Source: Chloroflexota bacterium (GTDB lineage Bacteria; Chloroflexota; Anaerolineae; Anaerolineales; Anaerolineaceae). From it: 52,984 nucleotides of DNA. The stretch lies in contig JAMCRR010000002.1 of assembly GCA_023381565.1 (NCBI GenBank), positions 1-52,984 of the forward strand. The letters are read 5' to 3'. This document shows positions 1 to 52,984 of the stretch, piece after piece; within the stretch, counting starts at the first letter, position 1; every line of letters starts with the position of its first letter. The translations under genes were made by a program, and so were the position numbers. The notes under the pieces are model-generated. The model did no database searches and was not told where the DNA came from. It saw only the letters and a list, made by a program, of their open reading frames with translations.

Positions 1-23
1 GCAAAATCCTCCTTCCTGATCAT
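1..23 (-). CDS. 5' end of an unidentified gene leaving the window
   Basis: An ATG on the minus strand (21-23) is followed by MIRKEDF and then the window edge. A very good ribosome binding site, AAAGGAGGT, lies at 28-36, four bases upstream of the ATG. Only seven residues are visible, so no function can be given. The call rests on the Shine-Dalgarno match alone. Confidence 0.35.
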
Positions 24-97
24 CCGTACCTCCTTTGGTTTCCCAAGTAAGGTACATTTTAGGTGATGTTTAGGGGACTTCTTATTCCGGTGATTGA

Positions 98-520
98 GGT
101 ACTTTTATCACCGATCGTGACACCGACAATACCAATGAACGGGGCGATCAATGGAACGGCGAAGACTTTTCAATCTTCTCACGCGACCAACAGGACGACC
201 CTGCCAACCCCGATTCGGGTGGCCGCGCTCTGCGCGCTGTGGTGCGACCTTACCCAAAGGCGACGGCCGGCGAGCCGCTGCGTTTGTCATTCGACATGCG
301 GCGCCGGGTGTTCGAGTACATCTTCCGGCACGACCCAACGGTCAGCTCCCCAACGGAGATCTTTATCCCAAAATATCAGTATCCGCGCGGCTGCCAGGTT
401 GAAGTCAGCGACGGCCGATTCGAGCTGGATGAAGAAGGGCAGGTTTTACTGTATCGGTATTCCACTGAGCGCCTGGAGCATATCATCCGGGTGAAACCAT
501 CCCAGGCACTCGAACCCTGA
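98..520 (+). pseudogene. C-terminal remnant of a GH5 endoglycosylceramidase-like glycosidase
   Basis: The frame open from 98 to the TGA at 518-520 reads as the C-terminal beta-domain of GH5 endoglycosylceramidase-like enzymes. Visible pieces are GTFITDRDTDN, RAVVRPYPKATAGEP, EYIFRHDP, YQYPRGCQVEVSDG and a closing HIIRVKP. These enzymes remove glycans from glycolipids with two catalytic glutamates, and the catalytic barrel is absent here. In-frame TGA (95) and TAG (71) interrupt the frame directly upstream. The TGA sits where a Gly-Asp-Trp-Gly reading would continue the similarity, so it may be a TGG to TGA change. Nothing coding is recognisable before it. I read this as a decayed fragment beside the integrative element. 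An intact short protein starting at GTG 239 is less likely. Confidence 0.55.
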
Positions 521-802
521 ACCCGCTAAAAAAGTGAGAGTATGCTGTACATATTGAATAGATTAATATAATCCATTAAATATTATCTCGATTGTTCGTA
601 TCCCATCCGAGAAGTTACCGCATTCGTGTTTTATCCACTGAGATACCGGGATTAAATCAGGTGGATTTAGTTGAGATCATCCTGGGGTCGAAGGGGAATA
701 GGCAACAACCAAGCTTTCTGATGATCTAAACAAACGAGCCTGAATATTACACAGGTTCGACCGCCACGGGTGGGGTTAGGAAGCGAGTTATCCCCTATAT
801 CT
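521..802. other. Non-coding stretch left of the integrative element
   Basis: About 280 AT-rich bases between the glycosidase remnant and the left attachment repeat. I see no gene-like frame, tRNA or convincing promoter here. This is chromosomal DNA outside the element. Confidence 0.5.
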
Positions 803-846
803 GGCGCCCCCGGCGGGAATTGAACCCACAACCTACTGATTCGAAG
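803..846 (+). repeat. Left attachment site, displaced 3' half of tRNA-Arg
   Basis: Forty-four bases identical to 3931-3974. They cover the tRNA-Arg 3' half on the minus strand, from the anticodon loop through the T arm to the acceptor stem, with no partner 5' half. Identity ends at 846/3974, inside the anticodon region, the usual crossover zone for tyrosine integrases. Confidence 0.88.
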
Positions 847-920
847 GCTTTTTGTAGTGGTTTTTCGGTGGGTTAGCTATGTCTAATTCGTACGGGTGGG
901 AGTGTTATATCCGAATAATG

Positions 921-935
921 CCATATGTGGTGGTT
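921..935 (+). repeat. Subterminal inverted motif, left end of the element
   Basis: CCATATGTGGTGGTT here matches the reverse complement of 3886-3900 at 14 of 15 positions. The similarity continues outwards with GTTATAT at both ends. It lies about 75 bp inside the left attachment repeat. An integrase or excision-factor binding site is the likeliest role (inference). Confidence 0.45.
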
Positions 936-980
936 CAATCAGTTCGCTGTATTCGATGCAACCAGTTTGAAAACTGTATT

Positions 981-1000
981 GGCACCCAAATGGCACCAAA
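981..1000 (+). repeat. Direct-repeat arm site, left end
   Basis: A tandem of two GGCACC units spaced by AAAT, matching 3835-3854 at 19 of 20 bases in the same orientation. Both copies lie inside the element near an attachment repeat. Tyrosine integrases with an N-terminal arm-binding domain, as here, use such repeats. Assignment as arm sites is inference. Confidence 0.55.
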
Positions 1001-1007
1001 GATAATA

Positions 1008-1577
1008 CTATTTTCTTTTTCGCTTGTTCCTTTTGGACTGCGGTTCTGCCTTGATTTCTTTATGTGGTTCCACCTCTATCCTGAGAGACCGCACCCTATA
1101 TGGGGTAGATTTCCAATACTTCTCTAACTCGGATAGATGATTGAAATACCTAAATTTAATCATAATTGCATCAGTTTGATGAATATTTTCTAATAAAATC
1201 TTTTTATCACCAGACCACCTATCCAATAAGATGACGTCAAAACCTTGTTCGAATGTAGACGCATGTCGCCATTGCCAATTCTTGGGATCTAACTCATTAT
1301 CTATAGTAATAGATCTGTTACGATCATTTTCCCCGTCACCATCCCATGGATGATCGGGCAAGTCACTCAAGGAGAATCTTTTCTTACGCTCTAGTTCATC
1401 AATTTTATTCTCAATCTCCATTGCTGAGTGATATGCCCAAATCGATGGAGTATAACCCAAGCCTACATTTCCTGCGCCTTCAAGTTCTTTTTTGAGATCT
1501 TGAGCTTCTTTCATATCATCCAGAGCATCCAACCGACTGATCAAACCTGCAATTCCTGCAAGAAATCTTGGATCCAT
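1008..1577 (-). CDS. Element-borne hypothetical protein, 189 aa, basic tail
   Basis: I do not recognise this family. The protein begins MDPRFLAGIAGLISRLDAL, has a charged helical N-terminal half (residues about 1-70), a mixed middle with WQWRHASTFEQGFDVILLD, and a very basic end (QSKRNKRKRK) that could contact nucleic acid. There is no signal peptide or membrane segment. The start is supported by GGGGAGG nine bases upstream. It lies just inside the left end of the element, reading outwards, and is AT-rich compared with chromosomal genes nearby. It is probably cargo of the element. Toxin, defence or regulatory roles are possible but nothing in the sequence decides between them. Confidence 0.6.
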   Translation of the reverse strand: MDPRFLAGIAGLISRLDALDDMKEAQDLKKELEGAGNVGLGYTPSIWAYHSAMEIENKIDELERKKRFSLSDLPDHPWDGDGENDRNRSITIDNELDPKNWQWRHASTFEQGFDVILLDRWSGDKKILLENIHQTDAIMIKFRYFNHLSELEKYWKSTPYRVRSLRIEVEPHKEIKAEPQSKRNKRKRK

Positions 1578-2023
1578 AGTTCAGTCCTCCCCTTTTCCTC
1601 CGTTCCAATTGAATGATTCCACGGCTTATATTTATTGTATTTCGTTCCAAGAATAATACAACAACTTGTTGAATAAATTTTCATTCTCCTTCATAGGAGA
1701 TAGTTGTGGTCAGACCAGCCAGTATGAATTCAATAGAATAAATATTCCACCCATTTAGTTTTCCCGGAGGAGGTAACCTCCCCTACTCATCTCTATGATT
1801 GGCTAATCATTTAGCCTTTATGATAGGTGGGAAAGGAACAGCATTCTGACCGTACCATTATTATGCAAGATCTACAGCAATTCTTTGAATCTTACCCTCT
1901 TGCTTACACCAAGTAAGATCATCGTTATGCAATCCTTATCTAGATAATTGGTCAAAACCCATCCAATCGGGAAGAGATATGGTAAGCTTTTTAGGCTGTT
2001 GCTCTGGCCGGTTTTCCCATTTT
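1578..2023. other. Non-coding stretch inside the element
   Basis: About 446 AT-rich bases between the two cargo genes. They hold small inverted repeats (a GGAGG/CCTCC pair at about 1766-1779 and ATGATT/AATCAT at about 1795-1810) but no gene-like frame. They could contain the promoter of the upstream-oriented cargo gene or a terminator of the other; I cannot assign one. Confidence 0.4.
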
Positions 2024-2587
2024 CTATATCCAGCCTTTAGTGTATTTTGCGTAGTTATATTCATCGATCAATTTCAGGAGGGTTCTATTATTTTGAAATG
2101 TATTTGAGAATCCCTGAATCTCTCGAACCACCTGCTTCATCTTCCTGATGAATTGGATGTACCTGTCTTCCGGAAAATCAACCCCACTAAAGGGACAGTT
2201 ATATGCATTGGAAATAAGATCATCCCAAATCGGAAAGAAAGATGGAGCAAGTAAATGCATAGCCTTCGCTGTACCGACAGGTGTCTTCTGTCCTTTACTT
2301 TTCCCTTCACAGATGCGAAGCGCGTTGAGAAATTGTTTGAACAAATCTCTGACTAGTCGATCATCATCAATAGTGAAAGTCAAGATATCACGTTGGCGAT
2401 ATCTGTTCAAAGAGTCGATATTTTGCGCAATACACTGTTCGAGCTTATCAAAGTCGAAAGGACCATACCTATAAAAGGCTTGATTCCAGGTCAATAACAA
2501 AACCCCCAGACTGTTTGCCATTTCACATGGATCGCCCCAGAAATGATCAATTAGAAATGTCGCAACTTTATACATGGCATCCCGCAT
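2024..2587 (-). CDS. Element-borne hypothetical protein, about 187 aa
   Basis: Unknown function. The middle contains TPVGTAKAMHLLAPSFFPIW followed by DDLISNAY. From memory this stretch is typical of a family of uncharacterised bacterial proteins, but I cannot name a domain. The protein is soluble and rich in aromatic residues, with no signal peptide. The ATG at 2587 is used; a TTG at 2596 and an ATG at 2575 are alternatives, and no strong ribosome site decides. It is transcribed divergently from the integrase across about 110 bp, so the two probably share a control region. Its position beside the integrase could suit an excision factor, but the length and the lack of a clear helix-turn-helix argue against that. 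Confidence 0.6.
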   Translation of the reverse strand: MRDAMYKVATFLIDHFWGDPCEMANSLGVLLLTWNQAFYRYGPFDFDKLEQCIAQNIDSLNRYRQRDILTFTIDDDRLVRDLFKQFLNALRICEGKSKGQKTPVGTAKAMHLLAPSFFPIWDDLISNAYNCPFSGVDFPEDRYIQFIRKMKQVVREIQGFSNTFQNNRTLLKLIDEYNYAKYTKGWI

Positions 2588-2697
2588 TAAAATCAATTTC
2601 GATGTAGAAGCGCTTATACCGTTCTACACTTCTATATCTCTACACCTGGCGTTTTCCTCATTAGAACATATATATTTCAAGCTAAAAGGAGGATATT

Positions 2698-3857
2698 ATG
2701 GCAAAGCGCCGTGGAAATCGGGAAGGTTCTATCCAAAAAAGAGAGGATGGTACCTGGCGTGTTCAATTGAGACTAGAGCATAAACGGCTCAGCTATACTG
2801 CAAAAACCCGACAAGAATGCCAGGATTGGCTCAAGCGTACTATCAACCAGATAGATAACGGAATGACTTACCAGGGGGCTAATATGCTTCTAGGAGACTA
2901 TTTGGAAATCTGGCTAAAGACGATCAAAGAGAATCGTCGCCCGAAGACATACATTCAATACCGGAGCAATATCGTGAGATACATCCTACCCCCCTTCGGT
3001 AAAGTGAAGCTCCGGGATCTGCACCCGATCCGTATTGAGAAATTCTTGACTAGTCAACAAGAACATGGTGTAGGCGACCGGACAGTTCAAATTATTTACA
3101 GCATCCTGCACGCTGCTATGGCCAGTGCTGCGAGAAAGGGGATCATTGGGCGGAATCCATTGGATGCGGTTGAGAAGCCGAGAGTCAAGAATCCTAGAGA
3201 GATTGTCGTAATGGATCCAGAACAAGTCCGTCAATTTTTGATTACAGCAGAATGCACCCCTGACAAAGCATTGTTCCACCTTACTCTTACGACTGGCATG
3301 CGCGAGGGAGAAATTTTGGCTTGAGGTGGTCCGATATTGATTGGCAACGATCTCGTCTGAAGGTCCAGCGTCAAATTCAACGTGTTCCTGGTCAAGGATT
3401 GGTTTTCTCACCCCCAAAAACCGAAGCTGGAAGCAGGGTAATTGCATTAGGGCGAGATACGATCGATACTCTCATCGAGCATCAACAGAACCTGAAGGGT
3501 CGCCAAATAATGGCGGGTAATCATTGGCAAGAAATGAACTTGATCTTCCCATCATCTGTAGGTACCCCAATCGATCCACGTAATCTCTTAGAGCGTTTCA
3601 AGAGAATTTTACAATCCGCAGGTCTGCCCCCTATGCGTTTCCACGATCTCAGGCATACCAGTATCACTTTGATGCTCAATGAAATTGGTGTTCCAATCAA
3701 AGAAGCCCAACGGCGTGCTGGTCATACCCGGCCTTCAACCACCATCGATATTTATGGGGGTGAACCAACCTCGAAGTTGGATGAGCTAGTCGCGCAGGGA
3801 TTGGACGATCTCATTACACCGATAAAAGCAGAATGGCACCGAAATGGCACCAAATAA
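2698..3857 (+). pseudogene. Tyrosine recombinase (integrase) with a one-base frameshift
   Basis: This is a phage-type integrase. It has an N-terminal arm-binding domain (GNREGSIQKREDGTWRVQL, residues about 5-24), a SAM-like core-binding domain (about 60-150) and a catalytic domain. Start ATG 2698 follows AAAAGGAGG. The first frame ends with TGMREGEILA and a TGA at 3322. The second frame begins at 3321 with LRWSDIDW and runs to the TAA at 3855. Family alignment expects an uninterrupted GEILALRW, so one base is missing near 3320. The catalytic set is complete across both parts: Arg202 of the first frame, Lys in PKTEAGSR, HDLRH, GHTR and the Tyr in DIYGG. Sequencing error, true mutation and recoding are possible; no classic slippery heptamer is present. 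The gene end overlaps the right arm repeat. Confidence 0.8.
3835..3854 (+). repeat. Direct-repeat arm site, right end
   Basis: Same two-unit GGCACC motif as 981-1000 (19 of 20 identical). It overlaps the last codons of the integrase gene and lies 76 bp from the right attachment repeat. Placement at both ends in one orientation supports an arm-site role. Confidence 0.55.
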
Positions 3858-3884
3858 GAGGGCCTACTCTACCAGTAGGCTCTC
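3858..3884 (+). terminator. Hairpin directly after the integrase stop
   Basis: An 11-bp near-perfect stem (GAGGGCCTACT with AGTAGGCTCTC, one G-T pair) with a five-base loop starts at the base after the TAA. No T-run follows, so it is either a weak terminator or a recombination-site structure. Confidence 0.4.
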
Positions 3885-3885
3885 A

Positions 3886-3900
3886 AACCACCATATATGG
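3886..3900 (-). repeat. Subterminal inverted motif, right end of the element
   Basis: Reverse-complement partner of 921-935 (14 of 15). It also forms part of a perfect 14-bp palindrome, CACCATATATGGTG (3889-3902). Probably a protein-binding site of the recombination machinery (inference). Confidence 0.45.
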
Positions 3901-3930
3901 TGTTTCGATAATATATAACCCCCACAAGTA

Positions 3931-3974
3931 GGCGCCCCCGGCGGGAATTGAACCCACAACCTACTGATTCGAAG
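3931..3974 (+). repeat. Right attachment site inside intact tRNA-Arg
   Basis: Forty-four bases identical to 803-846, overlapping the 3' half of the tRNA-Arg gene. The tRNA reads through this copy intact, so integration rebuilt the gene. Confidence 0.88.
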
Positions 3975-4006
3975 TCAGGCGCTCTGTCCAATTGAGCTAC
4001 GGGGGC
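3933..4006 (-). tRNA. tRNA-Arg (anticodon UCG)
   Basis: The minus strand folds into a full cloverleaf. The acceptor GCCCCCG pairs with CGGGGGC, the D arm is GCTC/GAGC, the anticodon loop is CTTCGAA with anticodon TCG (reads CGA, Arg), and the T loop sits in GGGTTCAATTCCC. The discriminator is G, and CCA does not appear to be encoded. The 3' half is the integration target of the neighbouring element. Confidence 0.95.
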
Positions 4007-4072
4007 GAGTGCACGCGCTTTTTACAGCGACACCCCAATTATATAACCTTATAGCTGTTTGCTCCAGGGGTT

Positions 4073-4909
4073 TTAGCTGCGGTGTGTGTTGGCCGCGCAG
4101 GCAAGCAGGACTGTTTTGATCTGGAAGGGGGTAAGTTCCGGGTGTTTGGAACGGATGAGGGCTACGATGGCGGAGATGTGCGGAGCCGCGAAGCTGTTTC
4201 CGGTCATCGCCAGGTACTGCCGGTCTTTCCACGCCACCCGCACGTCGATGCCGGGGGCGCCGAACTCAACCGGCGGGGAGGGGTTGTAGTAATACGTGAA
4301 TGGGTCGTGGCCTTCGTGAGCAGCGACCGATATGACCGATGAGTACAACGAGGGATAGCTCGGTGCGGGGATATTGTTCACCGCTGAAACGATCACCACA
4401 TTGTGAAAATACGCTTGATCGGTAATCTGGTGGAATAAGGCGAAATATTCCTCGCGCGAGGTGCTCAGGCTTAAATTGACTACTCCCATGTCCTGTTCGA
4501 TGGCCCAGCGCAGGCCGGCGGCAAACTGCAGGGCTTTGCCGCGCATATCCCTGCCCAAAACGCGCACGCTGTACAGCTCGGCTTCAGGTGAAATGAAGTG
4601 GATGATGCCGGCGCAGGCTGTGCCGTGACCGCTCAGGTCGTGCGGAGGATCATCCGCTTCGAAGCGGGCTTTCCCCTTGTAGCGCTCGTCGTAAACGGCG
4701 GCCACACCTCCACAGACGGAGTCTTCCAGAGCAGGGTGGTCGTGCTCGATGCCGCTGTCAACCACTGCCACACGCACGCCTGCGCCGCGGCTCTGCCCCC
4801 ACGCCCATTCCGGAGTGATCTCGGCAAGAGGGCCCATGGCGGTCAGCTGGCGAATCGCTTCGGGTGTGAATTGAGAAGACCAGGCCGGGAGCAGCCGATC
4901 ATTTGCCAT
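4073..4909 (-). CDS. S8 subtilisin-like serine peptidase, cytoplasmic type
   Basis: The catalytic triad is visible: Asp51 in VAVVDSGIEHDHPAL, His95 in DLSGHGTACAG and Ser239 in MTGNSFAAPH. An Asn for the oxyanion hole lies in SAVNN (178-179). The length of 278 residues covers only the peptidase domain. There is no signal peptide and no clear prodomain, only about 40 residues before the core, so the enzyme probably acts inside the cell. Start ATG 4909 has GGAG eight bases upstream. It is the third gene of a small minus-strand group (AHAM-repeat protein, GAF protein, peptidase) with a 44-bp gap to the GAF gene. A processing role for the AHAM-repeat protein is possible but unproven. Confidence 0.9.
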   Translation of the reverse strand: MANDRLLPAWSSQFTPEAIRQLTAMGPLAEITPEWAWGQSRGAGVRVAVVDSGIEHDHPALEDSVCGGVAAVYDERYKGKARFEADDPPHDLSGHGTACAGIIHFISPEAELYSVRVLGRDMRGKALQFAAGLRWAIEQDMGVVNLSLSTSREEYFALFHQITDQAYFHNVVIVSAVNNIPAPSYPSLYSSVISVAAHEGHDPFTYYYNPSPPVEFGAPGIDVRVAWKDRQYLAMTGNSFAAPHISAIVALIRSKHPELTPFQIKTVLLACAANTHRS

Positions 4910-4953
4910 GCCCGGCGCTCCACAGTACCTTCACTTGTTTGTCTCCCGCCACT

Positions 4954-5736
4954 TTAGAACCCTTTTCTGGATTGCGCATAGTCTGCAAACGCGCTGAGGA
5001 TCTGCAGGCAGGCTTTTCGCTCGGCATCTCCTAAGGAGGCAATTCGATTGAAGGAGGCTGCCAGGCGGTAGATATCTTCCCGGTCTTCACCTTCTCCCTC
5101 GGCTTTTTCCAGGAGGGGTAGGAGTTGCGCGGCTTCCTCAGCGCTGCCAGACTCCGCCAGTTGCTGGAGGCCCTGCACCAGGGTAGCGCCTATCTGGCCG
5201 ATCTGCTGCGATTGCTTGATTGCCAGCGCGGCCTGACGGGCGAAGAGGGCGAGCAGCTCCATATCTTGCATTCCGAAGGAAGGGGCGTCGATTTTATCCA
5301 GCACTTCCATCACGGCGATGACCCGGTCGCCCGAAAGCAGAGGCGCTGCCAGGATCGAGCGTGGAACGTAGCCGGTCGTTTGGGCAAATTCCTGGTCGAA
5401 ACGCCCATCTCGCTGGACGTTTGAGGCGGCGATCGGCTGGCCGGTCATTGCCACATAGCCGGCGATGCCTTTATCCAGGGGGATTTGCATCCCAACCACT
5501 GCTTCATTACCCTCCCCATAAGCGACCTTGAACTCCAGGGTCTGCTGTTTTTCATTGACCAGGGCAATCGAAGCCGCGGCAGCGCTGAAAATGCGCGCCG
5601 CCGCCTCGACGATGGATTGCAGCAGATCCTGGTTGGAGTTGGGGAGAATGGCGCGCCCGCTGGCTTCCATTGAGAGCAGCAGCCGCCGCAACTGCCCGGC
5701 CAACCGGGGGTCCTCTTCGGAGTTCGACCGATCCAT
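4954..5736 (-). CDS. GAF-domain sensory protein
   Basis: A 260-residue soluble protein with one GAF domain at about residues 38-185. Typical pieces are IFSAAAASIALVN, PLDKGIAGYVAMTGQPIAAS, RSILAAPLLSGDRVIAVMEV and a closing LLALFARQAALAI. GAF domains bind small molecules or take part in dimer signalling. No output domain follows, only a helical C-terminal region (about 190-260), so the protein probably acts on a partner. The ligand cannot be told from the sequence. It lies between the AHAM-repeat gene and the peptidase on one strand. Confidence 0.85.
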   Translation of the reverse strand: MDRSNSEEDPRLAGQLRRLLLSMEASGRAILPNSNQDLLQSIVEAAARIFSAAAASIALVNEKQQTLEFKVAYGEGNEAVVGMQIPLDKGIAGYVAMTGQPIAASNVQRDGRFDQEFAQTTGYVPRSILAAPLLSGDRVIAVMEVLDKIDAPSFGMQDMELLALFARQAALAIKQSQQIGQIGATLVQGLQQLAESGSAEEAAQLLPLLEKAEGEGEDREDIYRLAASFNRIASLGDAERKACLQILSAFADYAQSRKGF

Positions 5737-5851
5737 GTTATTTACCTTTCGTGCGCAGCCTTATTTAAAATCCGAATTACCCCGAAAGAAATCCTTCGGG
5801 GAAATTCAGTTGTGTCCGGGGAGGGCGCCCTGGACACCGGCTGCGGTAGAA

Positions 5852-6202
5852 TTAGTAATCGATGCGGTAGGTGCCCTGCTCGTTATCCAGGGTAATGCGG
5901 TAATCGATGCGCAGGTCGATGCGCTTGCTGATTTGGGGTTCTGCCTGGGGGGTCATGGCGTGGGCAACGACCTCTTCGTCCTGGGCGGCAATCCGGCTGG
6001 CGATCCTCTCATCAGGGGCAGGGGTGATCTTGGGGGTCACGCGCTCCTTAGACATGGCGTGTGCAGCCACCTCATCGGACATTGCAGTGCGGCTGAGGAT
6101 CATATCGTCCAACAGGTCGCGCTCGTCCTTCTTCAAGGTGGCGCGCATGGCATTTAACTTCTTGACCAAACGGTTCAGAGCCTGAGTTTGCTTGCTGTCC
6201 AT
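5852..6202 (-). CDS. Small protein with a duplicated [DE]EV-x-AHAM motif
   Basis: A 116-residue protein of unknown function. The N-terminal part is a basic amphipathic helix (NRLVKKLNAMRATLKKDERD). Two copies of one motif follow, SDEVAAHAMS (42-51) and DEEVVAHAMT (75-84). The tail is made of short repeated strands, ISKRIDLRIDYRI and TYRIDY. There is no signal peptide, membrane segment or cysteine. Start ATG 6202 follows AAGGAGAGG. Helical leader, repeated short motif and an adjacent subtilase resemble precursor-peptide arrangements, but no modifying enzyme is present and no core-like Cys/Ser/Thr run exists. It may equally be a structural or scaffold protein. The call rests on gene-like composition, the ribosome site and the repeat. 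Confidence 0.7.
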   Translation of the reverse strand: MDSKQTQALNRLVKKLNAMRATLKKDERDLLDDMILSRTAMSDEVAAHAMSKERVTPKITPAPDERIASRIAAQDEEVVAHAMTPQAEPQISKRIDLRIDYRITLDNEQGTYRIDY

Positions 6203-6387
6203 TTTATCCTCTCCTTATCTATCCCAGAAATATGGTGAAATTTTTTTGGATTCTACGGATTCCCGGCGGGAATGAACATATGGAGCGGCGCACCGCCGTG
6301 CTTTTAATCTTCAAGGATCAATTGCAGTGTAGCATCCATTCCCTATTCTGTCTGTCGCCTGAGTGACATAAGGGACTGATGATAGGC

Positions 6388-7086
6388 TCAAATACCCTGC
6401 TGTTGTATCCACCTTTTAAGTGCCGGGCGGTTGAGGAGTACAATTTTACCCCGACCGGTGAGTAGCCAGCCGGCTCTGCGCCAACGACCCAGGGTTTTAG
6501 CCACAGTTTGGCGCGTGAGGCTCGAACGGCCTGCCAGCTCTTCTTGCGAGATGGTTACGTACCCATTAGCGCTGGACTCGCGGTCCAATTGCAGCAAGAC
6601 GCGCGCCAGGCGCGCCTGCGCGTCTAAGAAAGCCAGGGCACTCTCACGCTCGCTGCTTAGATTGAGGCGTGCAGCAGTCGTTTCGAGCAAGCGCCGTGTA
6701 AAGGTTGGTTCTTGTTCAAGCGCATCCAGCAAAGCCTGGCGGGGGATGACGAGTATTTCACTCGCTTCTCGGGCGATTGCATCGGCTGAATGCGCCCGAC
6801 CGGTGATGACGCCCATTTCGCCGAAGCAATCTCCCGAACGCATTTCGTTGATTACCAGCTCGCGCCCTTCTGTGCTGGTCAGCACAATGGCGACCGACCC
6901 CGACCGGACGATGTACGCAGAGTCAGGTGGGTCGGACTGGAGGAAAATTACCTCGCCTTTGGGCACACGCTTCAGCCAACCAGCGTATGCCAGCCTCCTT
7001 ATAACCCGCTCATCCAAATCTCTGAAGAGAGGCGTGTTGTGTAGAAAACCGATGATATCAGAGGGCGGATCCTGAGGATCGTTCAC
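6388..7086 (-). CDS. Crp/Fnr-family transcription regulator
   Basis: A 232-residue two-domain regulator. The cyclic-nucleotide-binding barrel (about 15-130) contains SGDCFGEMGVITGRAHSADA, close to the phosphate-binding cassette. A C-terminal winged helix (about 165-225) includes ISQEELAGRSSLTRQTVAKT as helix-turn-helix. There are no N-terminal iron-sulfur cysteines, so an FNR-type oxygen sensor is unlikely. GTG 7086 overlaps the stop of the SpoIIE gene as GTGA, indicating translational coupling. It is the last gene of the signalling operon, which also encodes a nucleotide cyclase, so cAMP or cGMP is the plausible effector. Targets are unknown. The palindrome before the hydrogenase operon (49726) is a candidate. 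Confidence 0.93.
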   Translation of the reverse strand: MNDPQDPPSDIIGFLHNTPLFRDLDERVIRRLAYAGWLKRVPKGEVIFLQSDPPDSAYIVRSGSVAIVLTSTEGRELVINEMRSGDCFGEMGVITGRAHSADAIAREASEILVIPRQALLDALEQEPTFTRRLLETTAARLNLSSERESALAFLDAQARLARVLLQLDRESSANGYVTISQEELAGRSSLTRQTVAKTLGRWRRAGWLLTGRGKIVLLNRPALKRWIQQQGI

Positions 7087-8324
7087 ACTGGCACACTTTT
7101 GATTGCCAACAGGGTTACGTCATCTTGCGGTCCAGTCGGCCCCGTAAATGCCGCAATTCTTTCCCAGAGACGGTCACAGACGTGTTGGGCACTCGCTGCG
7201 TGTTCTTCACAAAGGGCGGATTGCAGGTGCTCTAGCCCATAATCCTGGTCCTGGGTGTCGACTGCTTCGGTCACGCCGTCGCTGTAAAGCAGCATAGTGC
7301 TGCCCGGGGAAATAGAAACCAGTTCTTCATCAAGGTGAGGGTTTTTGAATAATCCCAATGGCTGACCTATGTCCATTTGCAGATCAACCGGCTTGCTTTT
7401 GCAATCGAGCAGAACGGGGGGCAGGTGCCCGGCGCGTGCATAATGGAACTCTCCCCTGCGCGTGTTCAACACGCCGTAAAGAACGGTCACATACATCCCA
7501 ACGACATTCATATCGAGCAGATGCCGATTTACTGTGCGCAGCACAGTTAACGGCGAACCCGATCGCCGGGCTTCTGCTCGCACCAGGCTGTAAGAGAGCG
7601 ACATAAAAATGGACGCCGGGATGCCCTTCCCGGTCACATCGCCGATAACGATCCCCAGGCTGTCGCGATCCAGCTTGATAAAGTCATAAAAATCACCGCC
7701 TACCGCTTGCGCCGGATGCATGATGGTGCCAAATTCGTACCCGGCTAGATCCGGCAACCGGCGCGGCAAGATGCTCAGTTGAAGAGTGCGAGCCACAGCC
7801 AGCTCTCGCTCGAGCTTAGCCTTTTCAATCAGCTCATCCTGGGCTGCCTGTAGCTGCTCGTAAGCAAGTGTCAGCCTGCGGTTCCTTTCGCGTAAATCCA
7901 GAATGGTCTGGTTTTCAGATTCTTCCATGCGACCGCTCACCAGAGCGAGCAAATCGTAGGCCAGGGTTGGGTGGCGGTGGAGCAGCGCGTCGAAGTCGAG
8001 ACGGGTCATTTCTAACAACCGCACAGGCCCAAGAGCGCGCACGCTGGCTGTGTGGTGGCGGTCTTGCATGAACAGGCTCATTTCGCCCAGTATCGCCCCG
8101 CTATGCTGGATCCCCGGACACCACTCATCGGGTGTTCCCAATGATTTGATGATTTCAACCTGACCGTCCAGGAGGATATAGAAATGGTTGTCTACATGTC
8201 CTTCCTGGAAGAGGATAGTTTTATCCGGAAACTCGCAAGGTTGAAGGGTTGCAGCCAGATATTCGATCTCGTCGTAGGGGAGGGAATTAAACAGCTGTAC
8301 TTGCCGGATGAGCCTTTCGTTCAT
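7083..8324 (-). CDS. cNMP-binding SpoIIE-type PP2C phosphatase
   Basis: 413 residues. A cNMP-binding barrel (about 10-125, with GAILGEMSLFMQDRHHTASV) is followed by a coiled linker (about 135-175) and a SpoIIE/RsbU-type PP2C domain (about 185-410). Metal-binding aspartates lie in GGDFYDF, GIVIGDVTGKG, LLYSDGVTEAVD and GPQDDVTLLA. Such phosphatases usually dephosphorylate anti-sigma antagonists, and here binding of a cyclic nucleotide would gate activity. No partner antagonist or anti-sigma kinase gene lies nearby. The start overlaps the cyclase stop as ATGA. It acts in the cytoplasm; there is no membrane segment. Confidence 0.93.
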   Translation of the reverse strand: MNERLIRQVQLFNSLPYDEIEYLAATLQPCEFPDKTILFQEGHVDNHFYILLDGQVEIIKSLGTPDEWCPGIQHSGAILGEMSLFMQDRHHTASVRALGPVRLLEMTRLDFDALLHRHPTLAYDLLALVSGRMEESENQTILDLRERNRRLTLAYEQLQAAQDELIEKAKLERELAVARTLQLSILPRRLPDLAGYEFGTIMHPAQAVGGDFYDFIKLDRDSLGIVIGDVTGKGIPASIFMSLSYSLVRAEARRSGSPLTVLRTVNRHLLDMNVVGMYVTVLYGVLNTRRGEFHYARAGHLPPVLLDCKSKPVDLQMDIGQPLGLFKNPHLDEELVSISPGSTMLLYSDGVTEAVDTQDQDYGLEHLQSALCEEHAASAQHVCDRLWERIAAFTGPTGPQDDVTLLAIKSVPV

Positions 8325-9385
8325 ATCGATACTTCCTGCCCGGTGGGAACCGAGAAAATCTTGACCACCTGAGTTTTTCCTTTGAGCTGGACAGGCTCAT
8401 GCTCGATGGTCTGGATGGATCTATTCAGATGAACTTGGGTGGTTTCATCAATTAATATCGGTTCACCCACTATTTTTGTATGCGTTTCGAGCCTTGCAGC
8501 AAGGTTCACCGTATCGCCCACACAGGTATAAGTCGCTCGCGACAACGTGCCGGTATAACCGGCGATCATCTGCCCAGACGCGATTCCGATGCCAATGCGG
8601 ATTTGCGCTTTTCCCTGTGCGGCCTGGTCGCAATTAAACAGATCGATGAGCTCGATCATTTCCAGCGCGGCGAGTACTGCCTGTTTGCAGTGATCTTCCT
8701 GGGGGAGGGGAGCGCCAAAGATGGCCATCAGCCCATCTCCCACCATCTGGTTGACGATGCCCCTGTGGTTGCCGATGGCTTCAAACATCAGGGTGTAATA
8801 CGTGTTGAGCAATTCAATAGTATCGGCCGGAGATTGGGATTCCGCAATTGTGGTAAACGAGCGAATATCTGAAAACATGGCGCTGGCATCGACAAATTGC
8901 CCTCCGAGTGTAAATCCTTTCTCTAATAATTCGTCGGCAACCTCGCTGGTGGCAAATTTGCGGATCAACTCGCGCTGCTGGTCGCGCAGGCGCTTCTTTT
9001 CCAGGCTGGAACCGATACGGGCTTTTAGAAGGATCGGGTTTAGCGGTTTGGTTAGATAATCTTCAGCACCCATCTCGATGCAGCGGGCGACTTCGTCAAG
9101 CTCCTCGACTGCCGAGGTAATGATCACGGGGATGTTGCGCAGCTCGAGGTCTTTGGTGAGCTGCTCGAGTACCTGGTAACCATCCATTTCAGGCATCTGC
9201 AGGTCGAGCAAGATCAGGTCAAAATTCCCTGCCTGCAGAACTTCCATCGCACGCCTGCCGTTCTCAGCGATGGACACGCTGTGCCCCTGCTGTTCCAATC
9301 CGCGCGCCAGCAGCAACCGGTTGACCTTGTTATCGTCAACAACGAGTATACGGCCTGCTTCATTCGCGAGCCGTCTAGTGCCCAT
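8321..9385 (-). CDS. Response regulator fused to a class III nucleotide cyclase
   Basis: 354 residues. A receiver (about 12-130) with phospho-acceptor Asp in LILLDLQMPEMDG and Lys in YLTKPL is followed by a class III adenylate/guanylate cyclase (about 165-345). The cyclase keeps both metal aspartates (MFSDIRSF and VGDGLMAIFG) and the YTCVGDTVNLAARLE segment. Phosphorylation by the upstream kinase and Hpt would control production of cAMP or cGMP; I cannot decide the base from residues alone. It overlaps the Hpt gene by 11 bp and the phosphatase gene by 4 bp. Encoding the cyclase between a phosphorelay and two cNMP-binding proteins gives the operon an obvious second-messenger step. Confidence 0.93.
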   Translation of the reverse strand: MGTRRLANEAGRILVVDDNKVNRLLLARGLEQQGHSVSIAENGRRAMEVLQAGNFDLILLDLQMPEMDGYQVLEQLTKDLELRNIPVIITSAVEELDEVARCIEMGAEDYLTKPLNPILLKARIGSSLEKKRLRDQQRELIRKFATSEVADELLEKGFTLGGQFVDASAMFSDIRSFTTIAESQSPADTIELLNTYYTLMFEAIGNHRGIVNQMVGDGLMAIFGAPLPQEDHCKQAVLAALEMIELIDLFNCDQAAQGKAQIRIGIGIASGQMIAGYTGTLSRATYTCVGDTVNLAARLETHTKIVGEPILIDETTQVHLNRSIQTIEHEPVQLKGKTQVVKIFSVPTGQEVSI

Positions 9386-9725
9386 TCTCGAGATCCTTTA
9401 GAACTAACTGCACTTTTTGGAATTCAACCTCAAGACGTTCCAGCTTGGGTACTGCAGCTTCAATCTTACCGTCTTTCCCCATCATCTCGAGCTCGCGAGC
9501 AAGCATGGAGAGTTGCATAGCGCCAAAGTTGGCACTGTTGGATTTGACCGAGTGGGCAGCCCTTCGAAAAACCTCGGTATCCTGTATGGATAGCGCCTTG
9601 CGCATTTCGGCGATGAGAAGTGGGGTATCTTCAAAGTAAACGTCGATCAGTTCGCCGATGAAATCTTCTCCCATCATGGCTTTTAGATTCTCAAATACCG
9701 CACGGTCAACCACTTGTTCAGTCAT
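9375..9725 (-). CDS. Stand-alone Hpt phosphotransfer protein
   Basis: A helical protein of 116 residues. The phosphotransfer motif FRRAAHSVKSNSANFGA contains the acceptor His58 (counted from the ATG at 9725). That ATG is chosen because GGAGG sits five bases upstream; a TTG at 9737 is the alternative. Hpt proteins shuttle phosphate between the receivers of hybrid kinases and separate response regulators. It lies between the hybrid kinase (12 bp upstream) and the receiver-cyclase (11-bp overlap), exactly where a phosphorelay intermediate is expected. Confidence 0.93.
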   Translation of the reverse strand: MTEQVVDRAVFENLKAMMGEDFIGELIDVYFEDTPLLIAEMRKALSIQDTEVFRRAAHSVKSNSANFGAMQLSMLARELEMMGKDGKIEAAVPKLERLEVEFQKVQLVLKDLENGH

Positions 9726-9737
9726 ACCAGCCTCCAA

Positions 9738-12700
9738 TTATTTACTGCGATCCGGAAGTCGAGCTTTGTTCAGGGCTGCAGCCAGTTGTTCGTAGTGGAT
9801 CGGCTTGCTGATGTAATCATCCATTCCGGCTGCCAGGCAGATCTCTCGATCTCCTTGCATGGCATTGGCAGTCATGGCAATAATGCGTGGTCGCTGCCCC
9901 CAGGGCCAGCGGGCGCAGATCTGCCGTGAGGCTTCCAGCCCGTCCATCTCGGGCATCTGCACATCCATTAAGACCACATCGTAAGCACCGCTGCTCACGG
10001 CGTCAACTGCTTCCACCCCATTGGCAGCCACGTCTGCCTTGTAACCCATTTGCGACAGTAAGCGTAAAGCCAGCTTCTGGTTGACGACGTTATCCTCCGC
10101 CAACAAGATGCGCAGGGGTAAACGTTTCCCCATCTCGGTATCGATTTGGGTGGTGCCTGCTGCAGAGGGTTGAGGCTTAACCGGCTGCTCCGAGAAAATT
10201 GCGTTGAGGATGTCGAAAAGCTGCGATTGCTTGAGCGGTTTGGAAAGGTAGGCAGCCCAATCCACTGCTTCGTCGGCAGTCTCGTGACGTCCCATCGAAG
10301 AAAGCATCACCAAAGGCAACTCCTCCGCATCACGGTGCTTGCGGATCTCCCTGGCCAGCATCAATCCATCCATGTCCGGCATATTCATGTCCAGGATGGC
10401 AATGTCGAGGGGATCGCCTCGCTCGATCCAGGACAGCGCTTCGTGTGGAGAGCCGGTATCGCGCGCCAGCATGCCCCAGTCTTTCACTTGCAGGGCAATG
10501 ATGCGGCGGTTGGTCGTGTTGTCGTCGACGATCAGCAGCCGCTTGCCGCTCAATTGCGGCTGCTCGCCGCTCAGCTCGGTACGTCTTGAGGGGACCGTTG
10601 CAGCCTCAGCCCGGATGGAAAAGTGGAATGTCGTCCCTGAGCCTACCTGGCTCTCCACCCTCATCGTCCCGCCCATCATCTGGCTCAGCCGCATACTGAT
10701 CGCAAATGGGTTACAAGGCAGACGGTAACGGCGCGTCGTCGAAGTATCCACTTGACTGAACGATTTGAATAAGCGATCCATCCGATCCGGGGGGATGCCG
10801 ATGCCTGTGTCGCGTACAGAAAAGTGTAAGATATAACAGGGAGAATTCCGCCCCTCATTTTTAGAGGCGGGGATCGTCGTTTCCAGATTGGCCGAGAGGA
10901 CCACTTCTCCCTGCTCGGTGAATTTAACCGCATTGTTGAGCAGGTTAAGGAAAATCTGCCGTAATCGTGTCACATCCCCGTTGATCATCGTGGGTGTATC
11001 CGGGGCGATTACCAGAGCCAAATCCAGCTTTTTCTCGGCGGCCTTGCTGGCCAGCAAGTCCAGGGCATTTTCCATACAGGCACGCAGGTCAAAGGGGGCG
11101 TATTCTAATTCCAGCTTGCCGGCTTCGATTTTTGAGAAGTCCAGGATGTCGTCGATAATGGTCAATAGAGCATCGCCACTGGTGCGGATGATCTCGGCGA
11201 ACTCACGCTGCTCGCCCATCAGCGGGGTATTGAGGAGCAACCCGCTCATGCCGATGATGGCATTCATCGGAGTACGGATCTCGTGGCTCATGGTGGCCAG
11301 GAAAGCGCTCTTGGCCTGGGTGGCGGCTTCGGCTTGCTGCCGCGCTTCCTCGGCCTCCTCCTTTGCTTGCTGCAGTTCTTTCTCCGCTCGCTTGCGATCG
11401 CTAAAATCGCGGATGGTCTCAATGGCGCCGACAATTTCACCATCCGAGTTACGCAAAGTAGAGGCATAGGCATAGAGATAAGCCATCTGACCTTTTAACT
11501 GTACGACCGACTCGCCCGCCAGGATTTTCCCGTGTCGCTCGATATTGGCGTATTCTCCCTCAACCTCTTCATTTGGGAGGAGCACCAGATCGATCAGGAT
11601 CGGCCTCCGCTCTCCGTAGAAGGGAATGGCGTATTCGTAGTTGCCCTTGCCAAGTATTTCTGCCGCTTTCAGCCCGGTCATTTCTTCGATGGCCCGGTTC
11701 CAGGCGATCACTTTGCCTTCACGGTCGATCACCAGCATGGCGTCCGGTAAGAAGTCGATGATATCCGCCATACGGCGTTGCGAGTCTTGAGCAGCTTGAT
11801 ACAGGCGTGCGTTTTCGATGGCAATTGTCGCCTGCCGCGCAAGTCCCTGCAGAAAATCCAGATCCACCTGAGTAAACAGGCCTTCAGGTATGGAACGATA
11901 TAGCGACATCAATCCAATCGTCTGACCACGGCTCACGAGCGGTGCGCACATCAGGGTTTCCACTTCTTCTTCAACGTCTGGGGTGCCGGGCACATGGATA
12001 CCACGTGGGTCTTTGGCGATATCGTCGATGATTTCGGCAATACCAGACTGGGCAATACACCCACTGACGCCGTGCCCCAACGTGACTATATCGGACTTGA
12101 ATTGGTCGGCGTATCTGCCCACAGCGACAATCGTGCGGAAGGTTTGACCATCCTGATCGGCCAGCCGAAGGATCGTGTCGCGTGAGCGACATACAGTGTG
12201 AGCTCTCGAGGCGATGCGCTCGAAGACGACCTGTAAATTAAGCGTGGCAGATATCTCGTGGCCGGCCTCGGCCAGGGTGGCCATCTGGTCAGCGCGCCGT
12301 TTGGTTTCGACATAGAGGCGGGCATTCTCAATGGCGATCGCCGCCTGGCGAGCCAGACTGACCAGAAAATCCAAATCCGATTGAGTGAACAATCCTTGTG
12401 CTCGCATTCGCCAAACGCAAAGCAGGCCGATGACCTTGCCCCGCGATATCAGCGGAGCGGACATGATCGCCTCTTGTTCTTCTTCTTCGAAATCCGGTGT
12501 TCCAGGGATCAGGATGCTGCGGGGATCGGTCTCGGGGTAGTTGATCATCTCGGCAATGCCGGATTGAGCAATTGAGCCGTTAATCCCTCTCCCTACAATT
12601 ACCGGAAAGGCTTTGATTTGGGAGGCCCATTTACCCAGGGCTACATTCGGCTGTAAAGTTTTCTGATCAGGCTGGAGCAGGTAAAAGGCAATATCGCGCA

Positions 12701-15700
12701 CAGACAACAACTCTTTTGCCCGGACGGCCATCCGTTCTAAGACAGGCTCCATCTCGTGGGTTGTGGCGATATCGCTGCCGATTTCAGCCAGGGCAGCCAT
12801 CTCCTCTGCTCTACGCCGCGCTTCCTGGTACAGGCGAGCGTTCTCGAGAGCGATGGCCGCCTGGCTGGCGACCGCCTCGAGCAGTGCCTGGTGGGTCTCG
12901 TCATACGCATTGGAATCGGTGTAGTGTTGGACAACGATGGCCCCCAAGACTTGCTCGCCCAGGAGCATCGGCACTCCCAGCCAGGACGCAGCCGGCTTTC
13001 CGACCACCTGAACACCCATCTCGAGGGCTGAGTTTTCTCCGCTGCCGTGGATAAACACCGGCTTACGATTTTTAATGATATAGCCGGTTAAGCCCCCTTC
13101 CACCGGTACGCGCGTTCCGGGAACCACCTCTTCCAGGTTATGGCTGAAGGCATACTCCACCTCATCATTCACCTGATTGTAGAGGGCGATAAACAGGTTT
13201 TCGGCATACATCACCCGGCTGGTCTGCTCGTAGATCAATTGGAGCAGTTTATTGACCTGCAATGTAGAGGAGAGCGCTTTTCCGATATCGCTCAGCATGG
13301 AGAGCTCGGTGACCCGCCGGCGAGTCTCGCTCAACAGCCGGGCGTTTTCCAGGGCAACACCCATGCTGGATGCCAGCGTCGAAGCCAGCCTTACATCGCT
13401 CTCCGTATAGCGGTTTTTGGGCCAATCCTGCAGGGCGATTACTCCGGTAACCTCATCCCCGACGATGATCGGCACTCCCATCCAGGATTCCGGCTCTTTG
13501 CCGCTGCCATCCTCAACTTTAACCGATCCGAGCCGGTCGGCTTCTGCTGTAGTGCCTAAGACCACCGGTTGGCGGGAACGAATGACGATGGAGGTAAGAC
13601 CTGTGCCCATTGGCGCTGGTTCTATATAGATTCGTTGCCCCTGATCGCCCACCCAATAGGGGAACTGCATCATACTCGTTTTACGGTCATACAGGCAGAT
13701 GAAACAATTCTGGCCACCAAAAATCTCGTGGATTTTATCACCCACCAAATCGATAATCGCCTGGAACTCGAGCTGCCTGGCCAAACCTTGCCCGACGGTA
13801 TTGATAATAGCCAGCTCGTTGGCCCGCTGCTGGCTCTCCTCGAGCAGGCGCCGGGTTTCCTGAAACAGGCGGGCATTCTCGATGGCCACGCCCATGCCGG
13901 CTGCCAGGGTTGACAGCAGCCGGAGGTTTGACTCGTCATAGGCATGTTCCTGGTAGCTCTGCACAGAGACCATCCCCAGCGCCCGCTCGCCTGCGATGAT
14001 CGGCACTCCGAGAAAAGAGCCGACGACTCCTGCTCCCCCTTCAGCATTCGGATAGGTACCCATCCCGGCTTCTTCCATTTCTTGAATTGTGTTAAATAGA
14101 TAAGGTTTGCGAGATGTAATGATCAGATTAGCGCAAGGCTCTTCCCAAAGGAGCTTATCGAAGATTTCGGTATTTTCTATATAGCCCCGGTCATAAGCGT
14201 AAGGGGCATGGACCATATTCAGAATAGGGTCATAGAGATAAATGACCGCGACTTCCGTCGAAAAAATGTCGCGCACTTTGTCGCCTACCAGACGAGTGAT
14301 CGTTCTTACATCCAATTGCCTGGACATGGCCTCGCCCACACTGTTGAGGATGACCAGTTCAGCAGTGCGCTGCTCGAGATAGCTGTTGGCAGCTTGTAGC
14401 TCGGAGGTGCGTTGCTCAACACGCTGCTCGAGGGTTCGCGCCCAGCGGGCGTTCTCGATGGCCGTAGCGGCCTGGTTGGCAAAAACACTGAGCAGGTCGA
14501 GGTCGGACTGGGTGAATGCCCCAAAGATGAGGCGTGTATCGGCGTAGATCAGCCCGATAAGCTGCGAGTGAGATATCAACGGGGCGACCATCACCGACCG
14601 CTGGTTGAGATCAGGAGGATCATCCGGTTCTTCCCCGGAACCAGTCTCTTCTTTTAGAACCAACGGCTCCCTAGACCGTGACAGGCTGGCCAGTAGACCG
14701 GCAGCCTTGGTCCTGAGCCCTGGCATATCCTTCTCCGGCACACCACGAGCGGCCACCTCCAGCTCGGCGACGTTCTCCGCAAGCATCAACATCGAGCGCT
14801 CGCCGCCGTACAGCTCCACCAGCTCGTCCATGATGAAATCCAATAGCTCTTTCGTGTCGCGCTTTTCGTTCATGCGCACGCTGATTTCCAGCAACCGCTT
14901 AAATTGGCTTTGCCCATTGCCCTCAGTTGAACCGGTCCGCGGCATTTCCACCGCCAGCCCGCGCCGGGCAGCCTGGCGCCTCCACTCCAGGAGCAGCTCG
15001 CGGTGGATATTGAACTTGTTGAGGTAGTTGCGCCGCAGCCCGGCATCGCTGAGGGTGGTGATGTTGGAGAAGATTATTCTCTGACCCTGCTCCAGGCAGC
15101 GCCAGGCCTCTTCGCTTCGATCCGGATCATCCTTATACTTTAGAATTCTATAACGCAACCACCAAATCATTTCCGCTGGATAATCTCTGGCTTTGTTTCC
15201 GAGAGCCTCGATTTGCGAAACCGCTTCCCCTGTTTGGCGCTCGGCTTCCGGCCAATTACCCAGAGCCAGGTAGGCTGCACCCAGGCTGGCCTGCGCTGCC
15301 GCCTGATAGTCCGGCGAACTGGTTTCAATGCATAATTTGATCGCCTGATCCAAAATTTGAACCGCTTCAGCAAGCCGGCCTTCGGCAAGATCCAGGTTGC
15401 CCAGCCGGATCAAAAGACCGCTTTCAATAAATTTGTCGGTAGTGTCTCTTGCTACCTGAAGGGCTTCTTCGATGGCCTGACGGCTCTTGATGTAGTCACC
15501 CAATTGAAAATATACTAATCCAAGCGTATCCAAGAATGCCACCAGTCCGGGAAGCGCCCCAGCTGCGCGAGCTTCTTGCACTGCCTGGTTTGCATAATGA
15601 GCTGCACGAGTGTAGAGACCCAGAAAACAATACAACATCGCCAGATTGTTGAGCAACAAAACCTGGTACACGCGATTACCTGTAGCCTGGAAAATCGCCA

Positions 15701-16466
15701 GGGCAGGCTCATAATAATCACGTTGCACTGCTGCATCCTGAGAGGATATCCCCAGCCCGTTCAGGCACAACCCCTCATGTTCCTGGTCTCGCACCTCACG
15801 GAAAATTTGCAAAGCCTGACGATAATATACTTGAGCCTGATCCAATTGAGCGGTCTGGTAGTAGGTACCTCCGATCCGTTGTAGGCACCATGCTTCACCG
15901 GCCCGATCGCCTACCTGGCGGTGGAGGGCCAGGGCACTCTCGTGATATGCACGTATTTGTTCAGAATCCCCCGCCCGTTGAACGCTATCGCCTAATTGAT
16001 CCAGGCCATCAGCTTCTAACTTAATCTTTACCCTTTCTTCCAGGCTATCTGAACTTCGTGCGAGGGCAATAGCCTCCAGGGCAATCTCACGCGCTTCAGA
16101 AGTCCTTCCCAGAAAGGTTGTCCATTCCGATTGCTGTATCATGGCTTCGATCTGGCGTTTAATGTCACCCATTTCGGTTGCCAGTAAGACCATCTCTTTC
16201 AGGTCGGATAAGGAAGAGACGACGTCGGTGCGATATCGATGACAATAAGCTCGTTTTTGGAGCAACGCATATTCTTTAACCAAATCTCGCTTTGGCAACA
16301 TCCTCATTAAATTCAACGCTTGATTGAATAGTTCAATCGCCGATCCAAATTCAATTACCTGCATAGCCTTATCGGCAGAGGCTAACAAACTTTCGTAAGA
16401 TAGATCGCCCGCGTCAGGGCTTTGCACAGAGAGGATTTTCTTCGTTGATTTACGTCTACCAGTCAC
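9738..16466 (-). CDS. Giant TPR/GAFx6/PAS hybrid histidine kinase with two receivers
   Basis: 2242 residues without membrane segments. Approximate order: TPR repeats 35-430; six GAF domains at 530-680, 700-870, 883-1043, 1053-1213, 1226-1380 and 1400-1556; PAS 1563-1683; HisKA with SHEIRTP and acceptor His1728; HATPase 1800-1950; receivers with Asp2026 (ILDMNMPD) and Asp2168 (VLMDVQMPE). The N box (NLLNNAVKF) and G1 box (DTGIGIP) are normal. The G2 box, usually GGTGLGL, reads RLPCNPF (1915-1921), and its DNA is an inverted copy of second-receiver DNA, so ATP binding is probably impaired. GTG start 16466 has GAGGAG six bases upstream. The kinase heads the phosphorelay and follows the MFS-cNMP gene by 17 bp. 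Confidence 0.92.
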   Translation of the reverse strand: MTGRRKSTKKILSVQSPDAGDLSYESLLASADKAMQVIEFGSAIELFNQALNLMRMLPKRDLVKEYALLQKRAYCHRYRTDVVSSLSDLKEMVLLATEMGDIKRQIEAMIQQSEWTTFLGRTSEAREIALEAIALARSSDSLEERVKIKLEADGLDQLGDSVQRAGDSEQIRAYHESALALHRQVGDRAGEAWCLQRIGGTYYQTAQLDQAQVYYRQALQIFREVRDQEHEGLCLNGLGISSQDAAVQRDYYEPALAIFQATGNRVYQVLLLNNLAMLYCFLGLYTRAAHYANQAVQEARAAGALPGLVAFLDTLGLVYFQLGDYIKSRQAIEEALQVARDTTDKFIESGLLIRLGNLDLAEGRLAEAVQILDQAIKLCIETSSPDYQAAAQASLGAAYLALGNWPEAERQTGEAVSQIEALGNKARDYPAEMIWWLRYRILKYKDDPDRSEEAWRCLEQGQRIIFSNITTLSDAGLRRNYLNKFNIHRELLLEWRRQAARRGLAVEMPRTGSTEGNGQSQFKRLLEISVRMNEKRDTKELLDFIMDELVELYGGERSMLMLAENVAELEVAARGVPEKDMPGLRTKAAGLLASLSRSREPLVLKEETGSGEEPDDPPDLNQRSVMVAPLISHSQLIGLIYADTRLIFGAFTQSDLDLLSVFANQAATAIENARWARTLEQRVEQRTSELQAANSYLEQRTAELVILNSVGEAMSRQLDVRTITRLVGDKVRDIFSTEVAVIYLYDPILNMVHAPYAYDRGYIENTEIFDKLLWEEPCANLIITSRKPYLFNTIQEMEEAGMGTYPNAEGGAGVVGSFLGVPIIAGERALGMVSVQSYQEHAYDESNLRLLSTLAAGMGVAIENARLFQETRRLLEESQQRANELAIINTVGQGLARQLEFQAIIDLVGDKIHEIFGGQNCFICLYDRKTSMMQFPYWVGDQGQRIYIEPAPMGTGLTSIVIRSRQPVVLGTTAEADRLGSVKVEDGSGKEPESWMGVPIIVGDEVTGVIALQDWPKNRYTESDVRLASTLASSMGVALENARLLSETRRRVTELSMLSDIGKALSSTLQVNKLLQLIYEQTSRVMYAENLFIALYNQVNDEVEYAFSHNLEEVVPGTRVPVEGGLTGYIIKNRKPVFIHGSGENSALEMGVQVVGKPAASWLGVPMLLGEQVLGAIVVQHYTDSNAYDETHQALLEAVASQAAIALENARLYQEARRRAEEMAALAEIGSDIATTHEMEPVLERMAVRAKELLSVRDIAFYLLQPDQKTLQPNVALGKWASQIKAFPVIVGRGINGSIAQSGIAEMINYPETDPRSILIPGTPDFEEEEQEAIMSAPLISRGKVIGLLCVWRMRAQGLFTQSDLDFLVSLARQAAIAIENARLYVETKRRADQMATLAEAGHEISATLNLQVVFERIASRAHTVCRSRDTILRLADQDGQTFRTIVAVGRYADQFKSDIVTLGHGVSGCIAQSGIAEIIDDIAKDPRGIHVPGTPDVEEEVETLMCAPLVSRGQTIGLMSLYRSIPEGLFTQVDLDFLQGLARQATIAIENARLYQAAQDSQRRMADIIDFLPDAMLVIDREGKVIAWNRAIEEMTGLKAAEILGKGNYEYAIPFYGERRPILIDLVLLPNEEVEGEYANIERHGKILAGESVVQLKGQMAYLYAYASTLRNSDGEIVGAIETIRDFSDRKRAEKELQQAKEEAEEARQQAEAATQAKSAFLATMSHEIRTPMNAIIGMSGLLLNTPLMGEQREFAEIIRTSGDALLTIIDDILDFSKIEAGKLELEYAPFDLRACMENALDLLASKAAEKKLDLALVIAPDTPTMINGDVTRLRQIFLNLLNNAVKFTEQGEVVLSANLETTIPASKNEGRNSPCYILHFSVRDTGIGIPPDRMDRLFKSFSQVDTSTTRRYRLPCNPFAISMRLSQMMGGTMRVESQVGSGTTFHFSIRAEAATVPSRRTELSGEQPQLSGKRLLIVDDNTTNRRIIALQVKDWGMLARDTGSPHEALSWIERGDPLDIAILDMNMPDMDGLMLAREIRKHRDAEELPLVMLSSMGRHETADEAVDWAAYLSKPLKQSQLFDILNAIFSEQPVKPQPSAAGTTQIDTEMGKRLPLRILLAEDNVVNQKLALRLLSQMGYKADVAANGVEAVDAVSSGAYDVVLMDVQMPEMDGLEASRQICARWPWGQRPRIIAMTANAMQGDREICLAAGMDDYISKPIHYEQLAAALNKARLPDRSK
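10031..10055 (+). repeat. Donor copy of a 25-bp inverted repeat, in the second receiver
   Basis: These bases are identical to the reverse complement of 10700-10724. On the minus strand they encode part of the normal receiver segment SQMGYKADV, so this is the ancestral copy. Similarity continues past one end with a one-base gap (CAGTA). Confidence 0.9.
10700..10724 (-). repeat. Inverted copy that replaces the kinase G2 box
   Basis: Exact 25-bp reverse complement of 10031-10055, lying precisely over the codons of the ATP-lid glycine motif (R1915 to F1921 and the next Ala codon). Flanking residues (TTRRY before, AIS after) and reading frame are intact. It looks like a templated substitution. 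Confidence 0.9.
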
Positions 16467-16483
16467 TTTATTCTCCTCTACAA

Positions 16484-18265
16484 TTACGCTTCCTCGGTAC
16501 GCAGCTCGAGAAGCGATTCCTGGTCAATGCCGGCAAAGCGCGGCAACTCGGTGAGGCTGGAGCGGGTCAGGCGCTCTGCCATCTTCGATAGGATTAGCCG
16601 GCTCATCGCAGGCTGGCTCATCAAACCGCGCACGGCTGGTGCGGGTATCTCCAGGACGGTGGTAGGCTCATCGGCCACAACGTTGGCCGTGCGGCGAGTA
16701 CCGGTGAGGGCGGCGATCTCGCCGAAGAAATCGCCAGGGGTCATGGTTGAGAGTGCACGGTAATCATTGGATTCAGTGGCTACCCCGGCTACGGCTTTGC
16801 CAGCCAGGATGAAGTACGCGCAGTCGCCGACCTCGCCGTGCCGGATGATGGTGGCGCCGGCGGGCGCCTCGACGACACGCGCCTGGGCAGCCAGGCTTTC
16901 ACGATCCTTTTCACTCAGCCCGGCCAGTTCCGGGACCAGAACGGCAAGCGAATCTAAATCGGCCAGAGTGGCGAAACGGCTGGCGCCACCCCCAGGCACA
17001 GGCTGGGCGCCCCTTAGCAGGCTCAGCGCCCGTCGCCATTCGGCCGCAGGCTGGCCCAAACCGGGGAGTCCCAATGCGGCCAATCCGGCTGCTGCCAGGA
17101 TCACGGCGCTGGCCAGCACCAGCAGGCGTATATCTAACAGGTCAGCCAGCCCGGCAGCGGCCATGCCTAATAAAAAAACAACATCGCGTGAAACGAAGAA
17201 AGTGCTGTTCACTCGCCCGCGGTTCTCGCGCTGCGTGTTGCGCTGGACGATCAATCGCCGGGCGACTGAAGCGGGAGCGTTCAGAAAACCAGAGACCATC
17301 ACCAACCCGATGGCCAGTGCGATCGAGGCTGTGAAGGCGTAGATCATGCCGACAATTCCCATGCCGATGAAGCTGAGTACCAGCCACTGGCCCTCGCGCA
17401 TCCGGTTAGCCAGGCTCGCCATGAGCAGGCTACCCATGACAAAGCCTACCGAGGTCAACCCCTCCTGGAGGCCGTATTGAAACTCATTAGCCTGCAAGGC
17501 GCGCAAGGCGAAGGGCAGGAGCAGTGAATTCCACAAGCCGAAGCTGATAAAGACCGGCAATGAAACCAGGAAAAGCGAGCGCAGAATAGCGTTATCGAAC
17601 AGGAATTTTGCGCCGGCTTTCAAGTTGCGTACCACGGTCGCTACGCTGGTTTGTCCTTCGACCTGCATGGGCTGCATGCGAATGAACAAGATGCAGCCTG
17701 CCGAAAACAGGAAGGTGAGCGCGTCAATATAGAAGGCCCATTCGATAGAAAATTGGGAAGCAATCAAGCCTGAGGCTGCGAAGCCGATGGCTGTTGAGCC
17801 GAAGGAGCTGATGGCCATCAACGAATTTGCTGAGGCCAGCTCCTCGTCAGAGGCAACCTCGGGGAGCACACTCTCGTGAGCCGGGTCGTAAAACTGCCCG
17901 ACTGCGCTGGATAGCATGACGATCACGTACAACCAGAGTACGTTATAGGGGATCAAGAATGGGATGAGAAAAACGAGCACCCCACGGATTAAATCCGCCC
18001 AGATCAGAATCCGCTTTCGATCCAGCCGGTCGACGAAAACGCCGGCAATCAGGCCGACGAAGAGGCTGGGCACGGCTGTGGCCATGAGCATCAGGCCGAC
18101 GCTCATGGCCGAGCCGGTCAGCCGGAAGATCAGAATGGAGGCTGCCAGGCTGGTGAGAGCAGTGCCGCTCGTGGAAACCAGCTGTCCGGTCCACAACAAA
18201 GAAAATGCCCGATTGCGAAAGATGCCAAATGGGGAAGACTGAGGAGCAACAGCCAGCAAAGCCAT
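16484..18265 (-). CDS. MFS transporter fused to a C-terminal cNMP-binding domain
   Basis: 593 residues. An MFS domain with about twelve membrane helices (about 10-400) contains the loop signature GVFVDRLDRKRIL and resembles the MFS_3/enterobactin-exporter type. A cNMP-binding barrel (about 430-570) carries MTPGDFFGEIAALTGTRRTA, which keeps the phosphate-binding Gly-Glu and Arg. The barrel would face the cytoplasm and could gate transport with the cyclic nucleotide made by the cyclase in the same operon. ATG 18265 has GGAGG eight bases upstream. It is the first gene of the operon, and a TATAAT lies at 18435-18430 on the minus strand without a good -35. The substrate is unknown. Confidence 0.9.
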   Translation of the reverse strand: MALLAVAPQSSPFGIFRNRAFSLLWTGQLVSTSGTALTSLAASILIFRLTGSAMSVGLMLMATAVPSLFVGLIAGVFVDRLDRKRILIWADLIRGVLVFLIPFLIPYNVLWLYVIVMLSSAVGQFYDPAHESVLPEVASDEELASANSLMAISSFGSTAIGFAASGLIASQFSIEWAFYIDALTFLFSAGCILFIRMQPMQVEGQTSVATVVRNLKAGAKFLFDNAILRSLFLVSLPVFISFGLWNSLLLPFALRALQANEFQYGLQEGLTSVGFVMGSLLMASLANRMREGQWLVLSFIGMGIVGMIYAFTASIALAIGLVMVSGFLNAPASVARRLIVQRNTQRENRGRVNSTFFVSRDVVFLLGMAAAGLADLLDIRLLVLASAVILAAAGLAALGLPGLGQPAAEWRRALSLLRGAQPVPGGGASRFATLADLDSLAVLVPELAGLSEKDRESLAAQARVVEAPAGATIIRHGEVGDCAYFILAGKAVAGVATESNDYRALSTMTPGDFFGEIAALTGTRRTANVVADEPTTVLEIPAPAVRGLMSQPAMSRLILSKMAERLTRSSLTELPRFAGIDQESLLELRTEEA

Positions 18266-18510
18266 CGCTATGCCCTCCGGCCAGAAGCAACACTGGCCCG
18301 TGAATCGTATAGTCCGGCAGAGCTACTGACCGGGTATAAACCACTTATGGGCTGCGATGGATCAGCATCAGCCGGAAGACGACGTGCACACGGCTTATAT
18401 GACGAAAACGATAATCTCTTCTAATACATATTATATTGAAGTTATCTCTCAAAGGGAAGTCATCTACCAGGAGGTTAAGCGACCGTGGAGGTGGGAAGCT
18501 TGCCGCCAAA

Positions 18511-18902
18511 TTAGAGGGTATCGATGAGCGAGGTTGCCCAACCGCGGATCTTGTTCCAATCGCGGCAGTCTCCCTATGGGGCGATCTTGAAGGTCCGAGA
18601 CACCCACTGCTCGAGCCACGAACTCTCTTGTGGATTCATGCCAATGCCGGCGAACCAGGCTTCATCCGCCGGTTTTAGCAAGGGCTGAACTTCGTTCAGG
18701 TAAGCCAGGCGGTTTTGCTTGCTCTTTTCATCATTGCCCAGGTTCATAATGTGAACGCAAAACAACACCACGCCCACCTGATTGAGCTTCCCCTGGTTCG
18801 TCTCGACGAATTCGCCTACTTCGGGGACCCATATGGCACCGTTGACCGCACTACCCACTACGACCGAACTGGATCCATCCAGTGACGGATTCTCTATGAC
18901 CG
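18511..18902 (-). pseudogene. C-terminal piece of a flavodoxin-like gene
   Basis: The minus strand encodes a flavodoxin-like core: SSVVVGSAVNGAIWVPEVGE, VVLFCVHIMNLGNDEKS, PADEAWFAGIGMNP and VSRTFKIAP. After FKIAP a TAG (18574-18576) stands where family members continue. The next codons (GDCRDWNKIRGWATSL) still read as the natural C-terminus up to a TAA at 18511-18513. The N-terminal FMN-binding loop is missing and the 5' side is fused in frame to an efflux-adaptor fragment. It is therefore a truncated, fused and prematurely stopped remnant. Confidence 0.7.
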
Positions 18903-19142
18903 GTTTGAGTGTCACGCTCTGCAGGGTACCGCTCACCCCCATTTCGAGAGTTAGGTCTGGCATGCTGACCAGCTGGCTAGGCGCATCCACCGATTGGACG
19001 ACATTGCCACACGTCACCTCCATCGTTGGCGGCGCCTGGACGCTCTGTCTGGCGGCATCCGCCTGCTTGCTGCGGACTCCTAAATATCCCCCCGGCGATT
19101 AAAGCCAGCAACAGCACGCCGGCAATAACGATGCTCCACCTT
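18903..19142 (-). pseudogene. N-terminal piece of a MacA/HlyD-type efflux adaptor
   Basis: The minus strand shows a membrane anchor, KRWSIVIAGVLLLALIAGG, and then, after a frame change near 19070, QSVQAPPTMEVTCGNVVQSV and LTLEMGVSGTLQSVTLKPV. This is the normal start of periplasmic adaptors (anchor, then the first lipoyl-like strand). The rest of the adaptor is gone. The frame passes directly into flavodoxin sequence at the shared V-x-x-K-P stretch (around 18900), giving a 149-residue chimeric open frame from ATG 19023 to 18574. Expression of that chimera is doubtful. Confidence 0.6.
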
Positions 19143-19758
19143 TTCGCGCGGGCGGCGGATGTGGACGTTGACGGCCCTTTCGCCCTCTACGTCCGGCGCT
19201 TAGCCCCACACGGCGTCGATCATTTGCGACCGGGTGAGCGCCAGCCCGGGATGGCGAGCCAGGTAGGACTTCAGGCGGAACTCGATGGGAGTCGGGTTTA
19301 GGGCTTGCTCGCCGCGCCAAACCTGTCCGCTCGTTTGGTCGATCACCAGGTCACCCGCTTACAGGATATCTGCGCCGGCATTCGATGGTTCCCCATACAC
19401 CCGGCGCAACCAAGTTCCCAGCCACGAGACGAGCTCGCGCAGGCTATAGGGCTTGGTAACATAATCGGTGGCACCCATCTCCAGCCCCAGGACCTTATCC
19501 GACTCTTCACTTTGGATCCTGAGTATCAAAATAGACCTGCGCAACCCGTGCGTACGCATGCGGCGGCAGAAATCAAAGCCCGAGCCGTCCGGCAGGCGCA
19601 CATCCAACAGGATTAGATGCGAAGACTGCTCTACGGCATAATGGATGCCTTCCTCACCCTTTTCTTTCCAGGCAACCTGGAAACCCTCACGCTCCAACCC
19701 GCTTTGCCAGCTGTGCGCAATCGCCGGACCATCTTCGCCGATTAAGATTTGAAAAGGG
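19143..19758 (-). pseudogene. Decayed OmpR/PhoB-family response regulator
   Basis: A receiver is readable from ILIGEDGPAIAHSWQ through the phospho-acceptor LILLDVRLPDGSG to DYVTKPYSLREL. A winged-helix domain follows in the same frame (VWRGEQALNPTPIEFRLKSY, then LARHPGLALTRSQM and DAVWG). A TAA separates the two domains (about 19360), a second TAA follows DAVWG (19200-19202), and the end stops at HIRRPREKVE, where it joins an efflux-adaptor anchor. No start codon with a ribosome site is evident. With two in-frame stops and a lost C-terminus this is a pseudogene. Confidence 0.75.
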
Positions 19759-19826
19759 GATGGCCTGCGTATTATTTGCTTGCATCAGGCATGCATCGTT
19801 CGACGGGCTTGAGAAAGCCTCACGGG

Positions 19827-19855
19827 TATAATGGAGTATCTTTCATCCCTGGAGG
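19827..19855 (+). promoter_or_regulatory. TATAAT -10 element and GGAGG site of the AhpD-like gene
   Basis: TATAAT at 19827-19832, with the GGAGG ribosome site at 19851-19855 and ATG at 19860. No good -35 hexamer sits at 16-18 bp. The ribosome site decides the start against longer upstream frames. Confidence 0.5.
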
Positions 19856-19859
19856 TAGT

Positions 19860-20234
19860 ATGTCGACAAGATTGGATGAATTCTGCTCTTACCGTACCCG
19901 CATGAACGACCGGATTGCAGAGATCGATCACCTGGGGATCAAGCGGTTTTTCAACCTGGACGGCAGCGCATATCACGATGGGGCATTAGACAGTAAGACG
20001 AAAGAGCTGTTGGGATTGGTGATTTCGACGGTCTTACGCTGCAACGACTGCATCGATTACCACCTGATCCAGTGTACGGAAGCAGGCTGGTCGGATGAAG
20101 AATTGTACGATGCGCTCAACGTGGCGTTAATCGTAGGGGGGAGTATTGTCATCCCGCATTTGCGCCATGCAGTCGAAACGATCGACCTTATCCGGCTCGA
20201 GAATCGAAAAACCACTCCGGCTAAACCTCGCTGA
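19860..20234 (+). CDS. Carboxymuconolactone decarboxylase / AhpD-like protein
   Basis: 124 residues of the AhpD-like fold. The motif RCNDCIDYH carries the CxxC pair (Cys61, Cys64) and His68 of AhpD-type alkylhydroperoxidase cores, preceded by the helix TKELLGLVISTVL. Such proteins act as thiol-dependent peroxidase partners or, without the Cys pair, as decarboxylases, and the Cys pair favours the redox role. It is single-domain, cytoplasmic and likely oligomeric by family habit. The ATG at 19860 is chosen because GGAGG lies just upstream. It is monocistronic; the next gene is convergent. Confidence 0.88.
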   Translation: MSTRLDEFCSYRTRMNDRIAEIDHLGIKRFFNLDGSAYHDGALDSKTKELLGLVISTVLRCNDCIDYHLIQCTEAGWSDEELYDALNVALIVGGSIVIPHLRHAVETIDLIRLENRKTTPAKPR

Positions 20235-20271
20235 TCCGGGAAAGGCGTAATAAGGTTTAAATTAATCAGGG

Positions 20272-20574
20272 CTATTTATTCAGGTGATCCAATGGGTTAA
20301 GCGCGGTTTTCAATACATAGGCCCAACCCGTTCCATTGCACACAGGACAGACGTCATAGATATAGCCGTCCCTGCAGGAACCGCCGCCATCTCCATGGCA
20401 GAAGGCGCATTTCTTAGCCACCTGGGCAACCAATATGGTGCCAACACCACTGCAGACAGGGCATTTTTCGTAAATTTCGCCATCCCGGCAGCGACCGCCT
20501 CCGTTTCCTGAGCAAAACGCGCATGTTTCTGGGGCGTAGTGGATGACTGGCTGGACGTTTGTTGGAATTTCCAT
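20272..20574 (-). CDS. DnaJ-type CxxCxGxG zinc-finger protein
   Basis: 100 residues, mostly two near-identical halves. Each half has two CxxC knuckles: CAFCSGNG with CPVCSGVG, and CAFCHGDG with CPVCNGTG. GG-x-CRDG lies between the members of each pair. This is the pattern of the cysteine-rich zinc domain of DnaJ, here without a J domain or a substrate-binding domain. It probably binds two zinc ions and acts as a protein-binding or redox module. It begins five bases after the HD-GYP stop, so the two genes are very likely cotranscribed. The target is unknown. Confidence 0.85.
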   Translation of the reverse strand: MEIPTNVQPVIHYAPETCAFCSGNGGGRCRDGEIYEKCPVCSGVGTILVAQVAKKCAFCHGDGGGSCRDGYIYDVCPVCNGTGWAYVLKTALNPLDHLNK

Positions 20575-20579
20575 AATCT

Positions 20580-22349
20580 TTACCCTGTGGGTTTATTGGG
20601 CGCATCTAAATTGATCTCTGCCGATTCGATGCTTTGGACCAGCGCGGCGGCTGCTTCGGGGTCAAACTGGGTTCCACTCCCTCGAGAAATTTCGGCAGCA
20701 GCCTCCTCCAGGCTCAAAGCTTTGCGCTGGGGCTGCTGGGTGATCATTACCGTAAATGCCTCCCCCACCGCAATAATTCTGGATGCCGGGGGGATCGATT
20801 CGCTGTTCAGCCTGTCGGGGTAGCCGTTCCCATCCCAACGTTCCTGATGGTGAAGGACCCAGGGAGCGACGCGGTTGAGCGAATCGATCGATTTAACGAT
20901 GCGGGCGCCATGATATGGATGTGTTTGAATGGTTTTCCAATCGTCAGGTGAGAGCGGGTCTAATTTGGTCAGTAGTGCTTCAGGGATGACAATCTTACCA
21001 ACGTCGTGAAGCAAGGCGGCTATCTCGAGATATTCGAGTTCCTCGGTCGACCAGCCCATCCTCCGCCCAATTTTGGCGACTGTGCGGGCAACCGCATCCG
21101 AATGCCCTTTCATAAACCGGTCGCGCGCATCGATGGCTGAAACGAGCGACCTGACTAAAGGGGTGACCTGCGAGAGAGGCAGATTGCCGGCGCTTAAATT
21201 CAGCGCTCTGGTCATCCCCGGTTTGCGTCTTTCTGCCAGAGAAAGCTCCGATCGAATGGGCAGATCATAGAATTTTATAAAATTGGAGACCTCGGTTAAG
21301 GTCCGCTTCAACTTCTCCCAGCTGCCCGTCGCCCAGAGTTTCGGGATCTCATCCTGGACGGTGATCAACACGCGGGCGAGCTCTTCGCTGGGGATGATTA
21401 CTTTTCCAAACGCAGATAACTCGTCGTGCATCGACATCAACCGGAAGAACATTACTTCGATTTCTTTGACCTGCTCGGCCATGCGCGGGGCATCCTGGAT
21501 GACGTTTTCGAGACCTTTGTAGATATTGATCAAATCATCGGGGCTCAGGTTTTTCGCTGTTTCCAGCTGGGCGATTTCCTGAAGCCTGGAGGTCCAATAA
21601 TCTTTGGCGTCATCCAACCTGAGAATGGAGGATCCGGAGGTCACTTTCTCGGGTGTATTTTCCGATAACCCCAAACGGGCCATGGTTTTTTCGACAGCTT
21701 CTCTGGCGATGGCCCCCTGTTTGGAGATCTCTTCTTCCCTGACTTCTTCTTCGTGCTTTTTTATCCGGGCAAGATGGATACGGTTGTAAAAATCGACGGA
21801 CTTTGGTGCTTTTTCAAGCAAATTTATCAGGTTTACCTGCTCGGTCAGCAACTGCTCCCAGGCATTGTCAATTTCTCTTAACTTCCTGCGGGGTCTCAGA
21901 AACAGTGGCGATTTAAATGTGTTGCGGCGAAGGATGGGGAAATCTTGCTGGATACGACGGGAGTCTTCCCAGATATCCTGGTCTAGTTTTTGAGGTTTGA
22001 AGGCAACCTCTGAAAGGACAATCCGGTAGTTATAGATGCCTTCCAGTACATCCCGATCGTTTTTCGCGATTGACGCTGCGCAGAATTTTATCCGGGACTG
22101 CAGATCACGCCAATCCTTGATGGATGCCCGGATTCTATTGAAAAAATTTCCAATCCGGCTGAGAGGCGATGGCATCTGTTTTTCCTGCAGCTCCTGTTCT
22201 ACATTTGGCGGCTCATGAAGGGTTCCCAGGTGGGAGTAATTGCGGGTAAGGGTCAGGTCTTGCCTGGGATCAGCATCAGGGTATTTCTTCCCCCAACTCT
22301 CCGGGTCGTGTTGAAGGCTGGATGGCGAATCGGGTAGAATTTCGGTCAT
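20580..22349 (-). CDS. HD-GYP domain phosphohydrolase with coiled-coil N-terminus
   Basis: 589 residues. A long charged helical N-terminal region (about 30-370) without membrane segments precedes an HD-GYP domain (about 390-570). The domain shows LLHDVGK (His448, Asp449), THPYHGARI and HHERWDGNGYP, the full metal-binding and GYP signature. HD-GYP proteins usually hydrolyse cyclic di-GMP. No receiver or GGDEF is present, so input may come through the helical region. The ATG at 22349 is chosen over a TTG at 22352 because GGAG sits seven bases upstream. It is transcribed divergently from the kinase gene and followed by the zinc-finger gene. Confidence 0.9.
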   Translation of the reverse strand: MTEILPDSPSSLQHDPESWGKKYPDADPRQDLTLTRNYSHLGTLHEPPNVEQELQEKQMPSPLSRIGNFFNRIRASIKDWRDLQSRIKFCAASIAKNDRDVLEGIYNYRIVLSEVAFKPQKLDQDIWEDSRRIQQDFPILRRNTFKSPLFLRPRRKLREIDNAWEQLLTEQVNLINLLEKAPKSVDFYNRIHLARIKKHEEEVREEEISKQGAIAREAVEKTMARLGLSENTPEKVTSGSSILRLDDAKDYWTSRLQEIAQLETAKNLSPDDLINIYKGLENVIQDAPRMAEQVKEIEVMFFRLMSMHDELSAFGKVIIPSEELARVLITVQDEIPKLWATGSWEKLKRTLTEVSNFIKFYDLPIRSELSLAERRKPGMTRALNLSAGNLPLSQVTPLVRSLVSAIDARDRFMKGHSDAVARTVAKIGRRMGWSTEELEYLEIAALLHDVGKIVIPEALLTKLDPLSPDDWKTIQTHPYHGARIVKSIDSLNRVAPWVLHHQERWDGNGYPDRLNSESIPPASRIIAVGEAFTVMITQQPQRKALSLEEAAAEISRGSGTQFDPEAAAALVQSIESAEINLDAPNKPTG

Positions 22350-22666
22350 CAATGCTCTCCTCTAATACCCTATAAACCAGCGGTAAATATCCCCTCATCT
22401 CTCCTAAAAGGCCAGGTTTGTGGTCATCTCGATGATCCCCACAATCTCACCCTATAATTTGCGCCTGTTGAACGAGGCGGACATCAGACATTATATACCG
22501 AATTCGGAAAAACGGCATAGGTATTGCTTCTTACAGATGCTGCAGTCTGTTCTGGCTTAATATTGTGCAAGTAAAATGCCAGGGGCTGGTACCGCCTTAC
22601 CAAACCACACCGTTGAGCTATGAACGATGGTTCATTTTGGCGCCATCTCATACGGTTCTGGTAACG
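22350..22666. other. Divergent intergenic region
   Basis: This stretch separates the HD-GYP gene from the kinase promoter. It holds a perfect 10-bp palindrome CCGAATTCGG (22498-22507) beside a minus-strand TATAAT (22495-22490), which may be a regulated promoter of the HD-GYP gene although no good -35 is visible. A plus-strand TATAAT is at 22453. No coding frame is convincing. Confidence 0.4.
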
Positions 22667-22695
22667 TTGATAATCGGAGGATTGCCAGATATAAT
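22667..22695 (+). promoter_or_regulatory. Sigma-70-type promoter of the kinase gene
   Basis: TTGATA (22667-22672), a 17-base spacer and TATAAT (22690-22695). This predicts transcription from about 22702, roughly 20 bases before the first usable start codon. Confidence 0.75.
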
Positions 22696-22722
22696 AGGGT
22701 ATCGTCTTAATCCATCCTTTTA

Positions 22723-24633
22723 TTGGACCATCCATCGAGAGGGGCGAACCTGGAAGCGCAGAACGAAACCCAACCCCTGAGTGAAGAAAACTTCTCTGAA
22801 AAGACCCTGGCATCCGGGGCCATTCTGATGAACCGATATGTTGTTGAAGAAGTGATCGGCTCAGGAGGCATGGGATCGGTTTATCGCGCCCGCGACCTGC
22901 ATTTTCCCAACATAAAGAAGATGGTGGCAATCAAAGAAATGGCCGCCAGGTGGCGCGATCCCGGAATCGGGAGTGCGATGCTGCATAATTTTGAGCGCGA
23001 GGCGAATATCCTCGCCACCCTCAACCACCCGGCTATCCCGCGGGTGTACGATTATTTCTCTGAGGGAGAGCACGCTTACTTGGTGATGGAGTTTGTCCAT
23101 GGTAAGGATCTGGAAAAGATTATTAAGGATAATTCCCAGCCAATCTCTGAAGAGCAGGTAATCGGCTGGGCGATCGAGCTGTGCGAGGTGCTGCAGCACC
23201 TGCATACCCACCAGCCTGAACCCATCATATTTCGAGATATGAAGCCCTCGAACATCATGATCAACCAGTTTAACCATATCGTCCTGGTTGATTTTGGTAT
23301 CGCCAAGGCTTTTCGGTCCGGACAGCGAGGGACGGTGATGGGAACCGAAGGGTATTCTCCGCCAGAGCAGTATCGCGGCGAAGTGAACCTGCTGGTGGAT
23401 ATCTATGCGCTAGGAGCAACCCTTCACCATCTCCTGACGCGGATTAATCCGCAGAACGAACCCCCATTCACATTTTCTGAACGACCTATCCACCAGCTAA
23501 ACCCTGAGGTATCCGCTGGGCTGGAAAGGGTAATCAACACTGCTCTGGAATATTCTGCCGCCAACCGTTACCAGAGCGCCGAAGAGATGAGGCAGGCTTT
23601 ACTCCAGCTACGTGGTGGAGCCGACCAGAATACGAGGAACAGCTCGATTGCAAGTCCCGGTTTGTTGAGTATGAGCAGAGAGCTGCTCTGGGCTTTTGAA
23701 TGCGAGGATGAGGTCCGCGGCACTCCGGCTTTCGATGGGGGAGTATTGTATGTGGGCGCGTACGATTACAACCTGTACGCTCTTGACGCCGCAAACGGCC
23801 ATTTAGTATGGAAATACCCAACCGGCGGGTCGATCGTTGGTCGCCCGGTGGTAAAGGATCGGTTTGTATTTTTGGGCTCTGAGGACCGTGAGGTGCACGT
23901 CGTCCATGGCTCAACCGGTAGGCTGTTGTGGAACTACCGGACGGATGGAATGGTGCGATCTTCCCCTCGCCTGACGGATGACTACCTTTTCATTGGTTCG
24001 GACGATGGTTACTTGCATGCCATCCACGTGAGCACCGGCCGGCGATTGTGGCGTTTCCAGGCAGGCGCGCCAATCCGGTCGACGCCGTTTTTCAATAAAA
24101 ATATGATCTATTTCGGGTCAGAAGCGGGAGATTTCTTCTGCCTTGATCTGTTGGGAGAATCAAAATGGCATTTCCGTTCCAAGCGGGCGGCCACCTCCTC
24201 CCCGGCACTGCTCAGGAATATGATTATATTTGGCTCGATGGATGGCGTGCTCTATGCCATCGAGGCCCAGGAGGGATGGGATGTCTGGCGCTTCCGTTTT
24301 GGTAAAGGGACCATCTCGTCACCATGTGTGACTTCTGATTTTATATTTATTGGCGCGCTAGATGGGTGCATTTATTGCATCGATGCGGATAATGCCAGAG
24401 AGGTCTGGAATTACAAGACGGGCCACCAGGTGACCGGTTCTCCGCTTATTTATGAGGATTTTCTATTCTGCGGTTCGGTGGATGGAAATATGTACTGCCT
24501 GGATTACCGTAGTGGGAAGCTCATCTGGAAATTCGCCACAGGCGGCCCAATCACAGGGAGTCCCATCGTGATTGAGGACGTACTTTATTTTGGCTCTACC
24601 GATCATAAGGTGTATGCGATTGCGCTCGCATAA
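22723..24633 (+). CDS. Ser/Thr protein kinase with a PQQ-type beta-propeller
   Basis: 636 residues. The Hanks-type kinase (about 38-300) has P-loop GSGGMGSV (46-53), Lys71 in VAIKE, catalytic Arg171-Asp172 in IIFRDMKPSN (Phe replaces the usual His) and DFG 190-192. The C-terminal half (about 320-636) is a propeller of repeated blades of the type LYALDAANGHLVWKYPTGG. Such blades form a cap that senses ligands or other proteins. There is no membrane segment between the halves, so unlike PknD-type receptors the propeller would be cytoplasmic. The TTG at 22723 is the most upstream start; a CTG near 22753 after GAGAGGGG is possible. The CpaE-like gene follows 82 bp downstream. Confidence 0.9.
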   Translation: MDHPSRGANLEAQNETQPLSEENFSEKTLASGAILMNRYVVEEVIGSGGMGSVYRARDLHFPNIKKMVAIKEMAARWRDPGIGSAMLHNFEREANILATLNHPAIPRVYDYFSEGEHAYLVMEFVHGKDLEKIIKDNSQPISEEQVIGWAIELCEVLQHLHTHQPEPIIFRDMKPSNIMINQFNHIVLVDFGIAKAFRSGQRGTVMGTEGYSPPEQYRGEVNLLVDIYALGATLHHLLTRINPQNEPPFTFSERPIHQLNPEVSAGLERVINTALEYSAANRYQSAEEMRQALLQLRGGADQNTRNSSIASPGLLSMSRELLWAFECEDEVRGTPAFDGGVLYVGAYDYNLYALDAANGHLVWKYPTGGSIVGRPVVKDRFVFLGSEDREVHVVHGSTGRLLWNYRTDGMVRSSPRLTDDYLFIGSDDGYLHAIHVSTGRRLWRFQAGAPIRSTPFFNKNMIYFGSEAGDFFCLDLLGESKWHFRSKRAATSSPALLRNMIIFGSMDGVLYAIEAQEGWDVWRFRFGKGTISSPCVTSDFIFIGALDGCIYCIDADNAREVWNYKTGHQVTGSPLIYEDFLFCGSVDGNMYCLDYRSGKLIWKFATGGPITGSPIVIEDVLYFGSTDHKVYAIALA

Positions 24634-24715
24634 TGGTTCGAAGCAGCATGGTAATTCATTGGGTACCAACCATGGATAATGGTGGTGCTGCCAATCACTG
24701 GGATGGAGGAGAGGT

Positions 24716-25966
24716 ATGGAAAACAGCGAGATCATTCGAGTTTTAATCGTTGATGGGAATGTAGAGAGCAGAGAGAAAACCCGCAGCCTGTTAAAAATGG
24801 AAAAGGGGATGGAGATCGTCGGGGTATCGCGGGGCGGCCGAGAAGCCATCGATCTTGCACAAGAAACCGAGCCCGATGTGGTTGTGTTGGATGCGAGCCT
24901 CCCCGATATGGATGAGATTGAGGTTACCGAGGCGATCTGCCGCCGGGTGCCGTTTACGCAGGTTGTGATCCTGGCCGTCCAGGTCGATCCGAACTACATG
25001 CGGCGGGCGATGCTTGCCGGAGCGCGCGATTTTATCGTGAAGCCGCCCATGACAGACGAGCTCCGCTCAGCGGTTTACCGTGCAGGTGGGCTGGCTCACG
25101 AGAGACGGGACAACAGCCTGAGGGTTCTCCCGCAATCGGCGACTGAAGCCCAGCATGCCAGACCTTTGGCCTCGACCACTCTCGGTAAAATCATCCAGCT
25201 GTACAGCCCGAAGGGGGGCTCTGGATGCACCACATTGGCGACAAACCTGGCGATTGCGCTGCACTCCGAAAAGACCCATTCGATTTTGGTCGACGCCAAC
25301 CTTCAGTACGGCGACGTGGCGGTATTTTTTAATGAGGTGGCGTATCACAGTGTTCTAGACCTGGCTCCCCGAGTAAATGATCTCGACCCGGAGGTCATCG
25401 CATCCGTGACGGTCAACCATCAAAAATCTGGGGTGGATATTATCGTAGCGCCGAACCGGCCTGAAATGGCAGATAAAGTCAGCGGGGAGGAATTTTATAA
25501 AGTGCTGCAGTACCTGCGCAGACTGTATGGTTACATCATCGTCGATACTCCCACCGAACTGAACGATGTGACCCTTTCCGTGCTGGATGCGGCCGACCTT
25601 GTGGTGTTAGTGACGACTCAGGAGATTTCTTCGATCAAGAATTCGCGCCTTTTCCTATCGGTTACTGACGGCCTGCATTTCGACCGTCAGCGGATCCTGT
25701 TCGTGATGAACCGCTTCGATAAGAAAGTGGCTATCTCTCCAGAAAAAGTGACCGAGAATCTGAAGCAAGAGATCGTCAGCGTCATCCCGGCTGATGAAGC
25801 CTGCGCGGTGAGAGCCGCCAATCAGGGCATTCCATTCGTCCTCGAATCGAAAACCTATCCGCTGACCAAAAGCATTTTCAACCTGGCCGAGATTATTCGC
25901 TCGCGACTGGGATCTCTGGAAACAGGCGACGCCACACAGATGAAGGTGTTCCGCACCGAGGCCTGA
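24716..25966 (+). CDS. CpaE/TadZ-like receiver plus MinD/ParA-type ATPase
   Basis: 416 residues. The N-terminal receiver domain (1-125) keeps Asp13, Asp59 (VVVLDASLPD) and Lys109 (FIVKPP), although the usual acidic pair is Asp-Gly. The ATPase domain (about 155-400) has the deviant Walker A KGGSGCTT (166-173), ILVDANLQYGD and YIIVDTPTELND. This pair of domains defines CpaE/TadZ proteins, which place type IV (Tad) pilus machines. No other tad/cpa gene is in the window, so a different localisation task is possible. The start follows GGAGGAGAGGT. It probably shares a transcript with the kinase, which could phosphorylate it. Confidence 0.88.
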   Translation: MENSEIIRVLIVDGNVESREKTRSLLKMEKGMEIVGVSRGGREAIDLAQETEPDVVVLDASLPDMDEIEVTEAICRRVPFTQVVILAVQVDPNYMRRAMLAGARDFIVKPPMTDELRSAVYRAGGLAHERRDNSLRVLPQSATEAQHARPLASTTLGKIIQLYSPKGGSGCTTLATNLAIALHSEKTHSILVDANLQYGDVAVFFNEVAYHSVLDLAPRVNDLDPEVIASVTVNHQKSGVDIIVAPNRPEMADKVSGEEFYKVLQYLRRLYGYIIVDTPTELNDVTLSVLDAADLVVLVTTQEISSIKNSRLFLSVTDGLHFDRQRILFVMNRFDKKVAISPEKVTENLKQEIVSVIPADEACAVRAANQGIPFVLESKTYPLTKSIFNLAEIIRSRLGSLETGDATQMKVFRTEA

Positions 25967-25975
25967 TTGGGAGAG

Positions 25976-26008
25976 GGATGGGAGAAGATCGCGCTTAGCG
26001 TCCCATCC
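25976..26008. terminator. Inverted repeat between convergent genes
   Basis: Perfect 8-bp arms GGATGGGA (25976-25983) and TCCCATCC (26001-26008), with further pairing in the loop (CGC/GCG). The T-run is weak on both strands. Position between the CpaE-like stop and the ferredoxin stop suggests a bidirectional terminator. Confidence 0.5.
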
Positions 26009-26674
26009 TTAGATTGCTAGCGGGGTGGGCGACCCCGATGTTGGCGCGTTCTTTGACCTGAACCTTGAGACATTCGGACAACCGGAAACTTTGGCAACAT
26101 CCATTTGAATGGCGTTTACCGGATAGGCTGAAGCGCAGCGGCTGCAGCCTTTGCAACGTTCCCCGATGATCGCCTGACCATCGTGGAGCTCGATTGCCTG
26201 AACGGGACATAATTCAATGCATTCGCCGCATCTCACACAGCTCTCATCGACAGAGACGGATAAGCCGGGCAGGTGCTGCACCATACCCCAGAAAGCCGGC
26301 AGTCCGAAGCGAAGGCCCAACCTGACCGTACAACAGGAATCGCCGCAAAAACATAGCACCAGCATCTGCCGGTAGGGAATGCCGAGCACATAAGCGTCGA
26401 AAGCGGTCTGGACGATCAACGGTACCAATCCGGCGGCTACGGCGCGTTTGACGTGCGCCAGGGCCGCCTCTCGATCCAGCTTCCGCCCCATCAAGGGATG
26501 GATTTGCGCCGCGCCGCTCCCCAGGAAGAGACAACCGTTTTCGACCGGATAGCTCTGGCAGTGCTCGGCATGGCGGCAAAGACATTCATTGAGAACGTAA
26601 CAATCGCTGGATTGTTCGATTAAAGGCGCCAGCAGCGTCAAGGGGAGCACCCGACTCTCGGCGCCGCGCACCAC
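26009..26674 (-). CDS. Ferredoxin-type 4Fe-4S protein, possibly decaying
   Basis: The 221 residues form a Cys-rich N-terminal domain (NECLCRHAEHC, CFCGDSCC) and a C-terminal ferredoxin (about 140-195). The first cluster motif, CVRCGECIELCP, is complete. The second reads CKGCSRCASAYP, with Tyr at the fourth Cys. The GTG at 26674 is the first usable start. The same frame stays open to 26764 without ATG, GTG or TTG and encodes likely family sequence (NHVVIIPIDQ), so the true start may have been lost. Family members are electron-transfer proteins of unknown pathway. The missing Cys, missing start and loose C-terminus suggest recent loss of function, but a one-cluster variant is possible. Confidence 0.7.
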   Translation of the reverse strand: MVRGAESRVLPLTLLAPLIEQSSDCYVLNECLCRHAEHCQSYPVENGCLFLGSGAAQIHPLMGRKLDREAALAHVKRAVAAGLVPLIVQTAFDAYVLGIPYRQMLVLCFCGDSCCTVRLGLRFGLPAFWGMVQHLPGLSVSVDESCVRCGECIELCPVQAIELHDGQAIIGERCKGCSRCASAYPVNAIQMDVAKVSGCPNVSRFRSKNAPTSGSPTPLAI

Positions 26675-26851
26675 CTGGTCGATCGGGATGATTACGACGT
26701 GGTTTTTCTTGGAGTTAGATAGAGGATCGAGCAGGGTGCTGAAAGGGAGCTGGCCTGGCTTTTATTGTCAAAAGTGAATGGGGACATCTAAAGATAATCG
26801 CCTGTATATTTAATAATATAGAGTAATACTTTGATAAAATTAACTATCTGC

Positions 26852-26879
26852 TTGACAATATGAAATAATGTGCTAAGAT
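26852..26879 (+). promoter_or_regulatory. Sigma-70-type promoter before the DUF4097-like gene
   Basis: TTGACA (26852-26857), a 16-base spacer and TAAGAT (26874-26879) in an AT-rich stretch. The leader from about 26886 to the ATG at 26967 contains nested complementary arms (CGCCAA 26897-26902 with TTGGCG 26938-26943; CCGG 26916-26919 with CCGG 26932-26935). Confidence 0.65.
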
Positions 26880-26966
26880 ATAACCAGAATAATTAACGCC
26901 AATTAAATTTCGCATCCGGGAATCAAGGAAACCGGGTTTGGCGAAAGAATACGAGGAGCAACCCTT

Positions 26967-28166
26967 ATGGACCAAAAATTTCAGGTCTCCAATGATCATC
27001 CGCAAATATCCCTTCGAGTGGACGGCGATTTACGCCTCATCGGTGAAGATGTTCTGCAGGTCAGGGTGGAATCGAGCGCCAGCGACGGCATGCGGATTAG
27101 CCAATCCGGCGGAGCGATGGAAATTACTTGCCGGGGAGATTGTTGGGTAACCGCGCCGAAGAATTCGGATCTCCGGATTGAGAAGGTGGGCGGGGACGGA
27201 ACGGTCATAGGGCTGCACGGTCCATTGACAATCGAGAAAATCGGTGGCGACGTTAACCTGCAAGACATCCGTTCTGTGACAGTTGGCGGCATCGGGGGAG
27301 AGCTTGCGGCGGTTGAACTCCAGGGAGATTTGTTCGTCCAGAAGGTGGGCGGAGATGTGGCGGCTCGAAATATCCAGGGAGAGGTGCAGATCGGCTCGGT
27401 AGGGGGGATGCTGGCAATGGAATCGGTTGGCGGAAGCGTAAATGCGAAAGTTGGAGGGGATATTTCGATCAGTCTATCTTCTTTGGTCGTGAAGAGCTAC
27501 GAACTACGCGCGGGGGGTGAGCTGGCCTGCCGCGTGCCTGCCAATTCGAGTATCGACGTTAGCCTGGATTGCGGTTCGGAAAGGATGATTTTGAGGCTTC
27601 CCGGCATGCCCGAAGTAGTCAATGCCAGGCAATACCAGGCGCGGATTGGCGACGGCGCCACAAAAATATCCCTTAAAGCCGGAGGGGATATTTACCTGAC
27701 CAGCCTTCCCCCCGAAACCGATGAGGCGGCAGTCGCCCCAACCGGTATGGAAGCCGATCTCGAACACCTGGGTGAAAAAATCGAGCAACAGGTCAGTGCC
27801 AAGTTCCGTTTGGCAGATTTTACATCACGGTTGAAAACCGGCCTGACGGAACAGACACGCTCCTTGAGCCAACGCGCGGTGCAGCGGGCAGACCGGCGCA
27901 TCCAAAATGCTCTGCAGAAGATCAATCAGAAAATATTTCTACCGCCCGCCTGGCCGGCGCCCCCAGTATCTCCGGAAGCGCCAGTTCTGGGTGGTACAAC
28001 CGCTCCTATCGAAGAGACAGCTTCATCCCCATCATCCTCTACACGCGTGACAGATGACGAACGTCTGCGCATTCTCCAGATGGTCGAAAATAAGAAGATC
28101 ACCGTGGATGAAGCCGAACAACTACTTGAGACCCTCGAGGAGCTCGGCGGCGAAGAGGAAGGATGA
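26967..28166 (+). CDS. DUF4097-like beta-helix protein with SHOCT-like tail
   Basis: 399 residues. The first 250 form repeated short beta strands with a recurring Val-Gly-Gly-Asp step (IEKVGGDGTVI, IEKIGGDVNLQ, VQKVGGDVAAR, ESVGGSVNAKVGGD), typical of the DUF4097/adhesin-like beta-helix of YvlB/LiaX-related proteins. A helical basic segment and a proline-rich linker follow. The end (about 360-395) reads ERLRILQMVENKKITVDEAE and then QLLETLEEL, a SHOCT-like helical pair found in such proteins. There is no signal peptide, so it is cytoplasmic or peripheral. Family relatives act in envelope stress. ATG 26967 follows GAGGAG by eight bases and lies behind a clear promoter and a structured leader. 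Confidence 0.85.
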   Translation: MDQKFQVSNDHPQISLRVDGDLRLIGEDVLQVRVESSASDGMRISQSGGAMEITCRGDCWVTAPKNSDLRIEKVGGDGTVIGLHGPLTIEKIGGDVNLQDIRSVTVGGIGGELAAVELQGDLFVQKVGGDVAARNIQGEVQIGSVGGMLAMESVGGSVNAKVGGDISISLSSLVVKSYELRAGGELACRVPANSSIDVSLDCGSERMILRLPGMPEVVNARQYQARIGDGATKISLKAGGDIYLTSLPPETDEAAVAPTGMEADLEHLGEKIEQQVSAKFRLADFTSRLKTGLTEQTRSLSQRAVQRADRRIQNALQKINQKIFLPPAWPAPPVSPEAPVLGGTTAPIEETASSPSSSTRVTDDERLRILQMVENKKITVDEAEQLLETLEELGGEEEG

Positions 28167-28170
28167 TCGT

Positions 28171-29658
28171 TCAGGGATTGGAGGAGTTGTAGTAGTTGTA
28201 GATAGCCTGAGAAAGCTGAGCAAACAACTGGTTTGTCGGATCAAAAACCAGTTGAGAGGCGTTGTACATAAACGCAGAGACAATGAAGTTCCCGCCTGGA
28301 GTGAAAGCGATGCCCGCATCGCCGATCGTGTGGATCAGCCCATCGTTGGTGTTTGCCCAGGCGTGTTTGTGCGCGAATTGAGTGCCTTCGGGAAGCCCGG
28401 CTTGAAATAAGACACCAATCTTATTGCGGCCGAGCAGGTCAATCATCTGATTGCATTCGTCTTGCGTGATGGCTCCGTGGTACGCGGCCACAAGGGTGCC
28501 TCCACCATATTGGGCGCACTGATAGATATCGTCCAGGAGCATACCCATGTCTGAAACGGTGGTCTGGTTGTATGCATCGGGGTCAGTGTTGACGTCCTGG
28601 CGCTGGTTAGCGGGGGTCTGGAATTTCTGGATGAACAGCGGTTTTGACATATACGCGCCTAAGATGGTATTTTGCAGACCGATATCGCGCAGGTCCTGTG
28701 TCACGTCCAGGGGACCGCGCCCGGCTTCCATAGTTTCATCCATCAAGCTGTCAGCCGGCGGGTTCTCTGAATGATCGATCATCATCTCCAATTGGCTGGA
28801 GATATCCGCAGATAAGGGGAGTTGCACTCTGCGGTAAACCGAGATCATGATCGGGATTTTGATCGTACTCTCAGCCGAAAAAGCGATATCCGGGGGAGGG
28901 GCTTGAGTCTCGCCGGATTGGTACGTAAAATGGATTTCCTGGTTGGTTTGGAGATCGAGCAGATACAGTTCTGCCGTGCCTTCAAATCCCGATACTTGAA
29001 TGATCTGTTTAAGCAGGATCTGCAAGTTCTGAAACGACGGGCGCGGCGCGCTGGTTCGATCGTACGTCAGGTTGACTACACGGGCGCTCGGAGAACGCAG
29101 GGCGTCTTCAATCAGAATGACTGCCCGGTCGATGTTGAGGGCTGTGCCGGGCTGACCCGACCCGAAGGAAACGCTTCCGGGAAGGGGCACAGCCGCCTGC
29201 GGGGGGTGGTCGTAGCGGGCTGAGATTTCATCTTTCAGATAGGCGCGCAGCCGGTTTTCTGAAACGTTTGAAAGGAGAGGCACTGCTGGCGTGGGGGAAT
29301 TACGGTTCCAGAGCAAGTTCCAAAAACTTTCCCAGAAGGGTTGGTTAACGCGCTGCATATCGGCGGCAGATAGCATCCCTTCCAAATCCAGCTCGAAGCC
29401 AATAGTAGAAGGTTTGATCTGGATGACCGCATCTGCGTAGTGGATTTCTACGGGATATGCGTATGCTTCCAGGATACGTTCAGCAGCCTGCTGCCGGTCC
29501 AGGCCTCCGACCGGGATGCCCCCCACAACCAATCCGGGGGGAAAATAGCTGCGCACCCGGCTGTAAGAAATCAGCTGGAAGAGGGTTAAAACCACAGCGC
29601 TGAAGATAAACAATAATGAAATCCAGCGCAGGGCAGAAAATGCGCTTCTTCTTTTCAC
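28171..29658 (-). CDS. Membrane-anchored class A beta-lactamase-like serine hydrolase
   Basis: 495 residues. One N-terminal membrane helix (WISLLFIFSAVVLTLFQLI) is followed by a VanW/YoaR-type putative peptidoglycan-binding domain (about 40-200). The beta-lactamase2-type domain (about 220-490) has the SxxK motif in SAESTIKIP (Ser264, Lys267). The usual SDN and KTG motifs are not clear; KHAW near residue 435 may stand for KTG. The protein would face outside and act on cell-wall peptides or be a non-enzymatic wall protein; antibiotic hydrolysis cannot be inferred. It is transcribed away from the VTT gene and convergent with the DUF4097-like gene, with a gap of four bases. Confidence 0.85.
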   Translation of the reverse strand: MKRRSAFSALRWISLLFIFSAVVLTLFQLISYSRVRSYFPPGLVVGGIPVGGLDRQQAAERILEAYAYPVEIHYADAVIQIKPSTIGFELDLEGMLSAADMQRVNQPFWESFWNLLWNRNSPTPAVPLLSNVSENRLRAYLKDEISARYDHPPQAAVPLPGSVSFGSGQPGTALNIDRAVILIEDALRSPSARVVNLTYDRTSAPRPSFQNLQILLKQIIQVSGFEGTAELYLLDLQTNQEIHFTYQSGETQAPPPDIAFSAESTIKIPIMISVYRRVQLPLSADISSQLEMMIDHSENPPADSLMDETMEAGRGPLDVTQDLRDIGLQNTILGAYMSKPLFIQKFQTPANQRQDVNTDPDAYNQTTVSDMGMLLDDIYQCAQYGGGTLVAAYHGAITQDECNQMIDLLGRNKIGVLFQAGLPEGTQFAHKHAWANTNDGLIHTIGDAGIAFTPGGNFIVSAFMYNASQLVFDPTNQLFAQLSQAIYNYYNSSNP

Positions 29659-29808
29659 GTGGCCTCATAGTGGTTCGGTATGGATCATGCTTTGAGATTC
29701 TACCACGTAGAAATTGTTCCAAGCGGTTATAATCGGGTCATCGCATCCTGTTCGCCCCCGGGCAAATGGGAATGATCCGCCTTCACCACCCTCCTTCACA
29801 GGTAACCC

Positions 29809-30390
29809 ATGGAAGAGAACATCCAAGCCCAAGACAACAAAAGCCGGGCTGTCTGGATATTGATCATCACCCTGCTCATTATCCTTGTTCTGCTGTTCTA
29901 TATCTTGAAGGACATGGAAAAAGTGCGGGTGTTTATCGGGGGAAGCGGTTGGATTGGTTTGCTGGTAAGTGTGGGCATCTATGGGCTGCTCGGGGCTTCT
30001 CCTGTCCCTTCCGAGCCTTTGACCATCCTGATCAGCGTGATATTCGGGCCTTTGAACGCCACCCTGGTTGCCGGTACTGGCAACTTGCTGGCAGCCCTGA
30101 TCGAATATTTCATCGGGAGCAAGATCGGAGATGCCTCCACCTTCGCTCGTCGCAAAGAGAAACTTCCTTTTGGCCTGGGAAAGTTCCCCGTCAATTCTCC
30201 TATCTTCCTGATCGCTGCCCGCATGATCCCCGGGTATGGCCCCAAATTCGTCAGCCTAGTCTCAGGTCTCTACCAGGTGCCCCTCTTGCTGTACCTGTGG
30301 ACCTCTGCCATCCCGACTTTCCTGGGGGCTGCCATCTTCGCCTATGGCGGTTTCGGGCTGCTCTTATTGAGGATGAAATCCTGGTACTAG
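29809..30390 (+). CDS. VTT-domain (DedA/TMEM64-type) membrane protein
   Basis: 193 residues with about five membrane segments. The VTT core shows SPVPSEPLTILISVIFGPLN, the small-residue stretch NLLAALIEYFIGSKIG, and AARMIPGYGPKFVSLVSGLY. DedA-family proteins move lipids (undecaprenyl phosphate or phosphatidylethanolamine) across the membrane; the substrate here is not known. Residues match the family well over the full length. ATG 29809 has only a weak ribosome site. Downstream lies a DUF998 pseudogene in the same direction. Confidence 0.85.
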   Translation: MEENIQAQDNKSRAVWILIITLLIILVLLFYILKDMEKVRVFIGGSGWIGLLVSVGIYGLLGASPVPSEPLTILISVIFGPLNATLVAGTGNLLAALIEYFIGSKIGDASTFARRKEKLPFGLGKFPVNSPIFLIAARMIPGYGPKFVSLVSGLYQVPLLLYLWTSAIPTFLGAAIFAYGGFGLLLLRMKSWY

Positions 30391-30482
30391 CCATCTGGGA
30401 AGGATTGGGCTTTGGTTTTTTCATTGTGCCCAACCCTCGGCTGAGCTGCCTCTTATTACAATTCCCATTCGCTGCTCAGTCG

Positions 30483-31069
30483 ATGAGCGAACTGAGCGCT
30501 GCTGGTTTTCCGATGCGCTCCCTGGGCGTCTCGTTCATTTTCCTGGCGAGTGTACTCTTGATCGTCTTCGGCGTTGGCGTCAGGAGGGGGGCAAGCCAGG
30601 CACTCTCCGCCGTGTCGTCAGTGTACTCCTGATCGGAAATGCGATAGCGAGGTTCTTCGCTAAGTACCTCTTCCCAAACCGTTTTAGTGAGTTGCCGACC
30701 TTCGCGAGCCCTGGGGTGATCATCATGTTCTAAAGCATCCTCTTTTCCGTGCTGGCGATTTTGGTCGGTGCGGCCGCATTCAGCGGTTGGATACGCGTTC
30801 TGTCCATTGCGATACCCGTAGTCTATGTCCTACTGGTAGTCTTCAGGTTTGCGACCGCCGCCACCTCTTCTTCCTCAGGAGAAGCCGTGTCGCTGGTGGG
30901 AGCACAGGAATGGACCATGGCCTATAGCTTCCAATTGTGGATGATGGCCCTGGCGATTTACCTCCTGCAGTCATCCAGTAAAGGAGTAGATTCTTCAGGT
31001 GGAAAGCAAGTGGGTTGCTTTGTCTGCAGCAGATGGTTGTTCCTTTCCAAATTGAACGTATCCGATTAA
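30483..31069 (+). pseudogene. Decayed DUF998-family membrane protein
   Basis: Three frames are needed to read one family member. MSELSAAGFPMRSL then FIFLASVLLIVFGVGV comes first; after a frame change near 30588, EGGKPGTLRRVVSVLLIGNA and YLFPNRF. An in-frame TAA stands at about 30732, followed by SILFSVLAILVGAAAFSGWI and SFQLWMMALAIYLLQ. The order fits DUF998 membrane proteins, which have about six helices and no known function. The first helix and start codon are not seen. The shifted frame and stop make it a pseudogene. Confidence 0.6.
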
Positions 31070-31120
31070 TCCAGCTTTCGTAAATTCCATTTTCAAGAAT
31101 TTCACAAGGATTTCATAATA

Positions 31121-31149
31121 TTGACCAACATGGTGAATATTGTTATACT
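31121..31149 (+). promoter_or_regulatory. Sigma-70-type promoter of the MFS gene
   Basis: TTGACC (31121-31126), a 17-base spacer and TATACT (31144-31149), placing the transcript start about 20 bases before the ATG at 31177. Confidence 0.72.
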
Positions 31150-31176
31150 GAGTTAAAAGCAGATCTTGGAGTGAAA

Positions 31177-32445
31177 ATGAAACCCTCTATCAGAAGATAT
31201 CCTTTCCATTGACCTGGCTTTCAAAAACAATTTAGCTGGCAAGCGAAGTTTGTTTTCACCCTGCTGGCCATCGAATTCCTCGACGAACTCTTCTTTGGCG
31301 CTCAGGAAGCCTCCTGGTCGTTCATCCTCCATGACCTACAACTAAATTATTCTCAGATCGGACTGCTGCTCAGCCTACCGGCAATTCTGGGCACGCCGGT
31401 CGAATCGCTGTTGGGCATCCTGGCCGATACTCCCAGCCGCAAGCACCTGATTCTTGGCGGGGGTATCCTTTTCACCCTGGCAACCCTGGCTTTTAGCCTT
31501 AGCCCTACCTTTGCTGCATTGCTTCTGGCATCGATCGCGTTTTCTCCAGCCTCGGGGGCGTTTGTCAGCCTCTCACAGGCGGTCTTGATGGACCTGGATC
31601 CCTCCCATCACGAGAAAAACATGGCCCGCTGGACGCTTGCCGGATCGATTGGCGTGCTCCTCGGACCATTCGTGTTGAGCGGGTTGGTTTGGCTGGGGGG
31701 CACCTGGCGTGGCCTATTCGCGGGATTTTCGGTACTGGCGCTGCTGCTCCTGGTCATCAACACATGTGTCTCAAATATAAAAGCATTTCCTCATGTATCC
31801 CCGTCCACATCCTTGCAATTGGAAAATATCAAGGTTGGCCTGAAGGGCGCCTGGCAAGCACTCAAGCGGCGTGAAGTGATCCGCTGGCTGGTTCTTCTCG
31901 AATTCTCAGATATGCTTTTGGATATTTTCTATGGATACCTGGGGCTTTATTTTGTCGATGTGGTGGGGATCTATCCGGCGGCAGTTGGCTTGGTGGTTGG
32001 GATTTGGACCGGCTGCGGCTTTCTCGGAGATATCCTCATCATACCTTTGATCGAAAGGGTCTCCGGAATAACCTACTTGCGGGTGAGCAGCCTGATCGAG
32101 CTGGTCCTCTTCCCGGCGTTCCTGCTGGCTCCCTGGCTTGCGGTGAAGATGGTTCTCCTGGGGTTGGTGGGGTTGTGCAGCTCGGGATGGTATGCGATCC
32201 TGATGGGCAGATTGTATTCGGAAATGCCGGGCAGGAGCGGGACGGTCGTGACGCTAAACAATCTCTCGGGACTCCTGGGGAAGCTCATCCCATTGGGGAT
32301 CGGGGTGCTCGCTCAGCAGTATGGCCTGGGTAGCGCCATCTGGCTGCTGGGGCTTGGCCCTATTGCCATCCTGGCAGGTGTGGCGGGGAGGCATTTAGCT
32401 GTTGACTCAACACCTGCGGGCAGGTATAATTTGGAAAATAAGTAA
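31177..32445 (+). pseudogene. MFS transporter with an early in-frame TGA
   Basis: ATG 31177 lies behind a good promoter and a GGAG site. It opens MKPSIRRYPFH and meets TGA at 31210. The frame then continues without interruption for more than 400 codons: KFVFTLLAIEFLDELFFGAQ, SLPAILGTPVESLLGILADT, and eleven or so hydrophobic helices to the TAA at 32443. It is a drug/sugar-type major facilitator whose substrate is unclear. No ATG lies between the stop and the first helix; a TTG at 31411 would cut off two helices. A TGG to TGA change at codon 12 is the simplest reading. Other genes here use TGA as stop, so recoding is unlikely. If the base is a sequencing error the gene is intact. Confidence 0.7.
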
Positions 32446-32469
32446 GCATTTCTCCTCCGGGAGGAGTAA

Positions 32470-32724
32470 GCAGTGCGAGCACTGACAGAGACGGGATCGG
32501 TTTTCGCTGAAAGGTCCCTCAGAAACTAGCTGCTGAAGTCGCCTGGATGATTGCCAAAGAAATCCGGCAAATCGGAAAGTAGAATGGCACGGGTAAGCCC
32601 GTTAGCGCGAATCCTCGATGTTGGTCGGGGAATGAGAGCACCGAAAGAAAACGATCGGTGAAGCGAGGTGGTACCGCGGAAGGCGCAGCCTTTCGTCCTC
32701 CTGGACGGAAGGTTTTTATTTTAA
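32470..32724 (+). promoter_or_regulatory. T-box leader controlling valS
   Basis: This leader senses uncharged tRNA and controls read-through into the synthetase gene. The diagnostic T-box sequence GCGAGGTGGTACCGCGG is at 32663-32679. Upstream are Stem I elements (CAGAGACGGG, GCTGAAAG, GAAGTCGCC) and the linker GCACCGAAAG. A factor-independent terminator ends it. The gene downstream makes the ligand tRNA-Val by family habit. I did not assign the specifier codon. Its 5' boundary is approximate. Confidence 0.92.
32689..32722 (+). terminator. T-box regulated terminator
   Basis: Ten-base arms CCTTTCGTCC (32689-32698) and GGACGGAAGG (32703-32712) with one G-T pair, a four-base loop, then a T-rich run at 32713-32722. 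The T-box bulge upstream would form the competing antiterminator. Confidence 0.9.
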
Positions 32725-32754
32725 TGCAAGATCTATCGAGATGGAGTGTGTCGG

Positions 32755-35457
32755 ATGGAAAACCCAGAACTACCTAAGGCTTATGATTTCAAATCTACCG
32801 AGCAAAGGCTGTATGCATGGTGGGAAGCGCAAGGCTATTTCAAACCGGTCAATGATCCCAGGGATCCTGGGTTCGACCCCTCGCGCAAACCTTTTGTCAT
32901 CTCCATCCCGCCGGCGAATGTCACCGGGGAGCTGCACCAGGGGCATGCCATGTTTGTGGCGATGGAGGATTTGATGATCCGCTATCACCGCATGAAGGGA
33001 ATTCCGACCTTGTGGGTGCCAGGGACAGATCACGCTGGGATAGCCACCCAATTGCAGGTAGAAAAAAGACTGGCTCAAGAAGGGTTGAAGCGCGAAGACA
33101 TCGGCCGCGAGGAATTCCTGCGCCGTACGTGGGCCTGGAAGGAAAAATATGGCGGTATCATCACTCGCCAGATCCGCCGGTTGGGAGCTTCCTGCGATTG
33201 GAGCCGCGAACGGTTCACCCTGGATGATGGCTTATCGCGCGCCGTGCGAGAAGCTTTCGTACGCCTTTACGAAAAGGGTTTGATCTACCGCGGGCCACGC
33301 ATCATCAACTGGTCGCCAGGGTTGAAGACGGCCGTCTCAGACCTGGAAGTGGAATATTCGGAGGAACCGGGTACGCTCTATTATTTCAAGTACCGGCTGG
33401 CCGATGACCCGGACGAATTTATCCCTGTGGCAACAACGCGCCCGGAGACGATCCTGGGAGATACGGCTGTGGCGGTCCATCCGGGCGACCCGCGCTATAA
33501 GAAATTTGTGGGGCGCAAGGCGCTGGTGCCAATCCTGAACCGAGCCATTCCAGTGATCGAGGATGAATACGTGGACCGGGAGTTTGGCACCGGGGCGTTG
33601 AAGATTACGCCGGCGCACGACCCCAACGACTATCAGATTGGCCAGCGGCATAACCTGGAAGCGATCTCCGTTTTGGATGAAACCGCGCACGTGAACGGCA
33701 ACGGAGGCCCATATAAAGGTCTGGACCGCTTCGAAGCGCGCAAGAAGCTCTGGCAAGACATGGCGGATGCCGGGTTGAACATCAAGGAACAACCTTACCA
33801 GATGAATGTACCTCGTTCGCAGCGCGGCGGCGAGATCATCGAACCGATGATCTCCACGCAGTGGTTCGTGCGCATTAAGCCGCTGGCAGATGCCGCGCTG
33901 GAAGCTGTGCGCGATGGCCGCGTGCGCATTGTCCCGGAGCGTTTTACCAAGGTGTACTACAACTGGCTCGAAAATATTGAGGATTGGTGCATCAGCCGGC
34001 AGCTCTGGTGGGGGCATCGCATCCCGGTATGGTACTGCAAAGACTGCAATGAAACGATCGTTTCGCGCCAGGACCCGGAACGTTGTCCGAGGTGCAACGG
34101 CCAACGCCTCGAGCAAGATCCCGACGTTTTGGATACCTGGTTCTCTTCGGGTCTGTGGCCCTTCTCAACCCTGGGCTGGCCCGAAGAAACCCCCGATTAC
34201 TGCTATTTCTACCCGACTTCTGTACTGGAAACCGGCTATGATATCTTGTTCTTTTGGGTGGCGCGCATGATCATGGAGGGGCTGGAATTTACTGGCCAGG
34301 TGCCCTTCGATACGGTTTATCTGCACGGTTTGATTCGAGACGAGAACGGCCAGAAAATGAGCAAGACCAAAGGCAATGTGATCGATCCCCTGGGGGTGAT
34401 GGACGACCTGGGAACGGACGCTCTGCGCTTTACCTTATTGGTTGGCTCTACCCCCGGCAACGATATGAATTTGAGTCTCAAGAAAGTGGAGGCTAACCGC
34501 AATTTTGCAAATAAGGTCTGGAACGCCGGGCGCTTTGTGATTGGAGCGATAGGCTCGGCGCCAGAGAAGCCACAGTCAGCGCCTGATTGGACCCTTGCAG
34601 ACCGCTGGATCGCGGCCCGGCTGGAGGCATTGATCCAAGATGTGGAGCGCCTTTTCGAGGGCTACCAGTACGGAGAAGCCGGGCGGCAAATCTATGATTT
34701 CTTTTGGAGCGAGTTCGCCGACTGGTACATCGAGATTGCCAAGCTGCAGCTGGCACAGGGAGGGGACCGGGCGCACTACACCGCGCAAACCCTATCCCGC
34801 ACGCTGGATACCTGCCTGCGCCTGCTGCATCCTTTCACACCATTTATTACCGAGGCAGTTTGGGGCCACTTGAAAAGCTCATTGCTGGACCGGGCAGAAA
34901 TTTGGACGCCGGCTGGAGGTTGGGAAGAAGCCCTGATCGTGGCCCGCTGGCCTGAACCCTCACCGGAAAGGCAGGAGGATGCCGAAGCGACAGAGCATTT
35001 CAGTGAGATCATGGAGATTGTGCGAGCCATCCGCAACCTGCGTACGGAGAAGAAGGTGACCCCCGGAAAGCGCATCCCCGCAACGATCTTGGGAGGCCCC
35101 CGGACGGAAATTTTACGCCAGCAGGCGCCAACCCTGGCTGCCCTGGCTTACCTGGATCTGTCCGGATTGAAGATTATGGAAAACCTGGCTGAGAAACCCG
35201 AAGGGCAGACGCCTTTGGTTGTGGCTGGGGTGGAGATCTACCTGCCGATGGAAGGGTTGGTCGACACCCAGGCCGAGAAAAAACGTTTGGTGAAAGAGCT
35301 GGCCGATACCGAAGTGCAGATCAGCCGGCTAGAAAATTTGCTGAACGGCTCTTTCTCTCAAAGAGCGCCCGCCGAGGTGGTGGCGAAAGAACGCCAGAAA
35401 CTGGAGACTTACCAGGAGACGGCGAATAAACTCCACCAGCAGCTCGAAAGCCTCTAG
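32755..35457 (+). CDS. valS: Valyl-tRNA synthetase
   Basis: 900 residues, a normal length. It attaches valine to tRNA-Val in the cytoplasm. The class I HIGH motif appears as HQGH (61-64) after PPANVTGEL, and KMSKT is at 534-538. The editing domain lies between. A zinc knuckle (CKDCNE, then CPRCNG) is present, followed by an anticodon-binding helical domain and the C-terminal coiled coil typical of ValRS (about 835-900). ATG 32755 is preferred over GTG 32746 because GGAG lies eight bases upstream and the protein then begins MENPELPKAYDF. The T-box upstream supports regulation by uncharged tRNA-Val. The stop codon overlaps that of the convergent SDR gene (CTAG). Confidence 0.97.
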   Translation: MENPELPKAYDFKSTEQRLYAWWEAQGYFKPVNDPRDPGFDPSRKPFVISIPPANVTGELHQGHAMFVAMEDLMIRYHRMKGIPTLWVPGTDHAGIATQLQVEKRLAQEGLKREDIGREEFLRRTWAWKEKYGGIITRQIRRLGASCDWSRERFTLDDGLSRAVREAFVRLYEKGLIYRGPRIINWSPGLKTAVSDLEVEYSEEPGTLYYFKYRLADDPDEFIPVATTRPETILGDTAVAVHPGDPRYKKFVGRKALVPILNRAIPVIEDEYVDREFGTGALKITPAHDPNDYQIGQRHNLEAISVLDETAHVNGNGGPYKGLDRFEARKKLWQDMADAGLNIKEQPYQMNVPRSQRGGEIIEPMISTQWFVRIKPLADAALEAVRDGRVRIVPERFTKVYYNWLENIEDWCISRQLWWGHRIPVWYCKDCNETIVSRQDPERCPRCNGQRLEQDPDVLDTWFSSGLWPFSTLGWPEETPDYCYFYPTSVLETGYDILFFWVARMIMEGLEFTGQVPFDTVYLHGLIRDENGQKMSKTKGNVIDPLGVMDDLGTDALRFTLLVGSTPGNDMNLSLKKVEANRNFANKVWNAGRFVIGAIGSAPEKPQSAPDWTLADRWIAARLEALIQDVERLFEGYQYGEAGRQIYDFFWSEFADWYIEIAKLQLAQGGDRAHYTAQTLSRTLDTCLRLLHPFTPFITEAVWGHLKSSLLDRAEIWTPAGGWEEALIVARWPEPSPERQEDAEATEHFSEIMEIVRAIRNLRTEKKVTPGKRIPATILGGPRTEILRQQAPTLAALAYLDLSGLKIMENLAEKPEGQTPLVVAGVEIYLPMEGLVDTQAEKKRLVKELADTEVQISRLENLLNGSFSQRAPAEVVAKERQKLETYQETANKLHQQLESL

Positions 35458-36332
35458 GCGTCTACTGAAGCGCCGTCCAGGCCGGTCAATTTAGCGCTCA
35501 CTTCCCACAACCGGCGGGCGCTGTCTTTATCGTACGAGGCTTGCGAGGAGGAGATTGGCTTGCATTTGTAAAAATACTTGCCTGTAACCCCGGCGACCTC
35601 CGGTGAAGAGGCCAGGTAGACCGAGGATTGCGCCCCTTCTTCTGGTTTGACTGCGGCAAATTGCCCGAGCCGGATCGCCCAACGAATGGGGGCAGGGTTA
35701 GTTGTGCCAAAATTGGATGCAACGAACCCCGGGTGCAGGGCATTCACCGTTATGCCATCGCCGTTCAAGCGTTGAGCCAGCTCATAGGTAAAGAGTAGGT
35801 TAGCGAGCTTGGATTGCCCGTAGGCACGCGCTCCAGAGTAGCCCTTTTCTCCCTGCAAGTTGTCGAAATCGATCTGGCTGCGTAAATGAGCGGCTGACGA
35901 AACGTTGACGATGCGCGCCGGAGCGCTGGATTTCAGTTTTTCTAACAGCAGGTTGGTGAGTAAGAAATAATTCAGGTGGTTGAGGGCAAAGGTCATTTCA
36001 ATTCCGTCGGAGCTGACCTTGTGGGTTAAAAATATTGCCCCGGCATTGTTGATCAGCACATCCAGTCGGGGGTAACGCCGGTCGATCTCCGCGGCTAACT
36101 GGCGAACCTGAGCCTGGGAAGAAAGGTCAGCCTGAATGAAATCGACGTTTGCGCTCCCCGGTTGGCTGCGAACCTCTGCCGCGGCCGCCTGGCCTCGGGC
36201 TGTATCGTGACCAACTAATATTACGTTTGCACCCATGCGCGCCAGGGTACGAGCCGTAGCCAAACCAATTCCTGTAGTTCCCCCAGTAACCAGGTAAGTT
36301 TTGCGGGCCATCAGATGATTGGATGATTCCAT
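35454..36332 (-). CDS. Short-chain dehydrogenase, retinol-dehydrogenase-like
   Basis: 292 residues. The Rossmann fold shows TGGTTGIG (16-23), NNAG (95-98), Ser145 or Ser146 in VNVSSAAH and the catalytic YxxxK as Tyr171-Lys175. An NADP-dependent oxidation or reduction of a carbonyl substrate is expected, but the substrate is unknown. Relatives include bacterial retinol dehydrogenase and WW-domain oxidoreductase-like enzymes, with the motif LHPGFVASNF. It is soluble. It converges on valS with overlapping stop codons, so there is no terminator between them. Nothing upstream suggests an operon partner. Confidence 0.9.
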   Translation of the reverse strand: MESSNHLMARKTYLVTGGTTGIGLATARTLARMGANVILVGHDTARGQAAAAEVRSQPGSANVDFIQADLSSQAQVRQLAAEIDRRYPRLDVLINNAGAIFLTHKVSSDGIEMTFALNHLNYFLLTNLLLEKLKSSAPARIVNVSSAAHLRSQIDFDNLQGEKGYSGARAYGQSKLANLLFTYELAQRLNGDGITVNALHPGFVASNFGTTNPAPIRWAIRLGQFAAVKPEEGAQSSVYLASSPEVAGVTGKYFYKCKPISSSQASYDKDSARRLWEVSAKLTGLDGASVDA

Positions 36333-36459
36333 TAGAATTCGGTCATTTCCTCCTGGGTAATCATATTACATACTTATTAGATCAAGATTAGAATTTATCT
36401 TCACAATTAATCGGGGCTTGAGTCAATTATCCAGGAGTGCTAAGATAGAATAAAATCCT

Positions 36460-36498
36460 GTCCTATTTCGAAGGTGGCTGGTGTCTTTATAATAGGAC
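36460..36498 (+). promoter_or_regulatory. Inverted repeat and -10 element before the ECF sigma gene
   Basis: An 8-bp perfect inverted repeat, GTCCTATT (36460-36467) and AATAGGAC (36491-36498). A TATAAT (36488-36493) overlaps the right arm. It may be an operator or the start-site region of the sigma operon. No clear ECF -35 (AAC-type) is visible. Confidence 0.4.
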
Positions 36499-36525
36499 GC
36501 TGATTAACGAAAACATGGCTGTTGA

Positions 36526-37077
36526 ATGGTAAATGTAAAGGAACGGAGAATCCCGAAGGAAAAGGCGCTCGAAGCTAGTTTTGAAGAAATATTTCATTCT
36601 CATTGGCCTCGGGTGTACGGCGTTCTGATCCGATTGCTCGGCGATCCAGATGAAGCCGAGGATATTTCGCTGGAGGCTTTCCTTCGCCTTCACAACCATC
36701 TGGCCCAGTCAGTGCAGATGGATCACGTTGGGGGATGGCTCTACCGGGTTTCATCTAACCTGGGTTTGAACGCGCTGCGCAGCAAAAAGCGGCGCAAGTT
36801 ATACGAAGATCAGGCTGCAGCTGATCTTATGGCTCAAGAAAGCGATAGACCTGACCCGCTCGATGAGGTAGAAGCCAGTGAAACAAGGAAGCAGGTGCGG
36901 AAGATCCTTACCAGCATGAAACCCCGATCGGCGCAAATTCTGGTGTTACGCGCCTCGGGGTTCACCTACCAGGAGATTGCCGAAACACTCAGGGTTTCTC
37001 AGGCATCCATCGGCTCTCTCCTGTCACGGGCGCAGGCTGATTTTGAAAAACGCTATCGGAAAGCGGATGGAGGTTGA
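36526..37077 (+). CDS. ECF-type RNA polymerase sigma factor
   Basis: 183 residues with sigma region 2 (about 18-85: FHSHWPRVYGVLIRLLGDPD, EAEDISLEAFLRLH) and region 4 (about 125-175: TYQEIAETLRVSQASIGSLL). There is no region 3 and no extra domain. It directs transcription of a stress or envelope regulon, normally held by an anti-sigma partner. The next gene, three bases downstream, encodes exactly such a partner with a zinc-binding anti-sigma domain. The start ATG 36526 begins MVNVKERRIPKEKA; later starts are possible. The sigma targets are not identifiable here. Confidence 0.92.
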   Translation: MVNVKERRIPKEKALEASFEEIFHSHWPRVYGVLIRLLGDPDEAEDISLEAFLRLHNHLAQSVQMDHVGGWLYRVSSNLGLNALRSKKRRKLYEDQAAADLMAQESDRPDPLDEVEASETRKQVRKILTSMKPRSAQILVLRASGFTYQEIAETLRVSQASIGSLLSRAQADFEKRYRKADGG

Positions 37078-37080
37078 TCT

Positions 37081-38280
37081 ATGCATCTCAATGACGGTGA
37101 TTTAACGGCTTATTACGATGACCAGTTGGCCTCGTCAGAGAAGGAAAATGTCCGCAGGCATCTTCTGGCATGCGAGGGCTGCCAGAGGAAGGCTGAACGC
37201 ATCCAGGCCCTACGCCGTCAAGCAGACCTGCACCTGGCGATCCTGAATCCGAAAAATTCCGAACAAGCGTCATTTGAAAAAGCTCGTTTACGCCTGTCGC
37301 AGCGGTTCGATCAATTAGAAAAGGAGAATCAATCCATGTGGAATAAAATCAATTCACGTTCATTACGGCCGGTGTGGGCCGTGGCGACAACCATTCTGGT
37401 TGTCGCCCTTCTGCTGGCCTTCCCCTCTGTCCGGGCACTGGCAACGAACTTCCTAGGCCTGTTCCGCGTCCAGCAGATAACCATTGTCCCGGTCAACCTG
37501 GCGAACCTGCCTCAAAACATGAACAGCGCCTCCCCGGCGATCCAAAATATGCTCTCGCAGGATACCTCTTACCAGGTCTTGGGCAAGACTGAAACAGTGG
37601 CGAATGCCTCTCAGGCCAGCAAACTGGCCGGATTTAATGTGCGGCTTCCTTCCCAATTACAAGGATCACCCAAGCTGACCGTTCAGGCGGGAGCCGAAGG
37701 CTCTTTCACGGTCAATCTACCCCAGGTCAAGGCGATCTTGCAGGAGCTGGGACGAAGCGACATTCAGCTTCCGGATAACCTCAACAACGCCGTGATCAAG
37801 GTCAATATTCCTCAATCGGTGACGGCGACCTACGGAACCTGTGATACCGGCCAGCTCGAAAGTGGACTGCCCGCCGGACCCGATCCAGCTGCCAGCAAGC
37901 CCGATTTATCGGCGCTCGCCGCCTCAGACTGCACGGTGTTGATTCAGATGGATTCGCCTACGGTCTCCGCACCGCCCGATCTGGATATCACCCAGCTCGG
38001 CGTGGCTTTCCTGGAAGCCGCAGGCATGTCTCCGGAGCAGGCGCAGAGCTTTGCCCAGCAGATCAACTGGTCGACCACACTGGTCATCCCTGTGCCCTCG
38101 AATATCGCTTCCTATGAGGAAGTTCAAGTCGACGGCGTCACCGGGACCCTGATCCAGCAGAGCAATGAAACTGCGAATCCACGCTATTTGTTGATGTGGG
38201 TCAAAGGGAATATTGTCTACGCCTTGAGCGGCAGCGGTGATCCCAGTCAGGCAGTCTCGCTTGCAAATTCGATGAAGTAA
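37081..38280 (+). CDS. Membrane anti-sigma factor with zinc-type ASD
   Basis: 399 residues. The N-terminal anti-sigma domain (1-45) has the zinc motif HLLACEGC (His27, Cys31, Cys34). A helical linker leads to one membrane segment (VWAVATTILVVALLLAF, about 101-117). The remaining 280 residues would lie outside and have no obvious enzyme motif; they are Gln/Pro/Ala-rich with VLGKTETVANASQ-type strands, resembling the DUF4367-like part of other anti-sigma factors. The protein would bind the sigma factor until an outside signal releases it. It is translationally close to the sigma gene (three-base gap). A strong terminator follows. Confidence 0.88.
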   Translation: MHLNDGDLTAYYDDQLASSEKENVRRHLLACEGCQRKAERIQALRRQADLHLAILNPKNSEQASFEKARLRLSQRFDQLEKENQSMWNKINSRSLRPVWAVATTILVVALLLAFPSVRALATNFLGLFRVQQITIVPVNLANLPQNMNSASPAIQNMLSQDTSYQVLGKTETVANASQASKLAGFNVRLPSQLQGSPKLTVQAGAEGSFTVNLPQVKAILQELGRSDIQLPDNLNNAVIKVNIPQSVTATYGTCDTGQLESGLPAGPDPAASKPDLSALAASDCTVLIQMDSPTVSAPPDLDITQLGVAFLEAAGMSPEQAQSFAQQINWSTTLVIPVPSNIASYEEVQVDGVTGTLIQQSNETANPRYLLMWVKGNIVYALSGSGDPSQAVSLANSMK

Positions 38281-38298
38281 ACGTTAGCAGAGTATAAT

Positions 38299-38333
38299 AC
38301 AGGGCAGGTAGGTGGTTCCGCCTGCCCTGTTTT
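38299..38333 (+). terminator. Strong terminator after the sigma/anti-sigma operon
   Basis: Perfect 10-bp arms ACAGGGCAGG (38299-38308) and CCTGCCCTGT (38321-38330), a 12-base loop and a T-run. A TATAAT (38293-38298) overlaps the left flank and could be the -10 of the ABC operon, though no -35 is clear. Confidence 0.88.
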
Positions 38334-38375
38334 GTATCGATGTGGGGAATGGAGGTTTGAGAAAAAATCCCCGTG

Positions 38376-39302
38376 ATGGCCGAAAATCAATCTCCGGCAA
38401 TTGAAACGCACGGTTTGCGGAAAGTATTTGGCGATAAAGTGGCGGTAGAAGACCTCTCGCTCAAGGTTGAACGCGGTGAGGTCTTTGGGTTTATCGGTCC
38501 CAACGGAGCCGGGAAGACAACCTCAGTCAAGATGCTCCTGGGGTTAATTGCTCCGACAGCCGGGACGGGTTTTCTTTTCGGAGAGCCCCTGAGGAATTTC
38601 CACGTCCGTTCTCGGGTGGGATTTTTGCCCGAACATTTCCGTTTTCACGACTGGCTCTCAGCCGGGGAGTTCCTTTCCTTGCACGCTGACCTCTACGGAA
38701 TAGATGAAAAAACGAAGAAGCAGCGCATTCCCGAGCTGCTGGAGCTGGTCGGCCTGGCAGAATTCTCCAACCGCAAACTGCGCGAGTTTTCCAAAGGGAT
38801 GCTGCAGCGAGTGGGCCTGGCTCAGGCGCTGCTCAATCAACCTGACCTGGTCATCCTGGATGAACCCACCTCAGGCCTGGACCCGGTGGGCCGCCTGCAC
38901 GTGCGTGATATCATCCGCGGGCTGCGCGACCGAGGAGCAGCGGTGTTCCTGAACTCACACCTGTTGAGCGAAGTCGAAATCACTTGCGATCGGGTGGCAT
39001 TCGTCAAGCATGGCGTGGTGGTTCAAACCAGCCCCTTGCACACGCTGATGGAGGAGGAGATCCTCGTCGAGATCCGCCTGCGCCCGGTACTGCCCGAGGT
39101 AGTCAGCGGGCTGTCGCAGTGGAGCCAGAAAGTGGAGGCTGACGGCGAGGTGGTCTCGCTCAGCCTGACGAGCGAAGAGGATATCCCAGCCATCAACCGC
39201 TACCTGCTGGACCATGGAGTCAATGTCTACGCTCTGCAACCGAAGCGGATCTCGCTTGAGGACCAGTTCATCCGGATTATCGGGATGGATGGAGGGCTGT
39301 GA
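38376..39302 (+). CDS. ABC exporter ATPase
   Basis: 308 residues counted from ATG 38376. Walker A is GPNGAGKT (41-48). The signature is LREFSKGMLQRVG, Walker B is LVILDEPTSGLDP, and the H-loop is in LNSHLLSE. The C-terminal extension (about 215-308) is typical of ABC-2-type exporters of the CcmA/NatA class. It would power the permease encoded next, with which it overlaps (TGATG). The substrate is unknown; antibiotics, lipids and Na+ are known in this class. The GGAGG at 38351 is rather far upstream and GTG 38373 is an alternative start. Confidence 0.92.
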   Translation: MAENQSPAIETHGLRKVFGDKVAVEDLSLKVERGEVFGFIGPNGAGKTTSVKMLLGLIAPTAGTGFLFGEPLRNFHVRSRVGFLPEHFRFHDWLSAGEFLSLHADLYGIDEKTKKQRIPELLELVGLAEFSNRKLREFSKGMLQRVGLAQALLNQPDLVILDEPTSGLDPVGRLHVRDIIRGLRDRGAAVFLNSHLLSEVEITCDRVAFVKHGVVVQTSPLHTLMEEEILVEIRLRPVLPEVVSGLSQWSQKVEADGEVVSLSLTSEEDIPAINRYLLDHGVNVYALQPKRISLEDQFIRIIGMDGGL

Positions 39303-40138
39303 TGGCGCTTTTCACATTGACGAAATTAACCTTTCGCGAAGCTTCGCGGCGGAAGATCCTGCTGGCGGCGGTGCTTCTGGGGGTCGTTTTCCTGGTGGTT
39401 TTCGGGATCGGGTTTTCGGTTATTCTGAATGATTACAAAGCGCACACCTATCGCGCCTCTGCCTCTGTGCTGGAGCAAGGCGAGAACCTGATTCTGATGG
39501 CCGGCCTGTACGCGGTGAATTTCTTGACGGTGATGATGACCGTGCTGACCTCCGTAGATACCATCTCTGGGGAAATCAACACGGGGACAATCCACACCCT
39601 GGTCTCCAAACCCGTGCCTCGCTGGCAGATCATCCTGGGGAAGTGGCTGGGATTTGTGATCTTGCTGACTCTCTACCTGATCATGATGGCCGGAGGGGTA
39701 TTCTTGACGAGTTACCTGGTGTCAGGCTATATGCCCCCTAATCCGGTCGCGGGAATGGTACTGCTGTGGTTGAATGCCATCCTCTTGCTGAGCGTTTCCT
39801 TTTGGGGCGGCACGCGCTTGTCGACCCTGGCGAATGGCGTGATGGTATTTGGGTTGTTCGGGGTGGCTTTTGTAGGGGGGTGGGTCGAGCAGATTGGCGC
39901 CTTCTTTCAGAACCAGACTGCGATTAACATCGGCATTATCTCGAGCTTGATCTTGCCGACCGATGCGCTGTGGAAGCGGGCAGCATTCGAGATGCAGACG
40001 TCCATTTCCAACGCACTCGGGTTGACTCCCTTTTCCTCGAGCTCGGTTCCCAGCCCCATCATGGTCGTCTACGCCGTCCTGTACCTGGTGGTCGCCCTGG
40101 CGCTGGGAGTGCGCGCTTTCCAACGCAGAGATCTGTAG
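39302..40138 (+). CDS. ABC-2-type permease
   Basis: 278 residues with about six membrane helices. The opening FTLTKLTFREASRRKILLAA and the segment SGEINTGTIHTLVSKPVPRW are typical of the NatB/ABC-2 subunits that pair with CcmA-like ATPases. The ATG overlaps the ATPase stop. Together the two genes form an exporter of unknown substrate. The helix ending near 210-230 and the amphipathic loop between helices 2 and 3 fit the family. Confidence 0.9.
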   Translation: MALFTLTKLTFREASRRKILLAAVLLGVVFLVVFGIGFSVILNDYKAHTYRASASVLEQGENLILMAGLYAVNFLTVMMTVLTSVDTISGEINTGTIHTLVSKPVPRWQIILGKWLGFVILLTLYLIMMAGGVFLTSYLVSGYMPPNPVAGMVLLWLNAILLLSVSFWGGTRLSTLANGVMVFGLFGVAFVGGWVEQIGAFFQNQTAINIGIISSLILPTDALWKRAAFEMQTSISNALGLTPFSSSSVPSPIMVVYAVLYLVVALALGVRAFQRRDL

Positions 40139-40141
40139 AAG

Positions 40142-40170
40142 ATTACCACAGAGCTCACAGAGAACACTGA
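40142..40170 (+). repeat. Short imperfect ACAGAG-type tandem
   Basis: TACCACAGAGCTCACAGAG followed by AACACTGAG. Units of 8-10 bases with CACAGAG or a variant repeat three times, in the gap between the ABC permease and the dehydrogenase. From memory this resembles short dispersed intergenic repeats seen in many bacterial genomes. No function is evident. Confidence 0.35.
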
Positions 40171-40230
40171 GATTTTATACGACTCTGCGAACTCAATGGT
40201 GAACCATTCAACATACTGGAGGTTGAGATT

Positions 40231-41124
40231 ATGCTTCGCGTCGGCTACATTGGTCTGGGACTGATGGGCAAATCGATGGCCCACAATATCCTCAAAGCCG
40301 GGTTCCCCCTGGTGGTGCACAACCGCAGCCAGGCGGCGGTCGATGAACTGGTAGCTGAAGGAGCCACAAAGGCTGGTTCTGCCGCAGATGTGGCTGCTCA
40401 GGTGGACGTCGTTTTCACCAACCTGCCCGATTCACCCGACGTAGAGAAGGTGGTTTTGGGCCCACACGGGATCATCGAAGGGGCGCACTCCGGGTTGATC
40501 TTCGTGGATAATTCCACCATCAAGCCGGCGACTTCTCGCCTGATTGCCGAGAAATTGGGCCCGGCAGGCGTGGCCTCCCTGGATGCGCCGGTGAGCGGGG
40601 GAGATATCGGTGCGCGCCAAGGCACGCTGACTATTATGGTGGGAGGACCTGCCGAGGCGCTTGAGAAAGTGCTGCCTATTTTGCAGGCGATGGGGAAGAC
40701 GATCACCCACATCGGCGAGGCCGGCACCGGGCAGATCGCCAAAGCCGCCAACCAGATCATGGTGGCTGCCCAGATGGTAGCGCTGGGCGAGCTGCTGGTT
40801 TTTGCCCAGAAAGCCGGCGCCGACCCGCAGAAGGTGGTGCAGGCAATCAAAGGTGGTGCGGCGCAGTGCTGGACGCTGGACGTCAAGCCGCTGCGCATCT
40901 TCGCCGGAAACCGCAACCCGGGCTTCAAGGCTTACATGCAGGCTAAAGACCTGAATATCGTGATCGAGACGGCGCGGCAGTATGGGGTGACCGTACCCGC
41001 CACGGCAGTCAATGCGCAGCTGTTCAATGCCATGCTGCAGATGGGGATCGGCGAGCTGGACAATTCAGCCGTGCTGGGGGTGATCGAGGCGCTTTCCGGG
41101 ACGGTGATCAAAGGGGAAGGGTGA
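40231..41124 (+). CDS. 3-hydroxyisobutyrate dehydrogenase-family oxidoreductase
   Basis: 297 residues of the beta-hydroxyacid dehydrogenase family. The N-terminal NAD(P) domain has GYIGLGLMG (5-13), and the substrate motif VSGGDIGARQGTLTIMVGG and the catalytic Lys in IAKAANQI are present. Members reduce tartronate or succinate semialdehyde or oxidise 3-hydroxyisobutyrate; residues seen here do not decide. The ATG at 40231 follows GGAGG by eight bases. It stands alone between the ABC genes and the hydrogenase operon, which it faces tail to tail. Confidence 0.9.
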   Translation: MLRVGYIGLGLMGKSMAHNILKAGFPLVVHNRSQAAVDELVAEGATKAGSAADVAAQVDVVFTNLPDSPDVEKVVLGPHGIIEGAHSGLIFVDNSTIKPATSRLIAEKLGPAGVASLDAPVSGGDIGARQGTLTIMVGGPAEALEKVLPILQAMGKTITHIGEAGTGQIAKAANQIMVAAQMVALGELLVFAQKAGADPQKVVQAIKGGAAQCWTLDVKPLRIFAGNRNPGFKAYMQAKDLNIVIETARQYGVTVPATAVNAQLFNAMLQMGIGELDNSAVLGVIEALSGTVIKGEG

Positions 41125-41133
41125 AAATATGTA

Positions 41134-41166
41134 GGACGCGGCTGAACGCGGAGGGACGCGGAGGAG
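41134..41166 (+). repeat. Short GACGCGGAG-type tandem
   Basis: Three imperfect ten-base units of the form G-A/G-ACGCGG (GACGCGGCT, GAACGCGGAG, GGACGCGGAG). They fill the gap after the dehydrogenase. They resemble dispersed ACGCGG-type repeats of other genomes, which is a memory-based comparison. No coding role. Confidence 0.35.
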
Positions 41167-41201
41167 AGTTGAGGGGTCTACGGAGATAATTCTATTTGTG
41201 T

Positions 41202-41741
41202 TTACTGATTGCTTGAAGGATCGGCAATTTTCATAATTTCTGCAGCGATCTTTTCCACGGCGCGCTGCACCGACCTGGATAGTGAACTGCCAACCCCCAT
41301 CGCTTCAGGTTGGATGCAGAGCAAAGCCACCTGGCAGGAAAGCTCGGAAGCGAAATACCCACCATATAGATACGGTGGAAGGGTGTGAGTGGAAAAGCTG
41401 ACCCCCTGCGTCTCTGCCAATTCCAGCCAGCGGATTGAGCCGGACGGGAGGCCCATTTCTCCCACATCCACGATCAGGATGACGGTCGGCTGAAGGCGCC
41501 GCAGGACGCCAGTGAAATTCTCGGGAGCCGGACCGGCGAGAATTACCTGCAATCTTTCTGAAGTGGTGAGGCGCTCCTGGAGTAGGCGAACGACTTCGAC
41601 TCCGGCTGCATCGTCACCGCGAAGCTCCTGCCCCACCCCCAATATCGCCAACCGTCCCGCTGGCTCAGTCTTCTGAAGGCGTTTCCAGGTTGCGGCGAGC
41701 CGCTTTTGCCAGAAGGAACTCGATATCTTCGTCTCGACCAT
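41202..41741 (-). CDS. [NiFe]-hydrogenase maturation endopeptidase (HycI/HyaD type)
   Basis: 179 residues. It should cut the C-terminal tail of the hydrogenase large subunit after nickel insertion. The nickel-site elements are GVGQELRGDDAAG (35-47), VDVGEMG and SFSTHTLPPY. The start ATG 41741 lies inside the ferredoxin-subunit gene (overlap of 77 bases), without a clear ribosome site. As the last gene of the operon it matches the large subunit encoded upstream. In that subunit (43007-44191) only 31 residues follow the last nickel-binding Cys, to the end EYYR. Whether a tail is still removed is uncertain, because the usual cleavage motif (DPCxxCxxH/R) ends with Arg there. Confidence 0.88.
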   Translation of the reverse strand: MVETKISSSFWQKRLAATWKRLQKTEPAGRLAILGVGQELRGDDAAGVEVVRLLQERLTTSERLQVILAGPAPENFTGVLRRLQPTVILIVDVGEMGLPSGSIRWLELAETQGVSFSTHTLPPYLYGGYFASELSCQVALLCIQPEAMGVGSSLSRSVQRAVEKIAAEIMKIADPSSNQ

Positions 41742-42090
41742 AGTAGATCGTGAAGGGATCTTTCTTTCCCGAGGCCAGCTCCCACTTCTCGTTGGACAGG
41801 CTCAGGCATTTGAAGCGGCAGTTCTGCACGCACTGCGCGCAGAAAGTACAGCGGTCCACATGGTAGCGGATCACGAAACGCTTGGCGGCTTTATCGATGG
41901 TGATCAGCTCGAGGGCTTCGGAAGGGCATTCTTTTACGCACAGCGCACAGCCCACGCACTTCGCCGCGTCGAAAAACAGCTCACCGCGCAGATTCTCTGG
42001 CGCCGGCCGGCGCTCGAAAGGATATCTTTCAGTAGCCGGGCGTTTAAACATGGATTGAAACACGTCACCAAACATAGCGCCGATTTTCAT
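41665..42090 (-). CDS. Hydrogenase 4Fe-4S subunit (NuoI/HycF/MbhN-like)
   Basis: 141 residues. It has two ferredoxin motifs: CVGCALCVKECP and CTFCAQCVQNC. They hold two 4Fe-4S clusters that pass electrons between the soluble partner and the NuoB-like subunit. The N-terminal helix MKIGAMFGDVFQSMFKRPA anchors it against the membrane subunits. The C-terminal part (PFTIYYGRDEDIEFLLAKA) is normal for the family. The start ATG 42090 overlaps the NuoH-like stop as ATGA, which decides against an upstream start. It is followed by the protease gene with a 77-base overlap. Confidence 0.9.
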   Translation of the reverse strand: MKIGAMFGDVFQSMFKRPATERYPFERRPAPENLRGELFFDAAKCVGCALCVKECPSEALELITIDKAAKRFVIRYHVDRCTFCAQCVQNCRFKCLSLSNEKWELASGKKDPFTIYYGRDEDIEFLLAKAARRNLETPSED

Positions 42091-43010
42091 ATACCCATCC
42101 CTTGCAGAACCACCAATACCAACAGCTGGAGCAGCGCCAGCAGAGCGCCCACCCGCCACCACAGTCCTACGACCTGGTCGATGCGCAGCCTGGCGAAAAG
42201 CGATTGAAGGCCGGCCACCACCAGGAGCAGCCCTCCAGTCTTAAGCAGGAATTCCAGCGGGTTGCTCAGGCCGCCCAGGTAAAACGCTGCCACCAGCGTC
42301 AGGCCGATGACCAGCTCGGCATCTTTGCCGATGCGGAAGAGAGCCAGACCGCGCCCGCTGTACTCGGTGAGTGCCCCAGAAACGATCTCCGTCTCAGCCT
42401 CTGGGGCGTCGAATGGCGGCAGCTCGAGCTTGCCCATTAAGCCGATGATGGCGACGACAAATCCGATAGGCTGGGTCAATATCAGCCAGTGGTTGTGCGC
42501 ATAGCCTGCAATTTCGCTGATCTGCCAGGTTCCCGCGACGATCGCCGGACCCAGGAGCGCAAGAAGAAATGGCGCCTCGTAGGAGAAGAGCTGCGTCAGC
42601 GTGCGGGTGGCGCCAATGATAGAAAACCGGTCAGCTGTGTTCGCCCCGGCCAGGCCGATACACAGTGTCAACAGGCTGAGCAGGTAAACCGTCACGATCA
42701 GGTCGCCGCGGAAGCTAAAAGAGGGGGAGAACCCGGCCATGGGGACATAGAGGGCAGCAGTGAGGGCGGCAGCCAGGGCGACTACCGGGAAAGCCAGAAA
42801 CATGCTCCGGTTAACCCCCGCAGGTACGACCTCTTCTTTTGCCAGTAGTTTAACTACATCGGCCAGGGGTTGGAACCAGCGTGGACCGATGCGGTTTTGC
42901 ATTCGGGCAACCAGCTTACGGTCGGTCCATTCATACACCAACCCGCTCGCCAGGACAAAGATGCCTCCGGGAAAGACCAGAAAGGATAGGAGTGGAAATA
43001 ACTCGTTCAT
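42087..43010 (-). CDS. Hydrogenase membrane subunit (NuoH/HycD/MbhM-like)
   Basis: 307 residues with about eight membrane helices. Conserved NuoH pieces are YEWTDRKLVARMQNRIGPRW, PLADVVKLLAKEE, and the acidic loop LELPPFDAPEAETEIVSGAL. The loop ends in TEYSGRGLALFRIGKDAE. This subunit links the iron-sulfur arm to the proton path. The ATG at 43010 overlaps the large-subunit stop (ATGA). It is part of an unbroken minus-strand operon. Confidence 0.93.
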   Translation of the reverse strand: MNELFPLLSFLVFPGGIFVLASGLVYEWTDRKLVARMQNRIGPRWFQPLADVVKLLAKEEVVPAGVNRSMFLAFPVVALAAALTAALYVPMAGFSPSFSFRGDLIVTVYLLSLLTLCIGLAGANTADRFSIIGATRTLTQLFSYEAPFLLALLGPAIVAGTWQISEIAGYAHNHWLILTQPIGFVVAIIGLMGKLELPPFDAPEAETEIVSGALTEYSGRGLALFRIGKDAELVIGLTLVAAFYLGGLSNPLEFLLKTGGLLLVVAGLQSLFARLRIDQVVGLWWRVGALLALLQLLVLVVLQGMGI

Positions 43011-44191
43011 CGGTAATATTCGATCCCATACTGCCGTAAATCTTCCCAGGTCCACAATTTTGACTGTCTGTCATGCGGGAGGATGGACACGGACCGGTCG
43101 CTGCACGAAAAACACGGGTCGATCCCCACCAAAATCATAGGCATATCGGCCAGCTTGTGCCCGGGAGCGGTTGCCGATACCGAAGCCCAGTTGCTCAAGC
43201 TGGGTGTGCGTATCTTGATGCGCTCAGGCTGATCGGTGCCGTTGCTCTTGATAAAATAAAACAACTCCCCGCGCGGGGCTTCTACCCGGCTGATTGTCTC
43301 TCCTTCGGGAATACGGCGCGGCATGCGCACTTCGATTTCTCCAGGGGGAAAATTATCTAAAATCACCCGGATGACGCGGTAGCTTTCGAAAAGCTCGTTG
43401 ACGTGCACCACAAAGCGTGCTTCGAGATCACCTGCGCTTGCCGTCACAATCTGGACGGGGAATTCGGTATAGGCGGCATAGGGCGAGTCGATACGCAGGT
43501 CGCGCTGGACCCCTGAGGCGCGAGCGGTAGGTCCCAGGGTTCCCAAAGCTTCGGCCTGGTCGGCCGACATCGTGCCGACGCCGCGTGTCCGGCGTAGAAA
43601 AGTCTCCTCGGCGGTCACGATGTTGTAATAATGGTGGGTACGTTCCTCCAGGAAATCCATGCCGCGGCGGATGGCGTCTGCTTGTGCGGCATCCACGTTA
43701 AACTTGACCCCGCCTAACACATTCGCTGAATAATTTACCCGGTTGCCGCTCAGTCTTTCCAGAATGTCCATCACGGTCTCGCGGTCACGCCAGCTATACA
43801 TGAACAGGGTGTCAAACCCGGCTTCGTGAGCGGCCACCCCCAGCCAGAGCAGGTGGCTGTGAACACGCTCCAGCTCAGCAACCAGCTCGCGGATGGCCTG
43901 CGCCCGGGGAGGTACAGTTATACCGGCCAACTTCTCCACGCCCAACGCGTAAGCGGTGGCGTGGATGTGCGAGCAAATGCCACAGACTCTTTCGAGCAGA
44001 TACAGGTCTTGGACGTAATTGCGCTCTTCCGCAGCTTTTTCGATGCCCCGGTGGACATACCCCAGGCGGATTGCCACCGAAGTGACAATCTCACCATCGA
44101 CGGTGAATTCAAAGTGCCCAGGCTCTTTCAGGGCAGGATGCTGAGGCCCGATCGGGACGATAAATTTCTGCGGTTTGGGGTTTTGGATCAT
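43007..44191 (-). CDS. Group 4 [NiFe]-hydrogenase large subunit
   Basis: 394 residues. Both nickel-binding motifs are present: L1 ERVCGICSHIH (Cys70, Cys73) and L2 DPCFSCSDR (Cys360, Cys363). NuoD of complex I lacks these cysteines, so this is a true hydrogenase catalytic subunit. The rest (NRVNYSANVLGGVKFN, APRGELFYFIKSNGTDQPER) fits the HycE/MbhL/EchE lineage. The protein lacks the NuoC-like N-terminal part, which is encoded separately upstream. Start ATG 44191 overlaps the NuoC-like stop (ATGA). Reaction: 2H+ + 2e- to H2, or the reverse, on the inner face of the membrane. Confidence 0.95.
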   Translation of the reverse strand: MIQNPKPQKFIVPIGPQHPALKEPGHFEFTVDGEIVTSVAIRLGYVHRGIEKAAEERNYVQDLYLLERVCGICSHIHATAYALGVEKLAGITVPPRAQAIRELVAELERVHSHLLWLGVAAHEAGFDTLFMYSWRDRETVMDILERLSGNRVNYSANVLGGVKFNVDAAQADAIRRGMDFLEERTHHYYNIVTAEETFLRRTRGVGTMSADQAEALGTLGPTARASGVQRDLRIDSPYAAYTEFPVQIVTASAGDLEARFVVHVNELFESYRVIRVILDNFPPGEIEVRMPRRIPEGETISRVEAPRGELFYFIKSNGTDQPERIKIRTPSLSNWASVSATAPGHKLADMPMILVGIDPCFSCSDRSVSILPHDRQSKLWTWEDLRQYGIEYYR

Positions 44192-44751
44192 TGGTGCGAG
44201 CCTCCCTGTTCTCCTGCAGCGCTGCCCGCATCTGGTGCATGAAATTCTTTGCGTAATGGGTAAACCCCGGATGGCCAATCGTCAGGCAGCAGCAGGTGAT
44301 CGGAGTTGGGTGTTTCGGTTACTTCGATGCCTAACATTTCGATCAGCTCACGCTCGAACACGGTAGCAGTTGGGATTACGCTGCAGATGCTGACTACGGC
44401 TGCCTGGGTGCGGGGCAGGCGTACGCGCAGGGTCAACACGGCCGCCCCGTGGCAGAAATGATAAAGAACCTCAAACCCACCCATGGGAACGGTACCGGCA
44501 TGCTCGGGCACTCCATCGAGACGCTCCCACTGCTTCTCTTCTGGGGTGGGTTGTCCCGCGCCGGGCACGTCGAGGCCGGTAATTGCAGACAGATATCCCC
44601 AATGCGCCTCTGTGAGAGCTCTCACCGCCGGAAGCAGGTCGGTAGGTCTCACCACCACATCGAGCCTGCCCTGCTCAGGAGTTTGGGTGACTACCGTCCA
44701 GGGCGCAACCACATTACTGCCTTGAGCAAGAGCTGTTTCAGTATCCATCAT
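44188..44751 (-). CDS. NuoC/HycE-N-like hydrogenase subunit
   Basis: 187 residues. The conserved NuoC-type segments are AHWGYLSAITGLD, ICSVIPTATVFERELIEML, and LLPDDWPSGVYPLRKEF. It contacts the large subunit and stabilises the arm. ATG 44751 has AAGGGG six bases upstream and follows the NuoB-like stop by two bases. No cofactor motif is expected or seen. The long loop with TPEEKQWERLDGV is not typical of NuoC and may be lineage-specific. Confidence 0.9.
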   Translation of the reverse strand: MMDTETALAQGSNVVAPWTVVTQTPEQGRLDVVVRPTDLLPAVRALTEAHWGYLSAITGLDVPGAGQPTPEEKQWERLDGVPEHAGTVPMGGFEVLYHFCHGAAVLTLRVRLPRTQAAVVSICSVIPTATVFERELIEMLGIEVTETPNSDHLLLPDDWPSGVYPLRKEFHAPDAGSAAGEQGGSHQ

Positions 44752-44753
44752 GG

Positions 44754-45227
44754 TTACCCCTTCTGGCTTTCTGGCTTGAGGCTTTGGAGAAGCTGCACAA
44801 CGCCGTAAATGATCGCCTCAGGCCGCGGAGGGCATCCCGGCACGTACATATTAACCGGAATGACCTGGTCGATGCCGCCTTCGACATTATAGCAACCGCG
44901 AAATGCTCCCCCTGAAATAGCGCAAGAGCCAACTGCAACCACAAACTTCGGATCGGGCATCTGCTCGTATATGCGAACCAGGCGTTCGCGTGCTTGCCTG
45001 GTGACCGGGCCGGTGCAGATCATCACATCTGCGTGGCGAGGGCTGCCTTGCAGTTTGATGCCGAAACGCTCCAGATCGTAGCGAGGCGTGATCGTGGCCA
45101 GAATTTCGATGTCACAGCCGTTGCAGGAGCCGCTGTTGAAGTGAATGGCCCAGGGGGAGTTGATGCGCGCCCAGCGGCGGATCTCGTCGACCGCTTCCTC
45201 CCAGGGATGAGTTAATTTCATATCCAT
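44754..45227 (-). CDS. Hydrogenase small subunit (NuoB/MbhJ/EchC-like)
   Basis: 157 residues. It should hold the proximal 4Fe-4S cluster with Cys35 and Cys38 (SGSCNGCDIE), Cys102 (GSCAISGG) and Cys132 (VPGCPPRP). The core NuoB folds are present: HADVMICTGPVT, PDPKFVVAVGSCA. Complex I NuoB has a CC pair, but this protein has CxxC, as in group 4 hydrogenases. ATG 45227 has AAGGT upstream. It forms the electron-transfer interface with the large subunit. Confidence 0.93.
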   Translation of the reverse strand: MDMKLTHPWEEAVDEIRRWARINSPWAIHFNSGSCNGCDIEILATITPRYDLERFGIKLQGSPRHADVMICTGPVTRQARERLVRIYEQMPDPKFVVAVGSCAISGGAFRGCYNVEGGIDQVIPVNMYVPGCPPRPEAIIYGVVQLLQSLKPESQKG

Positions 45228-45240
45228 AAAGTCCGTACCT

Positions 45241-45552
45241 TTAACCTAAAATCAGCGCCAGAAGAGCCAGGATCAACCCCCCGAGATACGCCCCCGTTAT
45301 TAGGGTCAAGCCGCCGCTGCTGAGCACCAGGATCCCCAGATGAAGGATGGCAAAAAAGAGCGCAATAACGAAGAATGGGCGGTATCCAGGTGCAGCGAAG
45401 CTGGTTGGAGCTTCTTCGCCGCTGCCGTAAAGGCTGGATTTCATTGGGGAGGGTTTCTCGGGTCCGGCAAGCCCCACCCCGATGCGGGTAATGATGAGAA
45501 CCAGGGGGATATATACCAGAAGAGCGACCGGAGGCGAAAGCAGGATTTCCAT
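45241..45552 (-). CDS. Small membrane subunit, distantly NuoA-like
   Basis: 103 residues with three hydrophobic helices. The middle, SSLYGSGEEAPTSFAAPGYR followed by PFFVIALFFAILHLGILVLS, aligns with the YxCGE and membrane part of NuoA, but the acidic FDxE motif is replaced by HLG. In this operon position it most probably packs against the NuoH-like subunit. The ATG at 45552 is chosen for AAGGA nine bases upstream; a GTG at 45558 is possible. Family membership is weak and rests on helix pattern and context. Confidence 0.7.
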   Translation of the reverse strand: MEILLSPPVALLVYIPLVLIITRIGVGLAGPEKPSPMKSSLYGSGEEAPTSFAAPGYRPFFVIALFFAILHLGILVLSSGGLTLITGAYLGGLILALLALILG

Positions 45553-45570
45553 AATCACTATCCTTGAATT

Positions 45571-47076
45571 CTATCTTACCACCAGAGTCATTAATACCGC
45601 GCCTGCAGGACCCGTAATCCATCCCGCAAGGCTGGGCCAGATACCCAGGACGACTGATCCAAGCGCCAGCAGAAGGAGAGGGACATTCATCAAGAATGGC
45701 ATCGGCTTGCCCTGTTGAACCGCCTGAGAAGGCTCCTGTCGGTAGAGCGTATTCACCAGAGGGGCATAATATGCGAGCGAGAGCACACTGTTCAGTGCGG
45801 CAAAGATCACCAGGGCGATCACCCAGGTGTTTTCAGTGCGAAAGCCGGCGACAAAGATCTGCCACTTGGACATAAATCCCGAAAGGGGCGGGAGCCCCCC
45901 TAACCCCAATAAAGCGATGCTCAAGGTGAAGGCTGCCACCGGATAGCGCCGCGCAGCGCCAGCCAGGTCGGAGATCATGAGGGGGCAGTACTGCTGCCGG
46001 GAGATATACAACGTATAGAGTAGGGCGCCGGAGGCCAGAAAGGCCAGCCCTTTAAGCATGCCATGATTCAGCAGGTGGAAAAAGCCGCCGGTAAAGCCGT
46101 CTTCCACATGGAAAGCAAACCCGATTCCCAGGCCGAGCAGCATATAGCCCACGTGGCTCAAGCTGGAAAAAGCCAGCATGCGTTTCACTTGCGTCTGACG
46201 TAGTGCCAGCAAGTTGCCGACCAGCATATTGAGGGCGCCAATCCCGAGCAGCAAGTAACCCCACGATGCAGTGGTCGGCGCCAGTGCGCCGATAGCTCGC
46301 AGCAAAGCGATTAAACCGGCTTCGATGACCACTCCTGAGAGCATGGCGCTGATGCCGCTGGGCGCTTGAGAGTGCGCATCCGGGAGCCAGGTATGGAGCG
46401 GTACCAGAGCCGCTTTGACGCCAAAGCCGGTGATAAACAGCGCCCCGGCAGCCAGCAGGGCGGGGGAACCCGGTAAGGAGACTGCCGCGCTGCGGATGAC
46501 CGCCAGATTCACCGAACCGGTCTGCAGGATGACCAGGGAGATCCCTAACAGAATCAGAACCGACCCGGCGGCGCTCTGCACGAGATATTTCATTCCAGCT
46601 TCGAGGGCGCCAGGCTGGTTACGGTGGAAGGCTACCAGCATGTAGGAGGCGATAGCCATAGTTTCAAACCAGACCCACAGGTTGAATAGATCAGCGGCGC
46701 AGCCTAAACCTATCATCGCTCCGGTCATGGTATTCAATAAGGCGAAATATTTTTCCTCGCCCTCCTCGCCGGTCAGGTACGGCCCAGAAAATACTGCCAC
46801 CAGGGTTGCCAGCATCAGGGCAACCCCCGCCAGCAGCATCCCCAGCCCGTCGAAGCGCAGGTCAACAGCGCCGAAGGTCAGGGAGAATCCTCCAGACTGC
46901 TGGCCTGCCCGAGCCAGTGCAATGAAAGGCCACCAGGCAGCCAGCAGGGACAGGACGCTGACCCACTGAGCCAGTTTCAACCGGGGTTGTTTGCGCGTGA
47001 GCCGTCCGGCCAGGTAGATGATCGGAGATGAGCCCAGGGGAAGGGCGATCAACCAAAGAAATGCATTCGAGACCAT
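45571..47076 (-). CDS. Antiporter-like subunit (MrpD/NuoN/HyfB-like)
   Basis: 501 residues with about 14 membrane helices. The conserved core has WVWFETMAIASYMLVAFHRN (acidic residue in helix 5), HTWLPDAHSQAPSGISAMLS, and the lysine-containing RMLAFSSLSHVGYMLLG. These residues form the ion path of complex I and Mrp antiporters. The subunit would couple hydrogenase electron flow to H+ or Na+ transport. ATG 47076 follows the stop of the next antiporter-like gene by one base. It ends 18 bases before the NuoA-like gene. Confidence 0.92.
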   Translation of the reverse strand: MVSNAFLWLIALPLGSSPIIYLAGRLTRKQPRLKLAQWVSVLSLLAAWWPFIALARAGQQSGGFSLTFGAVDLRFDGLGMLLAGVALMLATLVAVFSGPYLTGEEGEEKYFALLNTMTGAMIGLGCAADLFNLWVWFETMAIASYMLVAFHRNQPGALEAGMKYLVQSAAGSVLILLGISLVILQTGSVNLAVIRSAAVSLPGSPALLAAGALFITGFGVKAALVPLHTWLPDAHSQAPSGISAMLSGVVIEAGLIALLRAIGALAPTTASWGYLLLGIGALNMLVGNLLALRQTQVKRMLAFSSLSHVGYMLLGLGIGFAFHVEDGFTGGFFHLLNHGMLKGLAFLASGALLYTLYISRQQYCPLMISDLAGAARRYPVAAFTLSIALLGLGGLPPLSGFMSKWQIFVAGFRTENTWVIALVIFAALNSVLSLAYYAPLVNTLYRQEPSQAVQQGKPMPFLMNVPLLLLALGSVVLGIWPSLAGWITGPAGAVLMTLVVR

Positions 47077-47077
47077 T

Positions 47078-48826
47078 TCACACCCCCCAGGCCAGGATGA
47101 TCAAGATGATCGCAAGCCCCGCCAGTATGCCCAAGACATTCCAGCTCAAGAGCCCAGTCTGTGTTGTTCGCAACGCTTCCCCGGTATTTTTTACGGCCCT
47201 GGTTATCGAATTGTTGATGGTTTCGAAGCCGAAATTCTGAATCGCCGCGTTTTGCACTCCTTTGAATGTGGTAACCAGGCCGGTAAGGTGCTGGCGCTGC
47301 CACCAAACAGATAAGCCCAATGCAATAACCAGCAAAGCTACCAGGGTGGACGGCTCGCTGACGACCTGTTCGGCGATATGAAGGGTGGAACTGGCTTCAA
47401 TTTTGTGGAAAGGCAGCGTGGCTGCCAGCATCTGGCTGAAGGGCCCGGCGGCAAGCCAGGAGATCAAAGCTCCGGCTGCTAAAGGCACGAGGGCGATGCG
47501 CATAGCCGGTTGGGCGTCGTGGGCGTGTAGGGTGCTGCGAGGTTTGCCGTAAAATACCAGCCAGACCCCGCGGAATGTATATAACGCTGTCAATCCGGCG
47601 CCGAGAACCATGATGAGGTATAGCCACAACGGACCGCCGGTCAGCCCCGATTCCAATACCAATTCTTTGCTCCAGAAGCCGTTCAGGATGGGCAACCCTG
47701 CAAGAGCCAGCCCACCGATAATAAAGGTTGCTCTCACCAGCGGCATCTTGGGTCCCAGTCCGCCCATCTGGCGCATATCTCGCGTGCCAACAGCATGAAT
47801 GACAGAGCCCGCCGCCAGGAAGAGTAGGGCTTTGAAGATGGCGTGGCTGAGCAGATGGAACTGGCTGGCAAAAACCCCACCTGCGCCTATGGCGTAAACC
47901 ATATATCCGAGCTGGCTGATAGTTGAGTAAGCCAGGAGACGCTTCAAGTCGTATGCTACCAGGGCCATCATGGCTGCCAGGATGGCGGAGGTCGCTCCGA
48001 CGATCATGACGGCCAATTTCCAGCCTGGGACGGGCGCAAACGCCGGATAGAAGCGGGCTAACAGGTAAACCCCTGCATTTACCATGGTCGCAGCATGGAT
48101 CAGCGCGCTGACCGGAGTGGGGGCTTCCATTGCGTCCGGAAGCCAGGTGTGGAAAGGAAATTGGGCGGATTTAGCCGCGGCTGCAGCCAAAAACCCGAAA
48201 GCCAAAAAGCTCAACAACGCCGGGGGTAGGGTAGTGCTCTTTTCCAGGACCGCGCTGATTTCGTATGTTCCTAAAGTAGTGTAAGCCAATAAGGCGCCGG
48301 CCAGCAGGCCGATTCCGCCTACCTGAGTGATAATCAGCGCCTTGATGCCTCCCGCCACGGCCTTCGGATCGTCGTTATGGAAGGAGATGAGCGCATAGGA
48401 ACATAAGGCGGTGATTTCCCAAAAGACGAAGACGAAAAGCAGGCTGCCGCTTAACACCAACCCGGCCATACCCCCGATGAAGAACAGGACCAGCGCGTAA
48501 TACCTTCCCAGTTGGGCTTCGCCGCGCATATAGTCGATTGAGAAGATGACTGCCAGGCTGCCAATCACAGTAGCGATAGCCGCCAGAAACACCCCCAGGC
48601 CATCTGGAATGAGTGTAAAGTCGCCAAAAACCCCTCCCAACGGCACGGAGATGATCGCTTTACTGGAAGTGTCAAAGAGCAGCGCCAGGGAAGCTATGCC
48701 CGCCGTCACGGAGAAGAAAACGGCAGCGGAGACCTGCAAGCGAGGATGGTTATTGCCAACCCACCAAACCAGCAAGGCTCCCAGCCAGGGCAGTCCGATG
48801 GTCAGCAGGACAAAAACAGGAACCAA
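47078..48826 (-). CDS. Antiporter-like subunit (NuoL/MrpA-like)
   Basis: 582 residues with about 14-16 helices. Key pieces are FVFVFWEITALCSYALISFH, SAQFPFHTWLPDAMEAPTPV, SALIHAATMVNAGVYLLARF and RLLAYSTISQLGYMVYAIG. The C-terminal region (about 430-582) has an amphipathic helix of the lateral-arm type, followed by a final membrane segment. TTG 48826 is the start, because GGAGGT precedes it by five bases. Together with the MrpD-like subunit it gives the complex two ion-translocating modules. Confidence 0.92.
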   Translation of the reverse strand: MVPVFVLLTIGLPWLGALLVWWVGNNHPRLQVSAAVFFSVTAGIASLALLFDTSSKAIISVPLGGVFGDFTLIPDGLGVFLAAIATVIGSLAVIFSIDYMRGEAQLGRYYALVLFFIGGMAGLVLSGSLLFVFVFWEITALCSYALISFHNDDPKAVAGGIKALIITQVGGIGLLAGALLAYTTLGTYEISAVLEKSTTLPPALLSFLAFGFLAAAAAKSAQFPFHTWLPDAMEAPTPVSALIHAATMVNAGVYLLARFYPAFAPVPGWKLAVMIVGATSAILAAMMALVAYDLKRLLAYSTISQLGYMVYAIGAGGVFASQFHLLSHAIFKALLFLAAGSVIHAVGTRDMRQMGGLGPKMPLVRATFIIGGLALAGLPILNGFWSKELVLESGLTGGPLWLYLIMVLGAGLTALYTFRGVWLVFYGKPRSTLHAHDAQPAMRIALVPLAAGALISWLAAGPFSQMLAATLPFHKIEASSTLHIAEQVVSEPSTLVALLVIALGLSVWWQRQHLTGLVTTFKGVQNAAIQNFGFETINNSITRAVKNTGEALRTTQTGLLSWNVLGILAGLAIILIILAWGV

Positions 48827-48829
48827 GGA

Positions 48830-49141
48830 TTACCTCCGCAGGGTAGAAAGGCTGCGCAGATCCAGTGTGCCAAACTTGCGCCGCACCTGGACGGCCAGCG
48901 CCAGGCCAATCACAGCCACGATCGTATCAGCGACGATAACCGTTATCGCCAGACTGGCCCCCAAGACGACCTGCCCGCGCAGGTAGCCTGCCAGGATCAG
49001 GCCCAGAATGGCAGATTTCACCAGGATCTGCAGTGCGACCACGACTTTAATCAGGTTGCGGGTTGCCAGCAAGCCGTAGAAACCCACCCCCAATAATCCA
49101 AGGACGCCCACCGCAACCACATTTGCCGCTGAAAAGGTCAT
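48830..49141 (-). CDS. NuoK/MrpC-like small membrane subunit
   Basis: 103 residues with three helices. LGVGFYGLLATRNLIKVVVA and ASLAITVIVADTIVAVIGLA match the MnhC/NuoK pattern, although the Glu in the second NuoK helix is not obvious. The ATG at 49141 overlaps the stop of the preceding gene (ATGA), which decides the start against a longer upstream frame. Confidence 0.85.
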   Translation of the reverse strand: MTFSAANVVAVGVLGLLGVGFYGLLATRNLIKVVVALQILVKSAILGLILAGYLRGQVVLGASLAITVIVADTIVAVIGLALAVQVRRKFGTLDLRSLSTLRR

Positions 49142-49656
49142 TTTTGCGTCTCCTCGGATGAACCGCCGGCAGTCTCTGTGTCCGAAAGCAGCCCCAAAAC
49201 CCCCAAGACACCGGCGAAAACTAACACGATCTGCGCCACCACATCCAGGCTGCGCTGTTCCCAAAATGCACGTGTGAAATCGGCTGCCGATGGAAGGGAG
49301 AAGGTGACGTTCAACTGCAGGATGGATAGCAACCCCGGCATGCCCATCCAGCCCAGGAGAAGAATAGAGAGAGCCACCAGACCTATAGAAAGCGGGCGCG
49401 GGACCAATGGTTTGAGCTTTATGGGTTCCTCTCCGGCAACGTTGATCGCAAAGACGAACAGCACCGTCACCAGGCCGGCGCCGACGCTCAGCTCGATCAC
49501 AGCGACCTCAGGCGCTCCCATCACGAAAATGGCCAGGGCGACCAGTGCGCTGGTGCCTGCCAGCCAGAGCGCGGAAACCAGAAGCCGGTTTGCGCGCATC
49601 GACTGAAGCGCGCAAAAGATGGCACCCACGATCACCACAACCATTACCCCCACCAT
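49138..49656 (-). CDS. DUF4040/MrpB-like membrane subunit
   Basis: 172 residues with about five helices. The first part, LVSALWLAGTSALVALAIFV and APEVAVIELSVGAGLVTVLF, matches the DUF4040/MbhD type of Mrp and hydrogenase complexes. The second part (LDVVAQIVLVFAGVLGVLGL) resembles MbhE or MrpB, so it looks like a fusion of two small Mrp modules. It is the first gene of the hydrogenase operon. ATG 49656 follows a perfect AAGGAGGT. No MrpE, MrpF or MrpG gene is present. The upstream region holds a promoter with a CRP-type site. Confidence 0.85.
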   Translation of the reverse strand: MVGVMVVVIVGAIFCALQSMRANRLLVSALWLAGTSALVALAIFVMGAPEVAVIELSVGAGLVTVLFVFAINVAGEEPIKLKPLVPRPLSIGLVALSILLLGWMGMPGLLSILQLNVTFSLPSAADFTRAFWEQRSLDVVAQIVLVFAGVLGVLGLLSDTETAGGSSEETQK

Positions 49657-49697
49657 AGCCCTACCTCCTTCTTAGATCGATTCCTCAAACCACAATA

Positions 49698-49726
49698 GGT
49701 ATACCGCGGTTGTTACGCTTTGTCAT
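49698..49726 (-). promoter_or_regulatory. Promoter of the hydrogenase operon
   Basis: Minus strand: ATGACA (49726-49721), a 17-base spacer and TATACC (49703-49698). This predicts transcription from about 49691, 35 bases before the ATG. Both hexamers are imperfect, which fits an activator-dependent promoter. Confidence 0.6.
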
Positions 49727-49741
49727 GTGAAAAATATCACT
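49726..49741. promoter_or_regulatory. CRP/FNR-type palindromic operator
   Basis: TGTGAAAAATATCACT matches TGTGA-N6-TCACA in nine of ten conserved positions. It abuts the -35 hexamer and its centre is about 42 bases upstream of the predicted start, the position of class II CRP activation. Confidence 0.65.
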
Positions 49742-49867
49742 ATTATTCTGTTATTTTTCCCTTGACAGGGTTATTTGTATCACTTTTCCTCATCAGGAAC
49801 TCAGCTCCCTGAGGATTGTCTTGAGCTTGGGCCACGTAAATTCCAAAAGGCTTGGAAGCGATTGATA

Positions 49868-49896
49868 TTGACAATAGAACAGATGTTCGATATAAT
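49868..49896 (+). promoter_or_regulatory. Consensus sigma-70 promoter of the polymerase cassette
   Basis: TTGACA (49868-49873), exactly 17 bases, TATAAT (49891-49896). Both hexamers are perfect, which predicts a strong promoter unless repressed. The ATG of the first gene is 54 bases downstream of the -10. Confidence 0.9.
49877..49888. promoter_or_regulatory. LexA-type SOS box inside the promoter spacer
   Basis: GAACAGATGTTC is a perfect GAAC-N4-GTTC palindrome, the core of the Gram-positive LexA (DinR) operator. It lies between the -35 and -10 hexamers, so bound repressor would block polymerase. This strongly suggests DNA-damage control of the genes downstream. Confidence 0.85.
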
Positions 49897-49950
49897 AAAA
49901 GTGACTGGATAAGCAAGCGATAATAACCAGCCAGAGGAGATGCATAAAAC

Positions 49951-50502
49951 ATGATGGGGACGACGCCTGCGCTTCCCGAGCTTCCTTCCGGGAAAATCGT
50001 GCTGGTTTTGGCGGCTCATGGCGCTCAAGGCATCCTGCTGGAACTGGCGGCCGGCCTGGCGCCTCGTGGCCCGCTGCGTGTTCTGGATGGAGGCAACCGT
50101 TTCAATGCCTATCACCTGGCGCGCCTCCTGCGCCGCCAGACGCCGGATATGACCGCGGCATTGAACCGCATCAGCCTGGCGCGGGCTTTTACCTGCTACC
50201 AGGTGGAGACGCTGGTTTCGGCGTCCAGCGCCGACCCACCCATGCCCACCCTGATCCTGGATTTGCTGGCGACCTTTTACGACGAGAGCGTGTCGCTGGC
50301 AGAGCGCCGCTGGCTGCTGGAGCGCTGCGTGCAGCACCTGCGCCGCCTGGGCGACCAGGCGCCGGTCGCCGTGAGCGCTCAGCCGGCCCTTCCCGCCCAG
50401 GTTGAGCGAGCCAGCCTGCTGAGGATCTTACAGGAGGCGTCCGACCAGGTGTGGGAGATGGAAGCGCCCACCCTTCCGGCTCCGCCGCCCAGATTATTTT
50501 GA
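49951..50502 (+). CDS. Degenerate RecA/Rad51-like protein of the polymerase cassette
   Basis: 183 residues. The fold pattern of a RecA/Rad51 core is readable: an opening strand GKIVLVLAAHGAQGILLEL, then RVLDGGNRFNAYHLARLL, then ISLARAFTCYQVETLV (compare the YARAY segment of RadA), then the Walker-B-like strand TLILDLLATFYDE. The P-loop lacks its Lys and Thr (AAHGAQGI), so ATP binding is probably lost. ATG 49951 follows GAGGAG by about eleven bases. It is the first gene after the SOS-type promoter, followed by a small helical protein and a family B polymerase. A recruiting or filament-binding role like that of ImuA/SulA-type RecA relatives is a reasonable inference. An alternative is a diverged KaiC-like protein. 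Confidence 0.7.
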   Translation: MMGTTPALPELPSGKIVLVLAAHGAQGILLELAAGLAPRGPLRVLDGGNRFNAYHLARLLRRQTPDMTAALNRISLARAFTCYQVETLVSASSADPPMPTLILDLLATFYDESVSLAERRWLLERCVQHLRRLGDQAPVAVSAQPALPAQVERASLLRILQEASDQVWEMEAPTLPAPPPRLF

Positions 50503-50528
50503 TTACTTTCTTTAATGAGGAGATCGAT

Positions 50529-50822
50529 ATGGGACGTACCTTACCGGCAATTGCCCAGGTTTTTCTGCACGAGCAGGAGTCTTTTGCCCGCTTCCGCCGC
50601 GCCCTGCGACGCAGCGACCAGATGGTCCTGGACGACCTGTTTGCAGAGGCGCAGCAGCACCTGGCGGCTGCGGCCTATGCCGCCCACGCCCTGCCGTTCG
50701 AGGTCTTTCTGCTTTCCATGCTGCTGGAGGAGCACAAGCAAGTGATGCATTTGCGCCACCGGATCGAGGAGCTGGAGCGCCTGGCTGCCCCGGCGGAACA
50801 GGCAGGCGAACGGCATGCATGA
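50529..50822 (+). CDS. Small helical protein of the polymerase cassette
   Basis: 97 residues of unknown family. It is nearly all helix: ARFRRALRRSDQMVLDDLFA, EAQQHLAAAAYAAHALPFEV, and MLLEEHKQVMHLRHRIEELE, with a coiled-coil-like end. The ATG at 50529 follows GAGGAG. It ends inside the polymerase gene region (an ATG in the polymerase frame lies at 50815, another at 50860), so the three genes are likely translated together. A bridging subunit between the RecA-like protein and the polymerase is plausible but unproven. There are no cysteines or catalytic motifs. Confidence 0.7.
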   Translation: MGRTLPAIAQVFLHEQESFARFRRALRRSDQMVLDDLFAEAQQHLAAAAYAAHALPFEVFLLSMLLEEHKQVMHLRHRIEELERLAAPAEQAGERHA

Positions 50823-50859
50823 TCGCGCTCTGCATGACGGCGCCCTGCAGGAGAGAACC

Positions 50860-52984
50860 ATGCGCGCGCAAGAAGGCTGGCTGCTCGACGTATACGCCGA
50901 CCCGCAGGATGGGCTGGTGGTCTGGTTCCTGGGTGATGACGGCGCTCGCCTGCGCCTGCGGCGCTCTTTCCCGGTTACCTTCTACGCGGCCGGACCCGCC
51001 GTTGAGCTGCGCGGCCTGTGGCGCTACCTGGAAAGCCAGCCCGTTTCGGTGCGGCTCGAGCGCACCGAGCGGCGCGACCTGTTCGTGGGGAAAGATATCC
51101 CGGTGCTGGCGGCCGAGGTGGCCCAACCCGCGGCCCAGCCCGAGCTGTTCCGCCAGGCTTCCAGGCGCTTCCCCGACCTGACCTATTACGACGCCGACCT
51201 GGTTCTGGCGCTGCGCTACGCCGCACAGACCGGGGCTTTTCCGCTGGCTCGCTGCCGCGTCACTACCGACGGCGGGACGCGGCTGGAGCAGATCCAGGTC
51301 CTCGACACTCCCTGGGTTTTAGATCCGGCGCCGGCGCCTCTGCGCATCCTGGCCATCGACCCAGACGTCAACCCCTCCCACGCCGCGCCGCGCCGGCTCG
51401 CGCTCCACTACCAGGGGAATACCGTCGAGCTGTCCATGCAGCCGGAGCGCGCCTTGCTGATCAACCTGAGAGCCATCCTGCACGAATACGACCCCGACCT
51501 GCTGCTGACCACCTGGGGCGATACCTGGCTCCTGCCCGAGCTGGTGCGCCTGGCGCGCAAATGGCGCTTCGCCCTGCCTTTCAACCGGGACGCCGGGCGC
51601 GGCCTGGCGCGGCGCGCCGAGAAGTCCTATTTTTCCTACGGTCAGGTCATCCACCGCGGCCAGCAGATCCACCTTTTCGGCCGCTGGCACATCGACCGCT
51701 GCAATGCCATGTTGTGGGGCGACTACGGCCTGGACGGTGTGCTGGAGCTGGCGCGGGTCACCAGCCTGCCGGTGCAAACCTCAGCGCGTGTCTCGCCGGG
51801 CACCGGCATTTCCTCCATGCAAATCTTGACCGCCCTGCGCCAGGGGGTGCTGGTGCCCTGGCACAAGCAGCAGGCGGAGGACCCGCGGCGCGCCCGCGAC
51901 CTGCTGTACGCCGCCCAGGGTGGGTTGGTCTACCAGCCCCTGATCGGGCTGCACCGCGACGTGGCCGAGGTGGATTTCATCTCCATGTATCCCAGTGTGA
52001 TGGTCCATTTCAACATCTCCCCCGAGACGGTAGGGGCGCAGCGCGCCAATGCTCGGGAGATCCCCGAGCTGGGCCTGGCGATCGACGTCGATCACCCCGG
52101 GCTGGTGCCGCAAACGCTGGAGCCGCTGCTCAAAAAGCGCATCGCCTTGAAGGCGCAGATTGCCAGCTTGCCTCCCTGGGACCCGCGGCGCAGGCGCTAC
52201 AAAGTGTATGCTTCGGCTCACAAGTGGCTGCTGGTCACCTGCTTCGGCTACCTGGGGTACAAGAACGCCCGCTTCGGGCGGATCGAAGCGCACCAGGCCG
52301 TCACCGCTTACGGGCGCGAGATGCTGCTGCGGGCCAAGGAAGCCGCCGAAGCGCTGGGCTTTACCGTGCTGCACCTGTACGTGGACGGCATGTGGGTGAA
52401 GAAGCCAGGCGCCCGCCGCGTGGCTGACTTCCAGCCCCTGCTGGACCACATTGCCGAGGAGACCGGCCTGCCGATCTCGCTGGACGGCATTTACCGCTGG
52501 CTGGCGTTCCTGCCCTCGCGGCGCAACGAGCGCATCCCGGTGGCTAACCGCTATTTCGGCGCCTTCCAGGACGGCTCGCTGAAAATGCGCGGCATTGATG
52601 CCCGCCGCCAGGATACGCCGCCTTTTATCGCCAAAGCCCAGATAGATATTTTGGAGATGTTCGCCCGGGCGCAAGATGCCGACGAGCTGCCCGACATGCT
52701 TCCGGCGGCCGTTGCCCGGCTGCGAGGCGCCCTGGCAGAGCTGCGCCTCGGGCGCCTGGCTCTGGCAGACTGCCTGGTGACCCAGAAGCTGAGCCGCACA
52801 CTGGATGAGTACCGCGCGCCTTCGCCTGCGGCGCGGGCCGTGGCGCAGCTGCAGGAAGTAGGGAAGCGCCTGCGCCCGGGGCAGCGCGTGCGCTTTCTCT
52901 ACCTGCGCGGCGAGCCCGGTGTGCAGGCCTGGGACCTGCCCGATCCGCCGGCCACGGCCGCCCTCGACTATGTCCGCTACCTTC
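50860..52984 (+). CDS. Family B DNA polymerase (partial at the window end)
   Basis: At least 708 residues, cut by the window. Polymerase motif A is DFISMYPS with Asp372. Motif B is KWLLVTCFG (Lys455 to Gly463; K-x3-N-S-x-Y-G with Val-Thr and Phe). Motif C is LYVDGMWV with Asp509, where the usual DTDS has lost its first Asp. Asp372 and Asp509 can serve as the two metal ligands, so activity may remain. Upstream, ILAIDPDVN and LLLTTWGDTW stand where exonuclease motifs I and II would be, but the Exo I Glu is absent. ATG 50860 follows AGGAGAG; ATG 50815 is possible. The gene is GC-rich. As third gene of an SOS-type cassette it is probably a repair or translesion polymerase. Confidence 0.85.
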   Translation, partial: MRAQEGWLLDVYADPQDGLVVWFLGDDGARLRLRRSFPVTFYAAGPAVELRGLWRYLESQPVSVRLERTERRDLFVGKDIPVLAAEVAQPAAQPELFRQASRRFPDLTYYDADLVLALRYAAQTGAFPLARCRVTTDGGTRLEQIQVLDTPWVLDPAPAPLRILAIDPDVNPSHAAPRRLALHYQGNTVELSMQPERALLINLRAILHEYDPDLLLTTWGDTWLLPELVRLARKWRFALPFNRDAGRGLARRAEKSYFSYGQVIHRGQQIHLFGRWHIDRCNAMLWGDYGLDGVLELARVTSLPVQTSARVSPGTGISSMQILTALRQGVLVPWHKQQAEDPRRARDLLYAAQGGLVYQPLIGLHRDVAEVDFISMYPSVMVHFNISPETVGAQRANAREIPELGLAIDVDHPGLVPQTLEPLLKKRIALKAQIASLPPWDPRRRRYKVYASAHKWLLVTCFGYLGYKNARFGRIEAHQAVTAYGREMLLRAKEAAEALGFTVLHLYVDGMWVKKPGARRVADFQPLLDHIAEETGLPISLDGIYRWLAFLPSRRNERIPVANRYFGAFQDGSLKMRGIDARRQDTPPFIAKAQIDILEMFARAQDADELPDMLPAAVARLRGALAELRLGRLALADCLVTQKLSRTLDEYRAPSPAARAVAQLQEVGKRLRPGQRVRFLYLRGEPGVQAWDLPDPPATAALDYVRYL

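Follow-up and report, generated by a model that had tools for sequence, protein, structure and literature searches.

Bacterial operons that join genes for an inactivated RadA homologue (iRadA), a small helical partner (PPB2) and a family B DNA polymerase (PolB2) are already in print, both in a first account (Makarova 2014, PMC4104785) and under the name "PolB2 mutasome" (Timinskas 2025, PMC11791011), and the inactive RadA and the small helical partner are part of what has been published. The three-gene set has been presented as an archaeal transfer, and its published tie to DNA damage in bacteria consists of neighbouring lexA genes (PMC11791011). In these papers the bacterial PolB2 complexes appear as characterised by computation only (PMC4104785, PMC11791011).

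The stretch of DNA analysed here (the window) is a contig of 52,984 nucleotides from a Chloroflexota bacterium, and close to its end it carries iRadA, PPB2 and PolB2 adjacent, in that order and on the same strand. We regard this cassette as very probably a bacterial PolB2 translesion-synthesis operon, residing in a Chloroflexota genome and directly repressed by the host LexA, a reading drawn from sequence comparison. The three damage-switched genes would then probably build an error-prone DNA copying complex that has already been described. A preliminary description of the locus had left room for novelty, which falls away because the operon, the inactive RadA, the helical partner and the DNA-damage link are all published (PMC4104785, PMC11791011). 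The trio itself is known; the present analysis contributes sequence evidence pointing to control by the SOS repressor in a group of Chloroflexota.

The same description had recognised three closely spaced genes for a RecA/Rad51-like protein with a broken P-loop, a 97-residue helical protein and a family B polymerase, and this is borne out by Pfam matches, by the absence of the motif and by three helices in a modest structural model. The iRadA of the window (49951..50502, + strand) matches Pfam Rad51 at 23 bits (cut-off 22), and the P-loop motif GxxxxGK[TS] was not found in its 183 residues. A profile of 14 iRadA relatives matches RadA with an E-value of 8.7e-7, starting at profile position 33 and downstream of the P-loop; the protein is a RadA homologue that lacks both the N-terminal domain and the P-loop. 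Its predicted structure (pLDDT 83.7) finds its best PDB match in 8faz_D (RAD51 homolog 4), with a TM-score of 0.75 by query length. By Pfam, model scores, profile and predicted fold, the RecA-like protein belongs with RadA/Rad51 and not with bacterial RecA. It ends in PPRLF, a weak beta-clamp-like tail; across the operons the C-terminus of iRadA is LF in 21 of 29 and QxxLF in 17 of 29. Some members of the published mutasome bear a beta-clamp motif in iRadA or in PolB2, and in the window the C-terminus of PolB2 falls beyond the contig end. PPB2 (50529..50822, +) begins MGRTLPAIAQ, and the MGRT start recurs in 24 of the 28 PPB2 proteins found. No Pfam family was matched by this 97-residue protein at E up to 1, and its predicted helices, three in number, come from a model of modest quality (pLDDT 70.3, pTM 0.31).

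PolB2 (50860..52984, +) matches Pfam DNA_pol_B at 93 bits. The start at 50860 is preceded by AGGAG, with an alternative start at 50815, and relatives align locally from residue 5-22 onwards, in most cases from 13-22. Since the window is the whole contig, the gene is cut at the contig end; its last 41 residues match another contig of the genome assembly (C64) at 100%, and there the frame continues for about 77 more residues before it stops. The archaeal-type family B models NCBIfam PRK05761.1-2 score 372 bits, below the model cut-off of 516, against 58 bits for the best NCBIfam Pol II model, and an assignment to Pol II was rejected on this difference. When PolB2 is aligned to PDB 5mdn, GDTDS faces LYVDG, so that the first aspartate of the DxD motif is replaced by tyrosine and the second is kept; the motif A aspartate is present. 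An inactive 3'-5' exonuclease is among the traits of the PolB2 mutasome; in the window's PolB2, Exo I is D-x-D as against D-x-E in 5mdn, and the other exonuclease motifs were judged by eye. The lost first aspartate and the RadA homologue without a P-loop lend some colour to a different reading, in which the polymerase has lost its catalytic activity and the complex acts as a regulator of replication or recombination, roles that have been proposed for it (Makarova 2014, PMC4104785), without copying past lesions. We consider this unlikely, given that the motif A aspartate and the second DxD aspartate remain, and that in Dpo2 of Sulfolobus islandicus the same aspartate is replaced, yet the enzyme is reported to be active and needed for damage-induced mutagenesis (summarised in PMC11791011).

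Upstream of the operon lies a sigma-70-type promoter, TTGACA-N17-TATAAT (49868..49896, +), which scores 12 of 12 in a promoter scan of positions 49000-52984. Both hexamers are exact (TTGACA at 49868-49873, TATAAT at 49891-49896, +), and the spacer contains GAACAGATGTTC (49877..49888, +), an exact GAAC-N4-GTTC and putative LexA operator, just as the preliminary description had it. No other exact TTGACA-N16/17/18-TATAAT occurs on either strand of the whole window. The host genome has two LexA genes with boxes at C133:2967-2978 and C16:4979-4990, and in both of these lexA promoters the box is identical to that of the cassette and occupies the same promoter position. Among PolB2 carriers, the exact box was found at 23 of 25 lexA loci (the best 25 of 42 LexA-domain matches, the host's own two included), where it precedes the DNA-binding domain by 73-106 bp and comes just after TTGAC. 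The host recA promoter contains, by eye, a one-mismatch version of the box.

The box alone is not special in the host genome, where its 12 bases occur near background (47 sites against 37 for a reversed control), and as evidence by itself it was rejected on these counts. When TTGAC is required 2-5 bases before it, four sites remain against none in the reversed control: one at the cassette promoter, one at each of the two lexA genes and one elsewhere. Twenty further box regions of the genome were examined together with L001, and among them the C162 site alone has promoter context; a box upstream of dinB on C76 was rejected as a real operator, since it falls within an upstream frame and lacks a surrounding promoter.

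Twenty-seven of 28 relatives have all three genes in this order, a positive outcome of the search for conserved co-occurrence that the preliminary description had proposed; in the sole exception, L031, tblastn did not find PPB2. The proposed scan for upstream boxes gave a largely positive result. In 22 of 29 operons an exact box stands no more than 800 bp upstream of iRadA, as compared with a mean of 0.28 and a maximum of 2 in 200 runs of first-order Markov resampling, and more than 1 kb upstream at the same loci there are 2 boxes in 121,668 bases. Five further operons (L014, L022, L025, L027, L043) have a one-mismatch box in a promoter-like context, and L029 and L040 have none that convinces. 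Fifteen of the 22 exact boxes are flanked by at least five of six -35 bases and at least four of six -10 bases, the promoter context being weaker in L010, L011, L012, L013, L015, L016 and L042. A promoter of the same layout as in the window stands directly before iRadA in L022 (16-base spacer), L024, L026, L027 and L043 and, with one hexamer mismatch, in L039. These operon counts leave out L032 (contig end) and L033-L036. A PolB2 mutasome without SOS control, its box belonging to another regulator or being a chance palindrome, would accommodate the near-background frequency of the bare box, the two boxless operons and the seven weak promoter contexts, but it sits poorly with an in-promoter position common to both of the host's lexA genes and to nearly all lexA loci examined, and with boxes before most relatives' operons; we hold it to be quite improbable.

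PolB2 is patchily distributed: of 400 genomes of the phylum, 24 are clear carriers, and G302, G193 and G032, whose B polymerases score weakly (43-50 bits), are not counted among them. In G367 a PolB2 fragment only is seen. One in-frame stop is present in three PolB2 copies (L018, L019, L031). Y-family polymerases occur in 20 of 23 carriers versus 14 of 20 non-carriers, which is no clear contrast. An exact short-peptide search of viral contigs, which reaches close relatives only, gave no match to the cassette, and a plasmid search returned 121 records, mostly in haloarchaeal groups by size of group, of which every one was below 60% identity and covered less than 80% of the query.

In 19 of 28 relatives, iRadA is preceded by a gene of about 135 residues with a LuxR-type helix-turn-helix (HTH), which is absent from the window; for L022, L024, L026 and L030 this was judged on some 380-520 bases upstream of iRadA, part of the gene's usual place. 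Boxes are present at six HTH copies that lie apart from any intact PolB2 operon (exact in four, with one mismatch in two), and a TIR-like gene follows four of the six. A structural part in the mutasome was rejected for the HTH gene, and a role as regulator or leader is likelier, because copies of it exist apart from PolB2 and in front of TIR-like genes. On the tree the HTH label needs five changes, and gain versus loss is not settled by it. No mention of this leader was found in the literature searched, which included the main text of PMC11791011, and it is possibly a new SOS leader gene in the relatives. We tentatively suggest, as a somewhat doubtful extension, a second tier of the Chloroflexota SOS response, in which a LexA-boxed LuxR-type HTH gene would head a PolB2 or TIR-domain operon and tune or delay its expression after damage; the window's lineage would have dropped the leader, leaving LexA control directly on iRadA, while in G104 the leader lies elsewhere in the genome and the PolB2 operon is without a box of its own. 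As the boxed leader is shared with a TIR-like operon, damage-induced mutagenesis may be connected with a protein of possible defence or cell-fate function.

For the operon of the window, LexA bound to GAAC-N4-GTTC between -35 and -10 would block RNA polymerase in undamaged cells. Upon DNA damage, following the standard SOS pathway, RecA would be activated, LexA would cleave itself and the strong promoter would fire. By homology and published models, PolB2 would dock to iRadA through a Rad51-like oligomerisation motif and a PPB2 trimer would bring its MGRT arm in close to the active site; the complex would, again by homology, extend primers past lesions with errors. A LexA-type operator inside the PolB2 promoter, shared with lexA and recurring among many relatives within a single bacterial class, makes the published guess of damage control directly and cheaply testable. 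It also indicates that an operon taken in print for an archaeal transfer is wired into the bacterial SOS circuit.

ImuA-ImuB-DnaE2 is an SOS-controlled operon that pairs a RecA-related protein with an error-prone polymerase; ImuA is related to bacterial RecA, and the set uses Y- and C-family proteins. A family B counterpart of it, put together independently out of a protein derived from bacterial RecA and a polymerase resembling Pol II, would explain a RecA-superfamily protein and an error-prone-type polymerase in one SOS-boxed operon, but is scarcely credible in view of the Rad51/RadA rather than RecA matches, the archaeal-type rather than Pol II scores of the polymerase and the published archaeal transfer of the same three genes (PMC11791011). 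The single polymerase of the cassette is family B, and neither a Y-family ImuB nor a C-family DnaE2 belongs to it. What is well supported of the counterpart put forward in the preliminary description is a family B mutasome under SOS control, partnered by a protein of RecA/Rad51 type; the likeness to ImuA-ImuB-DnaE2 is by analogy only, kinship being rejected on the different protein families, and the two are not homologous as sets.

The PolB2 mutasome shares with the window its gene order, inactive RadA, small helical protein starting with MGRT, DxD substitution and DNA-damage link, and with the relatives' operons the LF-type tail on iRadA; where the mutasome papers have lexA as a neighbour, a LexA-type box is here mapped in the promoter and traced across relatives. 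The Dpo2 operon of Sulfolobus has three homologous genes, is damage-inducible and has an error-prone role (PMC7390963, PMC8764526), but it is archaeal and tied to Orc1/Cdc6-type damage regulators, not LexA (PMC11791011). E. coli Pol II resembles the cassette polymerase in being family B and SOS-induced, and differs in being a single subunit with active proofreading (PMC11791011) and, by model scores, in belonging to a different B group. E. coli Pol V (UmuD'2C-RecA), the published architectural parallel of the PolB2 mutasome (PMC11791011), is likewise a translesion polymerase of several proteins that is under SOS control and has a partner from the RecA family, but one built from a Y-family polymerase, a different small subunit and an active RecA.

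The preliminary description had placed a promoter with a box in its spacer ahead of three closely spaced genes, and this arrangement is present in the sequence: exact matches to TTGACA (-35; 49868-49873, + strand) and TATAAT (-10; 49891-49896, +) enclose a 17-base spacer that holds GAACAGATGTTC (49877-49888, +), a GAAC-N4-GTTC box and putative LexA operator. The motif was first described as a LexA motif in Bacillus (PMC3323433). There follow iRadA, encoding an inactive RadA/Rad51-like protein (49951-50502, +; match to Pfam Rad51 weak but above cut-off), PPB2 (50529-50822, +; no Pfam match) and, third on the same strand, PolB2, encoding a DNA_pol_B protein (Pfam). Since the window's 52984 bases are the complete contig, the polymerase gene is cut; 41 of the last polymerase residues recur at 100% on contig C64 of the same assembly, where the frame stops about 77 residues beyond this overlap. 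Some 90 bases after the frame end lies a gene for a radical SAM protein with helix-hairpin-helix (L062; C64 ~6627-7859, - strand) that resembles TIGR03916, rSAM_link_UDG (272 bits, under the 343.5 cut-off). Such a gene was seen downstream of the operon elsewhere only at L039 (61%), the reach in most other loci being about 1.5 kb downstream, and a COG1573-COG4277 UDG pair is reported to be SOS-regulated in Bacteroidetes (PMC8565304). Upstream of the cassette, a divergent gene run (41202-49656, - strand) resembles by eye a membrane-bound hydrogenase or complex I-like cluster.

Searched against the PDB, a profile of 14 iRadA proteins matched archaeal RadA (best E 8.7e-7) downstream of the P-loop region only; its nine invariant columns include R78-A79-F80, D104 and D111. 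The structure model of the window's iRadA (pLDDT 83.7; input of six sequences) found as its nearest Foldseek match a RAD51 homolog 4 chain (8faz_D; E 5.6e-9, TM 0.75 normalised to query length); RadA, too, was among the top matches. Across 29 operons (the window's and 28 from relatives), 21 iRadA proteins have LF as their last residues and 17 have QxxLF; these tails resemble the clamp-binding tails described in PMC11791011, the PPRLF of the window being a weak form. PPB2, for which a modest model gives three helices, starts with MGRT in the window and in 24 of the 28 homologues found. Archaeal-type B polymerase models far outscore Pol II models on the window's polymerase, whose DxD motif has Tyr for the first Asp and keeps the second.

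That the three genes travel together is upheld within Chloroflexota. A polymerase match was obtained in 28 of 400 genomes of the phylum, comprising 24 clear PolB2 carriers, three with other B polymerases (43-50 bits) and one with a fragment (G367). The 28 comparison operons were reached by adding five named Chloroflexota loci and excluding L032-L036 (contig end, fragment or other polymerases); iRadA is present in all 28 and PPB2 in 27, in unchanged order. Named relatives belong to Anaerolineaceae and other Chloroflexota, which makes the host very probably a member of this group. The closest relative, L039, shows 70% identity. Two Leptospira phages (L103, KF114879.1; L104, KF114878.1) also bear the cassette: PolB2 and iRadA (53-55 bits) are joined by a short gene resembling PPB2 (22 and 10.6 bits), and a gene starting MCGRYS is SRAP-like by eye.

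The box accompanies most of these operons. An exact copy lies within 800 bases upstream of iRadA in 22 of 29, as against 0.28 on average and at most 2 in 200 first-order Markov resamplings, and 2 boxes per 121,668 bases beyond 1 kb upstream at the same loci. At least five of six -35 bases and at least four of six -10 bases flank 15 of the 22 exact copies, the promoter context being weaker at L010, L011, L012, L013, L015, L016 and L042. In five further operons (L014, L022, L025, L027, L043) a box with one mismatch stands in promoter context; L029 and L040 have no convincing box upstream of iRadA. The window's layout, in which the box separates -35 from -10 in the promoter immediately ahead of iRadA, recurs at L024, L026 and L039, with a one-mismatch box at L022, L027 and L043, and with a weaker -10 at L030.

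Within the window's own genome the bare box lies close to background, with 47 sites versus 37 in the control, whereas TTGAC followed after 2-5 bases by the box occurs at four sites versus none: the cassette, both lexA genes (exact boxes at C133:2967-2978 and C16:4979-4990) and one site on C162 (3806-3826; TTGACAATAGAACCAATGTTC then TATATTAT). The C162 site precedes a short frame close to the contig end. The own recA promoter, TTGACTTTTAGAACGCTTGTGCTATAAT, carries by eye a box with one mismatch at the corresponding position. Among the best 25 of 42 lexA matches, from 23 PolB2 carriers, 23 loci have an exact box right after TTGAC, 73-106 bases upstream of the DNA-binding domain; the lexA of G216 has a one-mismatch box, and the second, partial lexA gene of G387 has none.

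Between box and iRadA, 19 of the 28 relatives carry an extra gene of about 135 codons, whose match ends 87-247 bases short of the projected iRadA start; no such gene lies beside iRadA in the window and nine relatives. The box upstream of it is exact in 15 of 19, lying 24-157 bases ahead of where the match begins, and has one mismatch in four (L010, L012, L014, L025); a second box stands immediately ahead of iRadA in L010, L011 and L012. Its product ends in a LuxR-type helix-turn-helix (HTH; GerE, 50-58 bits in five tested), and all 11 aligned proteins share the tail W-D-[FM]-x-x-W. A profile search found full-length members (at least 94 bits) in 19 of the 400 genomes, 17 of 24 PolB2 carriers versus two of 376 others (G367, with its PolB2 fragment, and G224, without PolB2), counts by which absence from a genome is not proved because at most ten candidates were scored per genome and nine of the 17 carriers contributed to the profile. 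On a tree of the 29 polymerases the HTH label needs five changes, with gain not told from loss. The six inspected HTH copies that stand apart from an intact PolB2 operon have boxes (four exact, two one-mismatch) 26-48 bases upstream that adjoin -35 elements matching at 5 or 6 of 6 bases. In four of them (G224, G005, G297, G332; L136-L139) the next gene is TIR-like (Pfam TIR_2, 80.6 bits for G224, the one tested). Since these copies are boxed and often precede a TIR-like gene, the likely role of the HTH gene is that of leader or regulator for more than one SOS operon rather than that of a constant component of the polymerase complex. In G224 and G005, the gene after the TIR-like one resembles by eye a protein-isoaspartate methyltransferase. 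The PolB2 operon of G104 (C5:60230) has neither box nor leader, and its genome has an HTH gene elsewhere (C2:114834) with a one-mismatch box; this leader might control the operon in trans.

Taken as a LexA operator, the box would keep the cassette promoter blocked until DNA damage, after which RecA-driven self-cleavage of LexA would free it. Both host LexA proteins keep, by eye, an Ala-Gly site together with the Ser and Lys that self-cleavage calls for. The iRadA-PPB2-PolB2 complex would then probably extend primers past lesions, with errors. Archaeal Dpo2 is reported to carry out such error-prone extension past lesions (PMC11791011, in summary; PMC7390963, PMC8764526).

The cassette is real, and its reading in the preliminary description as an SOS-controlled family B mutagenesis cassette is largely right, but the novelty is not sustained, as the system is already known (PMC11791011, PMC4104785). 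Makarova et al. (2014) had reported the linkage of the three genes in bacteria, with lexA in the same predicted operon in some, such as Leptospirillum ferriphilum (PMC4104785), a view that a survey of bacterial DNA polymerases from 2026 cites (PMC12926913). What is added here is sequence evidence pointing to LexA control in many relatives within one bacterial class, together with a leader gene that bears an SOS box and was not found in print in the literature searched: no paper on it stood among the matches listed, and the main text of PMC11791011, its supplementary files lying outside this check, does not mention LuxR, HTH, GerE or helix-turn-helix. The window's three proteins carry the published marks of the PolB2 mutasome, namely iRadA, PPB2 with an MGRT arm and a PolB2 whose first Asp is mostly substituted, which in bacteria is reported solely in the order iRadA-PPB2-PolB2 (PMC11791011).
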